Shown here: one piece after another, positions 1 to 64,000 of the stretch
Layout: each line of letters opens with the position of its first letter
How positions within the stretch are numbered: position 1 is the stretch's first letter
NCBI RefSeq assembly: GCF_011758765.1
Contig: NZ_JAANOU010000001.1
Coordinates: forward strand, 4,340,001 to 4,404,000
From: Amycolatopsis viridis
GTDB lineage: Bacteria > Actinomycetota > Actinomycetes > Mycobacteriales > Pseudonocardiaceae
Reading direction: 5' to 3'
DNA length: 64,000 nucleotides
The notes under the pieces: generated by a model
What the model was told of the DNA's origin: nothing
Seen by the model: only the letters and a program-made list of their open reading frames with translations
Databases searched by the model: none
Position numbers and translations under genes: made by a program

Positions 1-243
1 CACGAAGAACGGGCGCCCGTCCCGCACGCCGGAGTCGTACAACGGCACCAGAGCGGGGTGCCGCAGCCGGTCCAGGATGCGGAACTCCTGCGCCTGCCGC
101 CGCTGCTGCGTGCGGGTGGCGCCGGCGGGGAAGATCTTGATCGCGACCTCGCGTCCGGCCACGCTGTCCCAGGCGCGGTGCACATCGGCACTGCCTCCGC
201 CACCGATCCGCTCCTCCAGCCGGTACCGCTCGCCCGTCTCCAC
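1..243 (-). CDS. Ser/Thr protein kinase, N-terminal part (runs off window)
   Basis: Partial gene; the 81 codons in the window are the N-lobe of a Hanks-type Ser/Thr kinase. The glycine-rich loop reads IGGGGSADVHRAWD (near residues 11-24), followed by REVAIKIF with the ATP-anchoring lysine and the stretch LDRLRHPALVPLYDSG typical of the alphaC-beta4 region. The GTG at 241-243 is the only plausible start because an in-frame TAG lies four codons upstream. The catalytic loop and anything C-terminal (membrane span, sensor domain) lie outside the window, so the subclass cannot be assigned. It is divergent from the LigD-type polymerase gene, 78 bp away. Kinase identity is firm from motifs; substrates are unknown. 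Confidence 0.88.
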   Translation of the reverse strand, partial: METGERYRLEERIGGGGSADVHRAWDSVAGREVAIKIFPAGATRTQQRRQAQEFRILDRLRHPALVPLYDSGVRDGRPFFV

Positions 244-321
244 ATCGGAGCGCTACCCCGGCGCGGGTTCCGGCAAACCCAGGAGTGGCCCCAGCGCTGC
301 GCTTCCGCGAGAGTGGTTTCC

Positions 322-1281
322 ATGAGCAGCACTGAGGTGCGCGACGGGGTGTCGTTGACCAACCTCGACCAGTCACTGTTCGCCGATGCGGGTGCCACGA
401 AACGCGACCTGGTCGACTACCTGGACGCGGTCGCCGACCGGATCCTCCCGGCGCTGCGGGACCGGCCGCTGTCGGTGATCCGGCTGCTGCGCGGGCAGGA
501 CGCGTTCATGCAGAAGAACCTGCCGAAGTACACGCCGGAGTGGGTGCCGCGGGTTGGCCTGTGGGCGGAGAGTTCGCACCGGCAGGTCACCTACGGGTTG
601 TGCAACGACCGCCGCACACTGCTGTGGTTCGCCAACCAGCGGGCGATCGAGTACCACCCGACGCTGGCCGTCGCGGGGCAGCTGGACCGGCCCACGCACC
701 TGGTCCTGGACCTCGACCCGCCCGAGGGTTCGGCGGCGTTCGGCCTGGCCGTGCGTGCGGCGTTGCTGGTCCGCCAGGCGCTGGCCGACTGCGGTCTGGC
801 GGGTGCGGTGAAGACCAGCGGCGCGAAAGGGGTGCACGTCGTGGTACCGGTGCGCGGTGCGGACGCGGAGCAGGCCGCGGCGTCGACCCGGGCGCTGGCG
901 GCGCGGGCCGAGAAGCTGGACCCGGACCTGGCGACGACGGCGTTCATCCGGGAGGACCGCGGCGGGAAGGTGTTCCTCGACTCGACGCGCGCCGGCGGGG
1001 CGACGGTCGTCGCGGTGTACAGCCCGCGGGTGCGGCCGGGCCTGCCGGTGTCGTTCCCGGTGCCGTGGAGCGACCTGACGAACGTCACCCCGGCCGATTT
1101 CGTGCTGCGCGAGGCGTTGCGGCTGCTGGACGGGCAGGACCCGTGGGCCGCGTCGCTGCCCGCGCCGCAGGAGCTGCCCGCGGACCTGATCGAGCACGGC
1201 CGCACGATTCCGATCGCGCGCGTCCAGGCCATGCACGAGGGCAAACGGAGAGCCCGGGCACGCCGCGAGCACGGCGGCTGA
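322..1281 (+). CDS. Stand-alone LigD-type polymerase/primase domain protein
   Basis: A 319-aa archaeo-eukaryotic primase-fold polymerase of the LigD POL family, which fills gaps and adds nucleotides at double-strand breaks during bacterial non-homologous end joining. Visible motifs are the metal-binding pair in LDLDPP (D130, D132), the nucleotide-binding SGAKGVH (166-172) and the third aspartate in VFLDSTR (D220). The protein is only the polymerase domain: no ligase or 3'-phosphoesterase module is attached and no Ku gene is seen nearby. The ATG at 322 is chosen because homology begins shortly after it; the reading frame stays open further upstream without family-like sequence. The gene diverges from a Ser/Thr kinase. 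Confidence 0.9.
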   Translation: MSSTEVRDGVSLTNLDQSLFADAGATKRDLVDYLDAVADRILPALRDRPLSVIRLLRGQDAFMQKNLPKYTPEWVPRVGLWAESSHRQVTYGLCNDRRTLLWFANQRAIEYHPTLAVAGQLDRPTHLVLDLDPPEGSAAFGLAVRAALLVRQALADCGLAGAVKTSGAKGVHVVVPVRGADAEQAAASTRALAARAEKLDPDLATTAFIREDRGGKVFLDSTRAGGATVVAVYSPRVRPGLPVSFPVPWSDLTNVTPADFVLREALRLLDGQDPWAASLPAPQELPADLIEHGRTIPIARVQAMHEGKRRARARREHGG

Positions 1282-1340
1282 GGCCGGTGCGCGGGCAGCC
1301 CGATCATCGGGTGCCAGACACCCGGGCCGGTGCGCAAGAG

Positions 1341-1411
1341 AGCGGGCGACGGGAATCGAACCCGCACCACCAGTTTGGAAGACTGGGGCTCTACCATTGA
1401 GCTACGCCCGC
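1341..1411 (-). tRNA. tRNA-Gly (anticodon TCC)
   Basis: The complementary strand folds as a 71-nt cloverleaf: acceptor GCGGGCG paired with CGCCCGC, D-arm AGCTCAATGGTAGAGC, anticodon loop CTTCCAA giving TCC, and T-arm GGTTCGATTCC. CCA is not encoded; a T discriminator follows the acceptor stem. It is antiparallel to tRNA-Pro, about 80 bp away. Confidence 0.96.
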
Positions 1412-1493
1412 ATGCACCCGCATCGCACGGGCGCGTCTGCGAGTCTAGCGGCTCGCGCTAGAGTGATCGCACCGCCCCGGCCTCTGGGGCGAC

Positions 1494-1570
1494 CGGGATG
1501 TGGCGCAGCTTGGTAGCGCATCCGCTTTGGGAGCGGAGGGTCGCAGGTTCAAATCCTGTCATCCCGACCA
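1494..1570 (+). tRNA. tRNA-Pro (anticodon TGG)
   Basis: A 77-nt cloverleaf with acceptor CGGGATG/CATCCCG, anticodon loop TTTGGGA giving TGG, T-loop GGTTCAAATCC, and an encoded 3' ACCA (1567-1570). A GC-rich hairpin (GCCCCG/CGGGGC, 1605-1621) lies just downstream and may mark transcript processing or termination. Confidence 0.96.
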
Positions 1571-1658
1571 GTTCGCACCGCCGGTGCGGGTCGAAGCGGC
1601 TTGTGCCCCGCGTGTCGGGGCCCGCCCGGCACCGCGCAGCGTTGGTACGGTCGGTGAC

Positions 1659-2201
1659 GTGCCGGCGTTGATCCTGCTCAACGGCCCGCCCGCGTGCGGC
1701 AAGTCGACGCTCGCCCGGCGGTACGCCACCGATCATCCGCTGGCGCTGAACCTGGACATCGACCTGGTGCGGAGCCTGATCGGGCGGTGGCGCGATGATC
1801 CGCACACCGCAGGCCGGCTCGCGCGCGAAATCGCTCTCGCCGCCGCGCGTGCGCACCTGGCGTCCGGGCACGACGTGGTGATCCCGCAGTTCCTCGGCCG
1901 CCCGCCGTTCATCGAACAACTCGAGTCGCTCGCGCGCGAGGTGGGCGCCACCTTCCACGAGGTGGTGCTGCTCGACAGCAAGGAGAACACGGTGCGGCGC
2001 TTCGCCGACCGCGCCCGTGCCGCGGCCGATCCGCTGCACGTCGAAGCCCAGGAGATGATCGGGCGCGGATTCGACGACGTGCCGGCGATGTACGACCGGC
2101 TGATGGCGGTGATACCGGCGCGGCCCGGGGCACGGATCGTGCACGTCGAAGACGGCCACGTGGAGCGGACCTACCAAGCCCTGCTGCGCCACCTCGCCTG
2201 A
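1659..2201 (+). CDS. P-loop kinase-like AAA ATPase
   Basis: A 180-aa P-loop NTPase of the zeta-toxin/chloramphenicol-phosphotransferase-like small kinase type. Walker A is GPPACGKST at residues 9-17 almost at the N-terminus, and LNLDIDLVRSLIG (about 30-42) resembles the substrate-binding Asp segment of these kinases. The GTG at 1659 places the P-loop at the usual distance from the start. The frame runs back through the tRNA-Pro gene, so longer starts are ruled out. Substrate unknown; no partner antitoxin is adjacent, so a toxin role is not supported. Single gene between tRNA-Pro and a convergent operon. Confidence 0.75.
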   Translation: MPALILLNGPPACGKSTLARRYATDHPLALNLDIDLVRSLIGRWRDDPHTAGRLAREIALAAARAHLASGHDVVIPQFLGRPPFIEQLESLAREVGATFHEVVLLDSKENTVRRFADRARAAADPLHVEAQEMIGRGFDDVPAMYDRLMAVIPARPGARIVHVEDGHVERTYQALLRHLA

Positions 2202-2204
2202 CGG

Positions 2205-2651
2205 CTACCCGCCCACTTGCCGCGCCGTTGCCATGGCGCGGTCGGTCTCCCAGAACGCGCGCATCGACATCACCAGCCCATCGGCGTTCACCCGGTACAC
2301 GAACACGCCGTCGGCGTCGACGCGGTACCCGCCGGGCAGGTACGTCGTGATCGTGCCGACGTTCGCCACCTCGTCGCCCGCCGCGAACGAATCCTTGATC
2401 ACGAACTCGAACCGCTCGACCTTCGCGATCGCCAGGTCCCAGAACGCCGAGATCCCCGCGTGCCCGTGGTGCCCGCGGCCCTCCTCGTCGAACATCGACG
2501 GCCCCACCGGGTCCTCGACCACCGCGTCTTCGGCGAACAGCGCCAGCCACTCGTCCTTCGCGCCGCGGCAGGTCGCGTTCATCGATCGCCACGACGCGGC
2601 CCGTGCCGGGGGCTGCTCCGCCGCGACGTCCCAGCAGACCGAAACACCCAT
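2205..2651 (-). CDS. SnoaL-like / NTF2-fold protein
   Basis: A 148-aa protein of the SnoaL/NTF2-like cone-fold superfamily. Recognisable features are WLALFAEDAVVEDPVGP (about 35-51), the FWD segment and the strand pattern ending in MSMRAFWE. Members include small hydrolases, isomerases and ligand-binding proteins, so a reaction cannot be named. The ATG at 2651 follows a GAGGGGG ribosome-binding site and lies 14 nt after the LLM oxidoreductase stop, so the two are co-transcribed and probably act on a related lipid or xenobiotic substrate (inference). Convergent with the P-loop kinase gene, with a 3-bp gap. Confidence 0.78.
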   Translation of the reverse strand: MGVSVCWDVAAEQPPARAASWRSMNATCRGAKDEWLALFAEDAVVEDPVGPSMFDEEGRGHHGHAGISAFWDLAIAKVERFEFVIKDSFAAGDEVANVGTITTYLPGGYRVDADGVFVYRVNADGLVMSMRAFWETDRAMATARQVGG

Positions 2652-2665
2652 GATCGCGAACCCCC

Positions 2666-3535
2666 TCAGAACCGGGAAATGATCTCGTCGGCGAACCTGC
2701 GGATGGCGTCCTTCTTCGGCCCGACCGGATCGCCGAACCCGATGCCCTCGAACACCCACGGCTGCGTGACGATGTCGGTGACCCCGATCTCGCCCTGCTC
2801 GCGGTAGCCGTCCAGCCCGAACCTGTCGATGCACACCGCCTGGATCTCGAACGGCTCCCGCTCCCGCCCGTACTCCGCGCGCAACTCCGACAGCCGCGCG
2901 ATCGTGGTGCGCAGGTCGTCGAACTTCATCATCGCCGAGGACCAGCCGTCGCCCGCGCGCGCCGCACGTTTCAACGCCACCTCGGTGTGGCCGCCGATGT
3001 AGAACGGGACGCGTTTCGACGGCGCTGGGCTCATCTGCAGCTTGTCGAAGTCGAAGAACTTCCCGTGGTATTCGACCATCCCGCCGCCGAGGATGAGCCG
3101 CAGCACCTCGATCGCCTCGTCCACCCGCTTGCCCCGGTTCGCGTACGGCGCACCGCACCATTCGAACTCCTCGGGTGACCAGCCGACACCCAGCCCGAGC
3201 CCGAACCGGTCACCGGACAGCACCGCGACCGACCCGACCTGCCGCGCGAGCAGCACCGGGTTGCGGGACCCGAGCTTGAGCACCGAGGTGTAGAACTCGA
3301 TCCGCTCGGTCACCGCGGCCATCGTCGCGACCGCGACGAGCGGGTCCGCCCACGGCGTGTCCGCAGTCCAGAACCGGCTGCCGTCCGGGGTGTAGGGGTA
3401 CTCCGCGGACACGTGTTCGGAGTAGAACAACGAGTCCGGCAGCGCGATCGCGGAGAAGCCGCATTCCTCCGCGGTGCGCGCGAGCTCGGTGAACTGGTCG
3501 AGGGGGTTCATCGCGACCGAGAGCGTGAACTTCAT
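2666..3535 (-). CDS. LLM-class F420-dependent oxidoreductase
   Basis: A 289-aa luciferase-like monooxygenase-fold (TIM-barrel) protein. Diagnostic segments are the N-terminal beta-strand start MKFTLSVAMNP, EFYTSVLKLGSRNP, VGSVAVLSGDRFGLGLGVGWSPEEF (given in part; about 100-124) and PFYIGGHTEVALKRAARAGD. These match the actinobacterial F420-dependent group more than flavin-dependent luciferases. The substrate is not predictable. It is the first gene of a two-gene unit with the SnoaL-like protein, and the dienelactone-hydrolase-like gene lies 21 bp upstream on the same strand, so all three may form one operon. Confidence 0.85.
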   Translation of the reverse strand: MKFTLSVAMNPLDQFTELARTAEECGFSAIALPDSLFYSEHVSAEYPYTPDGSRFWTADTPWADPLVAVATMAAVTERIEFYTSVLKLGSRNPVLLARQVGSVAVLSGDRFGLGLGVGWSPEEFEWCGAPYANRGKRVDEAIEVLRLILGGGMVEYHGKFFDFDKLQMSPAPSKRVPFYIGGHTEVALKRAARAGDGWSSAMMKFDDLRTTIARLSELRAEYGREREPFEIQAVCIDRFGLDGYREQGEIGVTDIVTQPWVFEGIGFGDPVGPKKDAIRRFADEIISRF

Positions 3536-3556
3536 CCCCCGAGACTATAACGTGTT

Positions 3557-4303
3557 CTAGTTTTCGTCGAGTTCCGCGGACCGCTCCGTGACGGGCAGGC
3601 ACTCGGCGAGCACGCCCACGACGTCACGCCAGGCTCGCTGCGCGTGCCGCGGGTGGTAGCCGACGCCGGGAACCACCGGCTGGTCGACGGGCGGGTGGTG
3701 GAAGGCGTGCAGGGCACCGCCGTAGACGACCAGACGCCAGTCGACGCCCGCGTCCTGCATTTCGGCGGCGAACGCCTCGCGCTGCGCGGGTGCCATGATC
3801 GGGTCTTCCGAGCCGACCCCGGCCCACACCGGGCAGCGGATGCGCGCCGCCTCACCCGGCCGCCCCGTGGTTGTCGCGTTGACCGTCGCGATCGCCCGCA
3901 GGTCGACGCCGTCGCGCCCGAGTTCCAGCCCGATGGCGCCGCCGGTGCCGTAGCCGATGGCGGCGACCCGGCCGGGGTCGGTGCGCGGTTCGGCGCTCAG
4001 CACCTTCAGCGCCGCATGACCGATGTCGCGCATCCGCTCCGGGTCGGCGAGCAGCGGCATGCACCGGGCCAGCATCTCCTCCGGGTCGGCCAGGTAGCGC
4101 CCGCCGTGGATGTCGAAGGCGAGTGCCACGTATCCCAGCTCGGCGAGCGCGTCGGCGTGGCGGCGCTCGACGTCGCTGAGCCCCGGCCCCTCCGGCCCGA
4201 CCAGGACCGCGGGCCTGCGACCGGTACCAGCCGGAAGCGCGAGGTGCCCGATCATCGTCAGGCCGTCGGCCGGGTACTCGACCGTGCGCGTGGCAATCGT
4301 CAT
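3557..4303 (-). CDS. Dienelactone-hydrolase-like protein lacking the nucleophile
   Basis: A 248-aa alpha/beta-hydrolase of the dienelactone hydrolase family. The fold signatures are present: AVLVGPEGPGLSD near the N-terminus, LAFDIHGGRY, the acidic residue in GVGSEDP (D167) and the His in LHAFHHP (H199). At the nucleophile elbow the family pattern G-x-C/S-x-G-G is replaced by GYGTGG (117-122), which puts glycine at residue 119 (codon 3947-3949). Classical Cys/Ser catalysis is therefore not expected, unless this is a strain-specific change or sequencing error. The start ATG is standard. It heads a same-strand group with the LLM and SnoaL-like genes. Confidence 0.82.
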   Translation of the reverse strand: MTIATRTVEYPADGLTMIGHLALPAGTGRRPAVLVGPEGPGLSDVERRHADALAELGYVALAFDIHGGRYLADPEEMLARCMPLLADPERMRDIGHAALKVLSAEPRTDPGRVAAIGYGTGGAIGLELGRDGVDLRAIATVNATTTGRPGEAARIRCPVWAGVGSEDPIMAPAQREAFAAEMQDAGVDWRLVVYGGALHAFHHPPVDQPVVPGVGYHPRHAQRAWRDVVGVLAECLPVTERSAELDEN

Positions 4304-4462
4304 GAGTCCCGACGGTACTGATCATCGAGCGCGCCCGGGCCGGTGTTCACTGCCGGCGGAACCGCGGTGACCGGCCCCGAACGAGTGGCCGTGCGGCCCG
4401 GGAACCATTGCGGCGGCGTCCGCGTTGTCCGGTTCAAGACACCGAACTACCTGGAGTGAGCC

Positions 4463-5287
4463 ATGGGCACCGCGATCACCGTGATCGTGCTCCTCGTCCT
4501 CGTCGTCGGCGGCATCGCCTACTTCGCCAAGGGCCAGGCCAAGACGCGGCAGCGTCAGCTCGACGACGCCAAGGCCGACGCCCGGCGTCTCGTGGAGCGC
4601 CTGGGCGGCCAGGTGCTCAACCTCGTGGGGTCGAACGAGCCGGCGAAGCAGGCGCTGGCGGACGCGTCCGAGCGGTACAACGCGGCGGGCTCACAGCTGG
4701 AGCAGGCGCAGACGGCCGAGCAGGCCAAGCTGGTCAAGGAGACCGCGCTGGAGGGCCTCTACTACGTGCGCGCGGCGCGTGAGGCGATGGGCATGGACCC
4801 GGGACCCAAGCTGCCCGAGGAGGTCGAGCGCGAGCGCGCCGGCAAGGTCACCGAGGAACGCAGCGTCGACGTCGAGGGGCGCCGCCTGCACGCCTCGCCC
4901 CAGCCGGGTGACGAGACGCCGTACTACTACCCGGGCGGACGCGTGGCCGGCCGTCCGGTGCCACAGGGGTGGTACAGCGAGCCGTGGTGGAAGCCGGCGC
5001 TCGTCGCGGGCGCCTGGGGGCTGGGCTCGGCGCTGCTGTTCAGCGCGATGTTCAGCGGCATGTCGGGTATCGCGAGCGCTGCGGCCTGGGAGTCCGGTTA
5101 CGACGCCGGCCAGGAGGACGCGATGGCCGACGCGGGCGGCGACTTCGGCGACGGCGGTGACCCGGGTGACCCGGGCTCCGACGGCGGCGGGGACTTCGCC
5201 GGGTATGACGGCGGCGGCTTCGACGGCGGCGGGGACTTCGGCGGGTTCGACGGCGGCGGGGACTTCGGCGGCGGCTTCGACATCTGA
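4463..5287 (+). CDS. Membrane protein with Gly/Asp-rich C-terminal tail
   Basis: A 274-aa protein I cannot name. Residues 4-22 form an N-terminal transmembrane helix (TVIVLLVLVVGGIAYFA), followed by a charged, probably coiled-coil region (about 25-120) and a Tyr/Pro-rich linker (YYYPGG). A second hydrophobic segment (about 168-195, LVAGAWGLGSALLFSAMF) precedes a roughly 70-residue tail made of GGGDFGG/FDGGGDF repeats. The ATG is preceded by CTGGAGTGAG. Tails of this type occur in actinobacterial surface or secretion-related membrane proteins, but no function should be assigned. Single gene. Confidence 0.8.
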   Translation: MGTAITVIVLLVLVVGGIAYFAKGQAKTRQRQLDDAKADARRLVERLGGQVLNLVGSNEPAKQALADASERYNAAGSQLEQAQTAEQAKLVKETALEGLYYVRAAREAMGMDPGPKLPEEVERERAGKVTEERSVDVEGRRLHASPQPGDETPYYYPGGRVAGRPVPQGWYSEPWWKPALVAGAWGLGSALLFSAMFSGMSGIASAAAWESGYDAGQEDAMADAGGDFGDGGDPGDPGSDGGGDFAGYDGGGFDGGGDFGGFDGGGDFGGGFDI

Positions 5288-5299
5288 CGCATCAGCGAA

Positions 5300-5330
5300 C
5301 AGCGGGCCAGGCACCACGTCCGGCCCGCTG
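5300..5330. terminator. Hairpin between convergent genes
   Basis: CAGCGGGCC and GGCCCGCTG form a 9-bp stem with a 13-nt loop between the membrane-protein gene and nei. No U-tract; probable bidirectional GC-rich terminator. Confidence 0.45.
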
Positions 5331-5332
5331 CG

Positions 5333-6142
5333 TCACGCCGCCTGGCAGACCGGGCACCAGTAGAGGTTCCGTCCGGCCAGCTCGCTGTGGGCGATCGGCG
5401 TGCCGCACACCAGGCAGGGCTGTCCGGTGCGCCGGTAGACGTAGACCTCACCGCCGTGCCGGTCCTGCCGCGGTGCACGGCCAGTGACCTCGGGCAGGTG
5501 CTCGTCGTCGACGGTGTCGATGCGGCCGATCCGCACGCCCTTGCGCATCAGCGCGACGAGATCCGCCCACATCTCCTTCCACTGCACGGAATCCACCGCA
5601 CGGCCGGGCACCATCGGGTTGATCCGGTGCCGGAACAAGACCTCCGCGCGGTACACGTTGCCCACCCCGGAGATCACCGACTGGTTCATCAGCAGCGCGG
5701 CGATCGACGTGCGGGACGCGGAGATCCGTTGCCACGCCTCGTCCGGGCGGGCGTCGCGGCGCAGCGGGTCGGGCCCGAGCCGCGCCGTGATGGCGTCCAC
5801 CTCACCCGGGGTCAGCAGTTCGCAGCGGGTGGGGCCGCGCAGGTCCGTCCAATGTGTCCGGCCGGAGAACCGCAGCCGGACCTGTCCGACCGGCGGCGTT
5901 TCCGGCAGCTCCGCCTCGGTGAACGTGCCGTACAGTCCCAAGTGGACGTGCACGGACCCGATCGCGCCGAAGTCGTGGAACAGGTGCTTGCCGTACGCCT
6001 CGGCGCGGAGCATGACCTGACCGTCCAGAAGGGCCGCTTCGCGCGCGAAGCGGCCCTGCGGACTCGATACGCCGACCGGTGCGCCCGCGTAGCGCCGCTG
6101 GTGCAGGCGGGCGAGCCGGTGGAGGGTGTGCCCTTCGGGCAT
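5333..6142 (-). CDS. nei: Fpg/Nei-family DNA glycosylase (endonuclease VIII type)
   Basis: A 269-aa base-excision repair enzyme that removes oxidised bases and cleaves abasic sites. The mature N-terminus begins PEGHT, supplying the catalytic Pro and Glu. The helix-two-turn-helix region (about 150-190, including SVISGVGNVYRAE) is intact, and the C-terminal zinc finger has CLVCG and WCPVC pairs. PEGHT rather than PELPE places it in the Nei group. It is translationally coupled to rpiB: the rpiB stop TGA and this ATG share a base (6140-6144). The nei-rpiB order matches Rv2464c-Rv2465c of M. tuberculosis. Confidence 0.93.
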   Translation of the reverse strand: MPEGHTLHRLARLHQRRYAGAPVGVSSPQGRFAREAALLDGQVMLRAEAYGKHLFHDFGAIGSVHVHLGLYGTFTEAELPETPPVGQVRLRFSGRTHWTDLRGPTRCELLTPGEVDAITARLGPDPLRRDARPDEAWQRISASRTSIAALLMNQSVISGVGNVYRAEVLFRHRINPMVPGRAVDSVQWKEMWADLVALMRKGVRIGRIDTVDDEHLPEVTGRAPRQDRHGGEVYVYRRTGQPCLVCGTPIAHSELAGRNLYWCPVCQAA

Positions 6143-6612
6143 CAGTGGGGCAGCGGCGGCGGGGTGCCGGTGCGCTCGTAGTCGAGCATCTGCTGGATCC
6201 GGCGGACGTGCCGCTCGTCCTCGGACGGCGGGGTCGACAGGAACGCGTCGACGATCGCGGTGGCCTCGTCGACGGTGTGCATGCGGGCGCCGATGCCGAT
6301 GAGCTGCGCGTGGTTGTGCTGGCGGGCCAGCTCGGCGATCTCCGGCTTCCAGGCCAGCGCCGCCCGGGCGCCCGCCACCTTGTTCGCGGCGATCTGCTCA
6401 CCGTTGCCCGAACCGCCGATGACGATGCCCAGGCTGCCCTCGTCGGCCACCACGCGGCGGGCGGTCTCGATGCAGAAGGCCGGGTAGTCGTCGGCGGCGT
6501 CGTAGACGGCCGGGCCGATGTCGGTGACCTCGTGGCCCTGGCCCTTCAAGTACTCGACCAAGTGGTTCTTCAGCTCGAAACCGGCGTGGTCTGATCCCAA
6601 GTAGACGCGCAC
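6142..6612 (-). CDS. rpiB: Ribose-5-phosphate isomerase B
   Basis: A 156-aa RpiB/LacAB-type isomerase interconverting ribulose-5-phosphate and ribose-5-phosphate in the pentose phosphate pathway. The N-terminus MRVYLGSDHAGFELKNH and the phosphate-binding GIVIGGSGNGEQIAANK segment are diagnostic. In this family the catalytic base is Cys or Glu in the GGSGN(G/C) loop context; the actinobacterial GGSGNGE form is seen here. The GTG at 6612 is chosen because the family starts exactly there, although the frame is open further upstream. Overlaps the nei start by one base. Confidence 0.95.
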   Translation of the reverse strand: MRVYLGSDHAGFELKNHLVEYLKGQGHEVTDIGPAVYDAADDYPAFCIETARRVVADEGSLGIVIGGSGNGEQIAANKVAGARAALAWKPEIAELARQHNHAQLIGIGARMHTVDEATAIVDAFLSTPPSEDERHVRRIQQMLDYERTGTPPPLPH

Positions 6613-6815
6613 GGGTTGGAGTCTCGCATCCGGGCCGGACCCCGGCATGCCGGGGGTGTGGACACCTTCGCCCGAGCCGGGCACGAGCTGAGGCGGGAGT
6701 GGGGCCGTGGCACGGACGGGCGGCACTGCGAGAATGCTCGGCGGGCCGCGAACTGATCGCCCACCGCCACGTGCGCGACGGCCCCGGTACTCGTCGGCGA
6801 TCTGCTGGAGGCGGC

Positions 6816-7502
6816 ATGACCTGGCTCGAACTCGCCGACGGGGTGCACGCCCGCCGCTACGAGCACCTCGACCAGACGCTCGGCCTGGTCGTCGGCGACG
6901 AGCGGTGCCTGGTGATCGACACCGGGGGCGACGAGGTGCAGGGCGCGGAATTCGCGGCGGAGGTCCGGCGGATCACTCCCCTGCCGTGGACCGTCGTGAT
7001 CACCCACGCCCACTTCGACCACCACTTCGGCACCGCGGCCTTCCTGCCCTGCCCGATCTGGGCGCACGAGCGTTGCCGGGACGCCCTGGCGCGCGAAGGT
7101 GAGGCCGACCGGGAGGCGTGGACACGCCGCTTCCACGACGAAGGCCAGCCGGAACGCGCCGCACGGCTGGCCGTCGCGCGCCTGGTCCTGCCGGACCACC
7201 TGCTCACCGATCGTGCCGAACTCGACCTCGGTGGCCGGACGGTCGAGCTGGTCCACCCCGGCCCGGCGCACACCAACCACGACGTTGCCGTGCACGTGCC
7301 GGATGCCGGGGTGCTCTTCGCCGGTGACCTCGTCGAGCAGGGCGCGCCGCCCTCGATCGGGCCGGACGCCCATCCGCGGAGCTGGCCCGCCGCGCTGGAC
7401 CTCCTGCTCGCCCTGGGCCCCGGCACGGTCGTGCCGGGGCACGGGGACCCGGTGGGACGCGAGTTCGTCGCGGCCCAGCGGGACGAACTCAGTCGAAGTT
7501 GA
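6816..7502 (+). CDS. Metallo-beta-lactamase-fold hydrolase
   Basis: A 228-aa MBL-fold protein. The metal-binding motif is THAHFDHH (about 65-72), with a following His in the [10 protein letters not shown] segment, Asp in FAGDLVEQG and the final His in VVPGHGDP. The ATG at 6816 follows a GGAGG site at normal spacing. It belongs to the general glyoxalase-II-like/quinoprotein-relay-like part of the superfamily; the substrate is not predictable. It is inserted between rpiB and the Rv2466c-type gene relative to the M. tuberculosis order and overlaps the convergent neighbour by 14 bp. Confidence 0.88.
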
Positions 7503-8097
7503 GCTCGCCGCTGCGGGTGCGCTTGAGCTCGTAGAAGTCGGAGTAACCGGCCAGCAGGCGGGCGCCGTCGAACACCTTGACGGCGTCCTCGCCGCGCGGG
7601 ATCGAGCTCAGCACCGGGCCGAAGAACGCCACCCCGTCGATGTGGATGGTCGGGGTGCCGACGTCCATGCCGACCGGGTCCATGCCCTCGTGGTGGCTCT
7701 TCTTCAGGGCCTCGTCGTACTCGGTCGACCCGGCCGCCGCGGCCAGGTCGGCGGACGCGCCAACAGCCTCCAGCGCCTGCTTGGTGACCGACGGGATGTC
7801 CTTGTCGCCCTGCTTGTGGTAACGCGTGCCGAACTCGGTGTAGAAGTCCCGCAGGATCGCCTCGCCCTTCTCCTGGGCGAGCGCGGTCGCCACGCGCACC
7901 GGACCCCACGCCTTCTCCAGCAGCTCCCGGTAGTCCGCCGGCAGGTCGCGGCCCTCGTTGAGGACGGCGAGGCTCATCACGCGGAAGTTGAGATCGAGGT
8001 CGCGCTGCTTCTCGACCTCGAGGATCCAGCGCGAGCTGATCCAGGCGAACGGGCACACCGGGTCGAAGTAGAAGTCCACGCGCGTGCGCTCGGTCAT
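7489..8097 (-). CDS. DsbA-like protein, mycothiol-dependent nitroreductase family (Rv2466c-like)
   Basis: A 202-aa thioredoxin-fold protein closely resembling M. tuberculosis Rv2466c, a mycothiol-dependent oxidoreductase. Shared stretches include [29 protein letters not shown] and [17 protein letters not shown], with the same C-terminal FYELKRTR. The active site is CPFA (C15-P-F-A18), whereas I recall CPWC for Rv2466c, so the resolving cysteine is absent and a monothiol mechanism is implied. The start ATG at 8097 fits the family N-terminus. Divergent from pepN, as in M. tuberculosis. Confidence 0.9.
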
Positions 8098-8204
8098 CGA
8101 TGTTCTCCCTGTGGGAAGTGGGGCTGGCTCTCCACCGGCCCAACACCGAGCGCACGGCGCTTGTTCCCCTGCGCGGGCATGATTGGATAGCGGGATCACC
8201 GAGA

Positions 8205-10799
8205 ATGACAACCGCGAGCGTTTCCGAGGTGCCTGTGCCCGCCCCTAATCTGACCCGTGACCAAGCCAAAGAGCGTGCCGAGCTGCTCGAGGTCGAGTCC
8301 TACGACATCGCCCTCGACCTCACGGACGGTAACGGCGGCCCGGGCGAGAGAAGCTTCGAGTCGAAGACCACGATCCGGTTCGCCGCCACGAGACCGGGCG
8401 CGAGCACGTTCGTCGACATCGTGGCCGGTTCCGTCCGCTCGGCCACGCTGAACGGCCAGGCGCTCGACGTCTCCGGCTACGTCGAGGACGACGGGATCAC
8501 GCTGCCCGGCCTCGCCGAGACCAACGAGCTGGTCGTCGAGGCCGACTGCCGCTACATGAACACCGGCGAGGGCCTGCACCGGTTCGTCGACCCGGTCGAC
8601 GACGCGGTCTACCTGTACACGCAGTTCGAGACGGCCGACGCCAAGCGCATGTTCGCCTGCTTCGACCAGCCCGACCTCAAGGCCACCTACCGGCTGACGG
8701 TCACCGCACCGAGTGACTGGAAGGTGGTGTCCAACGCGCCGGTGGAGAGCACCGAGAAGACCGCCGAGGGCGCCACTCGGACGGTGTTCGCGGTGTCCGA
8801 GCGCATCTCCACCTACCTGGTCGCGCTGATCGCCGGCCCGTACGCGGAATGGCACGACCAGTACACCGACGAGCACGGCACCATCCCGCTGGGCATCTAC
8901 TGCCGCGCCTCGCTCGCCGAGCACATGGACGCCGAGCGGCTGTTCACCGAAACCAAGCAGGGTTTCGGTTTCTACCACGAGGCGTTCGCCACGCCGTACC
9001 CGTTCCGCAAGTACGACCAGCTGTTCGTGCCGGAGTTCAACGCGGGCGCGATGGAGAACGCGGGCGCGGTGACGTTCCTGGAGGACTACGTCTTCCGCAG
9101 CCGCGTCACCCGCTACGCCTACGAGCGGCGTGCCGAGACGCTGCTGCACGAGATGGCGCACATGTGGTTCGGTGACCTGGTCACCATGCGCTGGTGGGAC
9201 GACCTGTGGCTGAACGAGTCGTTCGCGACGTTCGCGAGCGTGCTGGCGCAGGCCGAGGCCACCGAGTACGAGCACGCCTGGACCAGCTTCGCCAACATCG
9301 AGAAGTCCTGGGCCTACCGGCAGGACCAGCTGCCCTCGACGCACCCGATCGCGGCCGACATCGTGGACCTGCAGGCGGTCGAGGTGAACTTCGACGGCAT
9401 CACCTACGCCAAGGGCGCCAGCGTGCTCAAGCAGCTGGTCGCCTACGTCGGGCTGGAGCACTTCATGGCCGGGCTGCGGGTGTACTTCGGCAAGCACGCG
9501 TGGGGCAATGCCACGCTGGCCGACCTGCTCAGCGCGCTGGAGGAGGCGTCCGGCCGCGACCTGTCCGGCTGGAGCGCGCAGTGGCTGGAGACCACCGGCC
9601 TGAACTCGCTGCGGCCGAAGTTCGACACCGACGACGAGGGCCGGTTCACGTCCTTCGCCGTGCTGCAGACCGGGGCCAAACCGGGTGCGGGTGAGCTGCG
9701 CACCCACCGCATCGCGGTCGGCGTGTACGACGACGAGGGCGGCAAGCTGGTCCGCAAGCAGCGGGTGGAACTGGACGTCGAGGGCGAGCGCACCGAGGTG
9801 CCGGAGCTGATCGGCCGGCCGGCGGGCAAGCTGGTGCTGGTCAACGACGACGACCTGACCTACTGCACGATGCGCCTGGACACCGGTTCGCTCACCACGC
9901 TGGTGGACCGGATCGCCGACATCACCGAGCCGCTGCCGCGCACCCTGTGCTGGTCGGCGGCGTGGGAGATGACCCGCGAGGCCGAGCTGAAGGCGCGCGA
10001 CTTCGTGCAGATCGTGCTGCACGGCATCCACGCGGAGACCGAGGTCGGTGTCGTGCAGCGGCTGCTGCTGCAGGCGCAGACCGCGTTGAACTCCTACGCG
10101 CAGCCGTCGTGGGCGGCGGCGCAGGGCTGGCCGCAGTTCACCAGCACGGTGCTGGAGCTGGCCCGGGGCGCCGAGCCGGGCTCGGACCACCAGCTGGCGT
10201 TCGTCAACTCGCTCACCGGTTCGGTCCTCGACGAGGCGACGCTCGACGTGCTGGCCGGCTGGCTGGACGGGTCGAACCCGCTGGAGGGCCTGGTCGTGGA
10301 CGCGGACCTGCGCTGGCGGTTGCTGAACGCGCTGGTGGCGCACGGCCGGGCGGGCGACGCGGAGATCGACGCGGAGCTGGCGCGCGACGACACGGCGACG
10401 GGCCGCCGCCACGCCGAGCACGCCCGCGCCCTGCGGCCCACCGCCGAGGCGAAGGCGGACGCCTGGCAGCGCGCGGTCTACGACGACGACCTGCCGAACG
10501 CGATGAGCAACGCCATCATCGGTGGCTTCTCGCACCCCGGGCAGAAGGGCCTGCTCACCGGCTACGTGAGCACCTACTTCGGCGCGATCGACGAGGTCTG
10601 GTCCCGCCGGTCGAGCGAGCGGGCGCAGCCCACGGTGGTCGGCCTGTTCCCGGCCTGGGCGGTCGAGCACTCGACGGTCGAGGCGGCCGACGAGTGGCTG
10701 GCCGGCGAGCACCCCGCTGCCCTCCGGCGGCTCGTTTCCGAGGGCCGGGCCGGCATCGTGCGTGCCCTGGCCGCGCGGGAGTTCGACGAGGCCCAGTAG
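8205..10799 (+). CDS. pepN: Aminopeptidase N (M1 metallopeptidase)
   Basis: An 864-aa cytoplasmic zinc aminopeptidase that trims N-terminal residues from peptides. GAMEN is at residues 281-285, the zinc site is HEMAH (315-319) with the third ligand E338 in LNESFA, and the C-terminal ERAP1-like helical domain extends to the end. Length fits actinobacterial PepN. The ATG at 8205 is used; a GTG at 8235 is also possible because homology begins near [11 protein letters not shown]. The gene lies between the Rv2466c-type gene and DUF5130, matching Rv2466c-Rv2467-Rv2468c. Confidence 0.96.
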
Positions 10800-10834
10800 G
10801 AAATGGCCCGGTAGGAAAGACCCAGTACGAAGAC

Positions 10835-10864
10835 GGGGGCGCCGGCAACACAGCCGGCGCCCCC
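10835..10864. terminator. First hairpin of a tandem pair
   Basis: GGGGGCGCCGGC and GCCGGCGCCCCC form a perfect 12-bp stem with a 6-nt loop, 36 bp after the pepN stop. Confidence 0.5.
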
Positions 10865-10867
10865 GGC

Positions 10868-10915
10868 GCAGTAGCAGAGGGGCGGCCGCGCACGCGACCG
10901 CCCCTCTGCTACTGC
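10868..10915. terminator. Second hairpin of a tandem pair
   Basis: GCAGTAGCAGAGGGGCGG (10868-10885) pairs perfectly over 18 bp with 10898-10915, leaving a 12-nt loop. It lies between convergent pepN and the DUF5130 gene and could stop transcription from both sides. Confidence 0.55.
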
Positions 10916-10923
10916 TTCTGCTC

Positions 10924-11403
10924 CTACCGCCGGGATCCGGCCTGGTCGGCCAGCATGCGCAGGCCGGAGACCAGACCGCCGATGAGGTCGCCCTCCTTGA
11001 AGGACGCGACCATGCTCATCACGGCCAGCTTCGCGCCGCGGTCCGGGAGGCGCCGCACCGCCTCGGAACCGGTCACGATCTCCACGACCCGCTCGCCCGG
11101 CGACACCGCGATCAGCACCGCGTCCGCGGAGCTGGGCTGGATCGTCGAGTGCAGCTCCTCGGCGCGGGCGCGGCTCTCGGCGCCCAGCTCGCCCAGGTAG
11201 ACGCTGAAGTCGATCCCGGTCTCGCGGCTCGCGAGCGTCAGGGCCTCGTCGAGACGGGCCAGCTGAACGGTGGTGAATGGGCTGGATGGAGCAGCGGGCT
11301 CGTACATCCGCGCCACCGAGCGGCGGCCGGTCGCCGTAATGGCGACCCCGACCTCCTGCTCCTCGTCCGATCCTCGCTGTCGGGTCAGCTCACCAGCTGC
11401 CAC
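10924..11403 (-). CDS. DUF5130 / TPM-like protein
   Basis: A 159-aa protein of the actinobacterial DUF5130 family, corresponding in position and sequence type to Rv2468c. No transmembrane segment is obvious. Conserved-looking stretches are FTTVQLARLDEALTLAS, TGIDFSVYLGEL and ADAVLIAVSPGERVVEIVTG, a pattern resembling TPM-domain phosphatase-like folds. Its start lies inside the 3' end of ctaJ (14-nt overlap), so the two are translationally coupled. The coupling with a cytochrome oxidase subunit suggests a membrane-respiration context, but the function is unknown. Confidence 0.8.
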   Translation of the reverse strand: MAAGELTRQRGSDEEQEVGVAITATGRRSVARMYEPAAPSSPFTTVQLARLDEALTLASRETGIDFSVYLGELGAESRARAEELHSTIQPSSADAVLIAVSPGERVVEIVTGSEAVRRLPDRGAKLAVMSMVASFKEGDLIGGLVSGLRMLADQAGSRR

Positions 11404-11659
11404 GGGCTCCTCCTGCCGCCGTCACGCTCACGTTCCCGCTCGCGTCCTTGTCCTCCACCGGTGCGCCGGAGTGCGTGTCGTGCACCGTCCCGATACCGTC
11501 CGGGTTGCCGCTCCACCACATCGGCGGGTGCTCCCAGGCCTGCCCGGGCCGGTAGCGCGGTGTGCCGGTCAGCTTCGACCGCAGGGTGAGCAGGGCGATC
11601 ACCCCGTAGATCGCGGCCGGGATCAGCGCGAAGATCAGGATCGTCTCTCCGATGTTCAC
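11390..11659 (-). CDS. ctaJ: Probable aa3-type cytochrome oxidase subunit CtaJ
   Basis: An 89-aa small membrane protein. An N-terminal transmembrane helix (about residues 5-26, ILIFALIPAAIYGVIALLT) is followed by the basic RYRPGQ and aromatic HPPMWWSGNP segments, then a polar tail. This matches the small accessory subunit CtaJ of the actinobacterial III-IV respiratory supercomplex, as I recall it, and the position between pepN/DUF5130 and the HNH gene fits Rv2468A. It overlaps the DUF5130 start. Assignment rests on short-sequence resemblance plus synteny. Confidence 0.72.
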   Translation of the reverse strand: MNIGETILIFALIPAAIYGVIALLTLRSKLTGTPRYRPGQAWEHPPMWWSGNPDGIGTVHDTHSGAPVEDKDASGNVSVTAAGGARGSW

Positions 11660-11831
11660 GTCAGCAGGGTAGCCCGGCCGGCCCGGACACGCCGCAGCCG
11701 GTCACGACCGCTCGTCGCCTCCGGGACGCCGTCCGCCGAGCGTCGTGCCGGCGTTGGCGCGATGGGCTGAACAGCGGTCCAACGAAAGGTTGCAACTCCA
11801 CGTACAGCCGGCGGTACCCGGCGCCATTGCC

Positions 11832-11860
11832 TTGTTCGCCGCGACAGTTCCTCGTAGCTT
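11832..11860 (+). promoter_or_regulatory. Weak candidate promoter for the GTRVT-repeat gene
   Basis: TTGTTC (11832-11837), a 17-bp spacer and TAGCTT (11855-11860) match sigma-70-type hexamers only 3/6 each. It is the best pair seen in the 274-bp space upstream of the repeat gene; the evidence is weak. Confidence 0.25.
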
Positions 11861-11933
11861 TTTCACCTGTACGGGCCTTGCGCCCCGCTCCCCTTCCCCA
11901 TGAGTAACCGCACAGGTCCCGGGAGGACACATC

Positions 11934-12239
11934 ATGAATCTGCTCCGTACCCTCGCTCAGACCAACGACGAGCACGCTCAGTCACTGATCGACGCGTTCA
12001 GCGCCTGCACCACCCGGGGCACGCGTGTGACCCGTGGCACGCGCGTCACCGCCGGTACGCGAGTCACCCGTGGAACCAGGGTCACGCGTGGCACCCGGGT
12101 GACCGCCGGCACCCGCGTCACGCGAGGGACGAGAGTCACCCGGGGCACGCGCGTCACCGCGGGTACCCGAGTGACCCGCGGCACCCGGGTCACCAGGGGT
12201 ACGCGCGTCACCAGCGGTACGCGCGTCACCGCCGCCTGA
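11934..12239 (+). CDS. Arg-rich GTRVTx hexapeptide-repeat protein (unknown)
   Basis: A 101-aa protein I do not recognise. Residues 1-28 are a short, probably helical head (MNLLRTLAQTNDEHAQSL then IDAFSACTTR) with one cysteine (C25). Residues 29-100 are twelve uninterrupted hexapeptides GTRVTx, where x runs R A R R A R R A R R S A, giving an 18-residue super-period. There are about 21 Arg, no Lys and three acidic residues, so it is very basic. Twelve hexapeptides would equal four 18-residue coils of a left-handed beta-helix, but the match to that consensus is partial. Start: ATG preceded by GGGAGGA at good spacing. No signal peptide or lipobox is seen. It is expressed separately from its neighbours (divergent from ctaJ, convergent with HNH). 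A modified-peptide precursor is an alternative, but no modification enzyme is nearby. Confidence 0.8.
   Translation: MNLLRTLAQTNDEHAQSLIDAFSACTTRGTRVTRGTRVTAGTRVTRGTRVTRGTRVTAGTRVTRGTRVTRGTRVTAGTRVTRGTRVTRGTRVTSGTRVTAA
12018..12233 (+). repeat. Twelve 18-nt tandem coding repeats (GTRVTx)
   Basis: Twelve in-frame 18-nt units encode GTRVTx. Amino acids 1-5 are invariant, yet codons vary: Arg is written with CGT, CGC, CGA, CGG, AGG and AGA, and Gly with GGC, GGT, GGA and GGG. The variation is synonymous only in the plus-strand frame, which identifies the coding strand. Confidence 0.95.
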
Positions 12240-12276
12240 CGGCCCGGACCACCACCGAGACGCACCACGTCGGAAC

Positions 12277-12300
12277 GCCCCGGCTCACGACAGCCGGGGC
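12277..12300. terminator. Hairpin between repeat gene and HNH gene
   Basis: GCCCCGGCT and AGCCGGGGC form a 9-bp stem with a 6-nt loop between the two convergent stops. No U-tract is present. Confidence 0.45.
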
Positions 12301-12317
12301 ACCGGGGTGTCCCGGAA

Positions 12318-12830
12318 TCAGGCGGCGACACCCAGGTAGGGCTGCCACAACGGATCCGCGTCGCCCGAGTGCACCAGCAGCCGCCAGTGCGGGCCGCGCG
12401 GCGCGGTCGGCACGACCCGGAGCCGCCAGCCCAGCTCCTCCAGGAGCCGGTCGGCCTTGCGGTGATTGCACTTCGCGCAGCACGCGACGCAGTTCTGCCA
12501 GCTGTGCGGGCCGCCCCGGCTGCGGGGCAGCACGTGGTCGATCGTCTCGGCCCGGGCGCCGCAGTAGGCGCACTTGTAGCGGTCCCGGTGCATGAGCCCG
12601 GCCCGCGTCAGCGGCACCTGCGCCCGGTAGGGCACCCGCACGTACGTCGACAACCGGATCACCGACGGCACGGGCAGCGACAACGTCGCCGCGTGCAGCG
12701 TCAGCCCGGCCGGATCGCCGTGCACGACCTCCGCCTTCCCGCACATGACCAGCACCACGGCCCGCCGCAGCGGGAGCGCGGTCAGCGGTTCGAACGTGGC
12801 GTTGAGCAGCAGCACGCGCCGCCGGCCCAT
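12318..12830 (-). CDS. HNH endonuclease domain protein (Rv2469c-like)
   Basis: A 170-aa HNH nuclease-fold protein. The N-terminal segment RVLLLNATFEPLTALPLRRA is typical of the actinobacterial Rv2469c family. The zinc/metal core has CAYCG, then IDHVLPRSRGG with the catalytic His, and CCAKCNHRKADRL. The substrate (DNA or RNA, repair or defence) is unknown; broad conservation beside housekeeping genes argues against a restriction role. The ATG at 12830 is placed just before the conserved N-terminus; the upstream extension in frame lacks family features. Position next to ctaJ/DUF5130 agrees with the mycobacterial order. Confidence 0.86.
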   Translation of the reverse strand: MGRRRVLLLNATFEPLTALPLRRAVVLVMCGKAEVVHGDPAGLTLHAATLSLPVPSVIRLSTYVRVPYRAQVPLTRAGLMHRDRYKCAYCGARAETIDHVLPRSRGGPHSWQNCVACCAKCNHRKADRLLEELGWRLRVVPTAPRGPHWRLLVHSGDADPLWQPYLGVAA

Positions 12831-13188
12831 GGCGAACGCCCCGGGGGTGCCGGAACCGGCCGGATCCCGCCCTCTACGCTGACCCGAGGGTCGGCTCACG
12901 CGGCCGCCTCGGGGGGGTGGCCCACTGGGCTGAGGTCCGCCGCCGGGCGGCCCCTGACCCTGATGAGCGCACAGGGCTACCTCCGGCGCCTGCCCGCCCA
13001 CCGTCTGGTCGGGGGCGCCGAGGGGGATCGGTTGTCGGTCTGGCACTCGACCACCTCCACCGGTGCAGCCATAGTCGACCACAGATCACACCCGATGCGC
13101 ACCTGTGTTAGAAGACGTGTCCTGTGAAATTCGTTCGACGTCCGCGTGACGACGGGCGGAAACGGCCAGAAAGGGATCCCCGAACCCC
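12831..13188. other. Divergent intergenic region, no gene seen
   Basis: 358 bp between the divergent HNH and MscS genes. It should hold both promoters. I see no convincing hexamer pair, RNA gene or conserved peptide; the last 100 bp before mscS are less GC-rich than the surroundings. Confidence 0.5.
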
Positions 13189-14148
13189 GTGACGCCGCTG
13201 CTCGACCAAGCACCCGAGTGCATCAACCAGACCGGTACCTGGTGCTATCAAGTGTTCCAGATCACCCACAACGAGTGGCTGGCGGCCTCCGCCAACTGGC
13301 TGATCGCCAAGCCGCTGACGATCATCCTGATTCTCCTGGTCGCCCTCCTCATCCGCTTCGCGCTGCACAAGCTGATCGACCGGATCACCACGATGCCGCG
13401 GAGCAACGGCGGCAAACTGCCCACGATCCTGCGCCCCCTGCGCGAACGGGCCCCCGACATCCTCGGCCCGGTCGTGGCCGAACGGCGCCGCCAGCGCGCC
13501 AAGACGATCGGGTCGGTGCTGAAGTCGCTGACCTCGTTCGTGGTGCTCGGTCTCGCAGCCATCTACATCCTCGGCGAGCTGGGCATCAACCTCGGCCCGC
13601 TGCTCGCCTCGGCCGGTGTGGTCGGTATCGCACTGGCCTTCGGCGCGCAGAACCTGGTCAAGGACTTCCTGTCCGGCATGTTCATGATGCTGGAGGACCA
13701 GTACGGCGTCGGCGACGTCGTGGACATCGGGCCGGCCACCGGCACGGTGGAGTCGGTCGGCCTGCGCATCACCACGATCCGGGACGTCAAGGGCACCGTG
13801 TGGTACGTGCGCAACGGCGAGGTCACCCGGGTCGGCAACTCCAGCCAGGGCTACGCGATCGCCCTGGTCGACGTGCCGCTGAGCTACAGCGCCGATGTGG
13901 AACGCGCCACAGCCGTGCTGACCGAGGCCGCCCGCGCGGCCGCCGCCACCGAGTCACTGGCGGTCGACCTGCTCGAGGAGCCGGAGGTGCTCGGCGTGGA
14001 GAAGGTGACGCCGGAGACCATCGAACTCCGGCTGACGGTCAAGGTGCGGCCGGGCCGCCAGTGGGCCGTCCAGCGCCAGTTGCGCGCGGCGTGCCTCACG
14101 GCGCTGGAGGAATCCGGCGTCCTGTCCGCCACGGCCACGGCACAATGA
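13189..14148 (+). CDS. Small-conductance mechanosensitive channel, MscS family
   Basis: A 319-aa membrane channel that releases solutes on hypo-osmotic shock. Hydrophobic segments lie near residues 40-62 ([17 protein letters not shown]), about 108-127 and the pore helix around 130-165 ([20 protein letters not shown]), followed by the MscS beta domain ([18 protein letters not shown]) and a C-terminal alpha/beta region. The GTG start is fixed by the frame; its ribosome-binding site is poor. The stop precedes the glbO start by 13 nt, so the two are probably co-transcribed. It is an insertion relative to the M. tuberculosis order, where HNH is adjacent to glbO. Confidence 0.9.
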
Positions 14149-14161
14149 GGGGGTGACCGGT

Positions 14162-14545
14162 ATGAGCGAGCCCCAGTCCTTCTACGACGCCGTCGGTGGC
14201 GAACCGACGTTCCGCAAGATCGTCGCCCGGTTCTACGCCGAGGTGGCGAAGGACGAGGTGCTGCGGCCGATGTACCCGGAGGAGGACCTGGGGCCGGCCG
14301 AGGACCGGTTGCGGCTGTTCCTGATGCAGTACTGGGGCGGCCCGCACACCTACTCCGACCAGCGCGGACATCCCCGCCTGCGGATGCGGCACGCGCCGTT
14401 CAAGATCGGTCCGATCGAACGGGACGCGTGGTTGCGCGCGATGCGCGTCGCCGTCGACGAGGCGGCTCTGCCGGAACCGCTGGAGACCCAGCTGTGGAAC
14501 TACCTCGAGATGGCCGCGCACAGCATGATGAACTCCTGGGTCTGA
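14162..14545 (+). CDS. glbO: Group II truncated hemoglobin (HbO)
   Basis: A 127-aa 2-on-2 globin binding heme and oxygen, associated with respiration and protection from reactive species. Key residues visible are proximal His H77 in RMRHAPF, Tyr B10 (Y25), Tyr CD1 (Y38) and Trp G8 (W90), each offset by two from M. tuberculosis HbO as I recall it. The ATG at 14162 is preferred over the GTG at 14153 because GAGGGGG lies at proper distance upstream of it. Follows mscS closely; a strong hairpin follows. Confidence 0.95.
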
Positions 14546-14549
14546 CCGG

Positions 14550-14580
14550 CTCCCGTGCCCGTCCGGGACGGGCACGGGAG
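14550..14580. terminator. Bidirectional hairpin after glbO
   Basis: CTCCCGTGCCCGT pairs with ACGGGCACGGGAG around a CCGGG loop (at least 13 bp). It sits between convergent glbO and the LLM gene. Confidence 0.6.
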
Positions 14581-14588
14581 GTCCGGCG

Positions 14589-15428
14589 TCAGCCCAGCTT
14601 CGCCAGCTCGTTCGCCAGCGGCTCCAGCACCTCGGGCGTGTGCGGCGGCGGCAGGTAGATGATCGCGAGGTCCAGTCCCTGCTCACCGAGCGCGGCAGCC
14701 TCGTCCGCAACCTTGGCGTAGTCGAGGTCCGTGTCCAGCCGCACGTGGCTGGACAGCATGATCTCCTTCGGGTCGCGGCCGACGTCCGCGCAGTGGGCGT
14801 GCAGCACATCGCGCTTGCGGGCGAACTCCTCCGGGGTACCGCCGACGAAGTTCCAGTGCTGCGCGAACCGGGCCGCGGTGCGCAGGGTGCGCTTCTCGCC
14901 GCTGCCGCCGATGCAGATCGGCGGGTGCGGGCGCTGGATCGGCTTCGGCTCACACCGGGCGTCGGTGAGCTGGTAGTACTCGCCCTTGACGGTCGTCGTC
15001 TCCTGCGTCAGCAGGCCGACGAGCACCTCGCACGCCTCCTCGAACCGGTCGCTGCGCTGCTTGACGGTGCCCAGCTCCATGCCGTAGGCGCCGGACTCCT
15101 CCTCGTTCCAGCCGGCGCCGATGCCGATCTCCAGCCGCCCGCCGGAGACGATGTCGAGCGTGGCGGCCATGTTCGCCAGCAGCGCCGGGTGCCGGTAGTG
15201 GATACCGCTGACCAGGGTGCCGAGGCGCAGCCGCCGCGTGGCCTGCGCGAGCGCGGTCAGCGTCACCCAGCCCTCCAGGCACGGGCCGGCCGGGTCGGAG
15301 AAGATCGGGTAGAAGTGGTCGAAGGTCCAGCCGGACTCGAAGATCTCGATGTCGTCGGCCGCCCGCCACACGGCGAGCATGTCCGGCCACTCGGTGTTCT
15401 GGGGTGAGGTCTTGAATGCGAAGCGCAT
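14589..15428 (-). CDS. LLM-class F420-dependent oxidoreductase (TIGR03560-like)
   Basis: A 279-aa luciferase-like TIM-barrel oxidoreductase. Diagnostic segments are FDHFYPI (about 37-43), LRLGTLVSGIHYRHPALLA, ASTLD-type MAATLDIVSGGRLEIGIGAGWNEEE (in part), and HPPICIGGSGEKRTLR. This resembles the F420-dependent TIGR03560-type subgroup common in actinobacteria. The substrate is unknown. It is monocistronic, convergent with glbO and 38 bp downstream of the conserved-hypothetical operon on the same strand. Confidence 0.87.
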   Translation of the reverse strand: MRFAFKTSPQNTEWPDMLAVWRAADDIEIFESGWTFDHFYPIFSDPAGPCLEGWVTLTALAQATRRLRLGTLVSGIHYRHPALLANMAATLDIVSGGRLEIGIGAGWNEEESGAYGMELGTVKQRSDRFEEACEVLVGLLTQETTTVKGEYYQLTDARCEPKPIQRPHPPICIGGSGEKRTLRTAARFAQHWNFVGGTPEEFARKRDVLHAHCADVGRDPKEIMLSSHVRLDTDLDYAKVADEAAALGEQGLDLAIIYLPPPHTPEVLEPLANELAKLG

Positions 15429-15466
15429 GACCCGACCCTAATGACCTGGAGCAGCTCCAGCGCAAG

Positions 15467-16102
15467 TCAGAAAAGCAGCGGCAGCAGCGCGTGCCGCCGC
15501 CGCACGACGGCGCCGTAGCGGGCGTCCAGCCGCATCCACGAAGTCGTCGCCGTCACCCGGACGACGTCGTCCGGAATGGACGAGTCGAAGAACCCCATGC
15601 CGGACAGCGCAAACAGGCAGCGCATCTGGACCTTGACCTCGAGGTCACCGGCGCTGACCGTCAGCACGGCCTGATCCATCAGCGACGCCGGCGGCGTGCC
15701 GTGCGGGCCGGCGTTCTCCCTGGCGAGCGCCACCCCGCGATCGGTGAGGTCGCTGATCACCGTCGTGGGCAGCTCGTCGACCAGCTGCCACCCGGCACCG
15801 GCCGGAAGTTCCCCGTGCCACAACAGATCCCGCGGCGGCCCCGGGTCCATCCGCTCGCCGCCGGCGACGGTCAGCGCCGCCAGCAGCTCGTTACCGGACA
15901 CCGTTACGTCGCCCGGCTCGACCTCGCCGTGCACGGCACGCGTCGCCAGGCAGTCGAACGGTGTGGACACCCAGGCCTCCACGACGCCGGTGCCGCGGTT
16001 GCGCAACCGCACCGCAGCCTGGCCGTCCAGCCGCACCGCCCGGGCCACGAAGGCCCCGAGCGTCTCGCGGTCGCCCCGGTCGGGGATGCGCAGGTCGGTC
16101 AC
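15467..16102 (-). CDS. Conserved actinobacterial hypothetical (Rv2474c position)
   Basis: A 211-aa protein with no motif I recognise. It is soluble, with mixed alpha/beta composition and several conserved-looking hydrophobic strands (TPFDCLATRAVHG, LEVKVQMRCLFALSGMGFFDS). Its start overlaps the thioesterase stop by 4 nt (ATGA), so it is translationally coupled as the last gene of the gdh-thioesterase operon, matching Rv2476c-Rv2475c-Rv2474c order. A link to nitrogen or acyl metabolism is only contextual. Confidence 0.78.
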   Translation of the reverse strand: MTDLRIPDRGDRETLGAFVARAVRLDGQAAVRLRNRGTGVVEAWVSTPFDCLATRAVHGEVEPGDVTVSGNELLAALTVAGGERMDPGPPRDLLWHGELPAGAGWQLVDELPTTVISDLTDRGVALARENAGPHGTPPASLMDQAVLTVSAGDLEVKVQMRCLFALSGMGFFDSSIPDDVVRVTATTSWMRLDARYGAVVRRRHALLPLLF

Positions 16103-16521
16103 GCGCCCGCCTCCGTCAGCCGGGTCTGCAGGAACTCGCGTTCCTCCAGGGTCAGGCGGCGCGGCCGGCCGGTGGTGACGTCGTAGGGCGCGAGGACGGT
16201 CTCGGCGGTGACCGCGACCGGGGCCCCGGCGTCCGGACCGTCGTGCACCCGGTAGTCCAGGGTCAGCGACGCGAACTTCAGGTCCTTCAACGAGATCTCC
16301 ACCCGGATCTCCTGCCCGTCCACCACGATCGGGGCTCGGTAGTGCACGGCCAGCCGGACGACGACCATGCCCTTCGCGAACTCCGCGAGCCCGGCGCGCC
16401 CCGCTTCGTCGAACAACAACGGCACCCGTGCCTCTTCGAGCAACGTCACCATGTTCGCGTGGTTGACGTGCCCGAACACGTCCATGTCCGACCAGCGGGG
16501 CCGCACCTTCGCTACGTACAC
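16099..16521 (-). CDS. Acyl-CoA thioesterase, hotdog fold (Rv2475c-like)
   Basis: A 140-aa single-hotdog 4HBT-type thioesterase hydrolysing acyl-CoA. The diagnostic segment is RPRWSDMDVFGHVNHANMV (about 8-26), where the Asp and the N/H-N dipeptide correspond to the 4-hydroxybenzoyl-CoA thioesterase active site; the hydrophobic helix LLEEARVPLLFD follows. The GTG at 16521 starts directly after the gdh stop with a 10-nt gap, so gdh, this gene and the next form one operon. Chain-length specificity is unknown. Confidence 0.88.
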   Translation of the reverse strand: MYVAKVRPRWSDMDVFGHVNHANMVTLLEEARVPLLFDEAGRAGLAEFAKGMVVVRLAVHYRAPIVVDGQEIRVEISLKDLKFASLTLDYRVHDGPDAGAPVAVTAETVLAPYDVTTGRPRRLTLEEREFLQTRLTEAGA

Positions 16522-16531
16522 CCCGATATTC

Positions 16532-19500
16532 CTACCTCACCGTGCTCCGCAGCTGGCGGGCGGCGACGGACAGCGTCGCGAGGTCGAGACGGCCCGACTG
16601 GTTGATCTCGTCGAGCGCGACCCGCGCCCGGGCCAGCCGGGACGCGTTCGTCTTCTCCCACTGCGCGATCTTGCTGTCGGTGTCGTCCTCCGGATCGCTG
16701 TGCCGCAACGCGTCCAGCGTGATCGCCCGCAGCGAGGAGTACACGTCGTCCCGCAGCGACAACCGCGCCAGCGCGTGCCAGCGGTTGCCCCGCTCCAGCG
16801 CGCTGATCGACGTGAGCAGCCGGTCGACGTCCAGGTGCGCGGACAGCGCGTAGTACAGCCGCGCCGCGTCCTCCGGACTGCTCTCCGCGTCCACCCCGGC
16901 CTCCCGGACGGCCAGCTCGGCCACCTCGACGACGTCGAGCAGGCCGTAGGCGTCGAGCAGCGCGCCCACCCGCAGCGCCAGCTCACGCGGCACCCCGGCC
17001 TCCGCGTACCGGTCGGCCTGCTCGCGCACCGCATCGGCCTCGCGGCCACGCAGCAACGTATCGGCCTTCGGCGCCAGCGCGGCGACGACCGGCCCGAACC
17101 GCGAGATCTCCGCGCCGACGGCCAGCGGTTGCGGGCGGTTGGCGAGGAACCAGCGCGCGGCGCGGTCCAGCAAGCGCCGCGACTCCAGCATCATCGCGTC
17201 CTGGACCTCGGTGGGCACCGCGTTGTCCAGGGCGTGGATGTCGTTCCACAGCTCGTTGAGGTTGAACACGCGCGTGACGATCGTGTACGCGCGCACCGCG
17301 TCGGTAGCGGTCGCGTTCATCTCCTCGGCCAGACGGTACGCGTAGGACACGCCCGCACCGTCGACCACTTCGTTCACCAGCAGCGTGGTGATGATCTGCC
17401 GGCGCAGCGGGTGCTCACCGATGCGGTCGCCGAACCGTTCCCGCAGCGGTTGCGGGAAGTACTCCGGCAGGCGCCGCGCGAACACCTCGGCGTCCGGCAG
17501 GTCGCTGGCCAGCAGCTCGTCCTTCAGCTCCAGCTTCACGTGCGCCAGCAGCGTCGCCAGCTCCGGCGAGGTGAGGCCCTGACCGGCCTTCTCCAGCGCC
17601 TGGAACTGCTGCTTGCTGGGCAGCGCCTCCAGCTTGCGGTCCAAGGCCCCGGCCTGCTCCAGGCTCGCGACCAGCCGCGCGTGCACCGGCAGCATCGGCA
17701 CCGCGTGCGCCCGGCTGACGCCGAGCACCCCGTTCTGGTGGTAGTTGTCCGCCAGCACCAGACGGCCGACCTCGTCGGTCATCTCGTGCAGCAGGGCGTT
17801 GCGCTGCTCGCGGTCCAGCGCACCGCTGCTCACCAGGTGGTCGAGCAGGATCTTGATGTTGACCTCGTGGTCGGAGCAGTCCACGCCGGCCGAGTTGTCC
17901 AGCGCGTCCGTGTTGATCTTGCCGCCGGTGCGGGCGAACTCGATGCGCCCCCGCTGCGTCAGGCCCAGGTTGCCGCCCTCACCGACCACCTTGACGCGCA
18001 GCTCGTTGCCGTTCACGCGCACCGCGTCGTTGGCCTTGTCACCGGCGTCGGCGTGGCTTTCCGTCTCTGCCTTGACGTACGTGCCGATGCCGCCGTTCCA
18101 CAGCAGATCCACCGGCGCCAGCAGGATCGCGCGGATCAGGTCGGCCGGCGCGAGCTGCGTGACGTCGTCGGCCAGGCCGAGCGCCTGACGCACCTGCGGC
18201 GACACCGGGATCGTCTTGGCACTGCGGGAGAACACCCCGCCACCCTCGCTGATGAGGGAACGGTCGTAGTCCTCCCACGACGACCGCGGCAGCTCGAACA
18301 GCCGCTTGCGCTCCCGGAACGACGACGCCGCATCCGGGTTCGGGTCGAGGAAGATGTGCAGGTGGTTGAAGGCGGCCACCAGGCGGATGTGCTCGGACAG
18401 CAACATGCCGTTGCCGAACACGTCCCCCGCCATGTCGCCGATGCCGACGACCGTGAAGTCCTCGCTCTGGGTGTCCACACCCAGCTCGCGGAAGTGCCGC
18501 TTCACGCTCTCCCAGGCGCCACGCGCAGTGATGCCCATCGCCTTGTGGTCGTAGCCGATCGACCCGCCCGAGGCGAACGCGTCGCCCAGCCAGAAACCGT
18601 ACTGCGCGGACACCTCGTTGGCGATGTCGGAGAACGTCGCGGTGCCCTTGTCCGCGGCGACCACCAGGTAGTTGTCGTCACCGTCGTACCGGACCACCTC
18701 CTTCGCCGGTACCGTGCGGCCCTCGACGAGGTTGTCGGTGAGGTCGAGCAGGCCGGAGATGAACATGCGGTAGCAGGCGATGCCCTCGGCCAGGTGCGCG
18801 TCGCGATCCACCCCCGGGTCACCGGTGGGCACCGGCGGCCGCTTCACCACGAACCCGCCCTTCGCGCCGACCGGCACGATGACCGCGTTCTTCACCGCCT
18901 GCGCCTTGACCAGGCCCAGGATCTCGGTGCGGAAGTCTTCCCGGCGGTCCGACCAGCGCAGGCCACCGCGGGCGACCGAACCGAACCGCAGGTGCACGCC
19001 CTCCACGCGCGGCGAGTACACGAAGATCTCGAACCGCGGCCGCGGCTCGGGCAGGTCCGGAACGCGCTGCGGGTCCAGCTTGAGCGCCAGGTACGGGCGG
19101 GGACGACCGTCGCCGCCGGTGACCCGGTAGTTGGTGCGCAGCGTCGCGCAGATCACCGACAGCAGGCGCCGCAGGATGCGGTCCTCGTCCAGGCTGGTGA
19201 CGCCGTCGATCATCGTCGAGATCTCGTCGACGAGCGCGTCGGTCTGCGAGTCCTCGGCCGGGTCGGTGGCCAGGTCGAACCGGTGCTCGAACAGCCGCAC
19301 CAGCTCGGTGGCGATGTCGGTGTGGGCGAGAACGGCGCGCTGGATGTACTCCTGCGAATACGGCGTGCCGGCCTGGCGCAGGTACCGGGAGTAGGCCCGC
19401 AGCACCGCCGCCTGACGCCAGGTCAGCCCGGCGCGCAGCACGAGGGCGTTGAAGTCGTCGACCTCGCAGTCGCCCCGCCAGGCAGCGGCGAACGCGTCCT

Positions 19501-21502
19501 GGAACCGTTCCCGAAGGTCGTGCTCGGCGTCGCCGAGATCGGTCAGGCCGATCCGCAACCCGAAGTCGTACACCCAGGATCGGGTGCCGTCCCAGCGGCG
19601 CAGCTCGTAGGGCCGCTCGTCGACGACCTCCAGGCCCATCCGCTGCAGCACGGGCAGCACGGCCGACAGCGTGACCCCCTCACCGAGCAGGTAGAGCTTG
19701 AACCGCCGCTCCCCCGGCTCGGCACCCTCCGGTGTGTAGAACGACATCGCCAGGTCGTCCGGGCCGGACAGGCCCTCCAGCTTGCGCAGGTCCGCCAGCG
19801 CCTCGACCGCGGTGAAGTCCTCCTTGTACGCCTCCGGGAAGATGCCGGAGTAGCGCTGGCCCAGCTCGGTGGCCGACTCCTCGCCCAGGGTGGCGGTGGT
19901 GCGGCCGGCCTCGCCGGCCCGCTCGCGCCGTTCCGCGAGGATCGCCTCGACCATCAGGTCGTCCCAGTTGCGCACCGCGGCGTTGAGCCGCTCCTGGATG
20001 CGCAGCACGTCCGGCTCGACGCGGCTGGCCGGGTCGGTGTGCACGATGAAGTGCACCTGCGCGAGCGCGGTCTCGCCGACGCGTGTGCCGTACTCGAGGT
20101 GGGTGCCCTCGAGCTCGGCGAGCAGGACCTCCTGCATCGCCAGGCGGGAGCGGGTGGTGTAGCGGTCGCGCGGGAGGAACACCAGGCACGAGTAGAAGCG
20201 GCCGAACGTGTCCCGGCGCAGGAACAGCCGCAGCCGACGGCGGTCGGACAGGGTGATCGCGCCGACCGCGGTCGAGTAGAGCGAGTCGAGGTCGGCGGAG
20301 AACAGGTCCGCGCGCGGCCAGTTCTGCAGGACCTCCAGCATGCGCTGACCGGAGTAGGACTCCATCGGGAAGCCGGCGCGGTGGATGACCTCACGCACCT
20401 TGCCGGTCACCACGGGCACGTCGAGGACGTCCTCGTGCAGCGCCGAGGTGGTGAACATGCCGAGGAACCGGTGCTCGCCGGTCACGTTGCCGCGGTCGTC
20501 GAACGTCTTCACGCCCACGTAGTAGGGGTAGACCGGGCGGTTCACCGTGGACGGCGCGCTGGCCTGGGTGAGGACGAGCAGGTGCGGCGCGAGGGCGGTG
20601 GCGGCGCTGTCCGGGCCGGCGGTCAGGCTGCGCGCAGCGAGGCTGTCCTGGCGGAGGACGCCGAGGCCGGAGGCGAGGACGGCCCGCAGGGCCGGCTCGT
20701 CGGTGCCCGGGTCGGGGTCCTCGACCAGTTCGTAGCGGCGGTAGCCGAGGAACATGAAGTGGCCGCGGGCGAGCCACCGCAGCAGGGCGGCACCCTCGCC
20801 CACCTCGTCGGCGGGCAGCGGCGGTGGCGTGGCGTCGAGTTCGGCGGCGAGGCCCTCCGCGGCCTGGATCATCTTGTCGGTGTCCTCGACGACCTCGCGG
20901 ACGTCGCCGAGCACGGACGCGAGGTGGGTGTCCAGCTCGCGAGCGCGGTTGTGGTCGGTGATGAGGTCGATCTCGACGTACATCCAGGACTCGAGCATCG
21001 CCCCGTCCGGCGGGTCCGCGACGTCGGCCGCCGGGTGGACCTTGATCAGCTCGCCGGTGATGTCCCGGGTGACGGCGACGATGGGGTGCACGAGACGCTG
21101 CACCTGGACGCCGTCGCGGGCGAGCTTGGCGGTGATCGAGTCGACCAGGTAGGGCATGTCGTCGGTGACGATCTGCACCACGGTGGCGTCGCGGGTCCAG
21201 CCGTCCTCGGCGGTCGTGGGGTTGAGCAGCCGCACCGCGGGCCGTCCCGGCATGCGCTTGCGGGCGAACTCCTGGTGCGAACGCACCGCGCCGACGAGGT
21301 CGACCGGGTCGTCGCCCAGGATCTCGTCGGCGGGGATGTGGCGGTAGTAAAGGTGGATGAGGTCGGCGATGTCCGGCGCGTGCCGGGCGGCGGCTTCGAT
21401 CAGCTCGTCCCGGATCTGCTCCGGGCTGGCGGGTCGCTGGCGGTTGTCGGGGGCTGTTCCGGACGTGGCTCCGGGGCGGACGGACACTCTTGACGAGCTC
21501 AT
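16532..21502 (-). CDS. gdh: NAD-specific glutamate dehydrogenase, 180-kDa class
   Basis: A 1656-aa NAD-dependent glutamate dehydrogenase of the large L_180 class, oxidatively deaminating glutamate to 2-oxoglutarate and ammonium. It has a long N-terminal ACT-like/regulatory region, the central catalytic domain (GLRWSDRREDFRTEILGLV in part, then VIVPVGAKGGFVVKRPP with the catalytic-lysine loop; EGGNLGLTQRGRIEFA for the nucleotide domain) and a long helical C-terminal region. The ATG at 21502 is chosen over an in-frame TTG nine bases upstream because GGAGAG is properly spaced from the ATG. It heads the operon with the thioesterase. Equivalent to Rv2476c. Confidence 0.95.
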   Translation of the reverse strand: MSSSRVSVRPGATSGTAPDNRQRPASPEQIRDELIEAAARHAPDIADLIHLYYRHIPADEILGDDPVDLVGAVRSHQEFARKRMPGRPAVRLLNPTTAEDGWTRDATVVQIVTDDMPYLVDSITAKLARDGVQVQRLVHPIVAVTRDITGELIKVHPAADVADPPDGAMLESWMYVEIDLITDHNRARELDTHLASVLGDVREVVEDTDKMIQAAEGLAAELDATPPPLPADEVGEGAALLRWLARGHFMFLGYRRYELVEDPDPGTDEPALRAVLASGLGVLRQDSLAARSLTAGPDSAATALAPHLLVLTQASAPSTVNRPVYPYYVGVKTFDDRGNVTGEHRFLGMFTTSALHEDVLDVPVVTGKVREVIHRAGFPMESYSGQRMLEVLQNWPRADLFSADLDSLYSTAVGAITLSDRRRLRLFLRRDTFGRFYSCLVFLPRDRYTTRSRLAMQEVLLAELEGTHLEYGTRVGETALAQVHFIVHTDPASRVEPDVLRIQERLNAAVRNWDDLMVEAILAERRERAGEAGRTTATLGEESATELGQRYSGIFPEAYKEDFTAVEALADLRKLEGLSGPDDLAMSFYTPEGAEPGERRFKLYLLGEGVTLSAVLPVLQRMGLEVVDERPYELRRWDGTRSWVYDFGLRIGLTDLGDAEHDLRERFQDAFAAAWRGDCEVDDFNALVLRAGLTWRQAAVLRAYSRYLRQAGTPYSQEYIQRAVLAHTDIATELVRLFEHRFDLATDPAEDSQTDALVDEISTMIDGVTSLDEDRILRRLLSVICATLRTNYRVTGGDGRPRPYLALKLDPQRVPDLPEPRPRFEIFVYSPRVEGVHLRFGSVARGGLRWSDRREDFRTEILGLVKAQAVKNAVIVPVGAKGGFVVKRPPVPTGDPGVDRDAHLAEGIACYRMFISGLLDLTDNLVEGRTVPAKEVVRYDGDDNYLVVAADKGTATFSDIANEVSAQYGFWLGDAFASGGSIGYDHKAMGITARGAWESVKRHFRELGVDTQSEDFTVVGIGDMAGDVFGNGMLLSEHIRLVAAFNHLHIFLDPNPDAASSFRERKRLFELPRSSWEDYDRSLISEGGGVFSRSAKTIPVSPQVRQALGLADDVTQLAPADLIRAILLAPVDLLWNGGIGTYVKAETESHADAGDKANDAVRVNGNELRVKVVGEGGNLGLTQRGRIEFARTGGKINTDALDNSAGVDCSDHEVNIKILLDHLVSSGALDREQRNALLHEMTDEVGRLVLADNYHQNGVLGVSRAHAVPMLPVHARLVASLEQAGALDRKLEALPSKQQFQALEKAGQGLTSPELATLLAHVKLELKDELLASDLPDAEVFARRLPEYFPQPLRERFGDRIGEHPLRRQIITTLLVNEVVDGAGVSYAYRLAEEMNATATDAVRAYTIVTRVFNLNELWNDIHALDNAVPTEVQDAMMLESRRLLDRAARWFLANRPQPLAVGAEISRFGPVVAALAPKADTLLRGREADAVREQADRYAEAGVPRELALRVGALLDAYGLLDVVEVAELAVREAGVDAESSPEDAARLYYALSAHLDVDRLLTSISALERGNRWHALARLSLRDDVYSSLRAITLDALRHSDPEDDTDSKIAQWEKTNASRLARARVALDEINQSGRLDLATLSVAARQLRSTVR

Positions 21503-22064
21503 CTCAGGCAACTCTCCACCGAGTCTGATCGCGCGCGTGACGCTGAACGAACACCACCATAACCAGATCGTAAATCGTGCTCACGCCGGACCATCGGATC
21601 GTTGAATCGATGCACAATCGAGGCACCGATGCGGGGTACTTCTGCCGTGCCCGTACCCGGGTCGGCCGTCGCTCGGCTCCCGGGTGAACCGCTGCCTGCT
21701 CACGCCCGACGGCTCGTTATTGCGCCACGAAGTACGTGCCCCCGCCCCACCCGCCTCGTGCTCGGGTAGGTGTGCAGAGCGTCACCCGGCCGCATCCACG
21801 GCGCGGCCGACGACGTGGCCAGAGCCACAACCGGCCGTCCCAACGGCTCGCGCCTCAGCACATCTGACGCCCCGCACCCGGCCACTTGGCCCCGCGTGTT
21901 CCCGGCCGCAGCGATCTCCGGGTGGCGCACGGCCCACCGGCGCGGCGCAACCGCCCGGACCGAAGCGCGGGCGTCCCGGTGCCACCGGCTCGGCGCCGCG
22001 CCGCCACCACCGATCCGGCTTCGCGGCCGCCCCAGCAGCACCGCAAGCCGGGTAGCGGCGCGGG
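21503..22064. other. 562-bp intergenic region, no gene seen
   Basis: Lies between gdh (start) and the 913-aa hypothetical (stop), both on the minus strand, so it should contain the gdh promoter. The first 120 bp next to gdh are clearly AT-richer than the surroundings, consistent with a promoter/leader. The remaining 430 bp are GC-rich with open frames lacking any recognisable protein character or ribosome-binding sites. Confidence 0.5.
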
Positions 22065-24806
22065 TCAGCGGTCGCCGCGGTGGCGGCCGTTCCCGGGCTC
22101 CGCTCCGTTGCGCCCGTAACCGTTGACGGGCCGCGGCTCGGACACCGATTGGTTACCGAGTCGCTTCACGAGTGCCGCCGCACTGGCCGTGCCGGCCTGG
22201 TGTTCCGCGAGGGCGCGGGCAAGCAGGTCGGCGAGGCCCGCGTCCTCGGGCAGGTCGTCGTCGGGCACCCCGGACAGCTCACGGCCGAACGGTTCGCCGA
22301 GATCGTCGTCCCGGAGCACGGGTGCGCTCGTGAACGGGGTGCCGGACGCGCCGGTGGTCGTTCCGGTGTCCGAATCCCCGGACTCGTCCCACGGTGCCAG
22401 CGACGGTGGCAGCCGCAGCCGCGGCAACCAGTTGTCGATGACCGGCATGCCCGGCGCGGGCTCGGTCGTGCCGCGGGTCTTCCCCTCCGGCTCGTCCTTG
22501 CGCAGCGGAGACACCTCGGCGCGGCCGACCGGCTCGGCGTCCGCACTCAACCAGGACTCGACGGCCGAGGGGCTGCCCCGCCCGTGCGAGGCACGCGCAT
22601 CGCCGGCTTCCCGCGCGGCCTGTCCGCGCCCGAGGAAGTCCAGAATGGATTCGACCCGTCCCGTCGGCTCCCAGTTCGCCTGCGCCGCGGCGAGGTGCCT
22701 GCGCGGCTCAGCGCTGTCCGCGGCGCCCGTCGCCGCACGCCCCTCGGAACCCGGATGCGCCTCAGCACCAAGCCGGCTCGACTCCCCATCGGCTGCTTCC
22801 CGCCGGGCGGCTCCGAGGTCGGCCTCATCATGCCCGGCAGGCCCGAACGACGCCTCCTCCCGCACTGGGACCGCCGCGCCCGGCCCGTCACGGCCGGTGG
22901 TCTCGTCGCTCGCCGGGGCGGTCAGACCACGGCTCAGCTCGTCGTGGGCAGCGGACCGGGCGCTTTCGGTGCGCGCCGCGGCTTCCTGGCCGTCGTCCTC
23001 GGCACGGCGGCGGCCACGGGATTCCGGCCGCTCCGGCTCTCCGGAACCGGCTGCCCGGCGGCGGCCCCCGCCCGCGCCGCCGCTGACGCCGAGCCGGTCC
23101 AGCACACTCCGCGCCGCGACGGACCCGTGCTCCGCATCGTGCCGGGTCTTCCGGGGCACCCGTGCGCCGGATCCCGGGTCTGCGTCGGCCGAGGCGACCG
23201 ATTCCGCGGATTGCTGCCGCTCGTCCGCTCGCCGGCGGCCGCCCGGTGCCGACGGCACGGCTTCCGCGGCGTGCTCTGCTCGTGCGGCCGGTATCCCGGG
23301 CCGGGGGACCTCCGCGACGACGTCCGACCGGTGACGCCGCGCCTCGCCCGCGCGCGCTGTCCCGGGTACGTCCATCCGCCGGGCCTGCTCGACCACCGCG
23401 CTCTCGGCCGGGCGCGCCGGGTGCACGGCCTCCGTCGATGGCTCCTGCGCCGCACGCTCGTCAGCGGGCTCGGGTGCCAGGGCCCACCGGGACCGTCCGC
23501 CTGCCGCGGTCTCCACCGCCTCCTGGGGCCCGGACGCCGCTGCTTCCACCTCGGCACCCGGTTCCCGGCTCGCCACGACCTTCGGCTCGGGCACGGAGAG
23601 CGGCGCGACCGAGACCGAAGCCGTCGCACTCCCGGACGCCGAACCCAGCACGAGGTCCAGGTCGACCTCGGCGTGCCCGCCGCCACCGAACTCGCCCGCC
23701 AGCAGGCCCACCGCTTGACGCCGGGCCCGCGCGTGCACGTGCTCGGCGGCCCGTGCCAGTTGGAGGCACTCGATCGCCTCGGCGTAGCGGCCGAGACGCT
23801 CCTCCACGTGCGCCAGCTCCGTCCACAGCCGCGCCGTCAGCGCGTACAGCTCGTGCCGCTCGGTGGCGTGCACGGCGTCACGCAGCATCCGCGCGGCTGC
23901 CTCCACACTCCCGGCGGGCAGCAGCACGCGGGTGGCGACCGCCATCCGCAGCCACCCCGCCGGAGCGACGGACGCCGCCCGCGCCGGCTCGTCGAGCAAC
24001 GGCTGCGCGATCTCCAGCGCGTTCGCGCCGTCACCGCGATCCAGTAGTGCGCACACGAGCTGCAACACCAACCGGATCCGCACCACCCCACCGTCGTGCT
24101 GCGCATCCTCGAGCTGATCGAGGAAACCGAGCCCGGTCCGCGCCGCGTCGGCGGCACCGATGACGTCCCCGTGCCGGCGACGGTGCGCCGCCACCGCAAC
24201 CCGCAGCAACGAGCGCGCCAGCAGGCGGCCGTCGCCGTCCAGGTCTTCGTCGACGCCGCACAACCGGTCGGCCTCCGCCAGTGTCCGGTCCAGTTCGGGT
24301 TTGCGCCCGAACTGCGACAGGCAGCCGACCAGCTGGCTCAACGCCGCCGCCTTGCGGACACCACCGAACTCCGGCGCGTCCAGCACCGGTCGCAACGCGG
24401 CGAGCCCCGTCAAGGGTGCGCCGACGCTGCGGGCGCAGATCGCGAGGTCGGTGCGCAGCTGCGCGGCCAGGGTCGTCTGCCCCGTCTCCTCCGCAGCACG
24501 CAGAGCGGCCACGGCCCGGCCCACCGTCGGTGCCCGGAGACCGAGCCGCACCCGGGCGGACACCGCGAGCCCCTCACCCCGGACCCACAGCTCCTCCGTC
24601 CCGGCAGTCTCGGCCAGAGCCGCGGCCCGCTCACCGAGCACGAGCGTCAGTTCGGGTGCACGCACCTCGAAGTCGGCGGCCTGGTCGAGCAGGTGCTCGA
24701 CCGCCGCGATCTCCGTGCTCCGGCCACCGCCCTGGAGGCGCGGCCGGCTGTGGTGGGTGGCTGCCAAGAGGACTCCGCTTCCGTGTCGGCTCGAGCGTGC
24801 TAGCAC
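22065..24806 (-). CDS. Large hypothetical: helical-repeat N-terminus, disordered middle
   Basis: A 913-aa protein I do not recognise. Residues about 30-375 are Ala/Leu/Arg-rich helical pairs (for example RAPTVGRAVAALRAAEETG and YAEAIECLQLARAAEHVHA) resembling TPR repeats as found in transcription regulators. About 380-790 are low complexity and charged (Glu, Arg, Pro, Ala, Ser), probably disordered. The last 120 residues contain NWLPRLRLPPSLAPW and acidic DDDLPEDAGLADLLARALAEH segments that look like short binding motifs. The GTG start is 12 nt after the ettA stop, so it is an ettA operon partner. No signal peptide or membrane span. Confidence 0.68.
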   Translation of the reverse strand: MLARSSRHGSGVLLAATHHSRPRLQGGGRSTEIAAVEHLLDQAADFEVRAPELTLVLGERAAALAETAGTEELWVRGEGLAVSARVRLGLRAPTVGRAVAALRAAEETGQTTLAAQLRTDLAICARSVGAPLTGLAALRPVLDAPEFGGVRKAAALSQLVGCLSQFGRKPELDRTLAEADRLCGVDEDLDGDGRLLARSLLRVAVAAHRRRHGDVIGAADAARTGLGFLDQLEDAQHDGGVVRIRLVLQLVCALLDRGDGANALEIAQPLLDEPARAASVAPAGWLRMAVATRVLLPAGSVEAAARMLRDAVHATERHELYALTARLWTELAHVEERLGRYAEAIECLQLARAAEHVHARARRQAVGLLAGEFGGGGHAEVDLDLVLGSASGSATASVSVAPLSVPEPKVVASREPGAEVEAAASGPQEAVETAAGGRSRWALAPEPADERAAQEPSTEAVHPARPAESAVVEQARRMDVPGTARAGEARRHRSDVVAEVPRPGIPAARAEHAAEAVPSAPGGRRRADERQQSAESVASADADPGSGARVPRKTRHDAEHGSVAARSVLDRLGVSGGAGGGRRRAAGSGEPERPESRGRRRAEDDGQEAAARTESARSAAHDELSRGLTAPASDETTGRDGPGAAVPVREEASFGPAGHDEADLGAARREAADGESSRLGAEAHPGSEGRAATGAADSAEPRRHLAAAQANWEPTGRVESILDFLGRGQAAREAGDARASHGRGSPSAVESWLSADAEPVGRAEVSPLRKDEPEGKTRGTTEPAPGMPVIDNWLPRLRLPPSLAPWDESGDSDTGTTTGASGTPFTSAPVLRDDDLGEPFGRELSGVPDDDLPEDAGLADLLARALAEHQAGTASAAALVKRLGNQSVSEPRPVNGYGRNGAEPGNGRHRGDR

Positions 24807-24818
24807 GGGCTCACCCGC

Positions 24819-26495
<1,677 letters not shown>

Positions 26496-26591
26496 GCCCA
26501 CGATCGTAGAGCCGCGCCGGCCACGACCGAACGCCGGTCACCATCCCGCGACGCAGAGTCAACCCTCGGTCACCGTCAAGCACCGGAGGCG

Positions 26592-27089
26592 TCACGGGCC
26601 CAGGCCTCCGCCCGGCGCGGCGAGAGCCGGCCGCGGCGCACGTACCGACCCGTTCGCCAGGGCGTCGACGGTGGCGCCGGAAGGGTCCCACGACGGGATC
26701 CCGGACGGCACAACGGGTTCGGGTCGTGGCGGCCGCCGCAGGGAGACGTCGCAGTGGGCGAGCTTGGGTCCGATCGCGAAAGCCTCGAGTTCGAGTTGAG
26801 CACGAGCCGCGCCGGTCTCCGCATCGCCGCCGCGCAGCCGGCCGTGGACCACGACCGGATCGCCCCGGCGCAGCGCGCTTGCCACCGAAGACGCCGGGCC
26901 CCGCCGGCAGACGACCCGCACCGAGAACCGCCTGCCCGGCCCCCATTCCGGTCTGTGCCGGTCGAACCGGCGCTCGTCGCTGCGCGCCCGGAAGATCGCC
27001 AGGTCGTGCCCGTCCCGTCCCACCCGCTCGACCGTGACGTCGCTGGTCATCGTGCCCACCACGGTCACCGTCATCTCCCCGATCGCCAT
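26592..27089 (-). CDS. Single-stranded DNA-binding protein paralogue (Rv2478c-like)
   Basis: A 165-aa OB-fold protein of the SSB family, probably the second actinobacterial SSB (SsbB type) rather than the essential SsbA. OB strands are TVTVVGTMTSDVTVERV, LAIFRARSDERRFD, RRFSVRVVCRRGPASSVASAL (in part) and GDPVVVHGRLR. The C-terminus is Pro/Gly-rich and lacks the acidic DDDIPF-like tip that recruits repair proteins. It lies between ettA and the CtaG/CopD gene, equivalent to Rv2478c. The upstream region carries DnaA-box-like sites. Confidence 0.85.
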   Translation of the reverse strand: MAIGEMTVTVVGTMTSDVTVERVGRDGHDLAIFRARSDERRFDRHRPEWGPGRRFSVRVVCRRGPASSVASALRRGDPVVVHGRLRGGDAETGAARAQLELEAFAIGPKLAHCDVSLRRPPRPEPVVPSGIPSWDPSGATVDALANGSVRAPRPALAAPGGGLGP

Positions 27090-27181
27090 CGCCGTGCTCC
27101 CTTCCTCGTCGTTCCCGGCCTCTCACCAGGGTGCCCCGGAAACGCACGATCGGAAGGAAGCGCGCAAAATCGATGGAAATC

Positions 27182-27209
27182 TGTGGATGATTTCGAGCGA
27201 TGTGGACAA
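27182..27209 (-). promoter_or_regulatory. Two DnaA-box-like 9-mers upstream of ssb
   Basis: On the minus strand TTGTCCACA (27201-27209) is a perfect actinobacterial DnaA box and TCATCCACA (27182-27190) differs by one base from TTATCCACA. They are 10 bp apart, same orientation, about 95-120 bp upstream of the ssb start. Confidence 0.45.
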
Positions 27210-27256
27210 CTCGCCGGGAAAACCGGCGACGTCGGCGAAACTGTCGCAGCGTCGTG

Positions 27257-29290
27257 CTACGAGCGCGGCTTGCCCTGGTCCGCCATCTGCTTGAGCATCG
27301 CGTTGTAGGCCGCCAGCTCCTGCTCCCCGCTGGCCTCCTCCCGGCGGTCCTTCCGCTTCGCCTCCCGCGCGTCGGCGCGTGCCCACTGCAGCAGCAGCGC
27401 GATCAGCACCAGCAGCGCGGGCACCTCGCCCGACGCCCACGCGATCCCGCCGCCCAGCCGCTGGTCGGCCAGCAGATCGGACACCCACGGCAGGTGCAGC
27501 GCCCGGTAGAAGTTGTCGCCGATGACGGTCTGCTTCGACATCAGGATCACGCCGAAGAAGGCGTGGAAGGGCATGGCGGCGAACATCATGCCGAGCCGTC
27601 CGAGGTGCGGCAGCCGCCGCGGCGCCTGGTCCACCCCGATCACCGGCCAGTAGAAGACGTACCCGGTGAGGAGGAAGTGGACGTTCATCAGAAGGTGCGC
27701 CCAGTGGTAGTTCAGCGCCGCGCCGAACAGGCCGGAGAAGTACAGAACGTAGAACGAGCCGACGAACAGAACCAGCGCGACGACCGGATGGGTGAGCACG
27801 CGCGAGATCGGCGAATGCACTGCGGCGAGCAGCCATTCCCGCGGACCCGGCGGGGCGTCCCGGCCGGCCACCGGCAGCGCCCGCAGCGCGAGGGTCACCG
27901 GGCCGCCCAGCACGAACAGCACCGGCGCGACCATCGACAGGAGCATGTGACTGCCCATGTGCACGCTGAACATCGCCGGCGAGTAGCGCCCGATGCCGGA
28001 CGACGTGGCGATCAGCAACACGAAGCACCCGCCGAGCCACGCGGCCGTCCGGCCCGCGGGCCATGCGACCCCCTTGCGCCGCAGCCGCCGCACGCCCGCC
28101 AGGTACGACACCGCCAGCACGATCGCCGCGGTGCCGAAGACCAGGTCGAACCGCCAGTCGAACAGCAGCCGCAGCACGGTGGGCGGGCCCGGCAGGTTGT
28201 AGCCGATGAGCAGTTCCGTCGTCGAGGGCTGCACGGCTTCCTGCGGCGGCGGGGTGCGGCCCAGCGCGGTGGCGATGCCGATCGTGACGAACATGATCAG
28301 CACCTCGATCGCGGCCAGGCGCAGCAGCTGCCCACCGCCCTGGCCCTCGACCACCGCCCGCACACCGCGGGAACGTTGTTGCTGGCCGAACACCCCGAGC
28401 ACGAGCAGGGCAACGACCTTGGCCACGACGAGCAGGCCGTACTCGGTGGTGAACAAATCGGACAGCGGCAGCCGGACCAGCGCGTTGATCACGCCGGACA
28501 CCGCCATCACGATCCAGCACACCAGGGCGAGCCACGAGAACCGGCGCGCGGCGAGCGCCAGGTGATCGCCGCGCCGCCAGCCGAGGGCGAGCAGCGCGAC
28601 CAGGCCGCCGACCCACAGCGACGCGGCCACCAGGTGGTAGAGCAGGCTGTTCGTGGCGAGGTCGTGGGAGCCACCGCTCGCGGAGTGCCCGGTCACCGCG
28701 ACCGGGACGAGCCCGGCGAGGGACACCCCGAACAGCACCGCGGTCCATCCCCAGGACAGGGCGAGGCGGCAGCCGAGCACCAGCAGCAGCGCGATACCCG
28801 CGGTCCACAGCCAGGCCTTGGGCTGTTCGATCGCGTCGACGAGGTCGAGCAGGACCTGCGGCGAGAACAGCTCGGTGACCGGCTTGCCCGCCGCGTCCGC
28901 TGCGGTGAACAGGACCGAGGCGAGCGCCGCGAAGAACCACACCCACGCCGCGGCCCCGGCGGTGCGCAGGGCGGCGTACCCGTCCCGGTCCAGGATTCCG
29001 GACTTCTGCGGCGGCACCAGGAACGTCGCCAGCAGCAGCGACCCCACGCACACCACCGAGGCGGCGTCGGCGAGCACCCGCACCACGCCGACGCCGTACT
29101 GCGTCACGAGGCCGGGGTCGGGCAGGCCCACGATCTGGTACGTGGCGCCGCCCGACAACGCGAGCAGCGCGACGGCCACCACCGCCGCCAGCAACCCGCA
29201 CACCAGCAGCAGCGGGAGAACACTCGCCCGGCGGGAGGTCGCGGGCTCGGAAACTTCGGAGGGCACGTGTCGAGGGTAGGCCCGCCTCAC
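27257..29290 (-). CDS. CopD / CtaG fusion: copper and cytochrome oxidase assembly membrane protein
   Basis: A polytopic membrane protein of 677 aa joining an N-terminal CopD (copper resistance D-like, about residues 40-340) and a C-terminal CtaG (caa3-type oxidase assembly, about 400-650) domain. At least a dozen hydrophobic helices are visible, with MGSHMLLSMVAPVLFVLGG and MFAAMPFHAFFGVILMS typical of CtaG. Likely role: copper import or delivery to the Cu centres of haem-copper oxidase. The GTG at 29290 overlaps the MFS stop by 4 nt (GTGA), implying coupling; GTG 29266 is an alternative. Stop is 167 bp before ssb. Confidence 0.88.
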   Translation of the reverse strand: MRRAYPRHVPSEVSEPATSRRASVLPLLLVCGLLAAVVAVALLALSGGATYQIVGLPDPGLVTQYGVGVVRVLADAASVVCVGSLLLATFLVPPQKSGILDRDGYAALRTAGAAAWVWFFAALASVLFTAADAAGKPVTELFSPQVLLDLVDAIEQPKAWLWTAGIALLLVLGCRLALSWGWTAVLFGVSLAGLVPVAVTGHSASGGSHDLATNSLLYHLVAASLWVGGLVALLALGWRRGDHLALAARRFSWLALVCWIVMAVSGVINALVRLPLSDLFTTEYGLLVVAKVVALLVLGVFGQQQRSRGVRAVVEGQGGGQLLRLAAIEVLIMFVTIGIATALGRTPPPQEAVQPSTTELLIGYNLPGPPTVLRLLFDWRFDLVFGTAAIVLAVSYLAGVRRLRRKGVAWPAGRTAAWLGGCFVLLIATSSGIGRYSPAMFSVHMGSHMLLSMVAPVLFVLGGPVTLALRALPVAGRDAPPGPREWLLAAVHSPISRVLTHPVVALVLFVGSFYVLYFSGLFGAALNYHWAHLLMNVHFLLTGYVFYWPVIGVDQAPRRLPHLGRLGMMFAAMPFHAFFGVILMSKQTVIGDNFYRALHLPWVSDLLADQRLGGGIAWASGEVPALLVLIALLLQWARADAREAKRKDRREEASGEQELAAYNAMLKQMADQGKPRS

Positions 29291-30483
29291 ACGGGCAGCT
29301 CAGCAGCCGCCCGTTCGCGGTGACGTGCGCGACTCGCCCCCGCCGCGGCCGGAGCGATCAACGCCGCCAGAACCGCGACCAGCACAAACGAAGCGGACAA
29401 CGAGGTCACCTGAGCGAGTCCGCCGATCAGCGGCGGGCCGGCCAGGAAACCGGTGTACGCGACGGTGGTGACGAACGCGATCTCGCGTTCCCCGCCGCTG
29501 CCGTCGGCCCGCTTACCGGCCGCACCGGCGAGGCTCAGCGCGACCGGGAACGCCGCGGCGAGCCCGGTGCCGGCCAGGACGAACCCGGCGAAGGCCGGAC
29601 CCGCGGCCGGCACGACGGCCGAGGTCAGCAACCCCGCCCCGGCCACGACGGCGCCGGCCACCAGGGTGCGGGTGGCGCCGAAGCGGCGCTGCATCCACGC
29701 GCTGCCCAGACGGGTCACCGCCATGGCGAGGGAGAACGCGGTGAAGGCCAGCGCGGCCGCACCCTGCCCCGTGCCGTGCTCGGTCACCAGCAGCAACGCC
29801 GACCAGTCCGAGCTGGCCCCCTCGGCGACGGCGGAACACAGCGGGACCGCGGCGAGCAACCACAGCACCGGACGGCGGGCCGGGGCCGTGCGGGGCTGGC
29901 CCACCCGCCGCTCCACACGAGGAGCCGATCGGGGCAGACCGCGGTGGACGAGGACCAGCACGAGCGCGGCCACGACCGCGGCTACGAGGAAGTGCCGGTC
30001 GGTTGACCAGTGGCGGGCCGCGGCGAGCCCGGCGGCGGCCGACGCGACCAGGCCGCCGAAGCTGAATCCCGCGTGGAACACCGGCATGATCGCCGTGCCG
30101 CGGCGCCGCTCCACGGCGACCCCGCCGACGTTCATCGCCACGTCCAGCGCGCCGCTCGCGAAGCCGAGCCCGAACAGGGCGATCGCGAGCCACGCGACCG
30201 ACCCGACGAGCCCGGTCACCGCCAGCACGGCGCAGCTCAGCAGCGTCGAGGCGATCATCACGCGGCGTGCCCCGAACCGCTCCGACCAGCGCCCGGACAA
30301 CGGGGCCGCCAGCAGAAGCCCGGCGGTGCCGCCGAGCAGCGCCAGCCCCAGCGTGCCGGGGCCGGCGCCGGCCTGGTCGGCGAGCGCGGGCACCCGCGGT
30401 GCCCACGATCCGTAGACCGCGCCGTTGAGCGCGAACACGACGAACACCGCTACCCGGTCGCTGATCCCGATCACCTCTCCCAC
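29287..30483 (-). CDS. MFS transporter, YbjJ-like
   Basis: A 398-aa, 12-helix major facilitator transporter. The A-like motif GRWSERFGARRVM (about 63-75) between helices 2 and 3 is visible, and the second half repeats the helix pattern. It resembles the YbjJ/sugar-transporter-like MFS subgroup; the substrate is unknown. It is divergent from a LacI-family regulator with an AAGCGCTT palindrome 6 bp upstream of the GTG start, and coupled to the CtaG/CopD gene by a 4-nt overlap. LacI control suggests a carbohydrate-related ligand (inference). Confidence 0.87.
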   Translation of the reverse strand: MGEVIGISDRVAVFVVFALNGAVYGSWAPRVPALADQAGAGPGTLGLALLGGTAGLLLAAPLSGRWSERFGARRVMIASTLLSCAVLAVTGLVGSVAWLAIALFGLGFASGALDVAMNVGGVAVERRRGTAIMPVFHAGFSFGGLVASAAAGLAAARHWSTDRHFLVAAVVAALVLVLVHRGLPRSAPRVERRVGQPRTAPARRPVLWLLAAVPLCSAVAEGASSDWSALLLVTEHGTGQGAAALAFTAFSLAMAVTRLGSAWMQRRFGATRTLVAGAVVAGAGLLTSAVVPAAGPAFAGFVLAGTGLAAAFPVALSLAGAAGKRADGSGGEREIAFVTTVAYTGFLAGPPLIGGLAQVTSLSASFVLVAVLAALIAPAAAGASRARHRERAAAELPV

Positions 30484-30488
30484 AATGA

Positions 30489-30502
30489 CTTAAGCGCTTC
30501 AG
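30489..30502. promoter_or_regulatory. Putative LacI-family operator
   Basis: CTTAAGCGCTTCAG contains the perfect palindrome AAGCGCTT with the central CG typical of LacI-family operators, and extends with one mismatch to 14 bp. It lies in the 58-bp space between the divergent MFS and lacI-type genes and would block the MFS promoter. Confidence 0.55.
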
Positions 30503-30528
30503 AAGGTCAACCGGGTTCCGGGTCCGTC

Positions 30529-30534
30529 TACACT
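30529..30534 (+). promoter_or_regulatory. Candidate -10 for a leaderless lacI-type transcript
   Basis: TACACT ends 7 nt before the ATG, so transcription could begin at or next to the start codon. No ribosome-binding site is visible upstream of this ATG. The -35 is unclear. Confidence 0.3.
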
Positions 30535-30541
30535 CCCGCGC

Positions 30542-31615
30542 ATGACCGGTACCCGTCGGCGGCGCCCGACGCTGGACGACGTCGCCACCGCCGTGGGTGT
30601 CTCGCGGGCGACCGTGTCCAACGCGTACAACCGGCCCGACCAGCTCTCCGCCGACCTGCGCAACGAGGTACTGCGGGTCGCGAAGCGCCTCGGCTACGCG
30701 GGTCCCAACCCCGTCGCGCGGAGCCTGGCGACCCAGCGCACCGGCGCGATCGCGTTCATGCTCGACACCGGGTTGTCGGCGGCCTTCTCCGATCCGGCGC
30801 TGTCGATCACCCTCGACGCGCTGGCGAGCCGGGTCGACCGGGAAGGTCACGCGCTCCTCCTCCTGCCCGGCGGGCACGATGGCGGGCCGCGCGCCGACCG
30901 GGTGCTCGCAGCCCAGGCGGATCTCGCGGTGGCCTACTCCCTGGCGGACAACGCACCGGCGCTGCGAGCGGTCAAGCAACGCGGGCTGCCGCTGGTGGTG
31001 ATCGACCAGCCGATCGTGCCCGGTGCCGCGCGGGTGTCGACCGACGATCGTGGCGGCGCGACGGCCGCAGCCCGGCACCTGCTGGAACTGGGACACCGGC
31101 GGTTCGCGATCCTGTCCGCGCAGTGCCTGTCCGAACCCCGGGGCGGTCCCCTGACGGCCGCCGAAGCCGCGCGGAGCCGGTTCCGGGACAACCGGGAGCG
31201 GCTCGCCGGTTACCTGGAGGCGCTGGGGGCGGCCGGCATCGACCCGGGTGCAGTGCCGATCTGGGAGGTGTCCGGGGTGTCCCGCGACGCGGCGATGCCT
31301 GGCGCGGCCCGCCTGCTCGACGACGAGCCGACCGCGATGCTGTGCATGTCCGACGAACTGGCACTGGCCGCGCTCGCCGTCGCGCGGCGACGCGGCCTGC
31401 GGGTGCCCCGGGACCTGTCCGTCGTCGGGTTCGACGACACCCCACCGGCCGCCTGGTCGGATCCGCCGTTGACGACCGTGCGGCAGGACCTGGTGCGCAA
31501 GGGGCAACTGGCCGGGGAGCTGGCCCTGCGCCTGCTCGCGGGCCATCGCGCGCCGGCGGCGACCACATTGGACGTCGAGCTGGTGGTGCGCGGTTCCACG
31601 GGGCCCGCCAAATAG
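30542..31615 (+). CDS. LacI-family transcriptional regulator
   Basis: A 357-aa repressor-type regulator. The N-terminal helix-turn-helix reads LDDVATAVGVSRATVSNAYN with hinge helix NPVARSLATQRTG, then a periplasmic-binding-protein-like sensor domain: IAFMLDTGLSAAFSDPALS, LPLVVIDQPIVPG, CMSDELALAAL and DLSVVGFDDTPPAAWSDPPLTTV (in part). The last segment is diagnostic of the family. It probably represses the divergent MFS gene through the AAGCGCTT site and responds to a small ligand, perhaps a sugar or nucleoside. Confidence 0.93.
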   Translation: MTGTRRRRPTLDDVATAVGVSRATVSNAYNRPDQLSADLRNEVLRVAKRLGYAGPNPVARSLATQRTGAIAFMLDTGLSAAFSDPALSITLDALASRVDREGHALLLLPGGHDGGPRADRVLAAQADLAVAYSLADNAPALRAVKQRGLPLVVIDQPIVPGAARVSTDDRGGATAAARHLLELGHRRFAILSAQCLSEPRGGPLTAAEAARSRFRDNRERLAGYLEALGAAGIDPGAVPIWEVSGVSRDAAMPGAARLLDDEPTAMLCMSDELALAALAVARRRGLRVPRDLSVVGFDDTPPAAWSDPPLTTVRQDLVRKGQLAGELALRLLAGHRAPAATTLDVELVVRGSTGPAK

Positions 31616-31655
31616 CAGAGAAATCTTCCCTTCGGCAAGAACCAGTTTCCGCACC

Positions 31656-31711
31656 TGTGGACAAGTGCGTCCCGGGGCCCCGATCGAGTTAACGGGAACT
31701 ACTTATCCACA
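31656..31711. promoter_or_regulatory. Pair of DnaA boxes upstream of the I36-like gene
   Basis: TGTGGACAA (31656-31664; TTGTCCACA on the minus strand) and TTATCCACA (31703-31711, plus strand) are both perfect 9-mers in opposite orientation, 47 bp apart centre to centre. They lie about 100-160 bp upstream of the inhibitor gene. Confidence 0.5.
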
Positions 31712-31812
31712 GAAGTAGAAATGCCCGCTGACAAGATCGCCGGGACACGCCACTGTGGAACCCGGAACCGCCAAGGGCGGCAACCACAGGCACCTCACAG
31801 GGGAGATGAGAA

Positions 31813-32193
31813 ATGTTTGGGAAAGTTCGCGCGTACCTGCCCAAGGCGCTCGTTCTGGCCGCGCTCGGATTGCTGACCACCGGAGGAATCGCCGAAGCGG
31901 AAACCGCTCCGGCCATTCCCAACGGCTGCGAGCAGGGCGAATTCTGCGCCTGGTCCGGAGGGCTCTACGCCGGCACGGTGCAGTTCCTCGACCTCCGCAC
32001 GGCCAATCCCGGCGAATGCATCCCGCTCGGCGGGGCCACGCGCTCGTTCGTCAACCGGCTGGACCGCGAAGTGACCGTGTACCAGGGCGAGGACTGCTCC
32101 ACAGAGGGCGACTTCAGCACGTACCCGGGCCACGGGACGTTCGTACCGCAGGCACCGTTCGTGGTGCGCGCCATCCAGATCTGGGACTACTAG
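31813..32193 (+). CDS. Secreted peptidase inhibitor I36-like protein
   Basis: A 126-aa exported protein. A signal peptide covers residues 1-29 (KALVLAALGLLTTGG core, cleavage after AEA). The mature part carries the I36/beta-gamma-crystallin-like pattern CEQGEFCAWSGGLYAG and four cysteines (C39, C45, C69, C95), fitting two disulfides. I36 members from actinomycetes inhibit metalloproteases (SMPI type); whether this one inhibits anything is untested. A GGGGAG site precedes the ATG. Monocistronic, with DnaA-like boxes upstream. Confidence 0.82.
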   Translation: MFGKVRAYLPKALVLAALGLLTTGGIAEAETAPAIPNGCEQGEFCAWSGGLYAGTVQFLDLRTANPGECIPLGGATRSFVNRLDREVTVYQGEDCSTEGDFSTYPGHGTFVPQAPFVVRAIQIWDY

Positions 32194-32749
32194 CCCGGAG
32201 TCCCGCAGACGAGACCAGTTGTCCGCTCGCTCCTGGGGACGTGAGTCCGAGCGGCGACCGGTCCGGGATCCGCATCCGCGGTTCCCGTCCGCGGGCGCGG
32301 CGCGGGCACACGTCGCGCCCGCGGATCCTCACGCGTGTTCGGGCAGCTCGTTGCCGCTCTCGCGGCCGGTCAACGGTCGTCGTCCTGGCCTCGCTGCCTG
32401 TGAAGGTGCGAGCGTGCACGTTCGAGGAACTGGCCGAGGAAGCCGGGGGCACCGGCGGGAACGCGGGTCGCTTCGGTTGCGAGGGGCAGGGACCACAGCC
32501 CGGATCCGCAGCACTCGACCTCGGACAACGCGCTCATCGGCGCCGGCGGGTGATAGAGCCGACCTGGCGCCCGCAGGGGTGCTGTCCGCGGCAGGGCACC
32601 CCCGCGCCGGCCCAGGTGCTCCGCGGAGCCGCGAGGGCCTGCGCCGCGTGGAGTGTCGCCCTGGCGGCGCGGGCACGGCGTGCCGGCCGGTGACGGCGGC
32701 TGGGAAGAGGCCGGCCCCGCGTCAACCGCTGCCGTGGTCGCCTCGCTGG
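32194..32749. other. 556-bp region, no secure gene
   Basis: Between the I36-like gene and the convergent GH2 gene. It is GC-rich with an inverted repeat of GATCCGC/GCGGATC-type sequence near 32265-32330. The only peptide-like reading is the minus-strand candidate listed at 32370-32537. Confidence 0.5.
32370..32537 (-). CDS. Possible small protein (doubtful)
   Basis: A 55-codon frame starting ATG at 32537 reads MSALSEVECCGSGLWSLPLA and continues with a normal-looking amphipathic stretch (GFLGQFLERARSHLH). Composition resembles a real protein more than the surrounding frames, but there is no clear ribosome-binding site and I recognise no family. Confidence 0.2.
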   Translation of the reverse strand: MSALSEVECCGSGLWSLPLATEATRVPAGAPGFLGQFLERARSHLHRQRGQDDDR

Positions 32750-34573
32750 TCAAGTGCGCTCACGGAAGGGGTTGAGCTCCTCGGGCGGGATGGCCGCCGC
32801 GGGGCGGGTGAGGATCGCCCGGATCCGGGCCGGATCGACCTTCGGCGTCCGGTCCGCGGTGAGCAGACCGTTGCGTTCCTGCTCGGTGTCGGTCAGCTGG
32901 GTGTAGCAGAAGCCGGCGAGCGCGGGCGAGGCGAGGACGGTGGTGACGAGCTGCTCCAGGCGGGCGACCAGGTCTTCGTCATCCGTCACGGTGGCGTAGC
33001 CGAACCACTTCTCGTCCTCGGCGGGCACGTAGGACAGGCCACCGAACTCGGTCAGCATGACCGGGCGGCCGGGTGCGGCGGCGTCGAGCAGGAGGCGACG
33101 ACCGCCGGGCCGTCCGTTGGTCACGGTGTCGTGCACGGCGTCGGGATCACCGTAGCGAGTGGACAGTGAGGCGCCCGCGGGGGCGTAGTCGTGCACACCG
33201 ACGATGTCGGCTTCGGGGATCTCCCAGCCGTCGTTGCCGATCACCGGCCGGCTCGGATCGACGCTCTTGGTGAGGTGGTAGAGGGATCGCGCGAAGTGAG
33301 CTTGGGCCCGGTCCATGGCGATGTCCGGGACGCCCCAGCTCTCGTTGACCGGTACCCAGGTGACGATGCAGGGATGGCTGCGGTCGCGGCGCAGGATCTC
33401 CAGCCATTCCCGGGTGAACCGCTCGACGGCTTCCGGAGCGAACTCGTAGGCGTTCGCGGTCTCACCCCAGACCAGCAATCCGAGCCGGTCGCACCAGTAG
33501 AGGAACCGGGGGTCCTCGGCCTTCTGGTGCACCCGGACACCGGTGAAGCCCAGCTCCTTGACGAGCTCGACCTCCCGGCGCACCGCGACCGCGTCCGGCG
33601 CGGCGAGGTGCGACTGGGGCCAGTAGCCCTGTTCCAGAACCATCCGCGGGTAGTACGGGAGGTGATTGAGGAGGAAACGACCATCAGCCGCACCGACATC
33701 ACGCAGACCGAGATAGCTCGACACCGTATCGGTGGGCGCTTCGGCGACGTGCAGTTCGACTGCGGCGTCCACCAGCACGGGGTTCTCCGGAGACCACAGC
33801 AGCCGGTGCCGATCCTGTCCGTGCCGCAGCGCGGGTACGGCGACATCGAACCGGAACCGCCGCCGGTCGACCCGCACGGCCTGTTCGGCCAGGATTTCGT
33901 CGCCGAGCCGCAACGCCACGCGAATCGTGACGGCTTCCGCGGGTGCCACGGAGAGCTCGCCCTCGCAGACGACGGATGCCCGGCTGATCTCGGGCGTCCA
34001 GTGCAGTTCACGCAAATGCAGGTCGGGCACCACTTCCGCCCACACCGGCTGCCAGATTCCGGTGGTGCGGTGGTACCAGATGTCGTGCGGCTCGGGATGC
34101 CAGTCCTGCTTGCCCCTGGGCTGAGTGCCTTCGTCCGGCCGGTCCTCCGCCCGCAGGACGACGACCTGCGGACCGTCCGCCCGCAACGCCGGAGTGATGT
34201 CGAAGGAGAACGGTGTCTGCCCACCTTCGTGGCCGCCGACCGGATTTCCGTTGATCCACACGGATGCCGCGTAGTCGACCGCGGCGAAGTGCAGGACCAG
34301 GCGGTGTCCGTGCGGGATCGACGGCGCGTCGAACTCGCGCCGGTACCAGACGACGGCGTGCGGTTCGGTCGCACGCACGCCGGAGAGCTCCGATTCCGGC
34401 GGGTACGGCACGGTGATCGTCCGGTCGAACGGTTCCGGCTCGGCGAACCACCGGTCGGCGAGGCCGCGGTCGTCATCGTCGAACGCGAAGCCCCAGGTGC
34501 CGTCCAGTTCGAACCACTCGGACCGGACGAGTTGCGGTCGGGGGCACAGGCGGTCCGGGTCGGCGACGATCAT
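32750..34573 (-). CDS. Glycoside hydrolase family 2 protein
   Basis: A 607-aa GH2 enzyme with an N-terminal jelly-roll sugar-binding domain (about 15-190, with VWINGNPVGGHEGGQTPFSFD in part), an immunoglobulin-like middle domain and a C-terminal TIM barrel. The acid/base glutamate is E411 in PVNESWG and the nucleophile is E509 in MLTEFGG, both present. Family activities include beta-galactosidase, beta-glucuronidase and beta-mannosidase; the specificity is not decided here. No signal peptide, so it acts on imported oligosaccharides or glycosides. The ATG at 34573 is chosen because the SEWFELDGTWGFAFD segment starts the fold soon after. Confidence 0.92.
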   Translation of the reverse strand: MIVADPDRLCPRPQLVRSEWFELDGTWGFAFDDDDRGLADRWFAEPEPFDRTITVPYPPESELSGVRATEPHAVVWYRREFDAPSIPHGHRLVLHFAAVDYAASVWINGNPVGGHEGGQTPFSFDITPALRADGPQVVVLRAEDRPDEGTQPRGKQDWHPEPHDIWYHRTTGIWQPVWAEVVPDLHLRELHWTPEISRASVVCEGELSVAPAEAVTIRVALRLGDEILAEQAVRVDRRRFRFDVAVPALRHGQDRHRLLWSPENPVLVDAAVELHVAEAPTDTVSSYLGLRDVGAADGRFLLNHLPYYPRMVLEQGYWPQSHLAAPDAVAVRREVELVKELGFTGVRVHQKAEDPRFLYWCDRLGLLVWGETANAYEFAPEAVERFTREWLEILRRDRSHPCIVTWVPVNESWGVPDIAMDRAQAHFARSLYHLTKSVDPSRPVIGNDGWEIPEADIVGVHDYAPAGASLSTRYGDPDAVHDTVTNGRPGGRRLLLDAAAPGRPVMLTEFGGLSYVPAEDEKWFGYATVTDDEDLVARLEQLVTTVLASPALAGFCYTQLTDTEQERNGLLTADRTPKVDPARIRAILTRPAAAIPPEELNPFRERT

Positions 34574-34967
34574 GGCGAGAACCCTACGACAGGAAGGAGG
34601 ATCGAGCATGGCGCCCTGAGCTGGTGAACACCGCGCTCCGGTCCGCCGGCCGCGTGCGAAGGATCCGGCGACCGAGGGAGGGGCTTCGAACCAGCCCGCC
34701 CAGGTCACGCCCGAACGGACCGGCGCACCTCGGACCACGCCCCGGCGAACCAGCCCACTCTGGAATCCCCCGGGCGAACCAGCGCAACCGGGAACCACAC
34801 CCACCAGCCCATCCTCGAGCCACACCCGGCAGGCCGCACCGCCCCACGGCCACTCCCGACGAACGAGCCCGATCTGCAATCACCCTCAGCGAACCAGCCC
34901 GCCCCACGGCCACGCGCCGGCAAACCAACCGAGCCCATGCTCACACCCCAGCGGACCGGCCGCCGCC
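34574..34967. other. 394-bp intergenic region occupied by degenerate repeats
   Basis: No gene is seen between the GH2 start and the DUF2087 stop. Most of the region is filled by the roughly 30-bp degenerate tandem repeat described separately. Confidence 0.6.
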
Positions 34968-34990
34968 TCACGCCCCGGCGAACGACCCGT
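34685..34990. repeat. Degenerate ~30-bp tandem repeat array
   Basis: About ten imperfect units share the core CGAACCAGCCC followed by a C-rich stretch with CACG or CACGCC. Core starts fall near 34687, 34712, 34746, 34775, 34860, 34890, 34921, 34952 and 34980, mostly 25-34 bp apart. Units are too diverged for CRISPR repeats. The array runs into the 3' end of the DUF2087 gene. Confidence 0.6.
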
Positions 34991-35471
34991 CGGCTGCCGG
35001 GCGTGCCTCGGCAGGGCGTCCGTAGGCGCGGCCGTCGTTGCTGCGCTGGAGCAAACCTTCGTCAACGAGGAAACGGCGGAGCGCGGCGTGGTCGTCGTGG
35101 ATGGGCGCGAGCTTCTCGCGAACCTCGCGCTCCGTGTAGATCCGGCCCGGCTCGAACTTTCCGGCGAGTTCCGTGAGCAGGGCTCGACGCAGCTTGCCCG
35201 GCCGTGGGATCGCCGTGAGCCGTCCGCGGCGGAACAGCGCATCGAGCGGATCGGCCGGTCGCCTCGCCAGCGCATCGCGGAAGGCTTCGGGGACGGGCCG
35301 GTAGCGACCCTCGGCAAGGGTGACGAGCCCAGCTGAGACGAGCCGGTTCGCGAGCTTCGCCGTGCGCCGGTCGTCGCCGGGCAGGCCGTCGGGCTCCGTG
35401 CAGATCCTGGCGAAGAGCATCAGGCGTTCGGGATCCGCCAGCGCGGAAACCAGCGCTTCCGGTGAGGCCAT
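34968..35471 (-). CDS. DUF2087 domain protein
   Basis: A 167-aa protein. Residues 1-85 look like a winged-helix/ArsR-like domain (MASPEALVSALADPERLMLF, then KLANRLVSAGLVTLAEGRYR). Residues about 95-150 carry the DUF2087 signature LRRALLTELAGKFEPGRIY, EREVREKLAPIHDDHAALRR and FLVDEGLLQRSNDGRAY. Such proteins are probably DNA-binding regulators. The ATG at 35471 is the first start before the homologous region. The last codons overlap the degenerate repeat array, so the C-terminal tail (AEARPAADGSFAGA) may be repeat-derived. Confidence 0.82.
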   Translation of the reverse strand: MASPEALVSALADPERLMLFARICTEPDGLPGDDRRTAKLANRLVSAGLVTLAEGRYRPVPEAFRDALARRPADPLDALFRRGRLTAIPRPGKLRRALLTELAGKFEPGRIYTEREVREKLAPIHDDHAALRRFLVDEGLLQRSNDGRAYGRPAEARPAADGSFAGA

Positions 35472-35892
35472 GACCCCGACCGTACCGCCCGATCGCCCCG
35501 CCGGTGAACCCGTTTTCCTGATCACTCCGCGCACCGGCAGCCCCACCGGGGAGGCGCCCGCCAGGCAGCGCACAACCGACACGGCCGGACGCCGGGCGCA
35601 CACTCCGGCCGCCAGGGGCCCGGCCGGGGGTGCTGCATCGACCGCACTCGCCGCCGACCGCCGCTCAGCATCCAGATCAACGTTGTCGTCCCCCGCCCAC
35701 CGAGCCGGCGACCCGTCGCTCCCGCGCTCAGCTGGACGGGTCGGCACCACGGTCACCCGCAGATCTGCGGGCCGGCACTCCAGCGACGGCAGTGTCCGCA
35801 CCGAGCGCCAAACCGCCAGGCGCACCGGGCCGGTACGCCGCCGGGCAGGGAGATCCGCCGGCACCCGCGACGCGGCCGCCGGCCGCGTGGTG
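35472..35892. other. 421-bp intergenic region, no gene seen
   Basis: Between the DUF2087 start and the PP2C stop, both minus strand. Frames stay open on both strands because of high GC content, but no ribosome-binding site plus recognisable protein is present. It should contain the DUF2087 promoter. Confidence 0.5.
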
Positions 35893-36630
35893 TCAGTCCC
35901 GGACGTCGGCGACGACGCAGCTGATGTTGTCCGGTCCGCCGCCCGCGTTGGCGAGCTCCACCAGCCGCCGCACCGCTTCGTCGGGTTCGGGCACGGTGCT
36001 CAGGACCTCGCTGAGCTGGTCGGGTGACGCGACGTCCGACAGGCCGTCCGAACAGATCAGGTACCGGTCGCCGGCCCGGGCGTCCAGCACGAACAGATCC
36101 GGCTCCGGCTCCCCGGCGCCCTGCAGGGCCCGCGTCAGCACCGACCGCTGCGGGTGGTTCATCGCCAGTTCCGGCGAGATCCGCCCCTGGTCCACCAGCT
36201 CCTGCACCACCGTGTGGTCCCGCGTCACCTGCACCAGCTCGCCCTCGCGCAGCCGGTACGCGCGGGAATCACCCACGTGCGCCACGGCGAACGAATCACC
36301 GTTCCACGCCAGGACCGTCAGCGTGGTCCCCATGCCCTGCAGCCGGCTGTCCTCCTCGACGAGCGCCCGCAACCGGCGCCCCGCATCGGACACCGCACCG
36401 GCCAGCGCCTCCAGGTCGACCTTCGCCGACTCGGCCGCCACGCGCTCGTCCAGGGCGGCGATCGCGGCGACCGCGCCCGAACTCGCGACCTCACCGGCGA
36501 CGTGGCCGCCCATCCCGTCGGCGACCGCCAGCAGACGCGGACTGGTGTAGACCGAGTCCTCGTTCGCTTCGCGTCGCTGCCCGACGTCGGAAGCCACGGC
36601 GTAGGAAATCGTCAGCGGCCCAGGTTCCAT
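35893..36630 (-). CDS. PP2C-family Ser/Thr phosphatase
   Basis: A 245-aa soluble PP2C-type metal-dependent phosphatase that would oppose Ser/Thr kinases. All signature motifs are present: DVGQRREANEDS (about 15-26), LLAVADGMGGHVAGE with metal-binding Asp, VAHVGDSRAYRL, LICSDGLSDV and GGPDNISCVVAD. It ends after the catalytic domain, unlike PstP, which has a membrane span and extracytoplasmic domain. The ATG at 36630 directly precedes the family start MEPGPLTISYAVASD. Divergent from the BTAD regulator with 59 bp between starts. Confidence 0.94.
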   Translation of the reverse strand: MEPGPLTISYAVASDVGQRREANEDSVYTSPRLLAVADGMGGHVAGEVASSGAVAAIAALDERVAAESAKVDLEALAGAVSDAGRRLRALVEEDSRLQGMGTTLTVLAWNGDSFAVAHVGDSRAYRLREGELVQVTRDHTVVQELVDQGRISPELAMNHPQRSVLTRALQGAGEPEPDLFVLDARAGDRYLICSDGLSDVASPDQLSEVLSTVPEPDEAVRRLVELANAGGGPDNISCVVADVRD

Positions 36631-36689
36631 ACGTGAAGTAAAGCAGCGGCCCGCGAAGCCCGGCACAGCCTCACCCCGTCCGAGGCGCC

Positions 36690-39600
36690 ATGGGCCACAA
36701 TCACGGGGTGTGGTTCGCCGTCCTGGGTCCGGTCGAGGTGCGCTCCGCGGCCGGAAACCCGGTGGCCCTCGGCGGGCCACGACCCCGGTCCCTCCTCGCG
36801 CTCCTGCTGCTCGACGCGGGTCGCGTCGTCGGCACCGGGCGGCTCGTCGAGGGCCTCTACGGCGACGACCCGCCGCGCGACGCGGCCAACGCGCTCCAGG
36901 CACAGGTGTCCCGGCTGCGCCGCAAGCTCGGCGACGAAGCGCGCATCGAGTCCCACCCGGCCGGCTACCGGCTCGCGGTCGACCCGGACCGCGTCGACGT
37001 CCACCGCTTCACCCAGCTCGCCGTGGCGGGCCGGAAAGCCCTCGCCGCCGGCGACCACACCCGTGCCGCGCGGCTCCTGGATGAGGCCCTCGCACTGTGG
37101 CGCGGCCCGGCGCTGGCCGACGTCCGCGACGCGCCCTTCGCCGGAGCGCAGGCCGTCCGGCTGGACGAGCTGCGCACCGCGGCGATCGAGGACCGTGCGG
37201 AAGCCGACCTGGCCCTCGGCGAGTCCCGCGGCGTGATCGACGAGCTGACCGCGCTGTGCGCCGCCCACCCCCTCCGCGAGCGCCCGCGGGTCCTGCTCAT
37301 CCGCGCGCTCGCGGCCGACGGGCGCCAGGCCGAGGCGCTCACCGTCTTCGCGGACGCACGCCGCGCGCTCGCCGAGGAGCTGGGCGCCGACCCGTCGCCG
37401 GAACTCGCCGCCGCCCACCTCGCGGTGCTGCGCGCCGAACCGGTGCCGGAACCACGGAAACTCCCCGCCCAGCTCACCAGCTTCGTCGGCCGGGAACCGG
37501 AACTGGCTCGGATCGCCGCTCTGCTGGCGGACAACCGCCTGGTCACGCTCACCGGTCCCGGTGGCGCGGGGAAGACGCGGCTGGCCGTCGAGGCCGGCAG
37601 CCACGCCGACGGCGACGTGTGCTTCGTGGACCTGGCGCCCGTCGCGAGCGGCACCGAGGTCGCCCAGGCCGTCCTCACCGCGCTCGGCCTGCGGGAGACC
37701 GGGATGTTCCCCGCCGCGGCCGCGCCGGATCCGGTCGAGCGCGCGGAGGTGGCCCTGGCCGACCGTCGCGTACTGCTGATCTTCGACAACTGCGAGCACG
37801 TCATCACCGGCGCCGCCAAGCTCGTCCACCGGCTGCTCGCGGCCGGCCCCGGGCTGCGGGTGCTCGCCACCAGCCGGGAACCGCTGGGCATCACCGGTGA
37901 GGCGTTGTGCCCGGTGCCGCCGCTGGCGTCGCCGCCGCCGGGCACGGCCGCGGACGAGGCTCTCGGCTACGAGTCGGTGCGGCTGTTCGCCGAGCGCGCA
38001 GCGGCAGTGCGGCCCGGGTTCCGGCTCGACGACCAGACCGCACCACAGGTGCTGCGGATCTGCGCCGCGCTCGACGGGTTGCCGCTGGCGATCGAGCTGG
38101 CCGCGGCCCGCCTGCGGACCCTGCCGCTGGACCAGCTCGAGTCCCGGCTCGGCGACCGGTTCCGCCTGTTGTCGAAGGGCAGCCGCACCGCCGCACCGCG
38201 GCACCAGACGTTGCGCGCGGTGGTCGGCTGGAGCTGGGACCTCCTCGAACCGGACGAACGGGACCTGGCACGGCGGTTCGCTGTCTTCGCGGGCGGCGCG
38301 ACCGCGGATGCCGTCGCGGGCGTTTGTGGACTGTCCGAAGCGGACGCCGAGGACCTTCTCGACAGCCTTGTCGACAAGTCTCTCGTGGAGTTCTCCGGGG
38401 ACCGGTACCGGATGCTGGAGACGATCCGGGCGTTCAGTACGGAGCTTCTGGACGAATCGGGCGAACGCGAAGAGCTCGCCCGCGCGCACGCGGGGTACTT
38501 CCTCGCGCTAGCCCGGACCGCCGACCCGCACCTGCGCCGCAGCGAGCAGGTCGAGTGGCTCGCGCGGCTGACCGCGGAGCGGGCGAACCTGAACGCCGCT
38601 CTGCGCTGGGCGGTCGAGGCGGACACGACGCTGGCACTGCAGCTGGTCGGGGCACTGTCGTCGTACTGGCGCCTGCAGGGTGTACGGACGGAGATCGCTC
38701 CGCTGGCGGTGCGCCTGCTCGCCAACCTCGGCCCCGAGCCGCTCACGGAGGCCGGGGAGCTCACGGAGGAATACACACTGGCCGTGCTCAACGCGGCGCC
38801 CGCGGAGCCGCCCGGGCTGGACGAGCACCTGCGCCGGGCGGATTCGATCATGAGCTCGCTGCGCTGGCCGGTGCGACAGCCGTACCTGCTGGTCTACTGG
38901 GCGTTGTTCGCCGGGCCACCGGCGCCCGCGCGCCAGCCGACCGAGCTGGAGCTGGCGATGTCGGGCGATGCCGATCCCTGGTTCGGCGCGCTGCGGGACT
39001 TCTCCCTCAGCTACCTCCAGCTGTTCAACGGGGACATCGCGGGCGCCGAGCAGACCTTCCACCAGGCGCTGGAGTCGTTCCGCACGGTCGGCGACCGGTG
39101 GGGTGCGGCGCAAGTGCTCGACGGGCTCGGCGAGCTCGCGGACCTGCGCGGGGACCGGGACCGGGCGCTGGCGCTGGTGGACGAGGCGATCGGCCTGCTC
39201 GGCGAACTCAACGCGACGGAGGAGCTGGCCGAGCTGACGCTGCGGCGAGCCGACCGCCTGCTGCGCGCCGGCGACCTGAGTGACGCGGAAGCCGGCTACC
39301 AGAGCGGCGCGGAGCTGGCGCGGCGGGCCGGTGCCTCGACGCTGCTCGCGCTGGCCGAGCGCGGGTTCGGCGATCTGGCGCGCCGCCGCGGCGACTTCGC
39401 GCCGGCGCAGGCGCGGTACGAACGCGCGCTGCGCGGGCTGGGCGCGGACTGGCAGAGCGGCGCGGCCAGCGCCCAGACGCTGACCGCGCTCGGCCGTCTC
39501 GCCGAGGCCACGGGCGACCTGACCGATGCCCGGGCGCGGCACCGGCGGGCGCTCGGGATCGCCCTGGCGCAGCACTTCCGGTCGAACATCGCCGACGCGC

Positions 39601-39857
39601 TGGAAGGGCTCGCGGGGACCACGTTGCTCGACGGGGATCCGGACGCGGCTGCCGAGCAGCTGGGGATGGCTGTCGCACTGCGTGGCGCGGCCCGGCGGGG
39701 CGACCAGGACGTGGCGGCGGTGGCGGCGCGGTGCCAGCAGCTGCTCGGTACGGACGCATTCGCCGCCGCCTACGAGCGCGGCGCGGAGATGCCGTACGAC
39801 GAAGTCCTCGCCCGGCTGACCGCTGCCGCGGACCGCACGCCGCACGAAGCGCGGTGA
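36690..39857 (+). CDS. BTAD/AfsR-type transcriptional regulator with NB-ARC ATPase and TPRs
   Basis: A 1055-aa SARP-large regulator. Order: winged-helix DNA-binding domain (about 7-95, FAVLGPVEVRSAAGNPVALG), BTAD domain (about 97-250, ending LAAAHLAVLRAE), NB-ARC/STAND ATPase from about 262 with Walker A LTGPGGAGKTRLAVE and Walker B-like RRVLLIFDNCEHVI, then TPR-rich repeats from about 590 to the end. Such proteins activate genes by binding direct repeats overlapping a -35. ATG 36690 has GAGG upstream; GTG 36708 is an alternative. A candidate target, an 11-bp-phased direct repeat, lies at 41109-41141. Confidence 0.93.
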   Translation: MGHNHGVWFAVLGPVEVRSAAGNPVALGGPRPRSLLALLLLDAGRVVGTGRLVEGLYGDDPPRDAANALQAQVSRLRRKLGDEARIESHPAGYRLAVDPDRVDVHRFTQLAVAGRKALAAGDHTRAARLLDEALALWRGPALADVRDAPFAGAQAVRLDELRTAAIEDRAEADLALGESRGVIDELTALCAAHPLRERPRVLLIRALAADGRQAEALTVFADARRALAEELGADPSPELAAAHLAVLRAEPVPEPRKLPAQLTSFVGREPELARIAALLADNRLVTLTGPGGAGKTRLAVEAGSHADGDVCFVDLAPVASGTEVAQAVLTALGLRETGMFPAAAAPDPVERAEVALADRRVLLIFDNCEHVITGAAKLVHRLLAAGPGLRVLATSREPLGITGEALCPVPPLASPPPGTAADEALGYESVRLFAERAAAVRPGFRLDDQTAPQVLRICAALDGLPLAIELAAARLRTLPLDQLESRLGDRFRLLSKGSRTAAPRHQTLRAVVGWSWDLLEPDERDLARRFAVFAGGATADAVAGVCGLSEADAEDLLDSLVDKSLVEFSGDRYRMLETIRAFSTELLDESGEREELARAHAGYFLALARTADPHLRRSEQVEWLARLTAERANLNAALRWAVEADTTLALQLVGALSSYWRLQGVRTEIAPLAVRLLANLGPEPLTEAGELTEEYTLAVLNAAPAEPPGLDEHLRRADSIMSSLRWPVRQPYLLVYWALFAGPPAPARQPTELELAMSGDADPWFGALRDFSLSYLQLFNGDIAGAEQTFHQALESFRTVGDRWGAAQVLDGLGELADLRGDRDRALALVDEAIGLLGELNATEELAELTLRRADRLLRAGDLSDAEAGYQSGAELARRAGASTLLALAERGFGDLARRRGDFAPAQARYERALRGLGADWQSGAASAQTLTALGRLAEATGDLTDARARHRRALGIALAQHFRSNIADALEGLAGTTLLDGDPDAAAEQLGMAVALRGAARRGDQDVAAVAARCQQLLGTDAFAAAYERGAEMPYDEVLARLTAAADRTPHEAR

Positions 39858-39885
39858 TCCTCCCCGCTCCCGCGCGGCCGTGGCC

Positions 39886-41061
39886 TCAGAGGCCGTAGTC
39901 CTTCAGCCGGAGGGTGTTGGCCGCCTTCACGGTCATCTTGTCGAAGACCCCGGAGAACAACCGGGTGGTCAGCAGGCGGTGCGACTGGTTCCGCACCCAC
40001 AGCCCCCGCGCCGTCCGGGGTGCGAGGAACGGACCGGTGCCCTTGGCCTGCTTGGCGCCCGCCTCGGCGGCCGGGCGCACCTCCGACTCGTACCGCGGGA
40101 ACGCGACGGTGTGGTCCCCGCCCGCCGCCGCCAGCTCCCCGGCGAGCACGTGCGCGGCCATCATCGCCAGGCCGGTGCCGCTGCCGCCCGGTCCGACGCC
40201 CCAGCCCGCGTCACCGACCAGAGCGACCCGGCCGCTCGTGTACGCAGGCAGACGGATGTGCGCGAGCTCGTCGAAGTACAGGTCGTCCGCCTCGCGGAGG
40301 GCGGCCAGCAGCCGCGGCACCTCCCAGCCGACCCCGGCGTAGACCTCGGTGATGAGCCGCTTCAGCTGGGCCTCGTCCTTGCGGTCGTAGCTCGGCCCGT
40401 TCACGGCGAACACGAAACCGACGCTCGCGGGGCCGTCCGGGTCCTGCGCCGCGTACGTCACGCCCCGGCCGGGCACGTTGTAGATCAGCCCGGTGTGGTC
40501 GAGGCGCAGGTGGTTCGGCGCGCTGCACCCGGCGTAGACGTAACCCATGTCCGTCCGGAACCGTGACTCCGGCCCGAACGTCAGTGCCCGCACCGCCGAA
40601 TGCAGGCCGTCGGCACCGACGACCAGGTCCACGGTGCGCGGCGCGCCGTGCGCAAAAGCCACCTCGACCGCGGATCCGGTGTCGGTCAGCGCCGTGATCC
40701 AGTCGCCGAAGACGTACTCCGTGTCGGCACGGGTCGCCTCGTACAGCACGCGGCCCAGGTCGCCGCGCTGGATCTCGACCTCACCGCTGATCATCGCTGC
40801 CGGCAGGCTCGCGATGCGGTTCCCGGACGCGTCGAGGATGTGCTGCTCCCCCATCGACGTCCGCCGCGCCCGGACCTCCTCCAGCAACCCCATGCGGCGC
40901 AGGATCTCCATCTGCTCACCGCGGAAGTCCACGGCCTGCCCGCCCTCGCGCAGCGCGGGTGCCCGTTCCACCACGGTGGTCGAGTAGCCAAGGCGGTTCA
41001 GCCAGAAGGCCACGGACGGCCCGGCGATGCCGGCACCGGAGATCAGCACGGTCTTGCTCAT
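39886..41061 (-). CDS. FAD-dependent monooxygenase (PHBH/TetX-like)
   Basis: A 391-aa group A flavoprotein hydroxylase. The Rossmann motif is VLISGAGIAGPSVAFWL (about 5-21), followed by LVVGADGLHSAVR (the DG motif binding FAD and NADPH) and RVALVGDAGWGVGPGGSGTG (GD motif). Members hydroxylate aromatic or polyketide substrates, and several inactivate antibiotics; no substrate is predicted here. ATG 41061 follows GAGGAGAG. Convergent with the BTAD regulator (28-bp gap) and divergent from yaaA; the promoter region holds three direct repeats. Confidence 0.9.
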   Translation of the reverse strand: MSKTVLISGAGIAGPSVAFWLNRLGYSTTVVERAPALREGGQAVDFRGEQMEILRRMGLLEEVRARRTSMGEQHILDASGNRIASLPAAMISGEVEIQRGDLGRVLYEATRADTEYVFGDWITALTDTGSAVEVAFAHGAPRTVDLVVGADGLHSAVRALTFGPESRFRTDMGYVYAGCSAPNHLRLDHTGLIYNVPGRGVTYAAQDPDGPASVGFVFAVNGPSYDRKDEAQLKRLITEVYAGVGWEVPRLLAALREADDLYFDELAHIRLPAYTSGRVALVGDAGWGVGPGGSGTGLAMMAAHVLAGELAAAGGDHTVAFPRYESEVRPAAEAGAKQAKGTGPFLAPRTARGLWVRNQSHRLLTTRLFSGVFDKMTVKAANTLRLKDYGL

Positions 41062-41108
41062 GGTCGCTCTCCTCGTCGTCTCGGATGAGGTGAGCTTCGC
41101 CGGGTGCA

Positions 41109-41141
41109 CTGACCGTCGGCTGACCGTCCGCTGACCGGGTG
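41109..41141. promoter_or_regulatory. Three 11-bp direct repeats (candidate SARP site)
   Basis: CTGACCGTCGG, CTGACCGTCCG and CTGACCGGGTG follow each other without gaps, so the heptamer CTGACCG recurs every 11 bp on one DNA face. The third copy (TGACCG, 41132-41137) is 17 bp from TACCCT (41155-41160), a candidate -10 six bases before the yaaA GTG. Confidence 0.5.
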
Positions 41142-41154
41142 ACCCGCCGCGCGT

Positions 41155-41160
41155 TACCCT
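41155..41160 (+). promoter_or_regulatory. Candidate -10 for leaderless yaaA transcript
   Basis: TACCCT ends 6 nt before the yaaA GTG. With TGACCG as -35 at 17-bp spacing, transcription would begin at the start codon. Confidence 0.4.
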
Positions 41161-41166
41161 GCTGCC

Positions 41167-41898
41167 GTGCTGGTGCTGCTGCCTCCGTCGGAGACCAAGG
41201 CCGCCGGTGGGGACGGGCCGCCGCTGGATCTCGGCGCGCTGTCGTTTCCCGACCTGAACCCGCTGCGCCGCAAGCTGGCCGACGCGCTGACGGACCTGGC
41301 GGGGAGCGTTCCGGAAAGCCGGAAGGTGCTCGGTTTGTCAGCGAGGCAGGTGGACGAGGTGGCGCGCAACGCCGAGCTGTGGGCCGCGCCCACCCTGCCC
41401 GCGCTCGAGCGGTACACCGGGGTGCTCTACGACGCACTCGGGTACGGCTCGCTGCGGTCGGCCGCCCGGGCGAAGGCGGATCGCCGGCTCGCCGTCGCCT
41501 CGGCGTTGTTCGGTGTCGTCCGCGGCACCGACCGCATCCCGGCCTACCGGCTCTCCGGCGGCACCGCACTGCCCGCGCTGGGCAGCCTGCGGTCGCTGTG
41601 GCGCCCGGTGCTCGAACCCGCACTGGCCGAAGTGGACGGTCTGGTCGTGGATCTGCGTTCCGGCGCGTACGCCGCGCTGGCTCGCGTCCCGCACGCGATC
41701 ACCGTCCGCGTGGTCTCGGCCAGCGGTCAGACCATCAGCCACTTCAACAAGGCGTACAAGGGAAAGCTCGCCGCCGCGCTGGCGACCGCCGGGCGCGAAC
41801 CCGCCACGGTGGAAGGGCTGATCGGCACCGCCGAGCGCGCCGGCATCACCCTGGACCGGGTCGGCGAGCAGGAACTGGAGCTGATCACCGACCGGTGA
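41167..41898 (+). CDS. yaaA: YaaA-family peroxide-stress protein (DUF328)
   Basis: A 243-aa YaaA/DUF328 protein; in E. coli YaaA lowers intracellular free iron during peroxide stress and binds DNA. The N-terminus VLLPPSETKAAGG and the C-terminal SHFNKAYKGKLAAALA are family hallmarks. The GTG at 41167 places the LLPPSE motif at residues 4-9, as usual. It overlaps the convergent FAD oxidoreductase by 14 bp. Possibly leaderless. Confidence 0.9.
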   Translation: MLVLLPPSETKAAGGDGPPLDLGALSFPDLNPLRRKLADALTDLAGSVPESRKVLGLSARQVDEVARNAELWAAPTLPALERYTGVLYDALGYGSLRSAARAKADRRLAVASALFGVVRGTDRIPAYRLSGGTALPALGSLRSLWRPVLEPALAEVDGLVVDLRSGAYAALARVPHAITVRVVSASGQTISHFNKAYKGKLAAALATAGREPATVEGLIGTAERAGITLDRVGEQELELITDR

Positions 41899-42970
41899 AC
41901 CGCTCCGGCCGGTAGGGCGCCAGGTCCACCGGCACCTCCTCGCCCAGCGCGAGGCCGGCGACGAGCCGTCCGGCGAACGGTCCCACGGTGAGCCCACCGG
42001 GACCGAAGCCGGTGGCGAGCAGCACGTCCGGGCGATCCTCGAGCGGGCCGAGCAGCGGCAGGCCGTCCGGCGAGGCCGGCCGGAACCCGATCCGCGTTTC
42101 CAGCAGCGTTGCCTCCGCCAGCCCGGGCGCGACGGTCAGCGCGTGGTCGAGCACCTCCCGCTGGCCCGCCGCGGTGATCCGGTGGTCGAACCCGGAACCG
42201 GTCTCGCGGGTGGCGCCCGCCACGACGCGGGAACCGGGGAAGGCCAGCAGATAGTGGCTGGACACCGGCAGCACCACCGGCCAGCGCGCGGTGTCCACCC
42301 CGGGCAGCTCGAAGTGGCTGATCTGGCCGCGCTGCGGCGCCACCGGCACCGACGGCACCAGCTCGCTGGTCCACGCGCCCGCCGCCACGACGACCCGGTC
42401 CGCGGCCAGTTCCTCACCGGCGACCCGCACGCCGCGTGGCGTCAGCTCGGCCGCTCCCGCGACGATCCGCGCGCCCCGCCTCACCGCGGCGCCGAGCAGT
42501 GCCTGCCGGAGGCGCCGCCCGTCCACGCGGCCGCCGCCGGAGACGTGCACGGCGGCCAGCTCGGGCGCCAGGACCGGGAAGAGCTCGCTCGCCTGCGCGG
42601 GATCGAGCCGGGTGACCTCGCCCGCGGCCGGCTGGCCGGCGGCACGCTCGCCGACCCGGCGGTACGCCTCGTCCAGTTCGGCCTCGTCGGCCGACACCAC
42701 CATGCCGCCGACGACCTCGAACGAGGTGTCCTCCGCGCCGTCCTCGGCCAGCTGGCCGAGCAGTTCCGGGTAGTACGCCGCCGCGGACGCGGCGAGCCGG
42801 TACTCGTCGTCGCCCCGGCGGCTGGCCCACGGGCACACGATCCCCGCACCGGCGGACGTCGCCACCCTCTCGCGGCCGGCGTCGACCACGACCACCTCGG
42901 CGCCGCGACGGGCGAGCTGGTGGGCGGTACTCGACCCGGCGATCCCGGAGCCGATCACGATGACACGCAC
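41885..42970 (-). CDS. FAD-dependent oxidoreductase (DAO/glycine-oxidase-like)
   Basis: A 361-aa DAO-superfamily flavoprotein, probably a D-amino-acid dehydrogenase/glycine oxidase relative. The dinucleotide motif VIVIGSGIAGSSTAHQLARRG is at the N-terminus (listed in part), followed by DAGRE binding the adenosine ribose, and the C-terminal GFRPASPDGLPLLGP and ATGFGPGGLTVGP segments binding FAD. GTG 42970 is selected since the Rossmann strand starts there; the frame continues upstream with no family features. Substrate unknown. Convergent overlap with yaaA. Confidence 0.87.
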   Translation of the reverse strand: MRVIVIGSGIAGSSTAHQLARRGAEVVVVDAGRERVATSAGAGIVCPWASRRGDDEYRLAASAAAYYPELLGQLAEDGAEDTSFEVVGGMVVSADEAELDEAYRRVGERAAGQPAAGEVTRLDPAQASELFPVLAPELAAVHVSGGGRVDGRRLRQALLGAAVRRGARIVAGAAELTPRGVRVAGEELAADRVVVAAGAWTSELVPSVPVAPQRGQISHFELPGVDTARWPVVLPVSSHYLLAFPGSRVVAGATRETGSGFDHRITAAGQREVLDHALTVAPGLAEATLLETRIGFRPASPDGLPLLGPLEDRPDVLLATGFGPGGLTVGPFAGRLVAGLALGEEVPVDLAPYRPERFTGR

Positions 42971-43077
42971 GTCCGTCAGTGTGCCCGACAAAATCGGTTG
43001 CGGCCGCGGTTGCGCCGCGGGCAGGATCATGCCCACGCCGGTGCGCTGGGCCCGGTGGTGAGCGGAGGAGGTGCGTC

Positions 43078-43152
43078 GTGTCCGTCGTTGTCCTGGGCTG
43101 TGCCGTCACCGCCTGCACTGTCCTCACCGCCCGTCCCGCCCCACCCGCCTGA
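43078..43152 (+). CDS. Candidate 24-aa leader peptide upstream of RIO kinase
   Basis: GTG at 43078, preceded at 7-nt spacing by a strong GGAGGAG site, opens a 25-codon frame reading MSVVVLGCAVTACTVLTARP and ending APPA-stop. It is hydrophobic with two Cys and ends 40 nt before the RIO kinase start. It could be a leader/upstream peptide affecting translation, or a very small membrane peptide. Evidence is the ribosome-binding site and position only. Confidence 0.4.
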   Translation: MSVVVLGCAVTACTVLTARPAPPA

Positions 43153-43192
43153 TCCCGGCGCCGGTGGGGCACCTCATCCAGGAGACCCACCA

Positions 43193-44119
43193 GTGCGCCA
43201 GCACGATTTCGAAGACTTCACGCCCCGTCGCCGACGTTCCCGGTTCGACGACGAGATCAACCCCGTCCGCCGCGGCCGCCTCACCGAGGGCGAACGGGAG
43301 CGGCTCGCCCGCCTGCGCGAGGACGCCTACGCCGAGCCCGAGATCCCGGGCGGCGCCGACCGCTACTCCACCTGGGACAGCGCCGAGCACGGACCACGCC
43401 CGCACCCGGTGTGGGTGGTCACCGACCTGGCCGCCGTCGACACCGAGCTCGGTGTCCTCAAGACCGGCAAGGAAGCCGACGTGCACCTGCTGCGCCGGGG
43501 CCTGCCCGGCGGCGGCACGGACTGCCTGCTCGCCGCGAAGCGTTACCGCTCCAGCGAGCACCGCCAGTTCCACCGCGACTCGGGCTACCTCGAAGGCCGG
43601 CGCATGCGCCGGTCCCGGGAGACCCGGGCCATGGCGCAGCGAACCTCGTTCGGCCGCAACCTCATCGCCGAGCAGTGGGCGGCCGCCGAGTTCGCCGCGC
43701 TCAGTCGGTTGTGGACGATCGGCGCGCCGGTGCCGTACCCGGTGCAGCGGGACGGCACGGAACTGCTGCTGGAGTTCGTCGGTGACGCCGACGGCACCGC
43801 GGCGCCGCGCCTGGCACAGCTGCGGCCCGGGCCGGACGAACTACGCGTCCTGTGGTTCCAGACACTCGGGGCGCTCGACGTCCTGGCGTCGGACGGGCTC
43901 GCGCACGGCGACCTGTCGGCCTACAACATCCTCGTCCGCGACGGCCGGATCGTGCTGATCGATCTGCCACAGGTCGTCGACGTAGTGGCGAATCCGCGGG
44001 GAACCGAGTTCCTCGATCGTGACGTCCGCAACATCGCCGGGTGGTTCGCGGCACGAGGATTGCAGGTGGAGACCGAGGAGACGGCCGCCGGCCTGCGGGA
44101 GCGGGCGGGGCTGACGTGA
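43193..44119 (+). CDS. RIO-type serine protein kinase
   Basis: A 308-aa atypical kinase of the RIO family. The nucleotide loop TGKEADVHLL (91-100), the ATP lysine K116 in LLAAKRYRS, the catalytic loop HGDLSAYNIL (D240, N245) and the metal-binding LIDLPQ (D257) are all present. RIO kinases in eukaryotes and archaea act in ribosome maturation; the role of the actinobacterial members is not established. The Arg-rich N-terminal extension (about 1-70) could bind RNA. GTG 43193 follows CAGGAG. Lies upstream of a DEAD-box helicase on the same strand, which is compatible with an RNA role. Confidence 0.9.
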   Translation: MRQHDFEDFTPRRRRSRFDDEINPVRRGRLTEGERERLARLREDAYAEPEIPGGADRYSTWDSAEHGPRPHPVWVVTDLAAVDTELGVLKTGKEADVHLLRRGLPGGGTDCLLAAKRYRSSEHRQFHRDSGYLEGRRMRRSRETRAMAQRTSFGRNLIAEQWAAAEFAALSRLWTIGAPVPYPVQRDGTELLLEFVGDADGTAAPRLAQLRPGPDELRVLWFQTLGALDVLASDGLAHGDLSAYNILVRDGRIVLIDLPQVVDVVANPRGTEFLDRDVRNIAGWFAARGLQVETEETAAGLRERAGLT

Positions 44120-44271
44120 AGGCCACTCCGGTCTTCAGGTAGCCTGATCACAGTCCGCAATCGGGCGACGTGAATTCGGGTCGCCCCCTTCCTGGGACGC
44201 GGACACACCACCGATGGCGCAGCCGCGCCGGGTTCGTCCATGTGAAAGCCCGCCGAACTTGTTCTTCCGCC

Positions 44272-44287
44272 TGCCTGCGCGCAGGCA
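44272..44287. promoter_or_regulatory. 16-bp palindrome in the helicase leader
   Basis: TGCCTGCGCGCAGGCA is a perfect palindrome 46 bp upstream of the helicase start. It may be a protein-binding site or an RNA hairpin (stem TGCCT/AGGCA) in the 5' untranslated region. Confidence 0.4.
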
Positions 44288-44333
44288 CACCGGGCCTCCC
44301 TTGCGACGTACCACCACGTCCGAGAGGCAGTGC

Positions 44334-45704
44334 GTGAGCATCACCCTTGAGTCCACTTCCACCGTGCAGTCGTTTGCCGACCTGAACCTGCCCGAGCCGC
44401 TGCTCGGCGCGTTGCGCAAGGCCGGCATCGACGCACCCTTCCCGATCCAGTCGGCGACCCTGCCGGACGCGCTCGCCGGGCGCGACGTGCTCGGCCGGGC
44501 GCAGACCGGGTCCGGGAAGACCCTCGCCTTCGGGCTGGCCCTGCTGGCCCGCCTCGACGGCGGCAAGGCCCGGTCGCGGAAGCCCCGCGGCCTGGTCCTC
44601 GTGCCCACCCGCGAGCTGGCCCTCCAGGTCAGCGACGCGCTCACCCCGCTGGCCCGCGCGCTGGGCCTGTGGTGCCGGACCGCCGTCGGCGGGATGGCTT
44701 TCCCCCGGCAGGCCGACGCGCTGCACCGCGGCGTCGACCTGCTGATCGCCACGCCGGGCCGTCTGTCGGACCACGTCCGGCAGGGCACCGCGGACCTCAG
44801 CGAGGTCCAGTTCGTCGCCATCGACGAGGCCGACCAGATGGCCGACATGGGCTTCCTGCCCCAGGTCCGGGAGATCCTGGACCTGACCCCGGCGGACGGG
44901 CAGCGGCTGCTGTTCTCCGCGACGCTGGACGGTGACGTCGGGCAGCTGGTCAACCGCTACCTGCACGACCCGGTGGAGCACTCGGTCGCGCCGGCCACGG
45001 CCAGCGTCGACACGATGGACCACTACGTGTTCCAGGTCTCCCGCCAGGAGAAGCAGTCCGTGATCACCGAGATCGGTGCCCGTGAGGGCCGCACGATCAT
45101 GTTCGTGCGCACCAAGCACCACGTCGACCGGTTGACCGACCGGTTGCGTGAGCGCGGGGTGCGGGCCGGTGCGCTGCACGGCGGCAAGTCGCAGGGCCAG
45201 CGCAACCGGGTGCTGCAGGACTTCCGCGACGGCCACACCACGGTGCTGGTCGCCACGGACGTCGCCGCTCGCGGCATCCACGTCGACGACGTCAGCCTGG
45301 TGCTGCACGTCGACCCGGCCGCCGACCACAAGGACTACCTGCACCGCGCCGGCCGCACCGCGCGCGCCGGGGCGTCCGGCACGGTCGTCACGCTGATCAC
45401 CCCGGACCAGCGGCGCACCGTGCGCCGGATGACCGACCAGGCCGGCGTCCGCGCCGACCAGCTGGTGGTCCGTCCCGGTGACGCGAAGCTGTCCGACATC
45501 ACCGGAGCCCGCGAGCCCAGCGGTGTTCCGGTGGTCGACCGTCCGCGTGACACCGCGCCGCGGCGGGGTGGCTCGCGCGGGTTCGGCGGGCCGCAGCGCC
45601 CGCGCCGCAGTGGCTACGGTGACCGCGACCGCGGGCACGGCGGCGGGTACCGGCAGGGGCGTCCGGGCCGCGGCCCCCGCCGCAGCACGTCGTCCGCCGG
45701 CTGA
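44334..45704 (+). CDS. DEAD/DEAH-box RNA helicase
   Basis: A 456-aa RNA helicase. Motifs in order: Q-motif FADLNLPEPLLGALRKAGI...FPIQ, motif I AQTGSGKT (about 57-64), Ia PTRELALQ, Ib TPGR, II in the variant form DEAD (IDEADQM), III SAT, IV-VI including ARGIHVDDV and HRAGRTARAG. The C-terminal 70 residues are Arg/Gly-rich, as in cold-shock DEAD proteins that bind RNA. GTG 44334 follows GAGAGG; the frame opens earlier without homology. The long 5' region (over 200 bp after the RIO kinase) with a palindrome suggests regulation of its own leader. Confidence 0.94.
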   Translation: MSITLESTSTVQSFADLNLPEPLLGALRKAGIDAPFPIQSATLPDALAGRDVLGRAQTGSGKTLAFGLALLARLDGGKARSRKPRGLVLVPTRELALQVSDALTPLARALGLWCRTAVGGMAFPRQADALHRGVDLLIATPGRLSDHVRQGTADLSEVQFVAIDEADQMADMGFLPQVREILDLTPADGQRLLFSATLDGDVGQLVNRYLHDPVEHSVAPATASVDTMDHYVFQVSRQEKQSVITEIGAREGRTIMFVRTKHHVDRLTDRLRERGVRAGALHGGKSQGQRNRVLQDFRDGHTTVLVATDVAARGIHVDDVSLVLHVDPAADHKDYLHRAGRTARAGASGTVVTLITPDQRRTVRRMTDQAGVRADQLVVRPGDAKLSDITGAREPSGVPVVDRPRDTAPRRGGSRGFGGPQRPRRSGYGDRDRGHGGGYRQGRPGRGPRRSTSSAG

Positions 45705-45718
45705 CCCGGGGCGTTGAG

Positions 45719-45754
45719 AACCGCCGCGACCCGATCCGGGTCGCGGCGGTTTTT
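45719..45754 (+). terminator. Rho-independent terminator of the helicase gene
   Basis: CCGCCGCGACCC (45721-45732) and GGGTCGCGGCGG (45738-45749) form a perfect 12-bp stem with loop GATCC, followed by TTTTT. It can also act on the convergent HxlR gene. Confidence 0.88.
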
Positions 45755-45788
45755 CGTTCCAGGTGCCGGACCCAGGTTCGAACCACCC

Positions 45789-46289
45789 TCAGGCGGGCTG
45801 TTCTGCGAGTGCGGCGTCGTAGGCGGCACGCAGCTGGGCGAACACCGACTCGCGTCCTGCCGGGCGGGGGATCCCCAGGTGCTGCTCGCGCAGTTCGTCC
45901 ATGAAGTCGTCCCACAGCGCCGGGCCGCCGCGCTCCAGCAGCTCGGCCCGGACGGCCAGCTCCCGCGTGACCGGCAGGTGCCGGCAGCCCCACGCGCCGA
46001 GGTGGGCCATGATCGGTACGAGCTGGATCGCCGGCTCGGTCAGGCTGTAGATCACCTTCTGCTTGTGCGCCGGGTCCGGGGCACGCGTCACCAGCCCCAG
46101 CCGGGTGAGCCGCTGCAGTCGCGACGCGAGGATGTTCGACGCGATCCGCTCCTCCGAGTTGTGCAGCAGCTCGCGGAAATGACGCCGGTTGCCGAACATC
46201 ATGTCCCGGATGACCACCAGCGACCACTTGTCGCCGAGCACCTCGACCGAGAGGTTGATCGGGCAGCCCGACCGGCGTTCGTCCGTCAC
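45789..46289 (-). CDS. HxlR-family winged-helix regulator
   Basis: A 166-aa MarR/HxlR-type DNA-binding protein. The N-terminal CPINLSVEVLGDKWSLVVIRD (in part) with the conserved Cys and the WSLVVIRDMMFGNRRHFREL helix, then ASNILASRLQRLTRLGLV and the wing, are diagnostic. Cys9 could act as a redox sensor as in other HxlR members. GTG 46289 follows AAGGGGG. Divergent from a DHFR-like gene, with two AACCGGTT palindromes in the shared promoter region, the probable operators. Confidence 0.92.
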   Translation of the reverse strand: MTDERRSGCPINLSVEVLGDKWSLVVIRDMMFGNRRHFRELLHNSEERIASNILASRLQRLTRLGLVTRAPDPAHKQKVIYSLTEPAIQLVPIMAHLGAWGCRHLPVTRELAVRAELLERGGPALWDDFMDELREQHLGIPRPAGRESVFAQLRAAYDAALAEQPA

Positions 46290-46314
46290 ACCCGGCACCC
46301 CCTTCCGCTTGCAG

Positions 46315-46343
46315 TTTACAACCGGTTCTTCGTGCCTTACAGT
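46315..46343 (+). promoter_or_regulatory. Promoter of the DHFR-like gene
   Basis: TTTACA (46315-46320, 5/6 match), exactly 17 bp, then TACAGT (46338-46343, 4/6). A putative HxlR operator overlaps the -35 and spacer. Confidence 0.55.
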
Positions 46344-46357
46344 TCCCAAAACCGGTT
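46320..46357. promoter_or_regulatory. Two AACCGGTT palindromes (putative HxlR operators)
   Basis: AACCGGTT occurs at 46320-46327 and 46350-46357, 30 bp apart (three helical turns), the first overlapping the promoter and the second near the predicted transcription start. Confidence 0.5.
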
Positions 46358-46385
46358 GCAATCCGCAATCAGTAAGGGAGGCGTG

Positions 46386-46979
46386 ATGAGCACGGTGTAC
46401 AGCAATCTGAGCGTGTCGGCGGACGGGTTCCTGGCGGGGCCGCGGCAGAGCCGGGAGAACCCGCTCGGCGAAGGCGGTCTGGCCCTGCACGAGTGGCACC
46501 TGGAGCGGGCGGCGGACAACCGGGCCGAAACCGACGCGATCGTGGACGCCGGCGCCTTCATCATGGGGCGCAACATGTTCGGCCCGGTCCGCGGCGAGTG
46601 GGACGAGGACTGGCGCGGCTGGTGGGGCGAGGAGCCGCCGTACCACGGCCCGGTGTTCGTGCTGACCCACTTCCCGCGTGAGCCGGTGGTCATGGCGGGC
46701 GGCACCACGTTCCACTTCGTCACCGACGGCATCGAGTCCGCGCTGGCGCAGGCCCGCGCCGCGGCCGGGGACCGGGACATCTCGATCGCCGGCGGCGCGT
46801 CCACGGTGAACCAGTTCCTGGCCGCGGGGTTGCTCGATGAGCTGCGCCTGCACATCGCCCCGATCGTCCTGGGCGAGGGCGAACGGCTCTTCGCGGGCCT
46901 GCGCGGTCTGGACATGGAGGGCACCTCGTCCCGCACCGGGGCGCGCGCCATCCACGTGACCTACCGCATCCGGCGCTAG
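46386..46979 (+). CDS. Dihydrofolate-reductase-like (RibD C-terminal-fold) protein
   Basis: A 197-aa RibD_C/DHFR-fold reductase-like protein. Recognisable pieces are SNLSVSADGFLAGP at the N-terminus, GAFIMGRNMFGPVRG, VFVLTHFPREPV and ISIAGGASTVNQFLAAGLLDELRLHI (in part). These proteins are usually annotated as dihydrofolate reductase family but their substrates are mostly unknown. ATG 46386 follows AAGGGAGG. It is the probable target of the divergent HxlR regulator; the combination is a common small redox-response module in actinomycetes (inference). Confidence 0.9.
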   Translation: MSTVYSNLSVSADGFLAGPRQSRENPLGEGGLALHEWHLERAADNRAETDAIVDAGAFIMGRNMFGPVRGEWDEDWRGWWGEEPPYHGPVFVLTHFPREPVVMAGGTTFHFVTDGIESALAQARAAAGDRDISIAGGASTVNQFLAAGLLDELRLHIAPIVLGEGERLFAGLRGLDMEGTSSRTGARAIHVTYRIRR

Positions 46980-47698
46980 ACCTCGAACAGTTCGAAGGTG
47001 CAGGCGAGCGGCACCCCGGCCGACTCACCCGCGGCGGCCGCGAACCGCCGCAGGAACGGCTCCGGTTCGGCCATCTCGCCGCCGCCCAGCGCGGCCAGGT
47101 ACGCCTTGTGCTCGCGCAGGGACGCGACGGCCAGGTCGAACGTGCCGGTGATGTCCACGGCGTGCGTCGGCGAGGGCGAACCGCTCACCGCGATCCACCG
47201 CACGCCGCCCCACGGGTCGAGCCCCAGATCGCGGAACAGCCAGCGGTTGGCCGCGTCCCGGACCGCGTCCAGGGTCGCCGCGCCGACGTGGCGGTGGTCG
47301 GCCATGTTGAACCCGCCCCCGTCGAACGTGTCGCGGTGGTTGATCGTCAGGACCAGCTCCGGGCGGTGCCGCCGGATGGCCGCGGCGATGTCGCGCCGCA
47401 GCGGGATGCCGTTTTCGATGAGGCCGTCCGGGTGGTCCAGGAACTCGACCTCCTCGACGCCGACGACCCGGGCCGCGGCCCGTTGCTCCCGCGTGCGCAG
47501 CGGCCCGGCCTCCTCGGGTGGCATGCTGTCGATCCCGGCCTCCCCGTGCGAGGCGAGCAGGTACACCACGGACTTCCCCTGGCGCGTCCACCGCGCGATC
47601 GCCCCGGCGGTGCCGTACTCGAGATCGTCGGGGTGGGCGACCACCGCGAGCGCCCGGTTCCAGTCCTCCGGCATCGCGGCCGGTCTGGTCTCGGTCAT
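46976..47698 (-). CDS. PIG-L family deacetylase
   Basis: A 240-aa zinc-dependent N-deacetylase of the PIG-L/LmbE family. The metal motif AHPDDLEYG (about 21-29) and the third ligand in MADHRHVG are present. Relatives include MshB and Mca of mycothiol metabolism and glycolipid deacetylases; the sequence does not distinguish these. ATG 47698 follows GGAGGGG. Divergent from the BioF-like gene and overlapping the DHFR-like gene by 4 bp at the 3' ends. Confidence 0.9.
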   Translation of the reverse strand: MTETRPAAMPEDWNRALAVVAHPDDLEYGTAGAIARWTRQGKSVVYLLASHGEAGIDSMPPEEAGPLRTREQRAAARVVGVEEVEFLDHPDGLIENGIPLRRDIAAAIRRHRPELVLTINHRDTFDGGGFNMADHRHVGAATLDAVRDAANRWLFRDLGLDPWGGVRWIAVSGSPSPTHAVDITGTFDLAVASLREHKAYLAALGGGEMAEPEPFLRRFAAAAGESAGVPLACTFELFEV

Positions 47699-47743
47699 GG
47701 CCCCTCCACTGTCCGGCCCGGGTGCGGTGCGACACTGCGTCAC

Positions 47744-48916
47744 GTGAACGTACCGGCACCCTCCCCAGCGCAGGTTTTCGACTGGCTCGACGTCGCGGCG
47801 GAGAAGCGCGCTGCTGCCGGACTGTCCCGCCGGTTGCGGCCGCGCACAGCTGCCTCACGGGAGCTGGATCTCGCCGGGAACGACTACCTGGGCCTGGCCC
47901 GTGACAAGCGCGTGGCCGGTGCGGCCGCCGCGGCCGCGCTGCGCTGGGGTGCGGGCGCGACGGGTTCCCGGCTGACGACCGGGTCGACGGAGCTGCACAC
48001 GGAGCTGGAGTACGAGCTGGCCCGGTTCTGCGGCGCGCAGGCCGCGCTGGTGTTCCCCTCCGGGTTCACGGCCAACCTGGGCGCCGTGACCGCGCTGTCC
48101 GGCACCGAATCGGCGATCGTCAGCGACAAGCACATCCACGCCTCGTTGATCGAGGGCTGCCGGCTGTCCCGCACGGATGTCGCGGCGATCAACCACGTCG
48201 ATCCGGCGGCGGTCGAGCACGCGCTCGCGACGCGCCGCAAGCCACGCGCGCTGGTGGTCACCGATTCGGTGTTCTCGATCGAGGGGGATCTCGCGCCGCT
48301 GCGCGAGCTGTCCCAGGTGTGCCGCAAGCACGGCGCGGCGCTGCTGGTGGACGACGCGCACGGGTTCGGGGTGCTCGGTGACGGCGGCCGCGGCGCGGTG
48401 CACGCGGCCGGGCTGGCCGGCGAGCCGGACGTGGTCACCACCATCACGTTGTCCCACTCGCTCGGCGCGCAGGGCGGCGCCGTCCTCGGGCCGCGCCGGG
48501 TGATCCGCCACCTCGCCGAAACGGCCCGCAGCTTCGTCTCCGGCACCGGCCTCGCCCCGGCCGGCGCGGCGGCGGCGCTGGCCGCGCTCGGGGTGCTCAA
48601 GTCCGAGCCCGGCCTGCCGGAGAAAGTCCTCACCCACGCGATGACGCTGGCGAACGGGCTCCGCGCGGCCGGGTTCCGGGTGAGCAGCCCGGAAGCCGCG
48701 ATCGTCTCGGTGCAGGCGCCCTCCGCCGAGGCGGCCGCCGAGTGGGGGGCCCGCTGCGCCGAGCAGGGCGTGCTGGTCGGCTGCTTCCAGCCGCCGTCGG
48801 TCCCCGACGGGGTGTCCCGACTGCGCCTGACCGCCAGGGCCGACCTCGCCGAGTCCGATGTGGACACCGCGGTCAAGGTGATCAGCGAGTCGGCACCAGC
48901 CGGCGCCGCATCCTGA
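47744..48916 (+). CDS. bioF: BioF-like aminotransferase-fold enzyme, PLP lysine replaced by His
   Basis: A 390-aa alpha-oxoamine synthase family protein, closest in pattern to 8-amino-7-oxononanoate synthase (biotin pathway). Features: GNDYLGLA (45-52), GSTELHTELE (80-89), DKHIHASLIEGC, DDAHGFGVLG with the PLP-binding Asp and His (203-212), and a C-terminal GCFQPPSVPDGVSRLRLTA (in part) matching mycobacterial BioF. In TLSxSLGAQGG the family lysine that forms the PLP Schiff base is His238 (CAC, 48455-48457), so normal catalysis is doubtful. Start GTG 47744 fits the family N-terminus. No other biotin gene is near. Confidence 0.85.
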   Translation: MNVPAPSPAQVFDWLDVAAEKRAAAGLSRRLRPRTAASRELDLAGNDYLGLARDKRVAGAAAAAALRWGAGATGSRLTTGSTELHTELEYELARFCGAQAALVFPSGFTANLGAVTALSGTESAIVSDKHIHASLIEGCRLSRTDVAAINHVDPAAVEHALATRRKPRALVVTDSVFSIEGDLAPLRELSQVCRKHGAALLVDDAHGFGVLGDGGRGAVHAAGLAGEPDVVTTITLSHSLGAQGGAVLGPRRVIRHLAETARSFVSGTGLAPAGAAAALAALGVLKSEPGLPEKVLTHAMTLANGLRAAGFRVSSPEAAIVSVQAPSAEAAAEWGARCAEQGVLVGCFQPPSVPDGVSRLRLTARADLAESDVDTAVKVISESAPAGAAS

Positions 48917-49328
48917 TGTGCGGAATGCCGTCCTCGTCGAACTCGTCCCCCTCGGCGACGTAGCCGAACTTCTCGTAGAAGCCGCGCGCGTAGGTCTGGG
49001 CGTCGAGCACGCTGTCCGCGTCGCCGACCGAGATCAGCGCCGCCGTCATGAGCCGGGCGGCCAGCCCCCGCCCCCGCGCGCGCTGCGCGGTGACGACCCG
49101 GCCGATGCGCTGGACCCCGTCGCATTCGTCGAGAACGCGGAGGTAGGACTCGACGCCGTCGGGCCCCTCGATCCAGAAGTGCCGGGTCGTCGGGAGCAGA
49201 TCCCTGCCGTCCAGCTCCGGATACGGGCAGTCCTGCTCCACGACGAACACATCCACCCGGAGCCGGAGGATGTCGTACAGCTGCTGCGTGGTGAGGTCCG
49301 GTCCGCGGACACCGCTGTCGGGGTTCAC
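48882..49328 (-). CDS. GNAT N-acetyltransferase, ElaA-like
   Basis: A 148-aa GNAT acetyltransferase. The N-terminal half LYDILRLRVDVFVVEQDCPY is the ElaA hallmark and the acetyl-CoA loop is QRARGRGLAARLM (about 82-94), followed by FYEKFGYVAEGDEFDEDGIPH. Substrate unknown. The ATG at 49328 is standard. Its 3' end overlaps bioF by 35 bp convergently. Confidence 0.88.
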   Translation of the reverse strand: MNPDSGVRGPDLTTQQLYDILRLRVDVFVVEQDCPYPELDGRDLLPTTRHFWIEGPDGVESYLRVLDECDGVQRIGRVVTAQRARGRGLAARLMTAALISVGDADSVLDAQTYARGFYEKFGYVAEGDEFDEDGIPHIRMRRRLVPTR

Positions 49329-49338
49329 GAACTCCTGA

Positions 49339-50148
49339 TTACCAGAACACGAGCCGCGACGATTCGGCTTCGCTGCGAATCTCGCCGGCGTAGGTCAGCA
49401 CCCGCGTGTAGACGCCCGGCTTGCCCGGCCGCGCGCAGCCGTCGCCCCACGACACCAGCCCGATCAGCGTGTCGCCGACGACCAGCGGGCCGCCCGAGTC
49501 GCCCTGGCACGCGTCCACCTGGCCCTGCGGGTATCCGGCGCACACCATCGAGCGGGAGTCGTAGTTGGAGTAGCTGGCCCCGCAGCCGGCGTCGCTGACC
49601 ACCGGCACGTCGGCCTTGCGCAGGTAGTCGGAACGGGCGCCGCCGTCGGCGGTGCGGCCCCAGCCCAGCACGGTCGCCTGCGTGCCCTCGGCGTAGGGCG
49701 AGTCGTCCGCGGGCAGGTTCACCGGCCGGTAGGGCAGGCTCTGGGCCAGTTTCAGGACCGCGACGTCGTCGCCCTTGCCCGGATCGGAGAAGGAGTCCGG
49801 CACCCACACCTCACGCACCGGCACGACCTTGCCGTCGTTCGTGCGCTTGTCCTGCCGGCCGGCCACGACCCGCAGGTCCGACCGCTGCACAGCCTTGGCG
49901 CAGTGGGCCGCCGTCGCGACCGCCGTGGAGCTGACGAGGACACCGCCGCAGAACTGGTTGCCGTTCTTGTCGGTCAGGTACACCGCGTACGGGTAACTGC
50001 CGATGGACGCCTCGGTGCCGCCCACGATGTTCGGGCGGGCGCCGCTGCTCGGCATGGCCACCGCGGCCACCGGCAGGAAGGCGGCGGCGGCGATGGCCGC
50101 GGTCAGCGCCAGGCGGAACTTGCGGTCGCGTCGACGGTGCTTCGCCAT
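49339..50148 (-). CDS. Secreted trypsin-like serine protease (S1A)
   Basis: A 269-aa exported protease. A signal peptide (about 1-31) is followed by a short propeptide and the activation site NIVGG (IVGG at 41-44). The triad is H82 (TAAHC), D128 (GDDVAVL) and S218 (GDSGGP). D212, six residues before the serine, gives trypsin-type Lys/Arg preference. ATG 50148 follows AAGGGAG. A conventional extracellular protease; no dedicated inhibitor is adjacent, although the I36-like gene lies 18 kb away. Confidence 0.95.
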   Translation of the reverse strand: MAKHRRRDRKFRLALTAAIAAAAFLPVAAVAMPSSGARPNIVGGTEASIGSYPYAVYLTDKNGNQFCGGVLVSSTAVATAAHCAKAVQRSDLRVVAGRQDKRTNDGKVVPVREVWVPDSFSDPGKGDDVAVLKLAQSLPYRPVNLPADDSPYAEGTQATVLGWGRTADGGARSDYLRKADVPVVSDAGCGASYSNYDSRSMVCAGYPQGQVDACQGDSGGPLVVGDTLIGLVSWGDGCARPGKPGVYTRVLTYAGEIRSEAESSRLVFW

Positions 50149-50303
50149 GCGCGCTCCCTTCGAGAAGGCTGGTGGTCCCCCGGGTGGCAACATCTCGTCG
50201 CCGGCCGACTCCGGGCCGTGAGATTGCCGCACATACAGTAATGGACAAGCGCCCGGACGCATGTCACCGGATCGGGTGGTCCTCCGTCTGGGAAGCTGGA
50301 CGG

Positions 50304-51152
50304 GTGCGAGGAATCGTGGCGCTGCTGCTGGCGCTCGGGCTCGTGGCGTGCGGCGCCCCGCCCGGGCCGCCGCCTCCGCCGCCCGCGCCGTCGCCCCCGG
50401 TGACCACGACCACCACCGCACCGCCGGCCTCCGGCACCACCACTTCCGCCGCTCCCCCGTCCTGGCAAGTGGGCGCCACCCCGCTGCCCCGCAGGCCGGA
50501 CGGCTTCGGCGAGATCCGCCCGACGCCGGCCGCGCTGCGCGACCGCCGCCTGCCCAGCCAGGACTTCCTCCCGCCGCCCGCCGGCGGCCGCTACGCGTCC
50601 ACGATCGCTCCGGTCCCGCCGGACGTGCTGGCCCGCAGCACGTGGCAGTCCGCGTGCCCGGTTCCCGCATCCGCGCTGCGGTACCTGACGATGTCGTTCT
50701 GGGGCTTCGACGGGCGGGCGCACACCGGCGAGATGCTGGTCAACGCCTCCGTGGCGGGAGACGTGACGCGGGTGTTCGGGCAGCTGTTCCAGGCGCGGTT
50801 CGCCATCGAGGAGATGCGGGTGACCTCCCCGGCCGAGCTGGACGCGCCCCCGACCGGGGACGGCAACAACACCAGCGCCTTCGTGTGCCGCCCGGTCCGG
50901 GGCCAGACGAACTGGTCCGCGCACGCCTACGGCCTGGCGATCGACCTGGACCCGTTCTGCAACCCGTACACCAAGGGCGATCTGGTGCTGCCGGAGCTGT
51001 CCTCGGCGTACCTGGACCGGTCGTGGGTACGGCCGGGCATGGTCGAACCGGGCGACGCGACCGTGCGGGCCTTCGCCGCGATCGGGTGGAGCTGGGGTGG
51101 CGCCTGGCGGGAGCCGACGGACCGGATGCACTTCACGGCCACCGGCGGGTAG
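50304..51152 (+). CDS. Lipoprotein M15-type D-Ala-D-Ala carboxypeptidase-like peptidase
   Basis: A 282-aa lipoprotein: signal with lipobox L-V-A-C (Cys16), then a Pro/Thr-rich linker (about 20-55) and a C-terminal M15-family zinc peptidase domain with NWSAHAYGLAIDLDPFCNP (His and Asp ligands) and RMHFT (third His). Members cut peptidoglycan D,D bonds or are inactive relatives; the ligand set looks intact. GTG 50304 is placed before the hydrophobic core. Divergent from the trypsin-like gene; 66 bp upstream of mtr. Confidence 0.87.
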   Translation: MRGIVALLLALGLVACGAPPGPPPPPPAPSPPVTTTTTAPPASGTTTSAAPPSWQVGATPLPRRPDGFGEIRPTPAALRDRRLPSQDFLPPPAGGRYASTIAPVPPDVLARSTWQSACPVPASALRYLTMSFWGFDGRAHTGEMLVNASVAGDVTRVFGQLFQARFAIEEMRVTSPAELDAPPTGDGNNTSAFVCRPVRGQTNWSAHAYGLAIDLDPFCNPYTKGDLVLPELSSAYLDRSWVRPGMVEPGDATVRAFAAIGWSWGGAWREPTDRMHFTATGG

Positions 51153-51218
51153 CGACGGGAACAGATTCCGGGTCCGCACCGGTTGTACCGGATCGAACCG
51201 CTTTGGGAGGTTGGACAC

Positions 51219-52610
51219 GTGCCGCATTACGACCTGGTGATCGTCGGGACCGGCTCCGGGAACTCGATCCTCGATTCCCGGTTCGCCGGCTGGCGGACGG
51301 CGATCGTCGAGAAGGGCGTGTTCGGGGGCACGTGCCTGAACGTCGGGTGCATCCCGACCAAGATGTTCGTGCACACCGCGGACCTGGCCGCGACGCCGGC
51401 GGTGTCGAGCCGCTTCGGTGTGGACGAGACGCTGGACAAGGTGCGCTGGACCGACGTCCGCGACCGGATCTTCGGCCGCATCGACCCGATCGCCGCGGGC
51501 GGGCGCGAGTACCGGCGCAACCACGAGGACAACGCCAACGTCACCGTGTACGAGGGGCAGGGGCGCTTCACCGGCCGCAAGGAGCTGACCGTGTCGTTCG
51601 CGGACGGGCGGCCGGACGAGGTGGTGACCGCGGACCGGTTCGTGCTCGCCGCGGGCGGGCGCGCGGTGGTGCCGGACCTGCCCGGGCTCGAGGACGTCCG
51701 CTACCACACCTCCGACACGGTGATGCGGCTCGACACCCTGCCCGCGCGGATGGTCATCCTCGGCAGCGGGTTCGTCGCCGCCGAGTTCGCGCACGTGTTC
51801 CGCTCGTTCGGCGTCGAGGTGACGGTGATCGCCCGGTCCGGCGCCTTGCTGCGCAGCGAGGACTCCGACATCAGCAAGCGCTTCACCGAGCTGGCCGCGC
51901 AGCGGTACGACGTCCGGCTGGACCGCAAGACCGTGCGGGTCCGCCCCTCCGGCACCGGGGTGGCGCTGGACCTGGAAGGCCCGGACGGCGCGGAAACCGT
52001 GACGGCGGACGAGCTGCTGATCGCGATCGGGCGCCGGCCGAACACCGACCTGCTGGACGTGGCCGCGACCGGGGTCACCACGACCGAGGACGGGCACGTG
52101 GTGGTCGACGACCACCAGCAGACCGTGGTGGAGGGGATCTACGCGCTGGGTGACATCTCCTCGCCCTACGAGCTCAAGCACGTCGCCAACCACGAGGCGC
52201 GGGTGGTGCAGCACAACCTGCTGCACCCGGACGAGCCGATGACGGCCGACCACCGGTTCGTGCCGCACGCGGTGTTCACCTCGCCGCAGATCGCGTCGGT
52301 CGGCCTGACCGAGCAGCAGGCGCAAGCGCGGGGCGTGCGGTACGTGACGTCCACTCAGGACTACGCGGGCATCGCCTACGGGTGGGCGATGGAGGATCTG
52401 AGCGGGTTCGCGAAACTGCTCGCCGACCCGGACACCGGGCAGCTGATCGGCGCGCACATCATCGGCCCGCAGGCGCCAACGGTGATCCAGCCGCTGATCC
52501 AGGCGATGAGCTTCGGCCTCGACGCCAAGTCCATGGCACGCGGCCAGTACTGGATCCACCCGGCGATGCCCGAGCTGATCGAGAACGCGCTGCTGAACCT
52601 GCCGCTCTAG
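51219..52610 (+). CDS. mtr: Mycothione reductase
   Basis: A 463-aa pyridine-nucleotide-disulfide oxidoreductase reducing mycothione to mycothiol with NADPH. FAD motif VGTGSGNSIL, redox-active pair GGTCLNVGC (C39 and C44), NADPH motif ILGSGFVAAEF, ALGDISSPYELKHVANHEARVV (in part), and the C-terminal HPAMPELIENALLNL with the conserved His-Glu pair that pairs with the redox centre. Substitutions at NVGCIPTKM fit Mtr rather than lipoamide dehydrogenase. GTG 51219 follows GGGAGG. Marks the organism as a mycothiol producer. Confidence 0.93.
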   Translation: MPHYDLVIVGTGSGNSILDSRFAGWRTAIVEKGVFGGTCLNVGCIPTKMFVHTADLAATPAVSSRFGVDETLDKVRWTDVRDRIFGRIDPIAAGGREYRRNHEDNANVTVYEGQGRFTGRKELTVSFADGRPDEVVTADRFVLAAGGRAVVPDLPGLEDVRYHTSDTVMRLDTLPARMVILGSGFVAAEFAHVFRSFGVEVTVIARSGALLRSEDSDISKRFTELAAQRYDVRLDRKTVRVRPSGTGVALDLEGPDGAETVTADELLIAIGRRPNTDLLDVAATGVTTTEDGHVVVDDHQQTVVEGIYALGDISSPYELKHVANHEARVVQHNLLHPDEPMTADHRFVPHAVFTSPQIASVGLTEQQAQARGVRYVTSTQDYAGIAYGWAMEDLSGFAKLLADPDTGQLIGAHIIGPQAPTVIQPLIQAMSFGLDAKSMARGQYWIHPAMPELIENALLNLPL

Positions 52611-52639
52611 TCAGGTAGCGGCCGCGGGGCCGCCGGTGC

Positions 52640-53854
52640 TCAGACGTAGCGCGGGCGGCCCGCGAAGAAGCCGAAGACCATCACCATCGCCACGACGGCC
52701 AGCAGCATCGCGAACGACACGGTCCACCCGTGCGTCACGTCGTGCAGGAGGCCGAACAGGAACGGACCCACGGCGGCCAGCAGATAGCCGATCCCCTGCG
52801 CCATCGCGGACAGCTTGGCCGTCTCGGCGCCCGTGCGGGCTCGCAGCGCGATCGTGGTCAGCGCCAGCGAGAACACCGCCATGCCGATACCGAGGAAGAT
52901 CGACCACACCAGCGGCGCGGCGGCCGGGGCGATCATCAGGCCGGCCACGCCCACGACGCCGAACAGCCCGAGCAGCACGATCCACCCGCTCTGGCTGCCC
53001 CGCCTGGCCGCCAGCGGCGGCACGACCAGGCTGATCGGCAGGCCGAGGAGCGACACCAGGCCCAGCATCAGCCCGGCGTCCCCGCGGCTGACCCCGGCGT
53101 CCATCAGCACCTGCGGCAGCCAGCCCATCACGATGTAGGCCAGGCACGACTGCATGCCGAAGAAGATCGTCACGATCCACGCGAGCGGGCTGCGGAACAG
53201 CGAACGGGCGCTCGCCGCGCTCTCGCCGGACGCCGGTCCGCCCGGCCGGGTGCGCGCGGCCGCCAGCCACAGCACGAGCGCCGCGGCCGCCAGTGCCGCC
53301 CAGCTGCCGAGCCCGGGCCGCCAGCCGCCGAACGCGCTGTCCATCGGCGGGGTCAGCGCCGAGCCGAGCGCACCGCCGGCCTGCAGCGCACCCGTGTAGA
53401 GGCCGGTCATCAGGCCGATCCGGGTCGCGAAGGACTCCTTCACCACGACCGGGATCAGCACGTTCGCCAGCGCGATGCCGGCGGTGCCGATCAGGGTGCC
53501 GCCCAGTACGACCAGCGGTCCGTCGAGCACCCGCAGCACCAGGCCGCCCGCCAGCAACGCGAGCGCGAGCGTCACCGCGGTCGCGATGCCCAGGCGCCGC
53601 GCGACCACGGGCGCGGTCAGCCCGGCGAACGCGAAGCACAGTCCGGGCACCGTCGTCAGCGCGCCCGCCCAGGTCGAGGAAGCGCCCAGCGTGTCGCGCA
53701 TCTCGTCGAGCACCGAGCCGACACTGGTCACCGCGGGGCGCAGGTTCAGCGCCGCCAGCAGGACGGCCACCGCCAGCAGGCCGGTGCCGATGAGCACCCG
53801 GTGCGCGGGGACGGATCTGTGCTCCTGCACCGAGGCTTCATCGTGGACCGTCAT
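52640..53854 (-). CDS. MFS transporter, CynX/NimT-like
   Basis: A 404-aa, 12-helix MFS transporter. Helix motifs include LAVAVLLAALNLRPAVTSVG and GLMTGLYTGALQAGGALGSAL (in part), which matches the CynX/NimT (cyanate/2-nitroimidazole) subgroup. The substrate is unknown. ATG 53854 gives the usual N-terminal length. Divergent from a GntR-type regulator with a short inverted repeat between them, so it is the probable regulated target. Confidence 0.88.
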   Translation of the reverse strand: MTVHDEASVQEHRSVPAHRVLIGTGLLAVAVLLAALNLRPAVTSVGSVLDEMRDTLGASSTWAGALTTVPGLCFAFAGLTAPVVARRLGIATAVTLALALLAGGLVLRVLDGPLVVLGGTLIGTAGIALANVLIPVVVKESFATRIGLMTGLYTGALQAGGALGSALTPPMDSAFGGWRPGLGSWAALAAAALVLWLAAARTRPGGPASGESAASARSLFRSPLAWIVTIFFGMQSCLAYIVMGWLPQVLMDAGVSRGDAGLMLGLVSLLGLPISLVVPPLAARRGSQSGWIVLLGLFGVVGVAGLMIAPAAAPLVWSIFLGIGMAVFSLALTTIALRARTGAETAKLSAMAQGIGYLLAAVGPFLFGLLHDVTHGWTVSFAMLLAVVAMVMVFGFFAGRPRYV

Positions 53855-53862
53855 GGCGCTAG

Positions 53863-53875
53863 TATGACAAACATA
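53863..53875. promoter_or_regulatory. Inverted repeat between MFS and GntR genes
   Basis: TATG-N5-CATA (TATGACAAACATA) lies 8 bp upstream of the MFS start and 27 bp upstream of the GntR start. It is a candidate operator, short but well placed. Confidence 0.35.
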
Positions 53876-53902
53876 GGATGATCGGGTGAAGGGACTATCC
53901 CA

Positions 53903-54571
53903 GTGCCACTCGCCACTACCCGCCGGACCGGCCTGGTCGACCAGGTGATCGGGCAGCTCAGGGATGCCATCGCGCAGGGCGAATGGCCGATCGGGCAGCG
54001 GATCCCCACTGAACCGGCACTCGCCGAAAGCCTCGGCGTCGGCCGCAACACGGTGCGCGAAGCCGTCCGCGCGCTCGCGCACAGCGGGCTGCTCGAGGTG
54101 CGTCAGGGCGACGGCACCTACGTGCGGGCGACGAGTGAGGTGTCCGGCGCGATCCGCCGGTTGTGCGGCTCGGAGCTGCGGGAGGTGCTGGGCGTGCGGC
54201 GGGCGCTGGAGGTCGAGGCCGCGCGGCTCGCCGCGACCGTCCGCACCGACGACGAGCTGGCGATCATCCGCGCGCTGCTCGACCAGCGCGACGAGGCCTA
54301 CCGCGCGGAGGACATCGAAACCTACGTGCGCGCCGACACCGAGTTCCACCTCGCGGTGGTGCGCGCCGGCCACAACGAACTGCTCACCGAGCTGTACCGC
54401 GGAATCCTGGAGGCGGTCACGGCGAGCGTCGCGGCCACCACCAGGCCGCACCTGCCGGAGACCGAGGCGATCGGCCACCGTGGCCTGCTGGCGGCCATCG
54501 CGGCCGGCGACGCCGACCGCGCGATGGCCGAGGCCGCCGGCTTCCTGGACGAACTGATCAGGGAAGCGTGA
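53903..54571 (+). CDS. GntR/FadR-type transcriptional regulator
   Basis: A 222-aa regulator: N-terminal winged helix ([32 protein letters not shown], listed in part; about 30-62) and C-terminal FCD all-helical effector domain with the Asp/His metal-binding pattern (residues [16 protein letters not shown] near 150-165, GHRGLLAAI near 195). Probably controls the divergent MFS gene. GTG 53903 with a preceding GGGACTA stretch. The 3' end overlaps map by 14 bp convergently. Confidence 0.93.
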
Positions 54572-55415
54572 GGATCTCCGCGCCGTCCGCGGTCACCACG
54601 AGGGTGTGCTCGAACTGGGCGGTCCAGCTCTTGTCCTTCGTCGTGACCGTCCAGTCGTCGTCCCAGATGTCGTAGTCGATCGAGCCGAGTGTGATCATCG
54701 GCTCGATCGTGAACGTCATGCCCTCCTCGATGACCGTGCTCACCGACGGGTCCTCGTAGTGCAGCACGGTCGGCGCGGTGTGGAAGGCCGGGCCGACGCC
54801 GTGGCCGGTGAAGTCGCGCACCACGCCGTAGCCGAACCGCTTCGCGTAGGACTCGATCACGCGTCCGATGACGTTGAGCTGGCGGCCCGGGCGCACGGCC
54901 TTGATCGCCCGCATCGTCGCCTCGTGGGTGCGCTCGACCAGCAGGCGCACCTCCTCGGACACGTCACCGGCGCAGAACGTCGCGTTCGTGTCGCCGTGCA
55001 CACCGCCGATGTAGGCGGTGACGTCGATGTTGCAGATGTCTCCGTCCTCGATCACCGTCGAGTCCGGGATGCCGTGGCAGATCACCTCGTTCAGCGACGT
55101 GCAGCAGGACTTCGGGAAGCCGCGGTAGCCCAGGGTGGACGGGTAGGCGTGGTGATCGAGCAGGAACTCGTGCACCACCTTGTCGACGTCGTCGGTGGTG
55201 TTGCCCGGCTTGACGGCCTTGCCGCCCTCCTCCAACGCCTGCGCGGCGATCCTGCTCGCCACGCGCATCGCCTCGATGACCTCGGGCGTGCGCACACCGT
55301 TGCCGGTGTCCCGCTTCGGCGCCGGCTTGTCCACGTATTCGGGACGCGGAATGCTGGCGGGAACGGGGCGGCGCGGCGTCTGGACGCCGGGGGTCAACGG
55401 AGCACGCTGGGACAT
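54558..55415 (-). CDS. map: Methionine aminopeptidase type I with N-terminal extension
   Basis: A 285-aa MetAP removing the initiator methionine. Metal ligands are visible in [21 protein letters not shown] (in part; two Asp), [12 protein letters not shown] (His), FTIEPMIT (Glu) and QFEHTLVV (Glu). Like M. tuberculosis MapB (Rv2861c) it has a Pro/Arg-rich N-terminal extension (about 1-45, [14 protein letters not shown]) that resembles an SH3-binding tail. ATG 55415 is standard. Followed in the operon direction by nothing of its own strand; convergent with the GntR gene. Confidence 0.95.
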
Positions 55416-55460
55416 GGCTCCACCCTACGACCACCGCGCCGGAGGCGGCCGTGAGCCCGG

Positions 55461-56321
55461 TCAGAACAGGACGGTCGCGTACCTGCCGACCTGACTGAAC
55501 CCGATCCGCCGGTACGCGGCCAGCGCGGGGCTGTTGAAGCTGTTCACGTAGAGGCTCGCGGTGCGGCCGAGACCGTTCACGAGGCGGCTCACCACGGCCG
55601 CCGTCCCCGCGGCACCGAGCCCGCGCCCGCGCCGGTCCGGGCGCACCCACACGCCCTGGATCTGTCCGACACTGCGGGACAGCGCGCCGATCTCGGCCTT
55701 GAACACGACCTCACCGTTCTCGAACCGGGCGAACGCGCGGCCGCCGGCGATCAGCTCGGCGACGCGGGCGCGGTAGCTCGCCCCGCCGTCGCCGTCGCGC
55801 GGGTCGACGCCGACCTCCTCGATGAACATGGCGATCGCCGCCGGCAGGTACCGGTCGAGCTCGTCCGGCCGCACCGGCCGCACCATCGGGTCGGGCTTCA
55901 CGACGGGCTCGGTGTCCATCGCCATCAGCGGCTGATCGTCGCGGACCTCGCGGGCCGGGCCCCACTCCGCCGCCAGCTCGTCCCACAGCCCGAGCACCTG
56001 CTCGGCCGGGCCGACCAGCGACGAACAGACGCGTTGCTTGCGCAGAGCTCGGTCGGCGAAGGAGCGCAGGGCCGCGGCGTTACCGCGCAGGGGAATCAGG
56101 TTGGGACCGGAGAAGCACAACCCCGGCAGCCGGCCGCCGCGCGTGCCCCGGTAGTCGGCGGCCCACAGCTCACCGCCGAGCCGCCACGGGTCCAGGCCCG
56201 CCACCTCGACGCGAGCGCTGACCATGCAACTGGCCACCGGGTCCGCCGCGAGCACGGCGCGGACGACGGCCTGATCCCGTTCACTGAGCAGCCGTGCACC
56301 GGCGAGCCGCAACACATCCAC
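55461..56321 (-). CDS. Two-domain GNAT acetyltransferase (Rv2867c-like)
   Basis: A 286-aa GNAT protein with an N-terminal DUF4081-like region (about 1-140, with LSERDQAVVRAVLAADPVA and FSGPNLIPL) and a C-terminal GNAT domain whose acetyl-CoA loop is [20 protein letters not shown] (about 220-239). Corresponds to Rv2867c in the map-GNAT-ispG-rip-dxr block. The substrate is unknown. GTG 56321 fits the conserved start; the ribosome-binding site is weak. Confidence 0.87.
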   Translation of the reverse strand: MDVLRLAGARLLSERDQAVVRAVLAADPVASCMVSARVEVAGLDPWRLGGELWAADYRGTRGGRLPGLCFSGPNLIPLRGNAAALRSFADRALRKQRVCSSLVGPAEQVLGLWDELAAEWGPAREVRDDQPLMAMDTEPVVKPDPMVRPVRPDELDRYLPAAIAMFIEEVGVDPRDGDGGASYRARVAELIAGGRAFARFENGEVVFKAEIGALSRSVGQIQGVWVRPDRRGRGLGAAGTAAVVSRLVNGLGRTASLYVNSFNSPALAAYRRIGFSQVGRYATVLF

Positions 56322-56363
56322 CAGATTGCCAGACGGAGTGGTGGAACGGGAAATCGTGGACGA

Positions 56364-56537
56364 TCACGGTGCGCCGCGGTAGGTGCCGAAGGTCCACAGG
56401 TCACGTCGGCGTGCACACCGCCGGTGCGCCTGGTGCTGCCGTCAGCGGAAGCCGAGCACCGCGGTGACGAACTCCAGCGCCGAGCGGGTCCCGTCGTACC
56501 GGAACGCAGGCCGGACTATGGGCGGGTTTCCGGTCAT
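56364..56537 (-). pseudogene. VOC-family gene reduced to its two ends
   Basis: The ATG at 56537 overlaps the AraC stop (ATGA) and opens RPAFRYDGTRSALEFVTAV and GFR, the start of a PhnB/glyoxalase-like VOC protein, then meets TGA at 56442-56444. Downstream in the same frame are RDLWTFGTYRGAP and a stop at 56364, the characteristic end of such proteins. About 80-90 residues in the middle are missing. The frame being shared suggests a large internal deletion plus a later stop. Not functional as it stands. Confidence 0.75.
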
Positions 56538-57373
56538 GCTCCTGTGTCTGCGTCCGGCGTGGCCCCGGGGTCCGGAAGGAATGGGAACTCCTCGGTGATC
56601 CAGGTGCGGGGCGAGCAGCCGGCAAGAGCGCGCCACTCGTTGGACAGATGGGCCTGGTCGTAGAACCCGCACTCGGCGGCGAGCGTGGCGAGGTCGGCGG
56701 GACCGCGCCGGAGTCTCGCCGCGGCGCGTTCGAAGCGGAGCACGCGGGCAGCCTGTTTGGGCGGCACGCCCAGCTCGCGGCGGAAGCGTTCGGTGAAGTG
56801 GCGGCGGCTCCAGCCGATCTCCGCGGCGAGGTCCGCGACGCGGATCAGGCCGCCGGCCGCGGCCAGGTGGCGCCAGGCCCAGGCGACCTCCGCGGACGGT
56901 CCGGCCGGTTCGCGGTCCGCCCGGGCCCGGCGGAACACGTCGTCGAGGATCCGGAAGCGGTGCTCCCAGTCCGGTGCTGCCGCGAGTCGTTCGGGGAGGT
57001 GTGCCGGCCCCAGCTCGGCGAGGTCGACGACCTGGTTGCTGAGCTCGGCGGCCGGAACCCGGAACAGGGCGGGCAGCGCGAGGGGATCGATCTCGACCTG
57101 CACGCCGGACTGGAACCCCTGCTGCGCGATCACCGCGGGCGCGATGTGCAGGCCCCCGAGCGCGGCGCTGACCCGGATGGGTCGCTGCCCGGGCCGGGGC
57201 AGTCCGGTGAAGTGCAGCGGCTCGGCGAGGCTGACGACGAGCGTGACGTGCCGCGAGGGCAACGCGCGGTGCGTCCGGAGTGTCCCGCCGGCCTGGGTGT
57301 AACCGATGTAGCGGGTGATCAGCGGCCGCAACTCGGGATGCGGCCGGCGGACGGCCCACTCCGCGCCGGTCAT
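56534..57373 (-). CDS. AraC-family regulator
   Basis: A 279-aa AraC/XylS regulator. The N-terminal sensor region (about 1-150) contains HVTLVVSLAEPLHF and GGLHIAPAVIAQQGFQSGVQ, typical of the DUF6597-type N-terminus. Two helix-turn-helix motifs lie at about 170-270: RVADLAAEIGWSRRHFTERF and LATLAAECGFYDQAHLSNEWR (in part). ATG 57373 follows GAGG and lies 4 nt after the Uma2 stop. Its stop overlaps the ATG of the VOC remnant. AraC genes of this type often pair with a VOC gene, so its natural partner has decayed (inference). Confidence 0.88.
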   Translation of the reverse strand: MTGAEWAVRRPHPELRPLITRYIGYTQAGGTLRTHRALPSRHVTLVVSLAEPLHFTGLPRPGQRPIRVSAALGGLHIAPAVIAQQGFQSGVQVEIDPLALPALFRVPAAELSNQVVDLAELGPAHLPERLAAAPDWEHRFRILDDVFRRARADREPAGPSAEVAWAWRHLAAAGGLIRVADLAAEIGWSRRHFTERFRRELGVPPKQAARVLRFERAAARLRRGPADLATLAAECGFYDQAHLSNEWRALAGCSPRTWITEEFPFLPDPGATPDADTGA

Positions 57374-57377
57374 GGCC

Positions 57378-57947
57378 TCAGAACCCGGCGGTCTCCAAGC
57401 GGATTCCGAACGGCTCACCGATCTCGGCGGGCTGCCCGAACGGGACCCGCACGGTGCGGCTGTAGACACCCTGGACCGGCTCGGTGAACAGCGAGACGGC
57501 CGGACCGTCCTCGTCGAAGGCGTCGATCAACAGGTACTGCGGGATGCCACCGTGGGCGTAGGCCCACTTCTTTTTCTTCCGGTCGTGTTCGCCGTTGCTG
57601 GGTGAGGTGATCTCGACGGCCAGGAGCACGTGCTCGGCCAGGACGGGATCGGAGTCGTCCGGGACGGCATCCCGCGGAACGACGCAGAGGTCCGGCACGT
57701 AAATGCTTCCAGTCGCGTGGATACCGACACCCAGAGTCTGGAAGATCCCGCACCCCGCAGGGCGAACCCGGCGTAGTGCATCGTCCACCAGATCCGCGAT
57801 CAGGTTGTGCTTTCCCCCAGGCGGCGGCGTCATCTGAATCCCCTCGGCAGTGAGCTCCGGGCGCCAGCCCTCCGGCACCTGGAGTTCACGCCAGGTGTCC
57901 AGCAGCCGTTCCCAGGCCATCGCCGAACCCGCGAAAGCGGTGCTCAT
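57378..57947 (-). CDS. Uma2-family (DUF820) PD-(D/E)XK nuclease-like protein
   Basis: A 189-aa Uma2/DUF820 protein with a PD-(D/E)XK-like core: VPDLCVVPRD (Asp), LLAVEITSPSN (Glu) and DRKKKKWAYAHGGIPQYLLIDA (Lys; in part). The family is abundant in actinobacteria and cyanobacteria and is predicted to be nucleases, but few have been studied. It precedes the AraC gene by 4 nt in the same operon. Accessory insertion between the GNAT and ispG genes of the conserved block. Confidence 0.86.
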   Translation of the reverse strand: MSTAFAGSAMAWERLLDTWRELQVPEGWRPELTAEGIQMTPPPGGKHNLIADLVDDALRRVRPAGCGIFQTLGVGIHATGSIYVPDLCVVPRDAVPDDSDPVLAEHVLLAVEITSPSNGEHDRKKKKWAYAHGGIPQYLLIDAFDEDGPAVSLFTEPVQGVYSRTVRVPFGQPAEIGEPFGIRLETAGF

Positions 57948-58032
57948 CGACCCACCCCGTTCCTGCCGTCCACGCGCGCGTCCCCCAAGGATAGCGGCCG
58001 GAGGGCCCGGACTGTGCCCTCTGCGACGGAGA

Positions 58033-59184
58033 TTAGCTGACCGTCACGACCGGCTGACCGCTACCTTCCGCGTCACCCGACTCCTCGGCGATCCGCATCG
58101 CCTCTTCGATCAGCGTCTCGACGATCTGGTGCTCCGGCACGGTCTTGATGACCTGGCCCTTGACGAAGATCTGGCCCTTGCCGTTGCCGCTCGCGACGCC
58201 CAGGTCGGCCTCGCGCGCCTCACCGGGACCGTTCACCACGCAGCCCATCACGGCGACGCGCAGCGGGACCTCCATACCCTCCAGGCCCGCGGTCACCTCG
58301 TCGGCCAGCTTGTAGACGTCCACCTGCGCGCGGCCGCACGACGGGCACGACACGATCTCCAGCTTCCGCGGCCGCAGGTTCAGCGACTGCAAGATCTGGA
58401 TGCCGACCTTGACCTCCTCGACCGGCGGCGCGGACAGCGACACCCGGATCGTGTCGCCGATGCCCTGCCGCAGCAGCGCGCCGAACGCCACCGCCGACTT
58501 GATCGTGCCCTGGAACGCCGGGCCGGCCTCGGTGACGCCGAGGTGCAGCGGGTAGTCGCACTGCTCGGCGAGGATCTCGTAGGCCCGGATCATGACCACC
58601 GGGTCGTTGTGCTTGACGGAGATCTTGATGTCGTGGAAGTCGTGCTCGGCGAACAGCGACGCCTCCCACAGCGCCGACTCGGCCAGCGCCTCCGGCGTCG
58701 CCTTGCCGTACTTCTTCATCAGCCGCGGGTCCAGGGAACCGGCGTTGACGCCGATCCGGATCGGCGTGCCGTGGTCCTTCGCCGCCTGGGCGATCTCCTT
58801 GACCTTGTCGTCGAACTTCTTGATGTTGCCCGGGTTGACCCGCACCGCGGCGCAACCGGCCTCGATCGCGGCGAACACGTACTTCGGCTGGAAGTGGATG
58901 TCGGCGATCACCGGGATCTGCGACTTCTTCGCGATCGCCGGCAGCGCCTCCGCGTCGTCCGCGGACGGGCAGGCCACCCGCACGATGTCGCATCCGGCGG
59001 CGGTGAGCTGCGCGATCTGCTGCAGCGTCGCGTTCACGTCGGCGGTGAGCGTCGTGGTCATGGACTGCACCGAGATGGGGTGATCGCTGCCGACGCCGAC
59101 GGAGCCCACCATGAGCTGGCGCGTCCGGCGCCGCTCGGCGAGCACGGGGGGCGGGAGGGCGGGCATACCAAGCTCGACGCTCAT
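58033..59184 (-). CDS. ispG: 4-hydroxy-3-methylbut-2-enyl-diphosphate synthase (IspG/GcpE)
   Basis: A 383-aa iron-sulfur enzyme converting MEcPP to HMBPP, the sixth step of the MEP isoprenoid pathway. Cluster ligands are in SCPSCGR (two Cys) and [12 protein letters not shown] (third Cys and the Glu). The TIM-barrel segments [20 protein letters not shown] (in part) and ADIHFQPK are intact. ATG 59184 follows AGAGGATT. Lies downstream of rip in the conserved dxr-rip-ispG cluster, equivalent to Rv2868c. Confidence 0.96.
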
Positions 59185-59312
59185 CGAATCCTCTGCGGCC
59201 TGAGACGGGCTGCTGACGATGTCCAGCTTACTCACAGGCCGTGCCCCGCCCGGTGCGGACCGGCCGGGACGGCTGCTTCGGCGACTGGGACCTGACCTGC
59301 GCGAACGCGGCG

Positions 59313-60539
59313 CTACTGCAACTTGATGGGGTTGACGATGTCCGCGGTGACGGTGAGCAGGGTTACCGCGCCACCGATCAGCACCAGGACGACGGTGACC
59401 GCGGACAGCTTCGAGTAGTCGACGGGACCACCGGCGGCCTTGCCGCGCAGCTTGCGGATCCAGTCGCGCACGCGTTCGTACCAGACGATCGCGATGTGCC
59501 CGCCGTCCAGCGGCAGCAGCGGCAGCAGGTTGAACACGCCGACGAAGAAGTTCAGGCTCGCCAGCAGCAGCAGGAACAGCGACCACAGCCCGGCCTCGAC
59601 CGCCTCGCCACCGATGCGGCTCGCCCCGACCACGCTGACCGGCGTGTTCGGGTCGCGCTCACCGCCGAAGATCGAGGACACCACGGCCGGGATGCGCTGG
59701 GGGAACTCGACCAGGCGCTGCCAGGTCTGCACGAACATGTCACCGGTGAACGTGGCGGCGCCGCCGAGCGCGGTGACCGCGTTGTAGTGCAGCGTGCCGG
59801 GGAAGGTGACGCCGATCGAGCCGACGGAGACGACCTTCTCCGGCCCCTTGGGGTTGGCCGGGTCCGGGACCGGGCGGTCGACCCGCACCACGTCGACCGT
59901 CAGCGGCACGATCCGCCCGTCGCGCTGCACTTCGAAGCGGGCCGGGCCGGACAACTGCTGGATCAGCGCGGTGACCTCGGCGTAGGTCTTGGTGGGCGTG
60001 CCGTTGACCGACACGATCTCGTCGCCCGGCTGGATACCGCCGGTCTTGGCGGGGGCCGCGTCGCCCGGACGGCACACCGGGTTGGCGAACTCCTGGTCGG
60101 TGGTCGCGCTGCGCACGCACTCGGAGACCGTGGCGATCTGCGGCTTGCCCACGACGGCGTTGGGCAGGCCCATCGTCGCGGCCATCAGGTACAGGACGAC
60201 GAAGCCCAGGATGAAGTGGGTGACCGACCCGGCCGACATCACGACCGTGCGCTTCCACGTCTTGAACCGCCACATCGCGCGTGGCGCCTCGTCCGGCGTC
60301 ACCTCGTCCAAGGCGGTCATGCCCGCGATGTCGCAGAACCCGCCGAGCGGGATCCACTTCAGGCCGTACTCCGTCTCGCCCCGCCGGAAGGAGAACACCT
60401 TCGGGCCGAACCCGACGAAGTAACGGCGGACCTTCATGCCGAACGCCTTGGCGGTCACCATGTGCCCCGCCTCGTGCAGCGCGACGGACACGCAGATGCC
60501 CAGCGCGAACAGCACGACCCCGAAAATGTAGGCGAGCAC
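59313..60539 (-). CDS. rip: Site-2 protease RseP/Rip1-type, intramembrane
   Basis: A 408-aa M50 zinc intramembrane protease cutting anti-sigma factors within the membrane. The zinc motif is HEAGH (H22-H26) in the first transmembrane helix, with the third ligand Asp near 345 in [10 protein letters not shown]. Between them lies a PDZ domain (about 175-260, with [16 protein letters not shown]). The protein has four predicted membrane spans. GTG 60539 follows GGAAGTAG and lies 4 nt after the dxr stop, so they are coupled. Equivalent to Rv2869c. Confidence 0.95.
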
Positions 60540-60543
60540 TCCG

Positions 60544-61749
60544 CTACTTCCCTCCGGTCAGGATCTCCGCGGCCCGGGCTCGCGCCCACTCCTCGGCCGC
60601 CAGTACCTCCGCGACGTCGCTCGGCGCACGACGCCACTCGTCGGCGGCCTCCACCACCTGGGTAACAGTGTCCACAATCGCCGTGAAGCCGGCGTTCTGC
60701 GCCAGGAAGGCGGCCACCACCTGCTCGTTCGCCGCGTTGTACACCGCGGGCAGGCAGCCGCCGACGGTGCCGGCGTGCCGGGCCAGTTCCACCGCCGGGA
60801 ACGCCTCGTTGTCCAGCGGTTCGAAGGTCCACTGCGCGGCCTGGTCCCACCGGCAGGCCGGGGCGGCGCCGGGCACCCGGTCCGGCCAGTTCAGCGCCAG
60901 CGCGATGGGCAGGCGCATGTCCGGCGGGCTGGCCTGGGCCAGCGTCGAGCCGTCGGTGAAGGTGATCATCGAGTGCACGACCGACTGCGGGTGCACGACC
61001 ACGTCGATCCGGTCGCACGGCACGCCGAAGAGCAGGCTGGCCTCGATCAGTTCCAGGCCCTTGTTGACCAGCGTGGCCGAGTTGATGGTGACGAGCGGTC
61101 CCATCGACCAGGTGGGGTGCGCCAGCGCGTCCGCGACCGTCACGTCCACCAGGTCGGCGCGCTTGCGGCCGCGGAACGGGCCGCCCGAGGCGGTGAGCAC
61201 GAACCGGTCGACCTCCTCGGCACGGCCGCCGCGCAGCGCCTGCGCCATCGCCGAATGCTCGGAGTCGACCGGGACGAGCTGGCCGGGCCGGGCCTTCTCG
61301 AGCACCAGCGGCCCGCCGGCGATGAGCGACTCCTTGTTCGCCAGTGCCAGGGTCGCGCCGGTCTCCAGCGCCTGGAGCGTCGGTGCCAGGCCCTGGGAGC
61401 CGGGCATGCCGTTGAGGACGACGTCGACCCGCACCGCGCCGATCAGCTCGCCGACGGCGTCGCGGCCGGCGAAGATGCGCGGCAGCTTGAACTCGCCCCG
61501 CGAGTAGCCGCGCTTCTGCGCCTCCGCGTACAGCGCGAGCTGCAGGTCCTCGACCACCGTGGGCCTTGTCACTGCCACGGCGTCGACCCGGTGCGCCAGC
61601 GCCTGCGCGGCGAGCAGCGCCGGATCGGACCCGCCCGCGGCGATACCCGCGATGCGGAAGAGGTGCTGGTTGCGGGCGGCGACGTCCAGGGCCTGGGTGC
61701 CGATCGAGCCGGTCGAGCCGAGCACGAGCACGGTGCGGGGTGCGTTCAT
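60544..61749 (-). CDS. dxr: 1-deoxy-D-xylulose-5-phosphate reductoisomerase
   Basis: A 401-aa NADPH-dependent enzyme making MEP from DXP, the first committed step of the isoprenoid pathway and the target of fosmidomycin. The NADPH motif is LGSTGSIG (10-17), with [18 protein letters not shown] and the flexible loop around [17 protein letters not shown] (in part). Length fits the family. ATG 61749 is the usual start; an ATG at 61758 is an alternative. First gene of the dxr-rip-ispG unit; equivalent to Rv2870c. Confidence 0.96.
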
Positions 61750-61853
61750 CGAGGCCATTGTCGCGAACGCGTCCGAGCGGGTCATCGGCGCGGGGCGCGT
61801 CGGGGTGTGGAATCATCCAGTTGGACGTTCGTGCAGGGCCTGGAGGAGTGATC

Positions 61854-62123
61854 GTGGCGAGCAAGGCGGTCGAGAAGCGGCAGCAGGCCGCTCCGGCGAA
61901 GGTGGACCCGCGGGACGAGCCGTCGGCCGAGTGGGGCTGGCACGGCAGGTTCCCGAAGGGCGGACGCATCGCGGGCTGGATCTCCGTCGTCGTGCTGCTG
62001 GCGATGATCTACAACAACCACGAGAACAACACCGAGAACGTGTGGCTGGTCGGCATCGCGATCGCCATCGTGATCGGACTGCTGCTGGACCTCCGGAAGA
62101 AGCGCACGGCCTGGCGCCGCTGA
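61854..62123 (+). CDS. DUF2631 small membrane protein
   Basis: An 89-aa protein. After a charged N-terminus (VASKAVEKRQQAAPAKVD), the family segment EPSAEWGWHGRFPKGGRIAG is followed by two hydrophobic helices (about 43-56 and 64-81) separated by a short polar NNHENNTEN stretch, and an Arg-rich C-terminus. DUF2631 proteins are actinobacterial inner-membrane proteins of unknown function. GTG 61854 follows GGAGGAG. Divergent from dxr; equivalent to Rv2876 in position. A strong terminator follows. Confidence 0.88.
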   Translation: MASKAVEKRQQAAPAKVDPRDEPSAEWGWHGRFPKGGRIAGWISVVVLLAMIYNNHENNTENVWLVGIAIAIVIGLLLDLRKKRTAWRR

Positions 62124-62140
62124 CGCACCGGACACGATGA

Positions 62141-62168
62141 GGGGCCCCTCGGCGAGGGGCCCCTTTTT
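62141..62168 (+). terminator. Rho-independent terminator after DUF2631
   Basis: GGGGCCCCTC (62141-62150), loop GGC, GAGGGGCCCC (62154-62163), then TTTTT. Perfect 10-bp stem. Confidence 0.88.
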
Positions 62169-62173
62169 GCTGC

Positions 62174-62770
62174 TCAGGCGTCCCGCCGGGCGAAGAGGAA
62201 GCCGGTGACGGCGAGCGCGGCGACGAGCCACCCGGCCAGCACCAGGCCACCCAGCGCGGGTGGCAGGGGGCCCGGCCGGTAGAGCGCCGCCCCGGCCCGG
62301 TCGGGCAGGTAGGCGGCGGGCAGCAGCGGGGACACCACGTACACCAGCGTCACCACCGTCGCCAGCGCCCCGACGAGACTGCGCACCGCGAGGCCGACGG
62401 CGAGCGCGAGCAGGCCGATCAGGACCAGGTACGCGGCGGCTCCCGCCACCGGCACGCCGGACGACAGCGCGCCGGTCAGCGCGGCGGCCGGGGTGGCGAC
62501 GGCGAGGTAGGCGAGCACCTTCCCGGTGAGCAGCACGAGCCGGTCCGGCACAGCGGCCAGGCTGGTGCGGATCTGCCCCCCGGCGTACTCGGTGGCCGCG
62601 GCCAGGACCCCGAGCAGCAGGAATCCCGCCTGACCGAACTCGACCGCGCGGTGGCCCAGCGGGGGCGCGACGACCACGGTGAGGGCTACCGTCCCCGGCA
62701 CCACGCGCAGGGTCGCCAACTTGATCAGCTCGGCGAGGACGACGTGGCGGAGCGCGTTGCTGCCCGGCAC
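62174..62770 (-). CDS. ABC-2 type transporter permease (second subunit)
   Basis: A 198-aa membrane protein with about six hydrophobic helices, ending in FLFARRDA as in its neighbour's FHRRDA, which marks the two permeases as paralogues. The N-terminal LAELIKLATLR and EYAGGQIRTSL segments match ABC-2 permeases. GTG 62770 lies one base after the preceding permease stop. Part of a three-gene exporter with the ATPase; the cargo is unknown (peptide, lipid or drug). Confidence 0.84.
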   Translation of the reverse strand: MPGSNALRHVVLAELIKLATLRVVPGTVALTVVVAPPLGHRAVEFGQAGFLLLGVLAAATEYAGGQIRTSLAAVPDRLVLLTGKVLAYLAVATPAAALTGALSSGVPVAGAAAYLVLIGLLALAVGLAVRSLVGALATVVTLVYVVSPLLPAAYLPDRAGAALYRPGPLPPALGGLVLAGWLVAALAVTGFLFARRDA

Positions 62771-62771
62771 G

Positions 62772-63548
62772 TCAGGCGTCCCGCCGGTGGAAGACCACCA
62801 CGCCGATCCCGAGCGCGAGCACGGTCCACCCGGCCAGCACGAGACCGCCCGCGGTGGGTGACAGCGGCGCCGTCAGGGGGCTGTTCCGCACGAACAGTTG
62901 CGCCCCTGCCGCGTCGGGCAGGAACTTCGCCGGCGGGAAGACCTTGGCCAGCAGCAACGACACCGAGACCACCGTGGTGTTGGCGATGAGCACGACCAGC
63001 GGCACCACCCCGCCGCGCGTCACGGTGGCGACGGCGAGCGCGATCAGCGACATGCAGGTGCAGTAGAGGGAGACCCCGCCGATCCGCCAGCCGAGCGCGT
63101 CGAGCGCCTGCGCGGGCGACACGCCGTGGGGACCCAGCAACGGCTGTCCCACGACGACCCCCAGCACGACCGACGCGGCGGTCAGCGCGGCCGTCACCAG
63201 CGCCACGACCACCGCTTTCGCCGTGAACAGCCGGACGCGGCGTGGCTGGCTGGTCAGGCTCGGCGTGATCTGCCGCCCGCCACCGGCGTCGGCCGCGCCG
63301 GCGGTGTACTCGCTGCTGATGGCGACGACACCGAGCAGCACCCCGGCGGCGGCGCCGACGGCACCGGTCTCGATGCTCAGTTCGGTGAGGTTCCGGTCGC
63401 CGAGCGGATGGCCCTCGGCGAGCCGCGAGCGGATGGTGTTCGCGTTCAGACCGGTGATCGCCGGAGCGGCGACGAGGCAGATCCCGGCCGCGATCCGGGC
63501 CGGCCACAACGACACCAGCTTGCGGAACTCGGCGCCCAGGTACGTCAT
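62772..63548 (-). CDS. ABC-2 type transporter permease (first subunit)
   Basis: A 258-aa integral membrane protein with six predicted helices. GAEFRKLVSLWPAR at the N-terminus and SSEYTAGAADAGGG followed by TPSLTSQPRRVRLFTAK are typical of ABC-2 permeases that pair with one ATPase. ATG 63548 overlaps the ATPase stop (ATGA), so translation is coupled; the second permease follows with one base between them. Confidence 0.88.
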   Translation of the reverse strand: MTYLGAEFRKLVSLWPARIAAGICLVAAPAITGLNANTIRSRLAEGHPLGDRNLTELSIETGAVGAAAGVLLGVVAISSEYTAGAADAGGGRQITPSLTSQPRRVRLFTAKAVVVALVTAALTAASVVLGVVVGQPLLGPHGVSPAQALDALGWRIGGVSLYCTCMSLIALAVATVTRGGVVPLVVLIANTTVVSVSLLLAKVFPPAKFLPDAAGAQLFVRNSPLTAPLSPTAGGLVLAGWTVLALGIGVVVFHRRDA

Positions 63549-64000
63549 CGGCTCTCCCCGGTCAGCGCGAAGAAGGCGTCCTCCAGCGATGCGTGCCCGG
63601 CGGTGACCTCGGCCACGGATCCACTGTGGACGACCGTGCCGCGGTTGAGCACCACGAGGTGGTCGGCCGTGCTGGCCAGCTCGCTCATCAGGTGACTGGA
63701 CAGCAGCACCGTCCGGCCCTCTCCCGCGTAGGCCCGCAGGAACTCCCGCAGCCACCGGATACCGTGCGGATCGAGGCCGTTCACCGGCTCGTCCAGCACC
63801 AGCACGTCCGGTTCCCCGAGCAGCGCCGCGGCGAGCCCGAGCCGCTGGTTCATGCCGAGGGAGAACGCGCCGACCCGCTTGCGCCCCGCGTCACCGAGCC
63901 CGACGAGGTCGAGCACCGCGGCGATCCGCCGCCGCGGGATGCCGTTGCTGGCGGCTACCCATGCCAGGTGGCCGCGCGCGGTTCGCGAGCGGTGCGCCCC
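63545..64000 (-). CDS. ABC transporter ATP-binding protein, C-terminal part (runs off window)
   Basis: Partial gene of 151 codons reaching the window end. Signature SLGMNQRLGLAAAL, Walker B VLVLDEPVNGLDPHG and the H-loop LLSSHLMSEL are present, preceded by ARGHLAWVAASNGIPRRRI. Walker A lies outside. The C-terminus FFALTGESR is typical of ATPases that pair with ABC-2 permeases of the drug/lantibiotic type. It heads the operon with the two permeases. Confidence 0.93.
   Translation of the reverse strand, partial: GAHRSRTARGHLAWVAASNGIPRRRIAAVLDLVGLGDAGRKRVGAFSLGMNQRLGLAAALLGEPDVLVLDEPVNGLDPHGIRWLREFLRAYAGEGRTVLLSSHLMSELASTADHLVVLNRGTVVHSGSVAEVTAGHASLEDAFFALTGESR

Follow-up and report, generated by a model that had tools for sequence, protein, structure and literature searches.

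Several described systems resemble, each in part, the repeat protein considered here. With left-handed beta-helix proteins (Hexapep, PF00132; LpxD, CcmN) the likeness lies in a six-residue period, in array runs of up to three units and, in the second of the two array families described below, in the order V/I, then G, then S/T/A, whereas the arrays differ in their variable spacing, in copy numbers as low as three, in an Arg at position 3 and in having no catalytic domain. DUF2345, which occurs in VgrG spike proteins, is resembled by arrays with an eight-residue period, but only in one lineage and together with unrelated families, and no other VgrG domain accompanies it. Pentapeptide repeat (RfrA) proteins consist of A(D/N)LXX repeats, and no match to that Pfam family was obtained among the array proteins tested. 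RGG/RG-box regions bind RNA, and most second-family arrays are RGxRxG repeats, but other lineages lack the RG context and one class lacks positive charge. The ssrA (tmRNA) tag of the present genome, AKTNSQRDFALAA, is resembled by family tails such as CQSDFALAA and ARRDDFSLAA, which differ from it in being genomically encoded on a defined protein and in being missing from many members, including the protein described here. The last residues of SspB form a tether, and its ALRVVK shares with the array unit GVRVT the order non-polar, Arg, Val, a likeness of few residues; unlike SspB, the arrays hold many copies and have no ssrA-binding domain. Both SspB and RssB bind the zinc-binding domain of ClpX (PMC7804408).

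The window, a 64,000-nucleotide stretch of the Amycolatopsis viridis genome, holds an array gene whose parts and neighbours are listed in Table 1. The first-pass annotation had described a 28-residue head and twelve gap-free GTRVTx units on the forward strand, with about 21 Arg, no Lys, a single Cys, threonine at every third residue and a ribosome-binding site of its own, and translation bears this description out: MNLLRTLAQTNDEHAQSLIDAFSACTTR is followed by the twelve units, one Ala and the stop, the counts are 21, 0 and 1, and Thr occupies positions 2 and 5 of every unit. The x residues read R A R R A R R A R R S A in unit order, and Tandem Repeats Finder reported periods of 18, 36, 54 and 72 bases, with the top score at 54. 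A GGAGG is also frequent upstream of the array genes of relatives. Summed over all pairs of the twelve units, 197 base differences are synonymous and none changes an amino acid; the nearest relative carries an identical set of twelve units in register, and from the first unit to the end it differs by 17 synonymous and no amino-acid changes. Because all these differences are synonymous, both between units and between the two genes, the array is not a chance open reading frame. A minus-strand frame over the array (VTRVP...) is open since wobble positions coincide on both strands; it was rejected as a gene, for its motif is kept in 10 of 12 units against 12 of 12 in the plus frame, two AGR arginine codons turning R into L, and the ribosome-binding site and the conserved leader belong to the plus frame.

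Table 1. Features of the array locus, in window coordinates.
Feature	Position	Strand	Basis or occurrence
M1 aminopeptidase gene, syntenic	8100–10799	+	Pfam Peptidase_M1; 20/20 loci examined
DUF5130/TPM-domain gene, syntenic, upstream	10924–11403	-	Pfam; 20/20 block-bearing loci examined
Small gene, syntenic divergent neighbour	11390–11659	-	no Pfam match; 20/20 loci
Putative sigma-A-like promoter: TTGTTC (11832–11837), 17-nt spacer, TAGCTT (11855–11860)	11832–11860	+	read from the sequence
Promoter-proximal block, TTTCACCTGTACGGGCCTTGCG; 73 nt from block start to ATG	11861–11882	+	conserved in relatives' leaders
Ribosome-binding site, GGGAGGA, ending 6 bases 5' of ATG	11921–11927	+	read from the sequence
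Array gene, 101 aa	11934–12239	+	translation, ORF list, relatives
Head, 28 residues, MNLLRTLAQTNDEHAQSLIDAFSACTTR	11934–12017	+	nearly unconstrained evolution, dN/dS 0.90
Twelve GTRVTx units	12018–12233	+	translation; dN/dS 0.02 over eleven close pairs
Final Ala codon and stop (protein end ...VTAA)	12234–12239	+	translation
GC hairpin, 9 bp, between convergent array and HNH genes	12277–12300	.	fold of 12240–12320
HNH endonuclease gene, convergent syntenic neighbour	12318–12830	-	Pfam HNH; 20/20 block-bearing loci

The array is a real gene with homologues that keep the repeat, as the first-pass reading had required. Close relatives were present in all 18 same-genus genomes searched, and arrays were found under 26 further genus labels, a count that includes the labels of genomes in which an array was read; all belong to the taxonomic family of the window, hereafter the first family. 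The search of named genomes matched 111 places, and among the best 80, which were kept, the array genera include Amycolatopsis, Prauserella, Saccharomonospora, Actinophytocola, Kibdelosporangium, Actinokineospora, Haloechinothrix and Qaidamihabitans, the nearest named relatives of the window genome being Amycolatopsis, e.g. A. tucumanensis. Fifteen first-family genomes that gave no strong protein match or had no block were examined through their HNH gene, and the array was present in ten; of the others, three (G020, G021, G289) have almost no room for it at the HNH gene, G293 shows none, and in G022 the HNH gene was found without its usual neighbours. We found no description of the array family among the literature matches listed, and no family matched among those searched, the window protein reaching the cut-off of no family model, in agreement with the earlier remark that no family with this repeat is known. 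Searches of phages and plasmids with the window protein gave no hit at E 0.01, and a GVRIS protein had none in viral contigs; a viral contig match to the window protein was discarded as low-complexity DNA open in several frames.

Across genera, the peptides read behind the block are GTRVT, GTRIT, GVRVT, GVRIS, GVRIH, GVRIE and SVRIT. In a set of 120 distinct proteins with at least four units each (77 from named loci; L107 and L111 left out) we counted 1433 units of GTRVT, 172 of GVRIS, 102 of SVRIT, 44 of GTRIT, 35 of GVRVT, 22 of GVRIH and 19 of GVRIE. Units are spaced by 6, 8, 9, 10 and more residues, mostly 6 for GTRVT and mostly 8 or 9 for GVRIS and SVRIT, and linkers of many lengths occur in first-family arrays. 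A conserved repeat number, the lack of which the first-pass annotation had named as counting against its reading, was not found, copy number ranging from 5 to 51 in the first family and from 3 to 51 over both families. In L107 (1971–2756), from an Aeromicrobium-labelled metagenome-assembled genome, the protein begins like a signal peptide and contains twelve GTRVT units and another segment that has no Pfam match; the start of a neighbouring ORF is near-identical, the promoter-proximal block is absent, and this is thus a GTRVT array outside the first-family architecture. In L108 (6001–6399), whose record bears the label Rhodococcus rhodnii NRRL B-16535, array and leader closely resemble those of Kibdelosporangium, and the label or assembly may be wrong. 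In L111 (around 5826–6440; Saccharomonospora sp. CUA-673), a block variant and a normal head start precede an array whose frame changes part-way, either an assembly error or a decaying copy.

Selection on the repeats is strong and on the head nearly absent. From 28 pairs of array genes the eleven closest, all in register, were chosen by eye, out-of-register pairs being among the 17 dropped; since these eleven, with 11 to 15 copies per protein, are all Amycolatopsis-type and share ancestry, P values from them are rough. Over repeats and tail the synonymous changes number 191 and the amino-acid changes 10 (dN/dS 0.022), and over the head 13.5 and 38.5 (dN/dS 0.901), so that the head, which had been expected to be conserved, is nearly unconstrained; across all 28 pairs pN/pS is 0.29 for the repeats and 0.95 for the head. 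Among 770 motif codons 145 carry a synonymous change and 2 are replaced, among 154 codons of the joiner x the numbers are 38 and 3, with no R replaced by another residue, and among 74 tail codons they are 8 and 3. Within proteins, 1816 of the 1877 units lying within two changes of the commonest pentapeptide of their protein equal it exactly; in 92 of 120 proteins every unit does so, and in three the exact share is under 80%. A within-gene comparison over all 120 genes undercounts amino-acid changes, because its units were picked by the motif pattern, and the estimate of selection is therefore based on the in-register pairs. Unit codons differ although the peptides are identical, and where lineages switch peptide all units of an array change together. 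The units look identical by selection rather than by recent copying, because the repeats carry about three times the synonymous divergence of the head (0.229 vs 0.073 over the eleven pairs) and rare Arg codons are over-used in arrays of all species (AGG 9% and CGA 8%, vs 1% each in seven window genes). In the window (12018–12233), both features read as if identical DNA repeats were selected against.

The place of the gene and its leader are conserved as well. Gene order is M1 aminopeptidase, DUF5130, small gene, array, HNH, with MscS and globin genes (Pfam names) next at 18 of 20 block-bearing loci; no modifying enzyme was seen among the shared annotated neighbours at 20 loci, as the first pass had said of the window, and such enzymes elsewhere are possible. 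In an alignment of 78 leaders the block (consensus TTTCACCTGTACGGNCCTTGCG) is more conserved than the head. It stands with at most three mismatches upstream of 111 of 119 array genes, exactly (N free) in 73, a count that is partly selected because part of the loci were found through the block, the named loci having been found by protein alone. Six of the eight genes that fall outside this limit carry a Prauserella variant of the block, L099 has four mismatches through an insertion, and L200, whose start is misassigned, does have the block in its locus; the distance from block to ATG is 71–75 nt in 109 of the 112 genes with at most four mismatches. The block 20-mer with at most two mismatches was found in 68 of 79 first-family genomes and in 3 of the 318 remaining genomes of the order, compared with 8 of 397 for the backwards control; part of the 68 were inspected, L138 being a chance site without array, and L151 has the block and no array by the filter used. 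A search of the class sample gave 10 matches in 394 genomes, two in the first family and eight without an array downstream. The 14-base core of the block has one exact site in its own genome; a role as a regulon signal was rejected, sites with at most two mismatches numbering 15 there and 15 in the backwards control.

Since the sigma-A-like elements lie just upstream of it, the block would perhaps cover the transcription start; CTTGT and TA...T-like stretches also occur upstream of relatives, and a strict promoter consensus scan found none. Thirty single-sequence leader folds showed no common structure by eye, and an Rfam search returned five matches, every one below the gathering score. Downstream, 12240–12320 folds at -41.8 kcal/mol (z -3.06), and its hairpin is a possible terminator without a T run; a terminator scan was negative.

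Many first-family proteins end like degradation tags. The C-terminus is AA in 64 of 120 proteins and LAA in 47, and an ssrA-like end, [DEN][YFL]xLA[AG] (e.g. SDFALAA), occurs in 42. In a background of 1038 non-overlapping ORFs taken from the same loci, each about 200 codons long or longer and some perhaps spurious, the two endings number 1 (LAA) and 0 (ssrA-like). Many of the 42 come from related Amycolatopsis, and others are SVRIT, GVRVT and GVRIH members; the window protein, ending in VTAA, has the AA without an LAA-type degron. Such genomically encoded tails point to a short intended lifetime for some members of the family.

In f4, a second family of the order, 17 genomes were searched and 14 examined, of which 8 have arrays near an HNH gene. 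Its nine ORFs comprise 3xRGGRFG, 3xRGVRVG, 6xRGARIG, 7xRGTRVG, 4xRGIRMG, two with 6xGTRVGF and a 5xRGSRIG pair, with core pentapeptides including GTRVG, GSRIG and GARIG; they are RG-rich, with net charges of +5 to +13, and the head is very short in most. The block and the ssrA-like tail are absent from them, and two members have three units only, with linkers of several residues. Place and motif suggest that the two array families may share common descent. No array was found by the pattern used at 11 HNH loci outside both families (five in f8, three in f16, one each in f2, f15 and f31), a survey beside which ten more genomes were HNH-positive. A class search with a second-family array matched 10 of 394 genomes, three of them known family members; the other seven, among those listed, were rejected as near-exact short DNA repeats or chance frames. 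The RGSRIG pair (L219, 2496–2854) consists of two tandem small ORFs of five units each, adjoining HNH.

The first-pass annotation had compared the array to a left-handed beta-helix, with an 18-residue super-period. Runs of units joined by a single R number 304 of one unit, 154 of two, 213 of three and 8 of four or more, whereas a geometric model with R as frequent as observed predicts about 82 of four or more; the near-sharp stop at three units (18 residues) agrees with the super-period, but the six-residue period is not fixed, spacings in GVRIS and SVRIT lineages being mostly 8–10 rather than contiguous hexads, and the R-R-small pattern often loses its phase. The window order V-T-x-G-T-R departs at position 2 from the hexad consensus [LIV]-[GAED]-x2-[STAV]-x, in line with the partial fit stated in the first pass; second-family V-G-R-G-T-R, I-G-R-G-A-R and I-G-R-G-S-R fit it. 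Neither the window protein nor another GTRVT protein matched Pfam at cut-off, and the window protein scored 27.1 bits against NCBIfam LpxD (cut-off 207). Three of the five second-family arrays tested, (RGTRVG)7, (RGARIG)6 and (RGSRIG)5, reach Hexapep with 28.1–36.1 bits (cut-off 27.0), and (GTRVGF)6 and (RGIRMG)4 gave no match; DUF2345 was reached by all three SVRIT proteins tested of the seven (61–78 bits, cut-off 30.7), while of two GVRIS proteins one stayed below cut-off and the other had no match. Re-ordered controls, four hexads (three distinct orders) and four octads, reach neither cut-off. However, SVRIT proteins also exceed the cut-offs of DUF3540, Pirin_C_2, Cthe_2159, ChapFlgA or Glyco_hydro_65C, a GTRIT protein exceeds that of DUF6799, and two re-ordered controls exceed those of Collagen or DUF7375, others matching beta-helix families below cut-off. 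Periodic proteins thus score falsely in Pfam, and scores of the Hexapep or DUF2345 type are not specific; the beta-helix gains weak support from them.

The selected unit is a single Arg-centred, beta-prone pentapeptide, [GS]-x-R-[VI or another non-polar]-[T/S/G/H/E]. We give a probability of about 0.4 to the reading that identical strands of this kind, each centred on Arg, stack in the cytoplasm into a beta rod or polymer, some members of the family having turnover built in. Each pentapeptide would be a short beta strand stacking on identical neighbours into a beta-solenoid-like rod or homotypic polymer, in which like residues could form ladders, aliphatic residues and Thr or Val inward and Arg outward, with turns occupied by Arg, a small residue or a loop and with copy number setting rod length. 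The protein is probably cytoplasmic, and in lineages with an ssrA-like tail ClpXP-type proteolysis could keep it short-lived; in basic lineages the Arg face may bind a polyanion. Uniform redundant copies at dN/dS 0.02 suggest a need for each copy to fit those next to it, as stacking would demand, and constraint on each of 11 to 15 copies, unexpected for redundant docking sites, would be expected if one wrong rung spoils the stack. Against the rod, members with three units could not build a coil by themselves, the 54-base repeat unit could alone yield runs of three, blocks of one and two are common, and unpaired Arg ladders would repel in basic lineages.

The main rival, possible though doubtful, is a multivalent docking array that serves as decoy or scaffold: the chain would be disordered, and its identical short linear motifs would together bind a single peptide-binding protein of the cell through avidity. 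The flexible spacing, the wide range of copy number, the nearly unconstrained head and the ssrA-like tails would suit such a chain, but it does not readily account for the constraint on each of the redundant copies, and the ssrA-like tail is missing in the second family. Between lineages the T at position 5 is replaced by S, H, E or G, yet there is hardly any mixing within a protein, so that the docking partner would have to co-evolve. The zinc-binding N-domain of ClpX may be proposed as that partner, because the motif x-V/T-R-V/I-T/S resembles the SspB tail ...ALRVVK and part of the family ends ssrA-like; the E. coli SspB sequence used matches 8et3_Y over 1–165. This link is an analogy of motifs, and a literature search linking SspB, ClpX and LRVVK returned no match. 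Pfam agrees only in part with the rod, window-type arrays reaching no model; on the evidence as a whole we rank the docking chain below the rod. A basic, Arg-rich, RG-box-like chain that binds nucleic acid or another polyanion is unlikely. The charge is high in 113 of 120 proteins, which belong to classes of +8 to +66, and the RG-rich second-family arrays point the same way, yet the seven SVRIT proteins range from -10 to +21 (mean -0.7) with the same place and an Arg-centred motif. Net positive charge, conserved in the other classes, is therefore not the common denominator, which tells against the binding of nucleic acid or polyanions raised in the first pass as a function of the whole family, and charge leaves the strict V/I and T/S positions unexplained.

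Cleavage of a multicopy precursor into lineage-specific short peptides, either signal peptides or RiPP cores, would account for identical cores in each protein, concerted change between lineages and variable spacers and copy number. A RiPP leader should however be conserved, whereas the head here is under almost no constraint and is very short in most second-family arrays, which makes a leader-bearing precursor unlikely; no signal peptide was seen by eye in the array-protein heads, and M1 peptidase, DUF5130, HNH, MscS and globin are not known modifying enzymes or exporters, so that the precursor as a whole is rather improbable. Least probable is a DNA- or RNA-level element, such as a repeat target or sponge RNA: the array does adjoin an HNH endonuclease gene and its leader block is more conserved than the head, but the repeat DNA of the window differs at synonymous positions only, the leader folds showed no shared structure by eye, and no Rfam match reached the gathering score.

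Beyond the rod itself, our results raise the possibility, which we put forward tentatively, of an undescribed class of self-stacking bacterial proteins, in which an identical Arg-centred strand would recognise only its own copies and would be lineage-private, internally uniform and changed in concert at one locus, with ssrA-mimicking tails in many members. Most of the genomes sampled from one large actinobacterial family keep, under strong selection, a gene that is made up chiefly of a single five-residue sequence in up to 51 copies, and the concerted change of arrays between genera, together with diverse synonymous sites, offers a natural experiment on homotypic recognition or partner co-evolution. 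Elsewhere in the window, another tandem repeat lies at 5174–5281, with periods of 42, 27, 15 and 12 bases (GGCTCCGACGGCGGCGGGGACTTC...).
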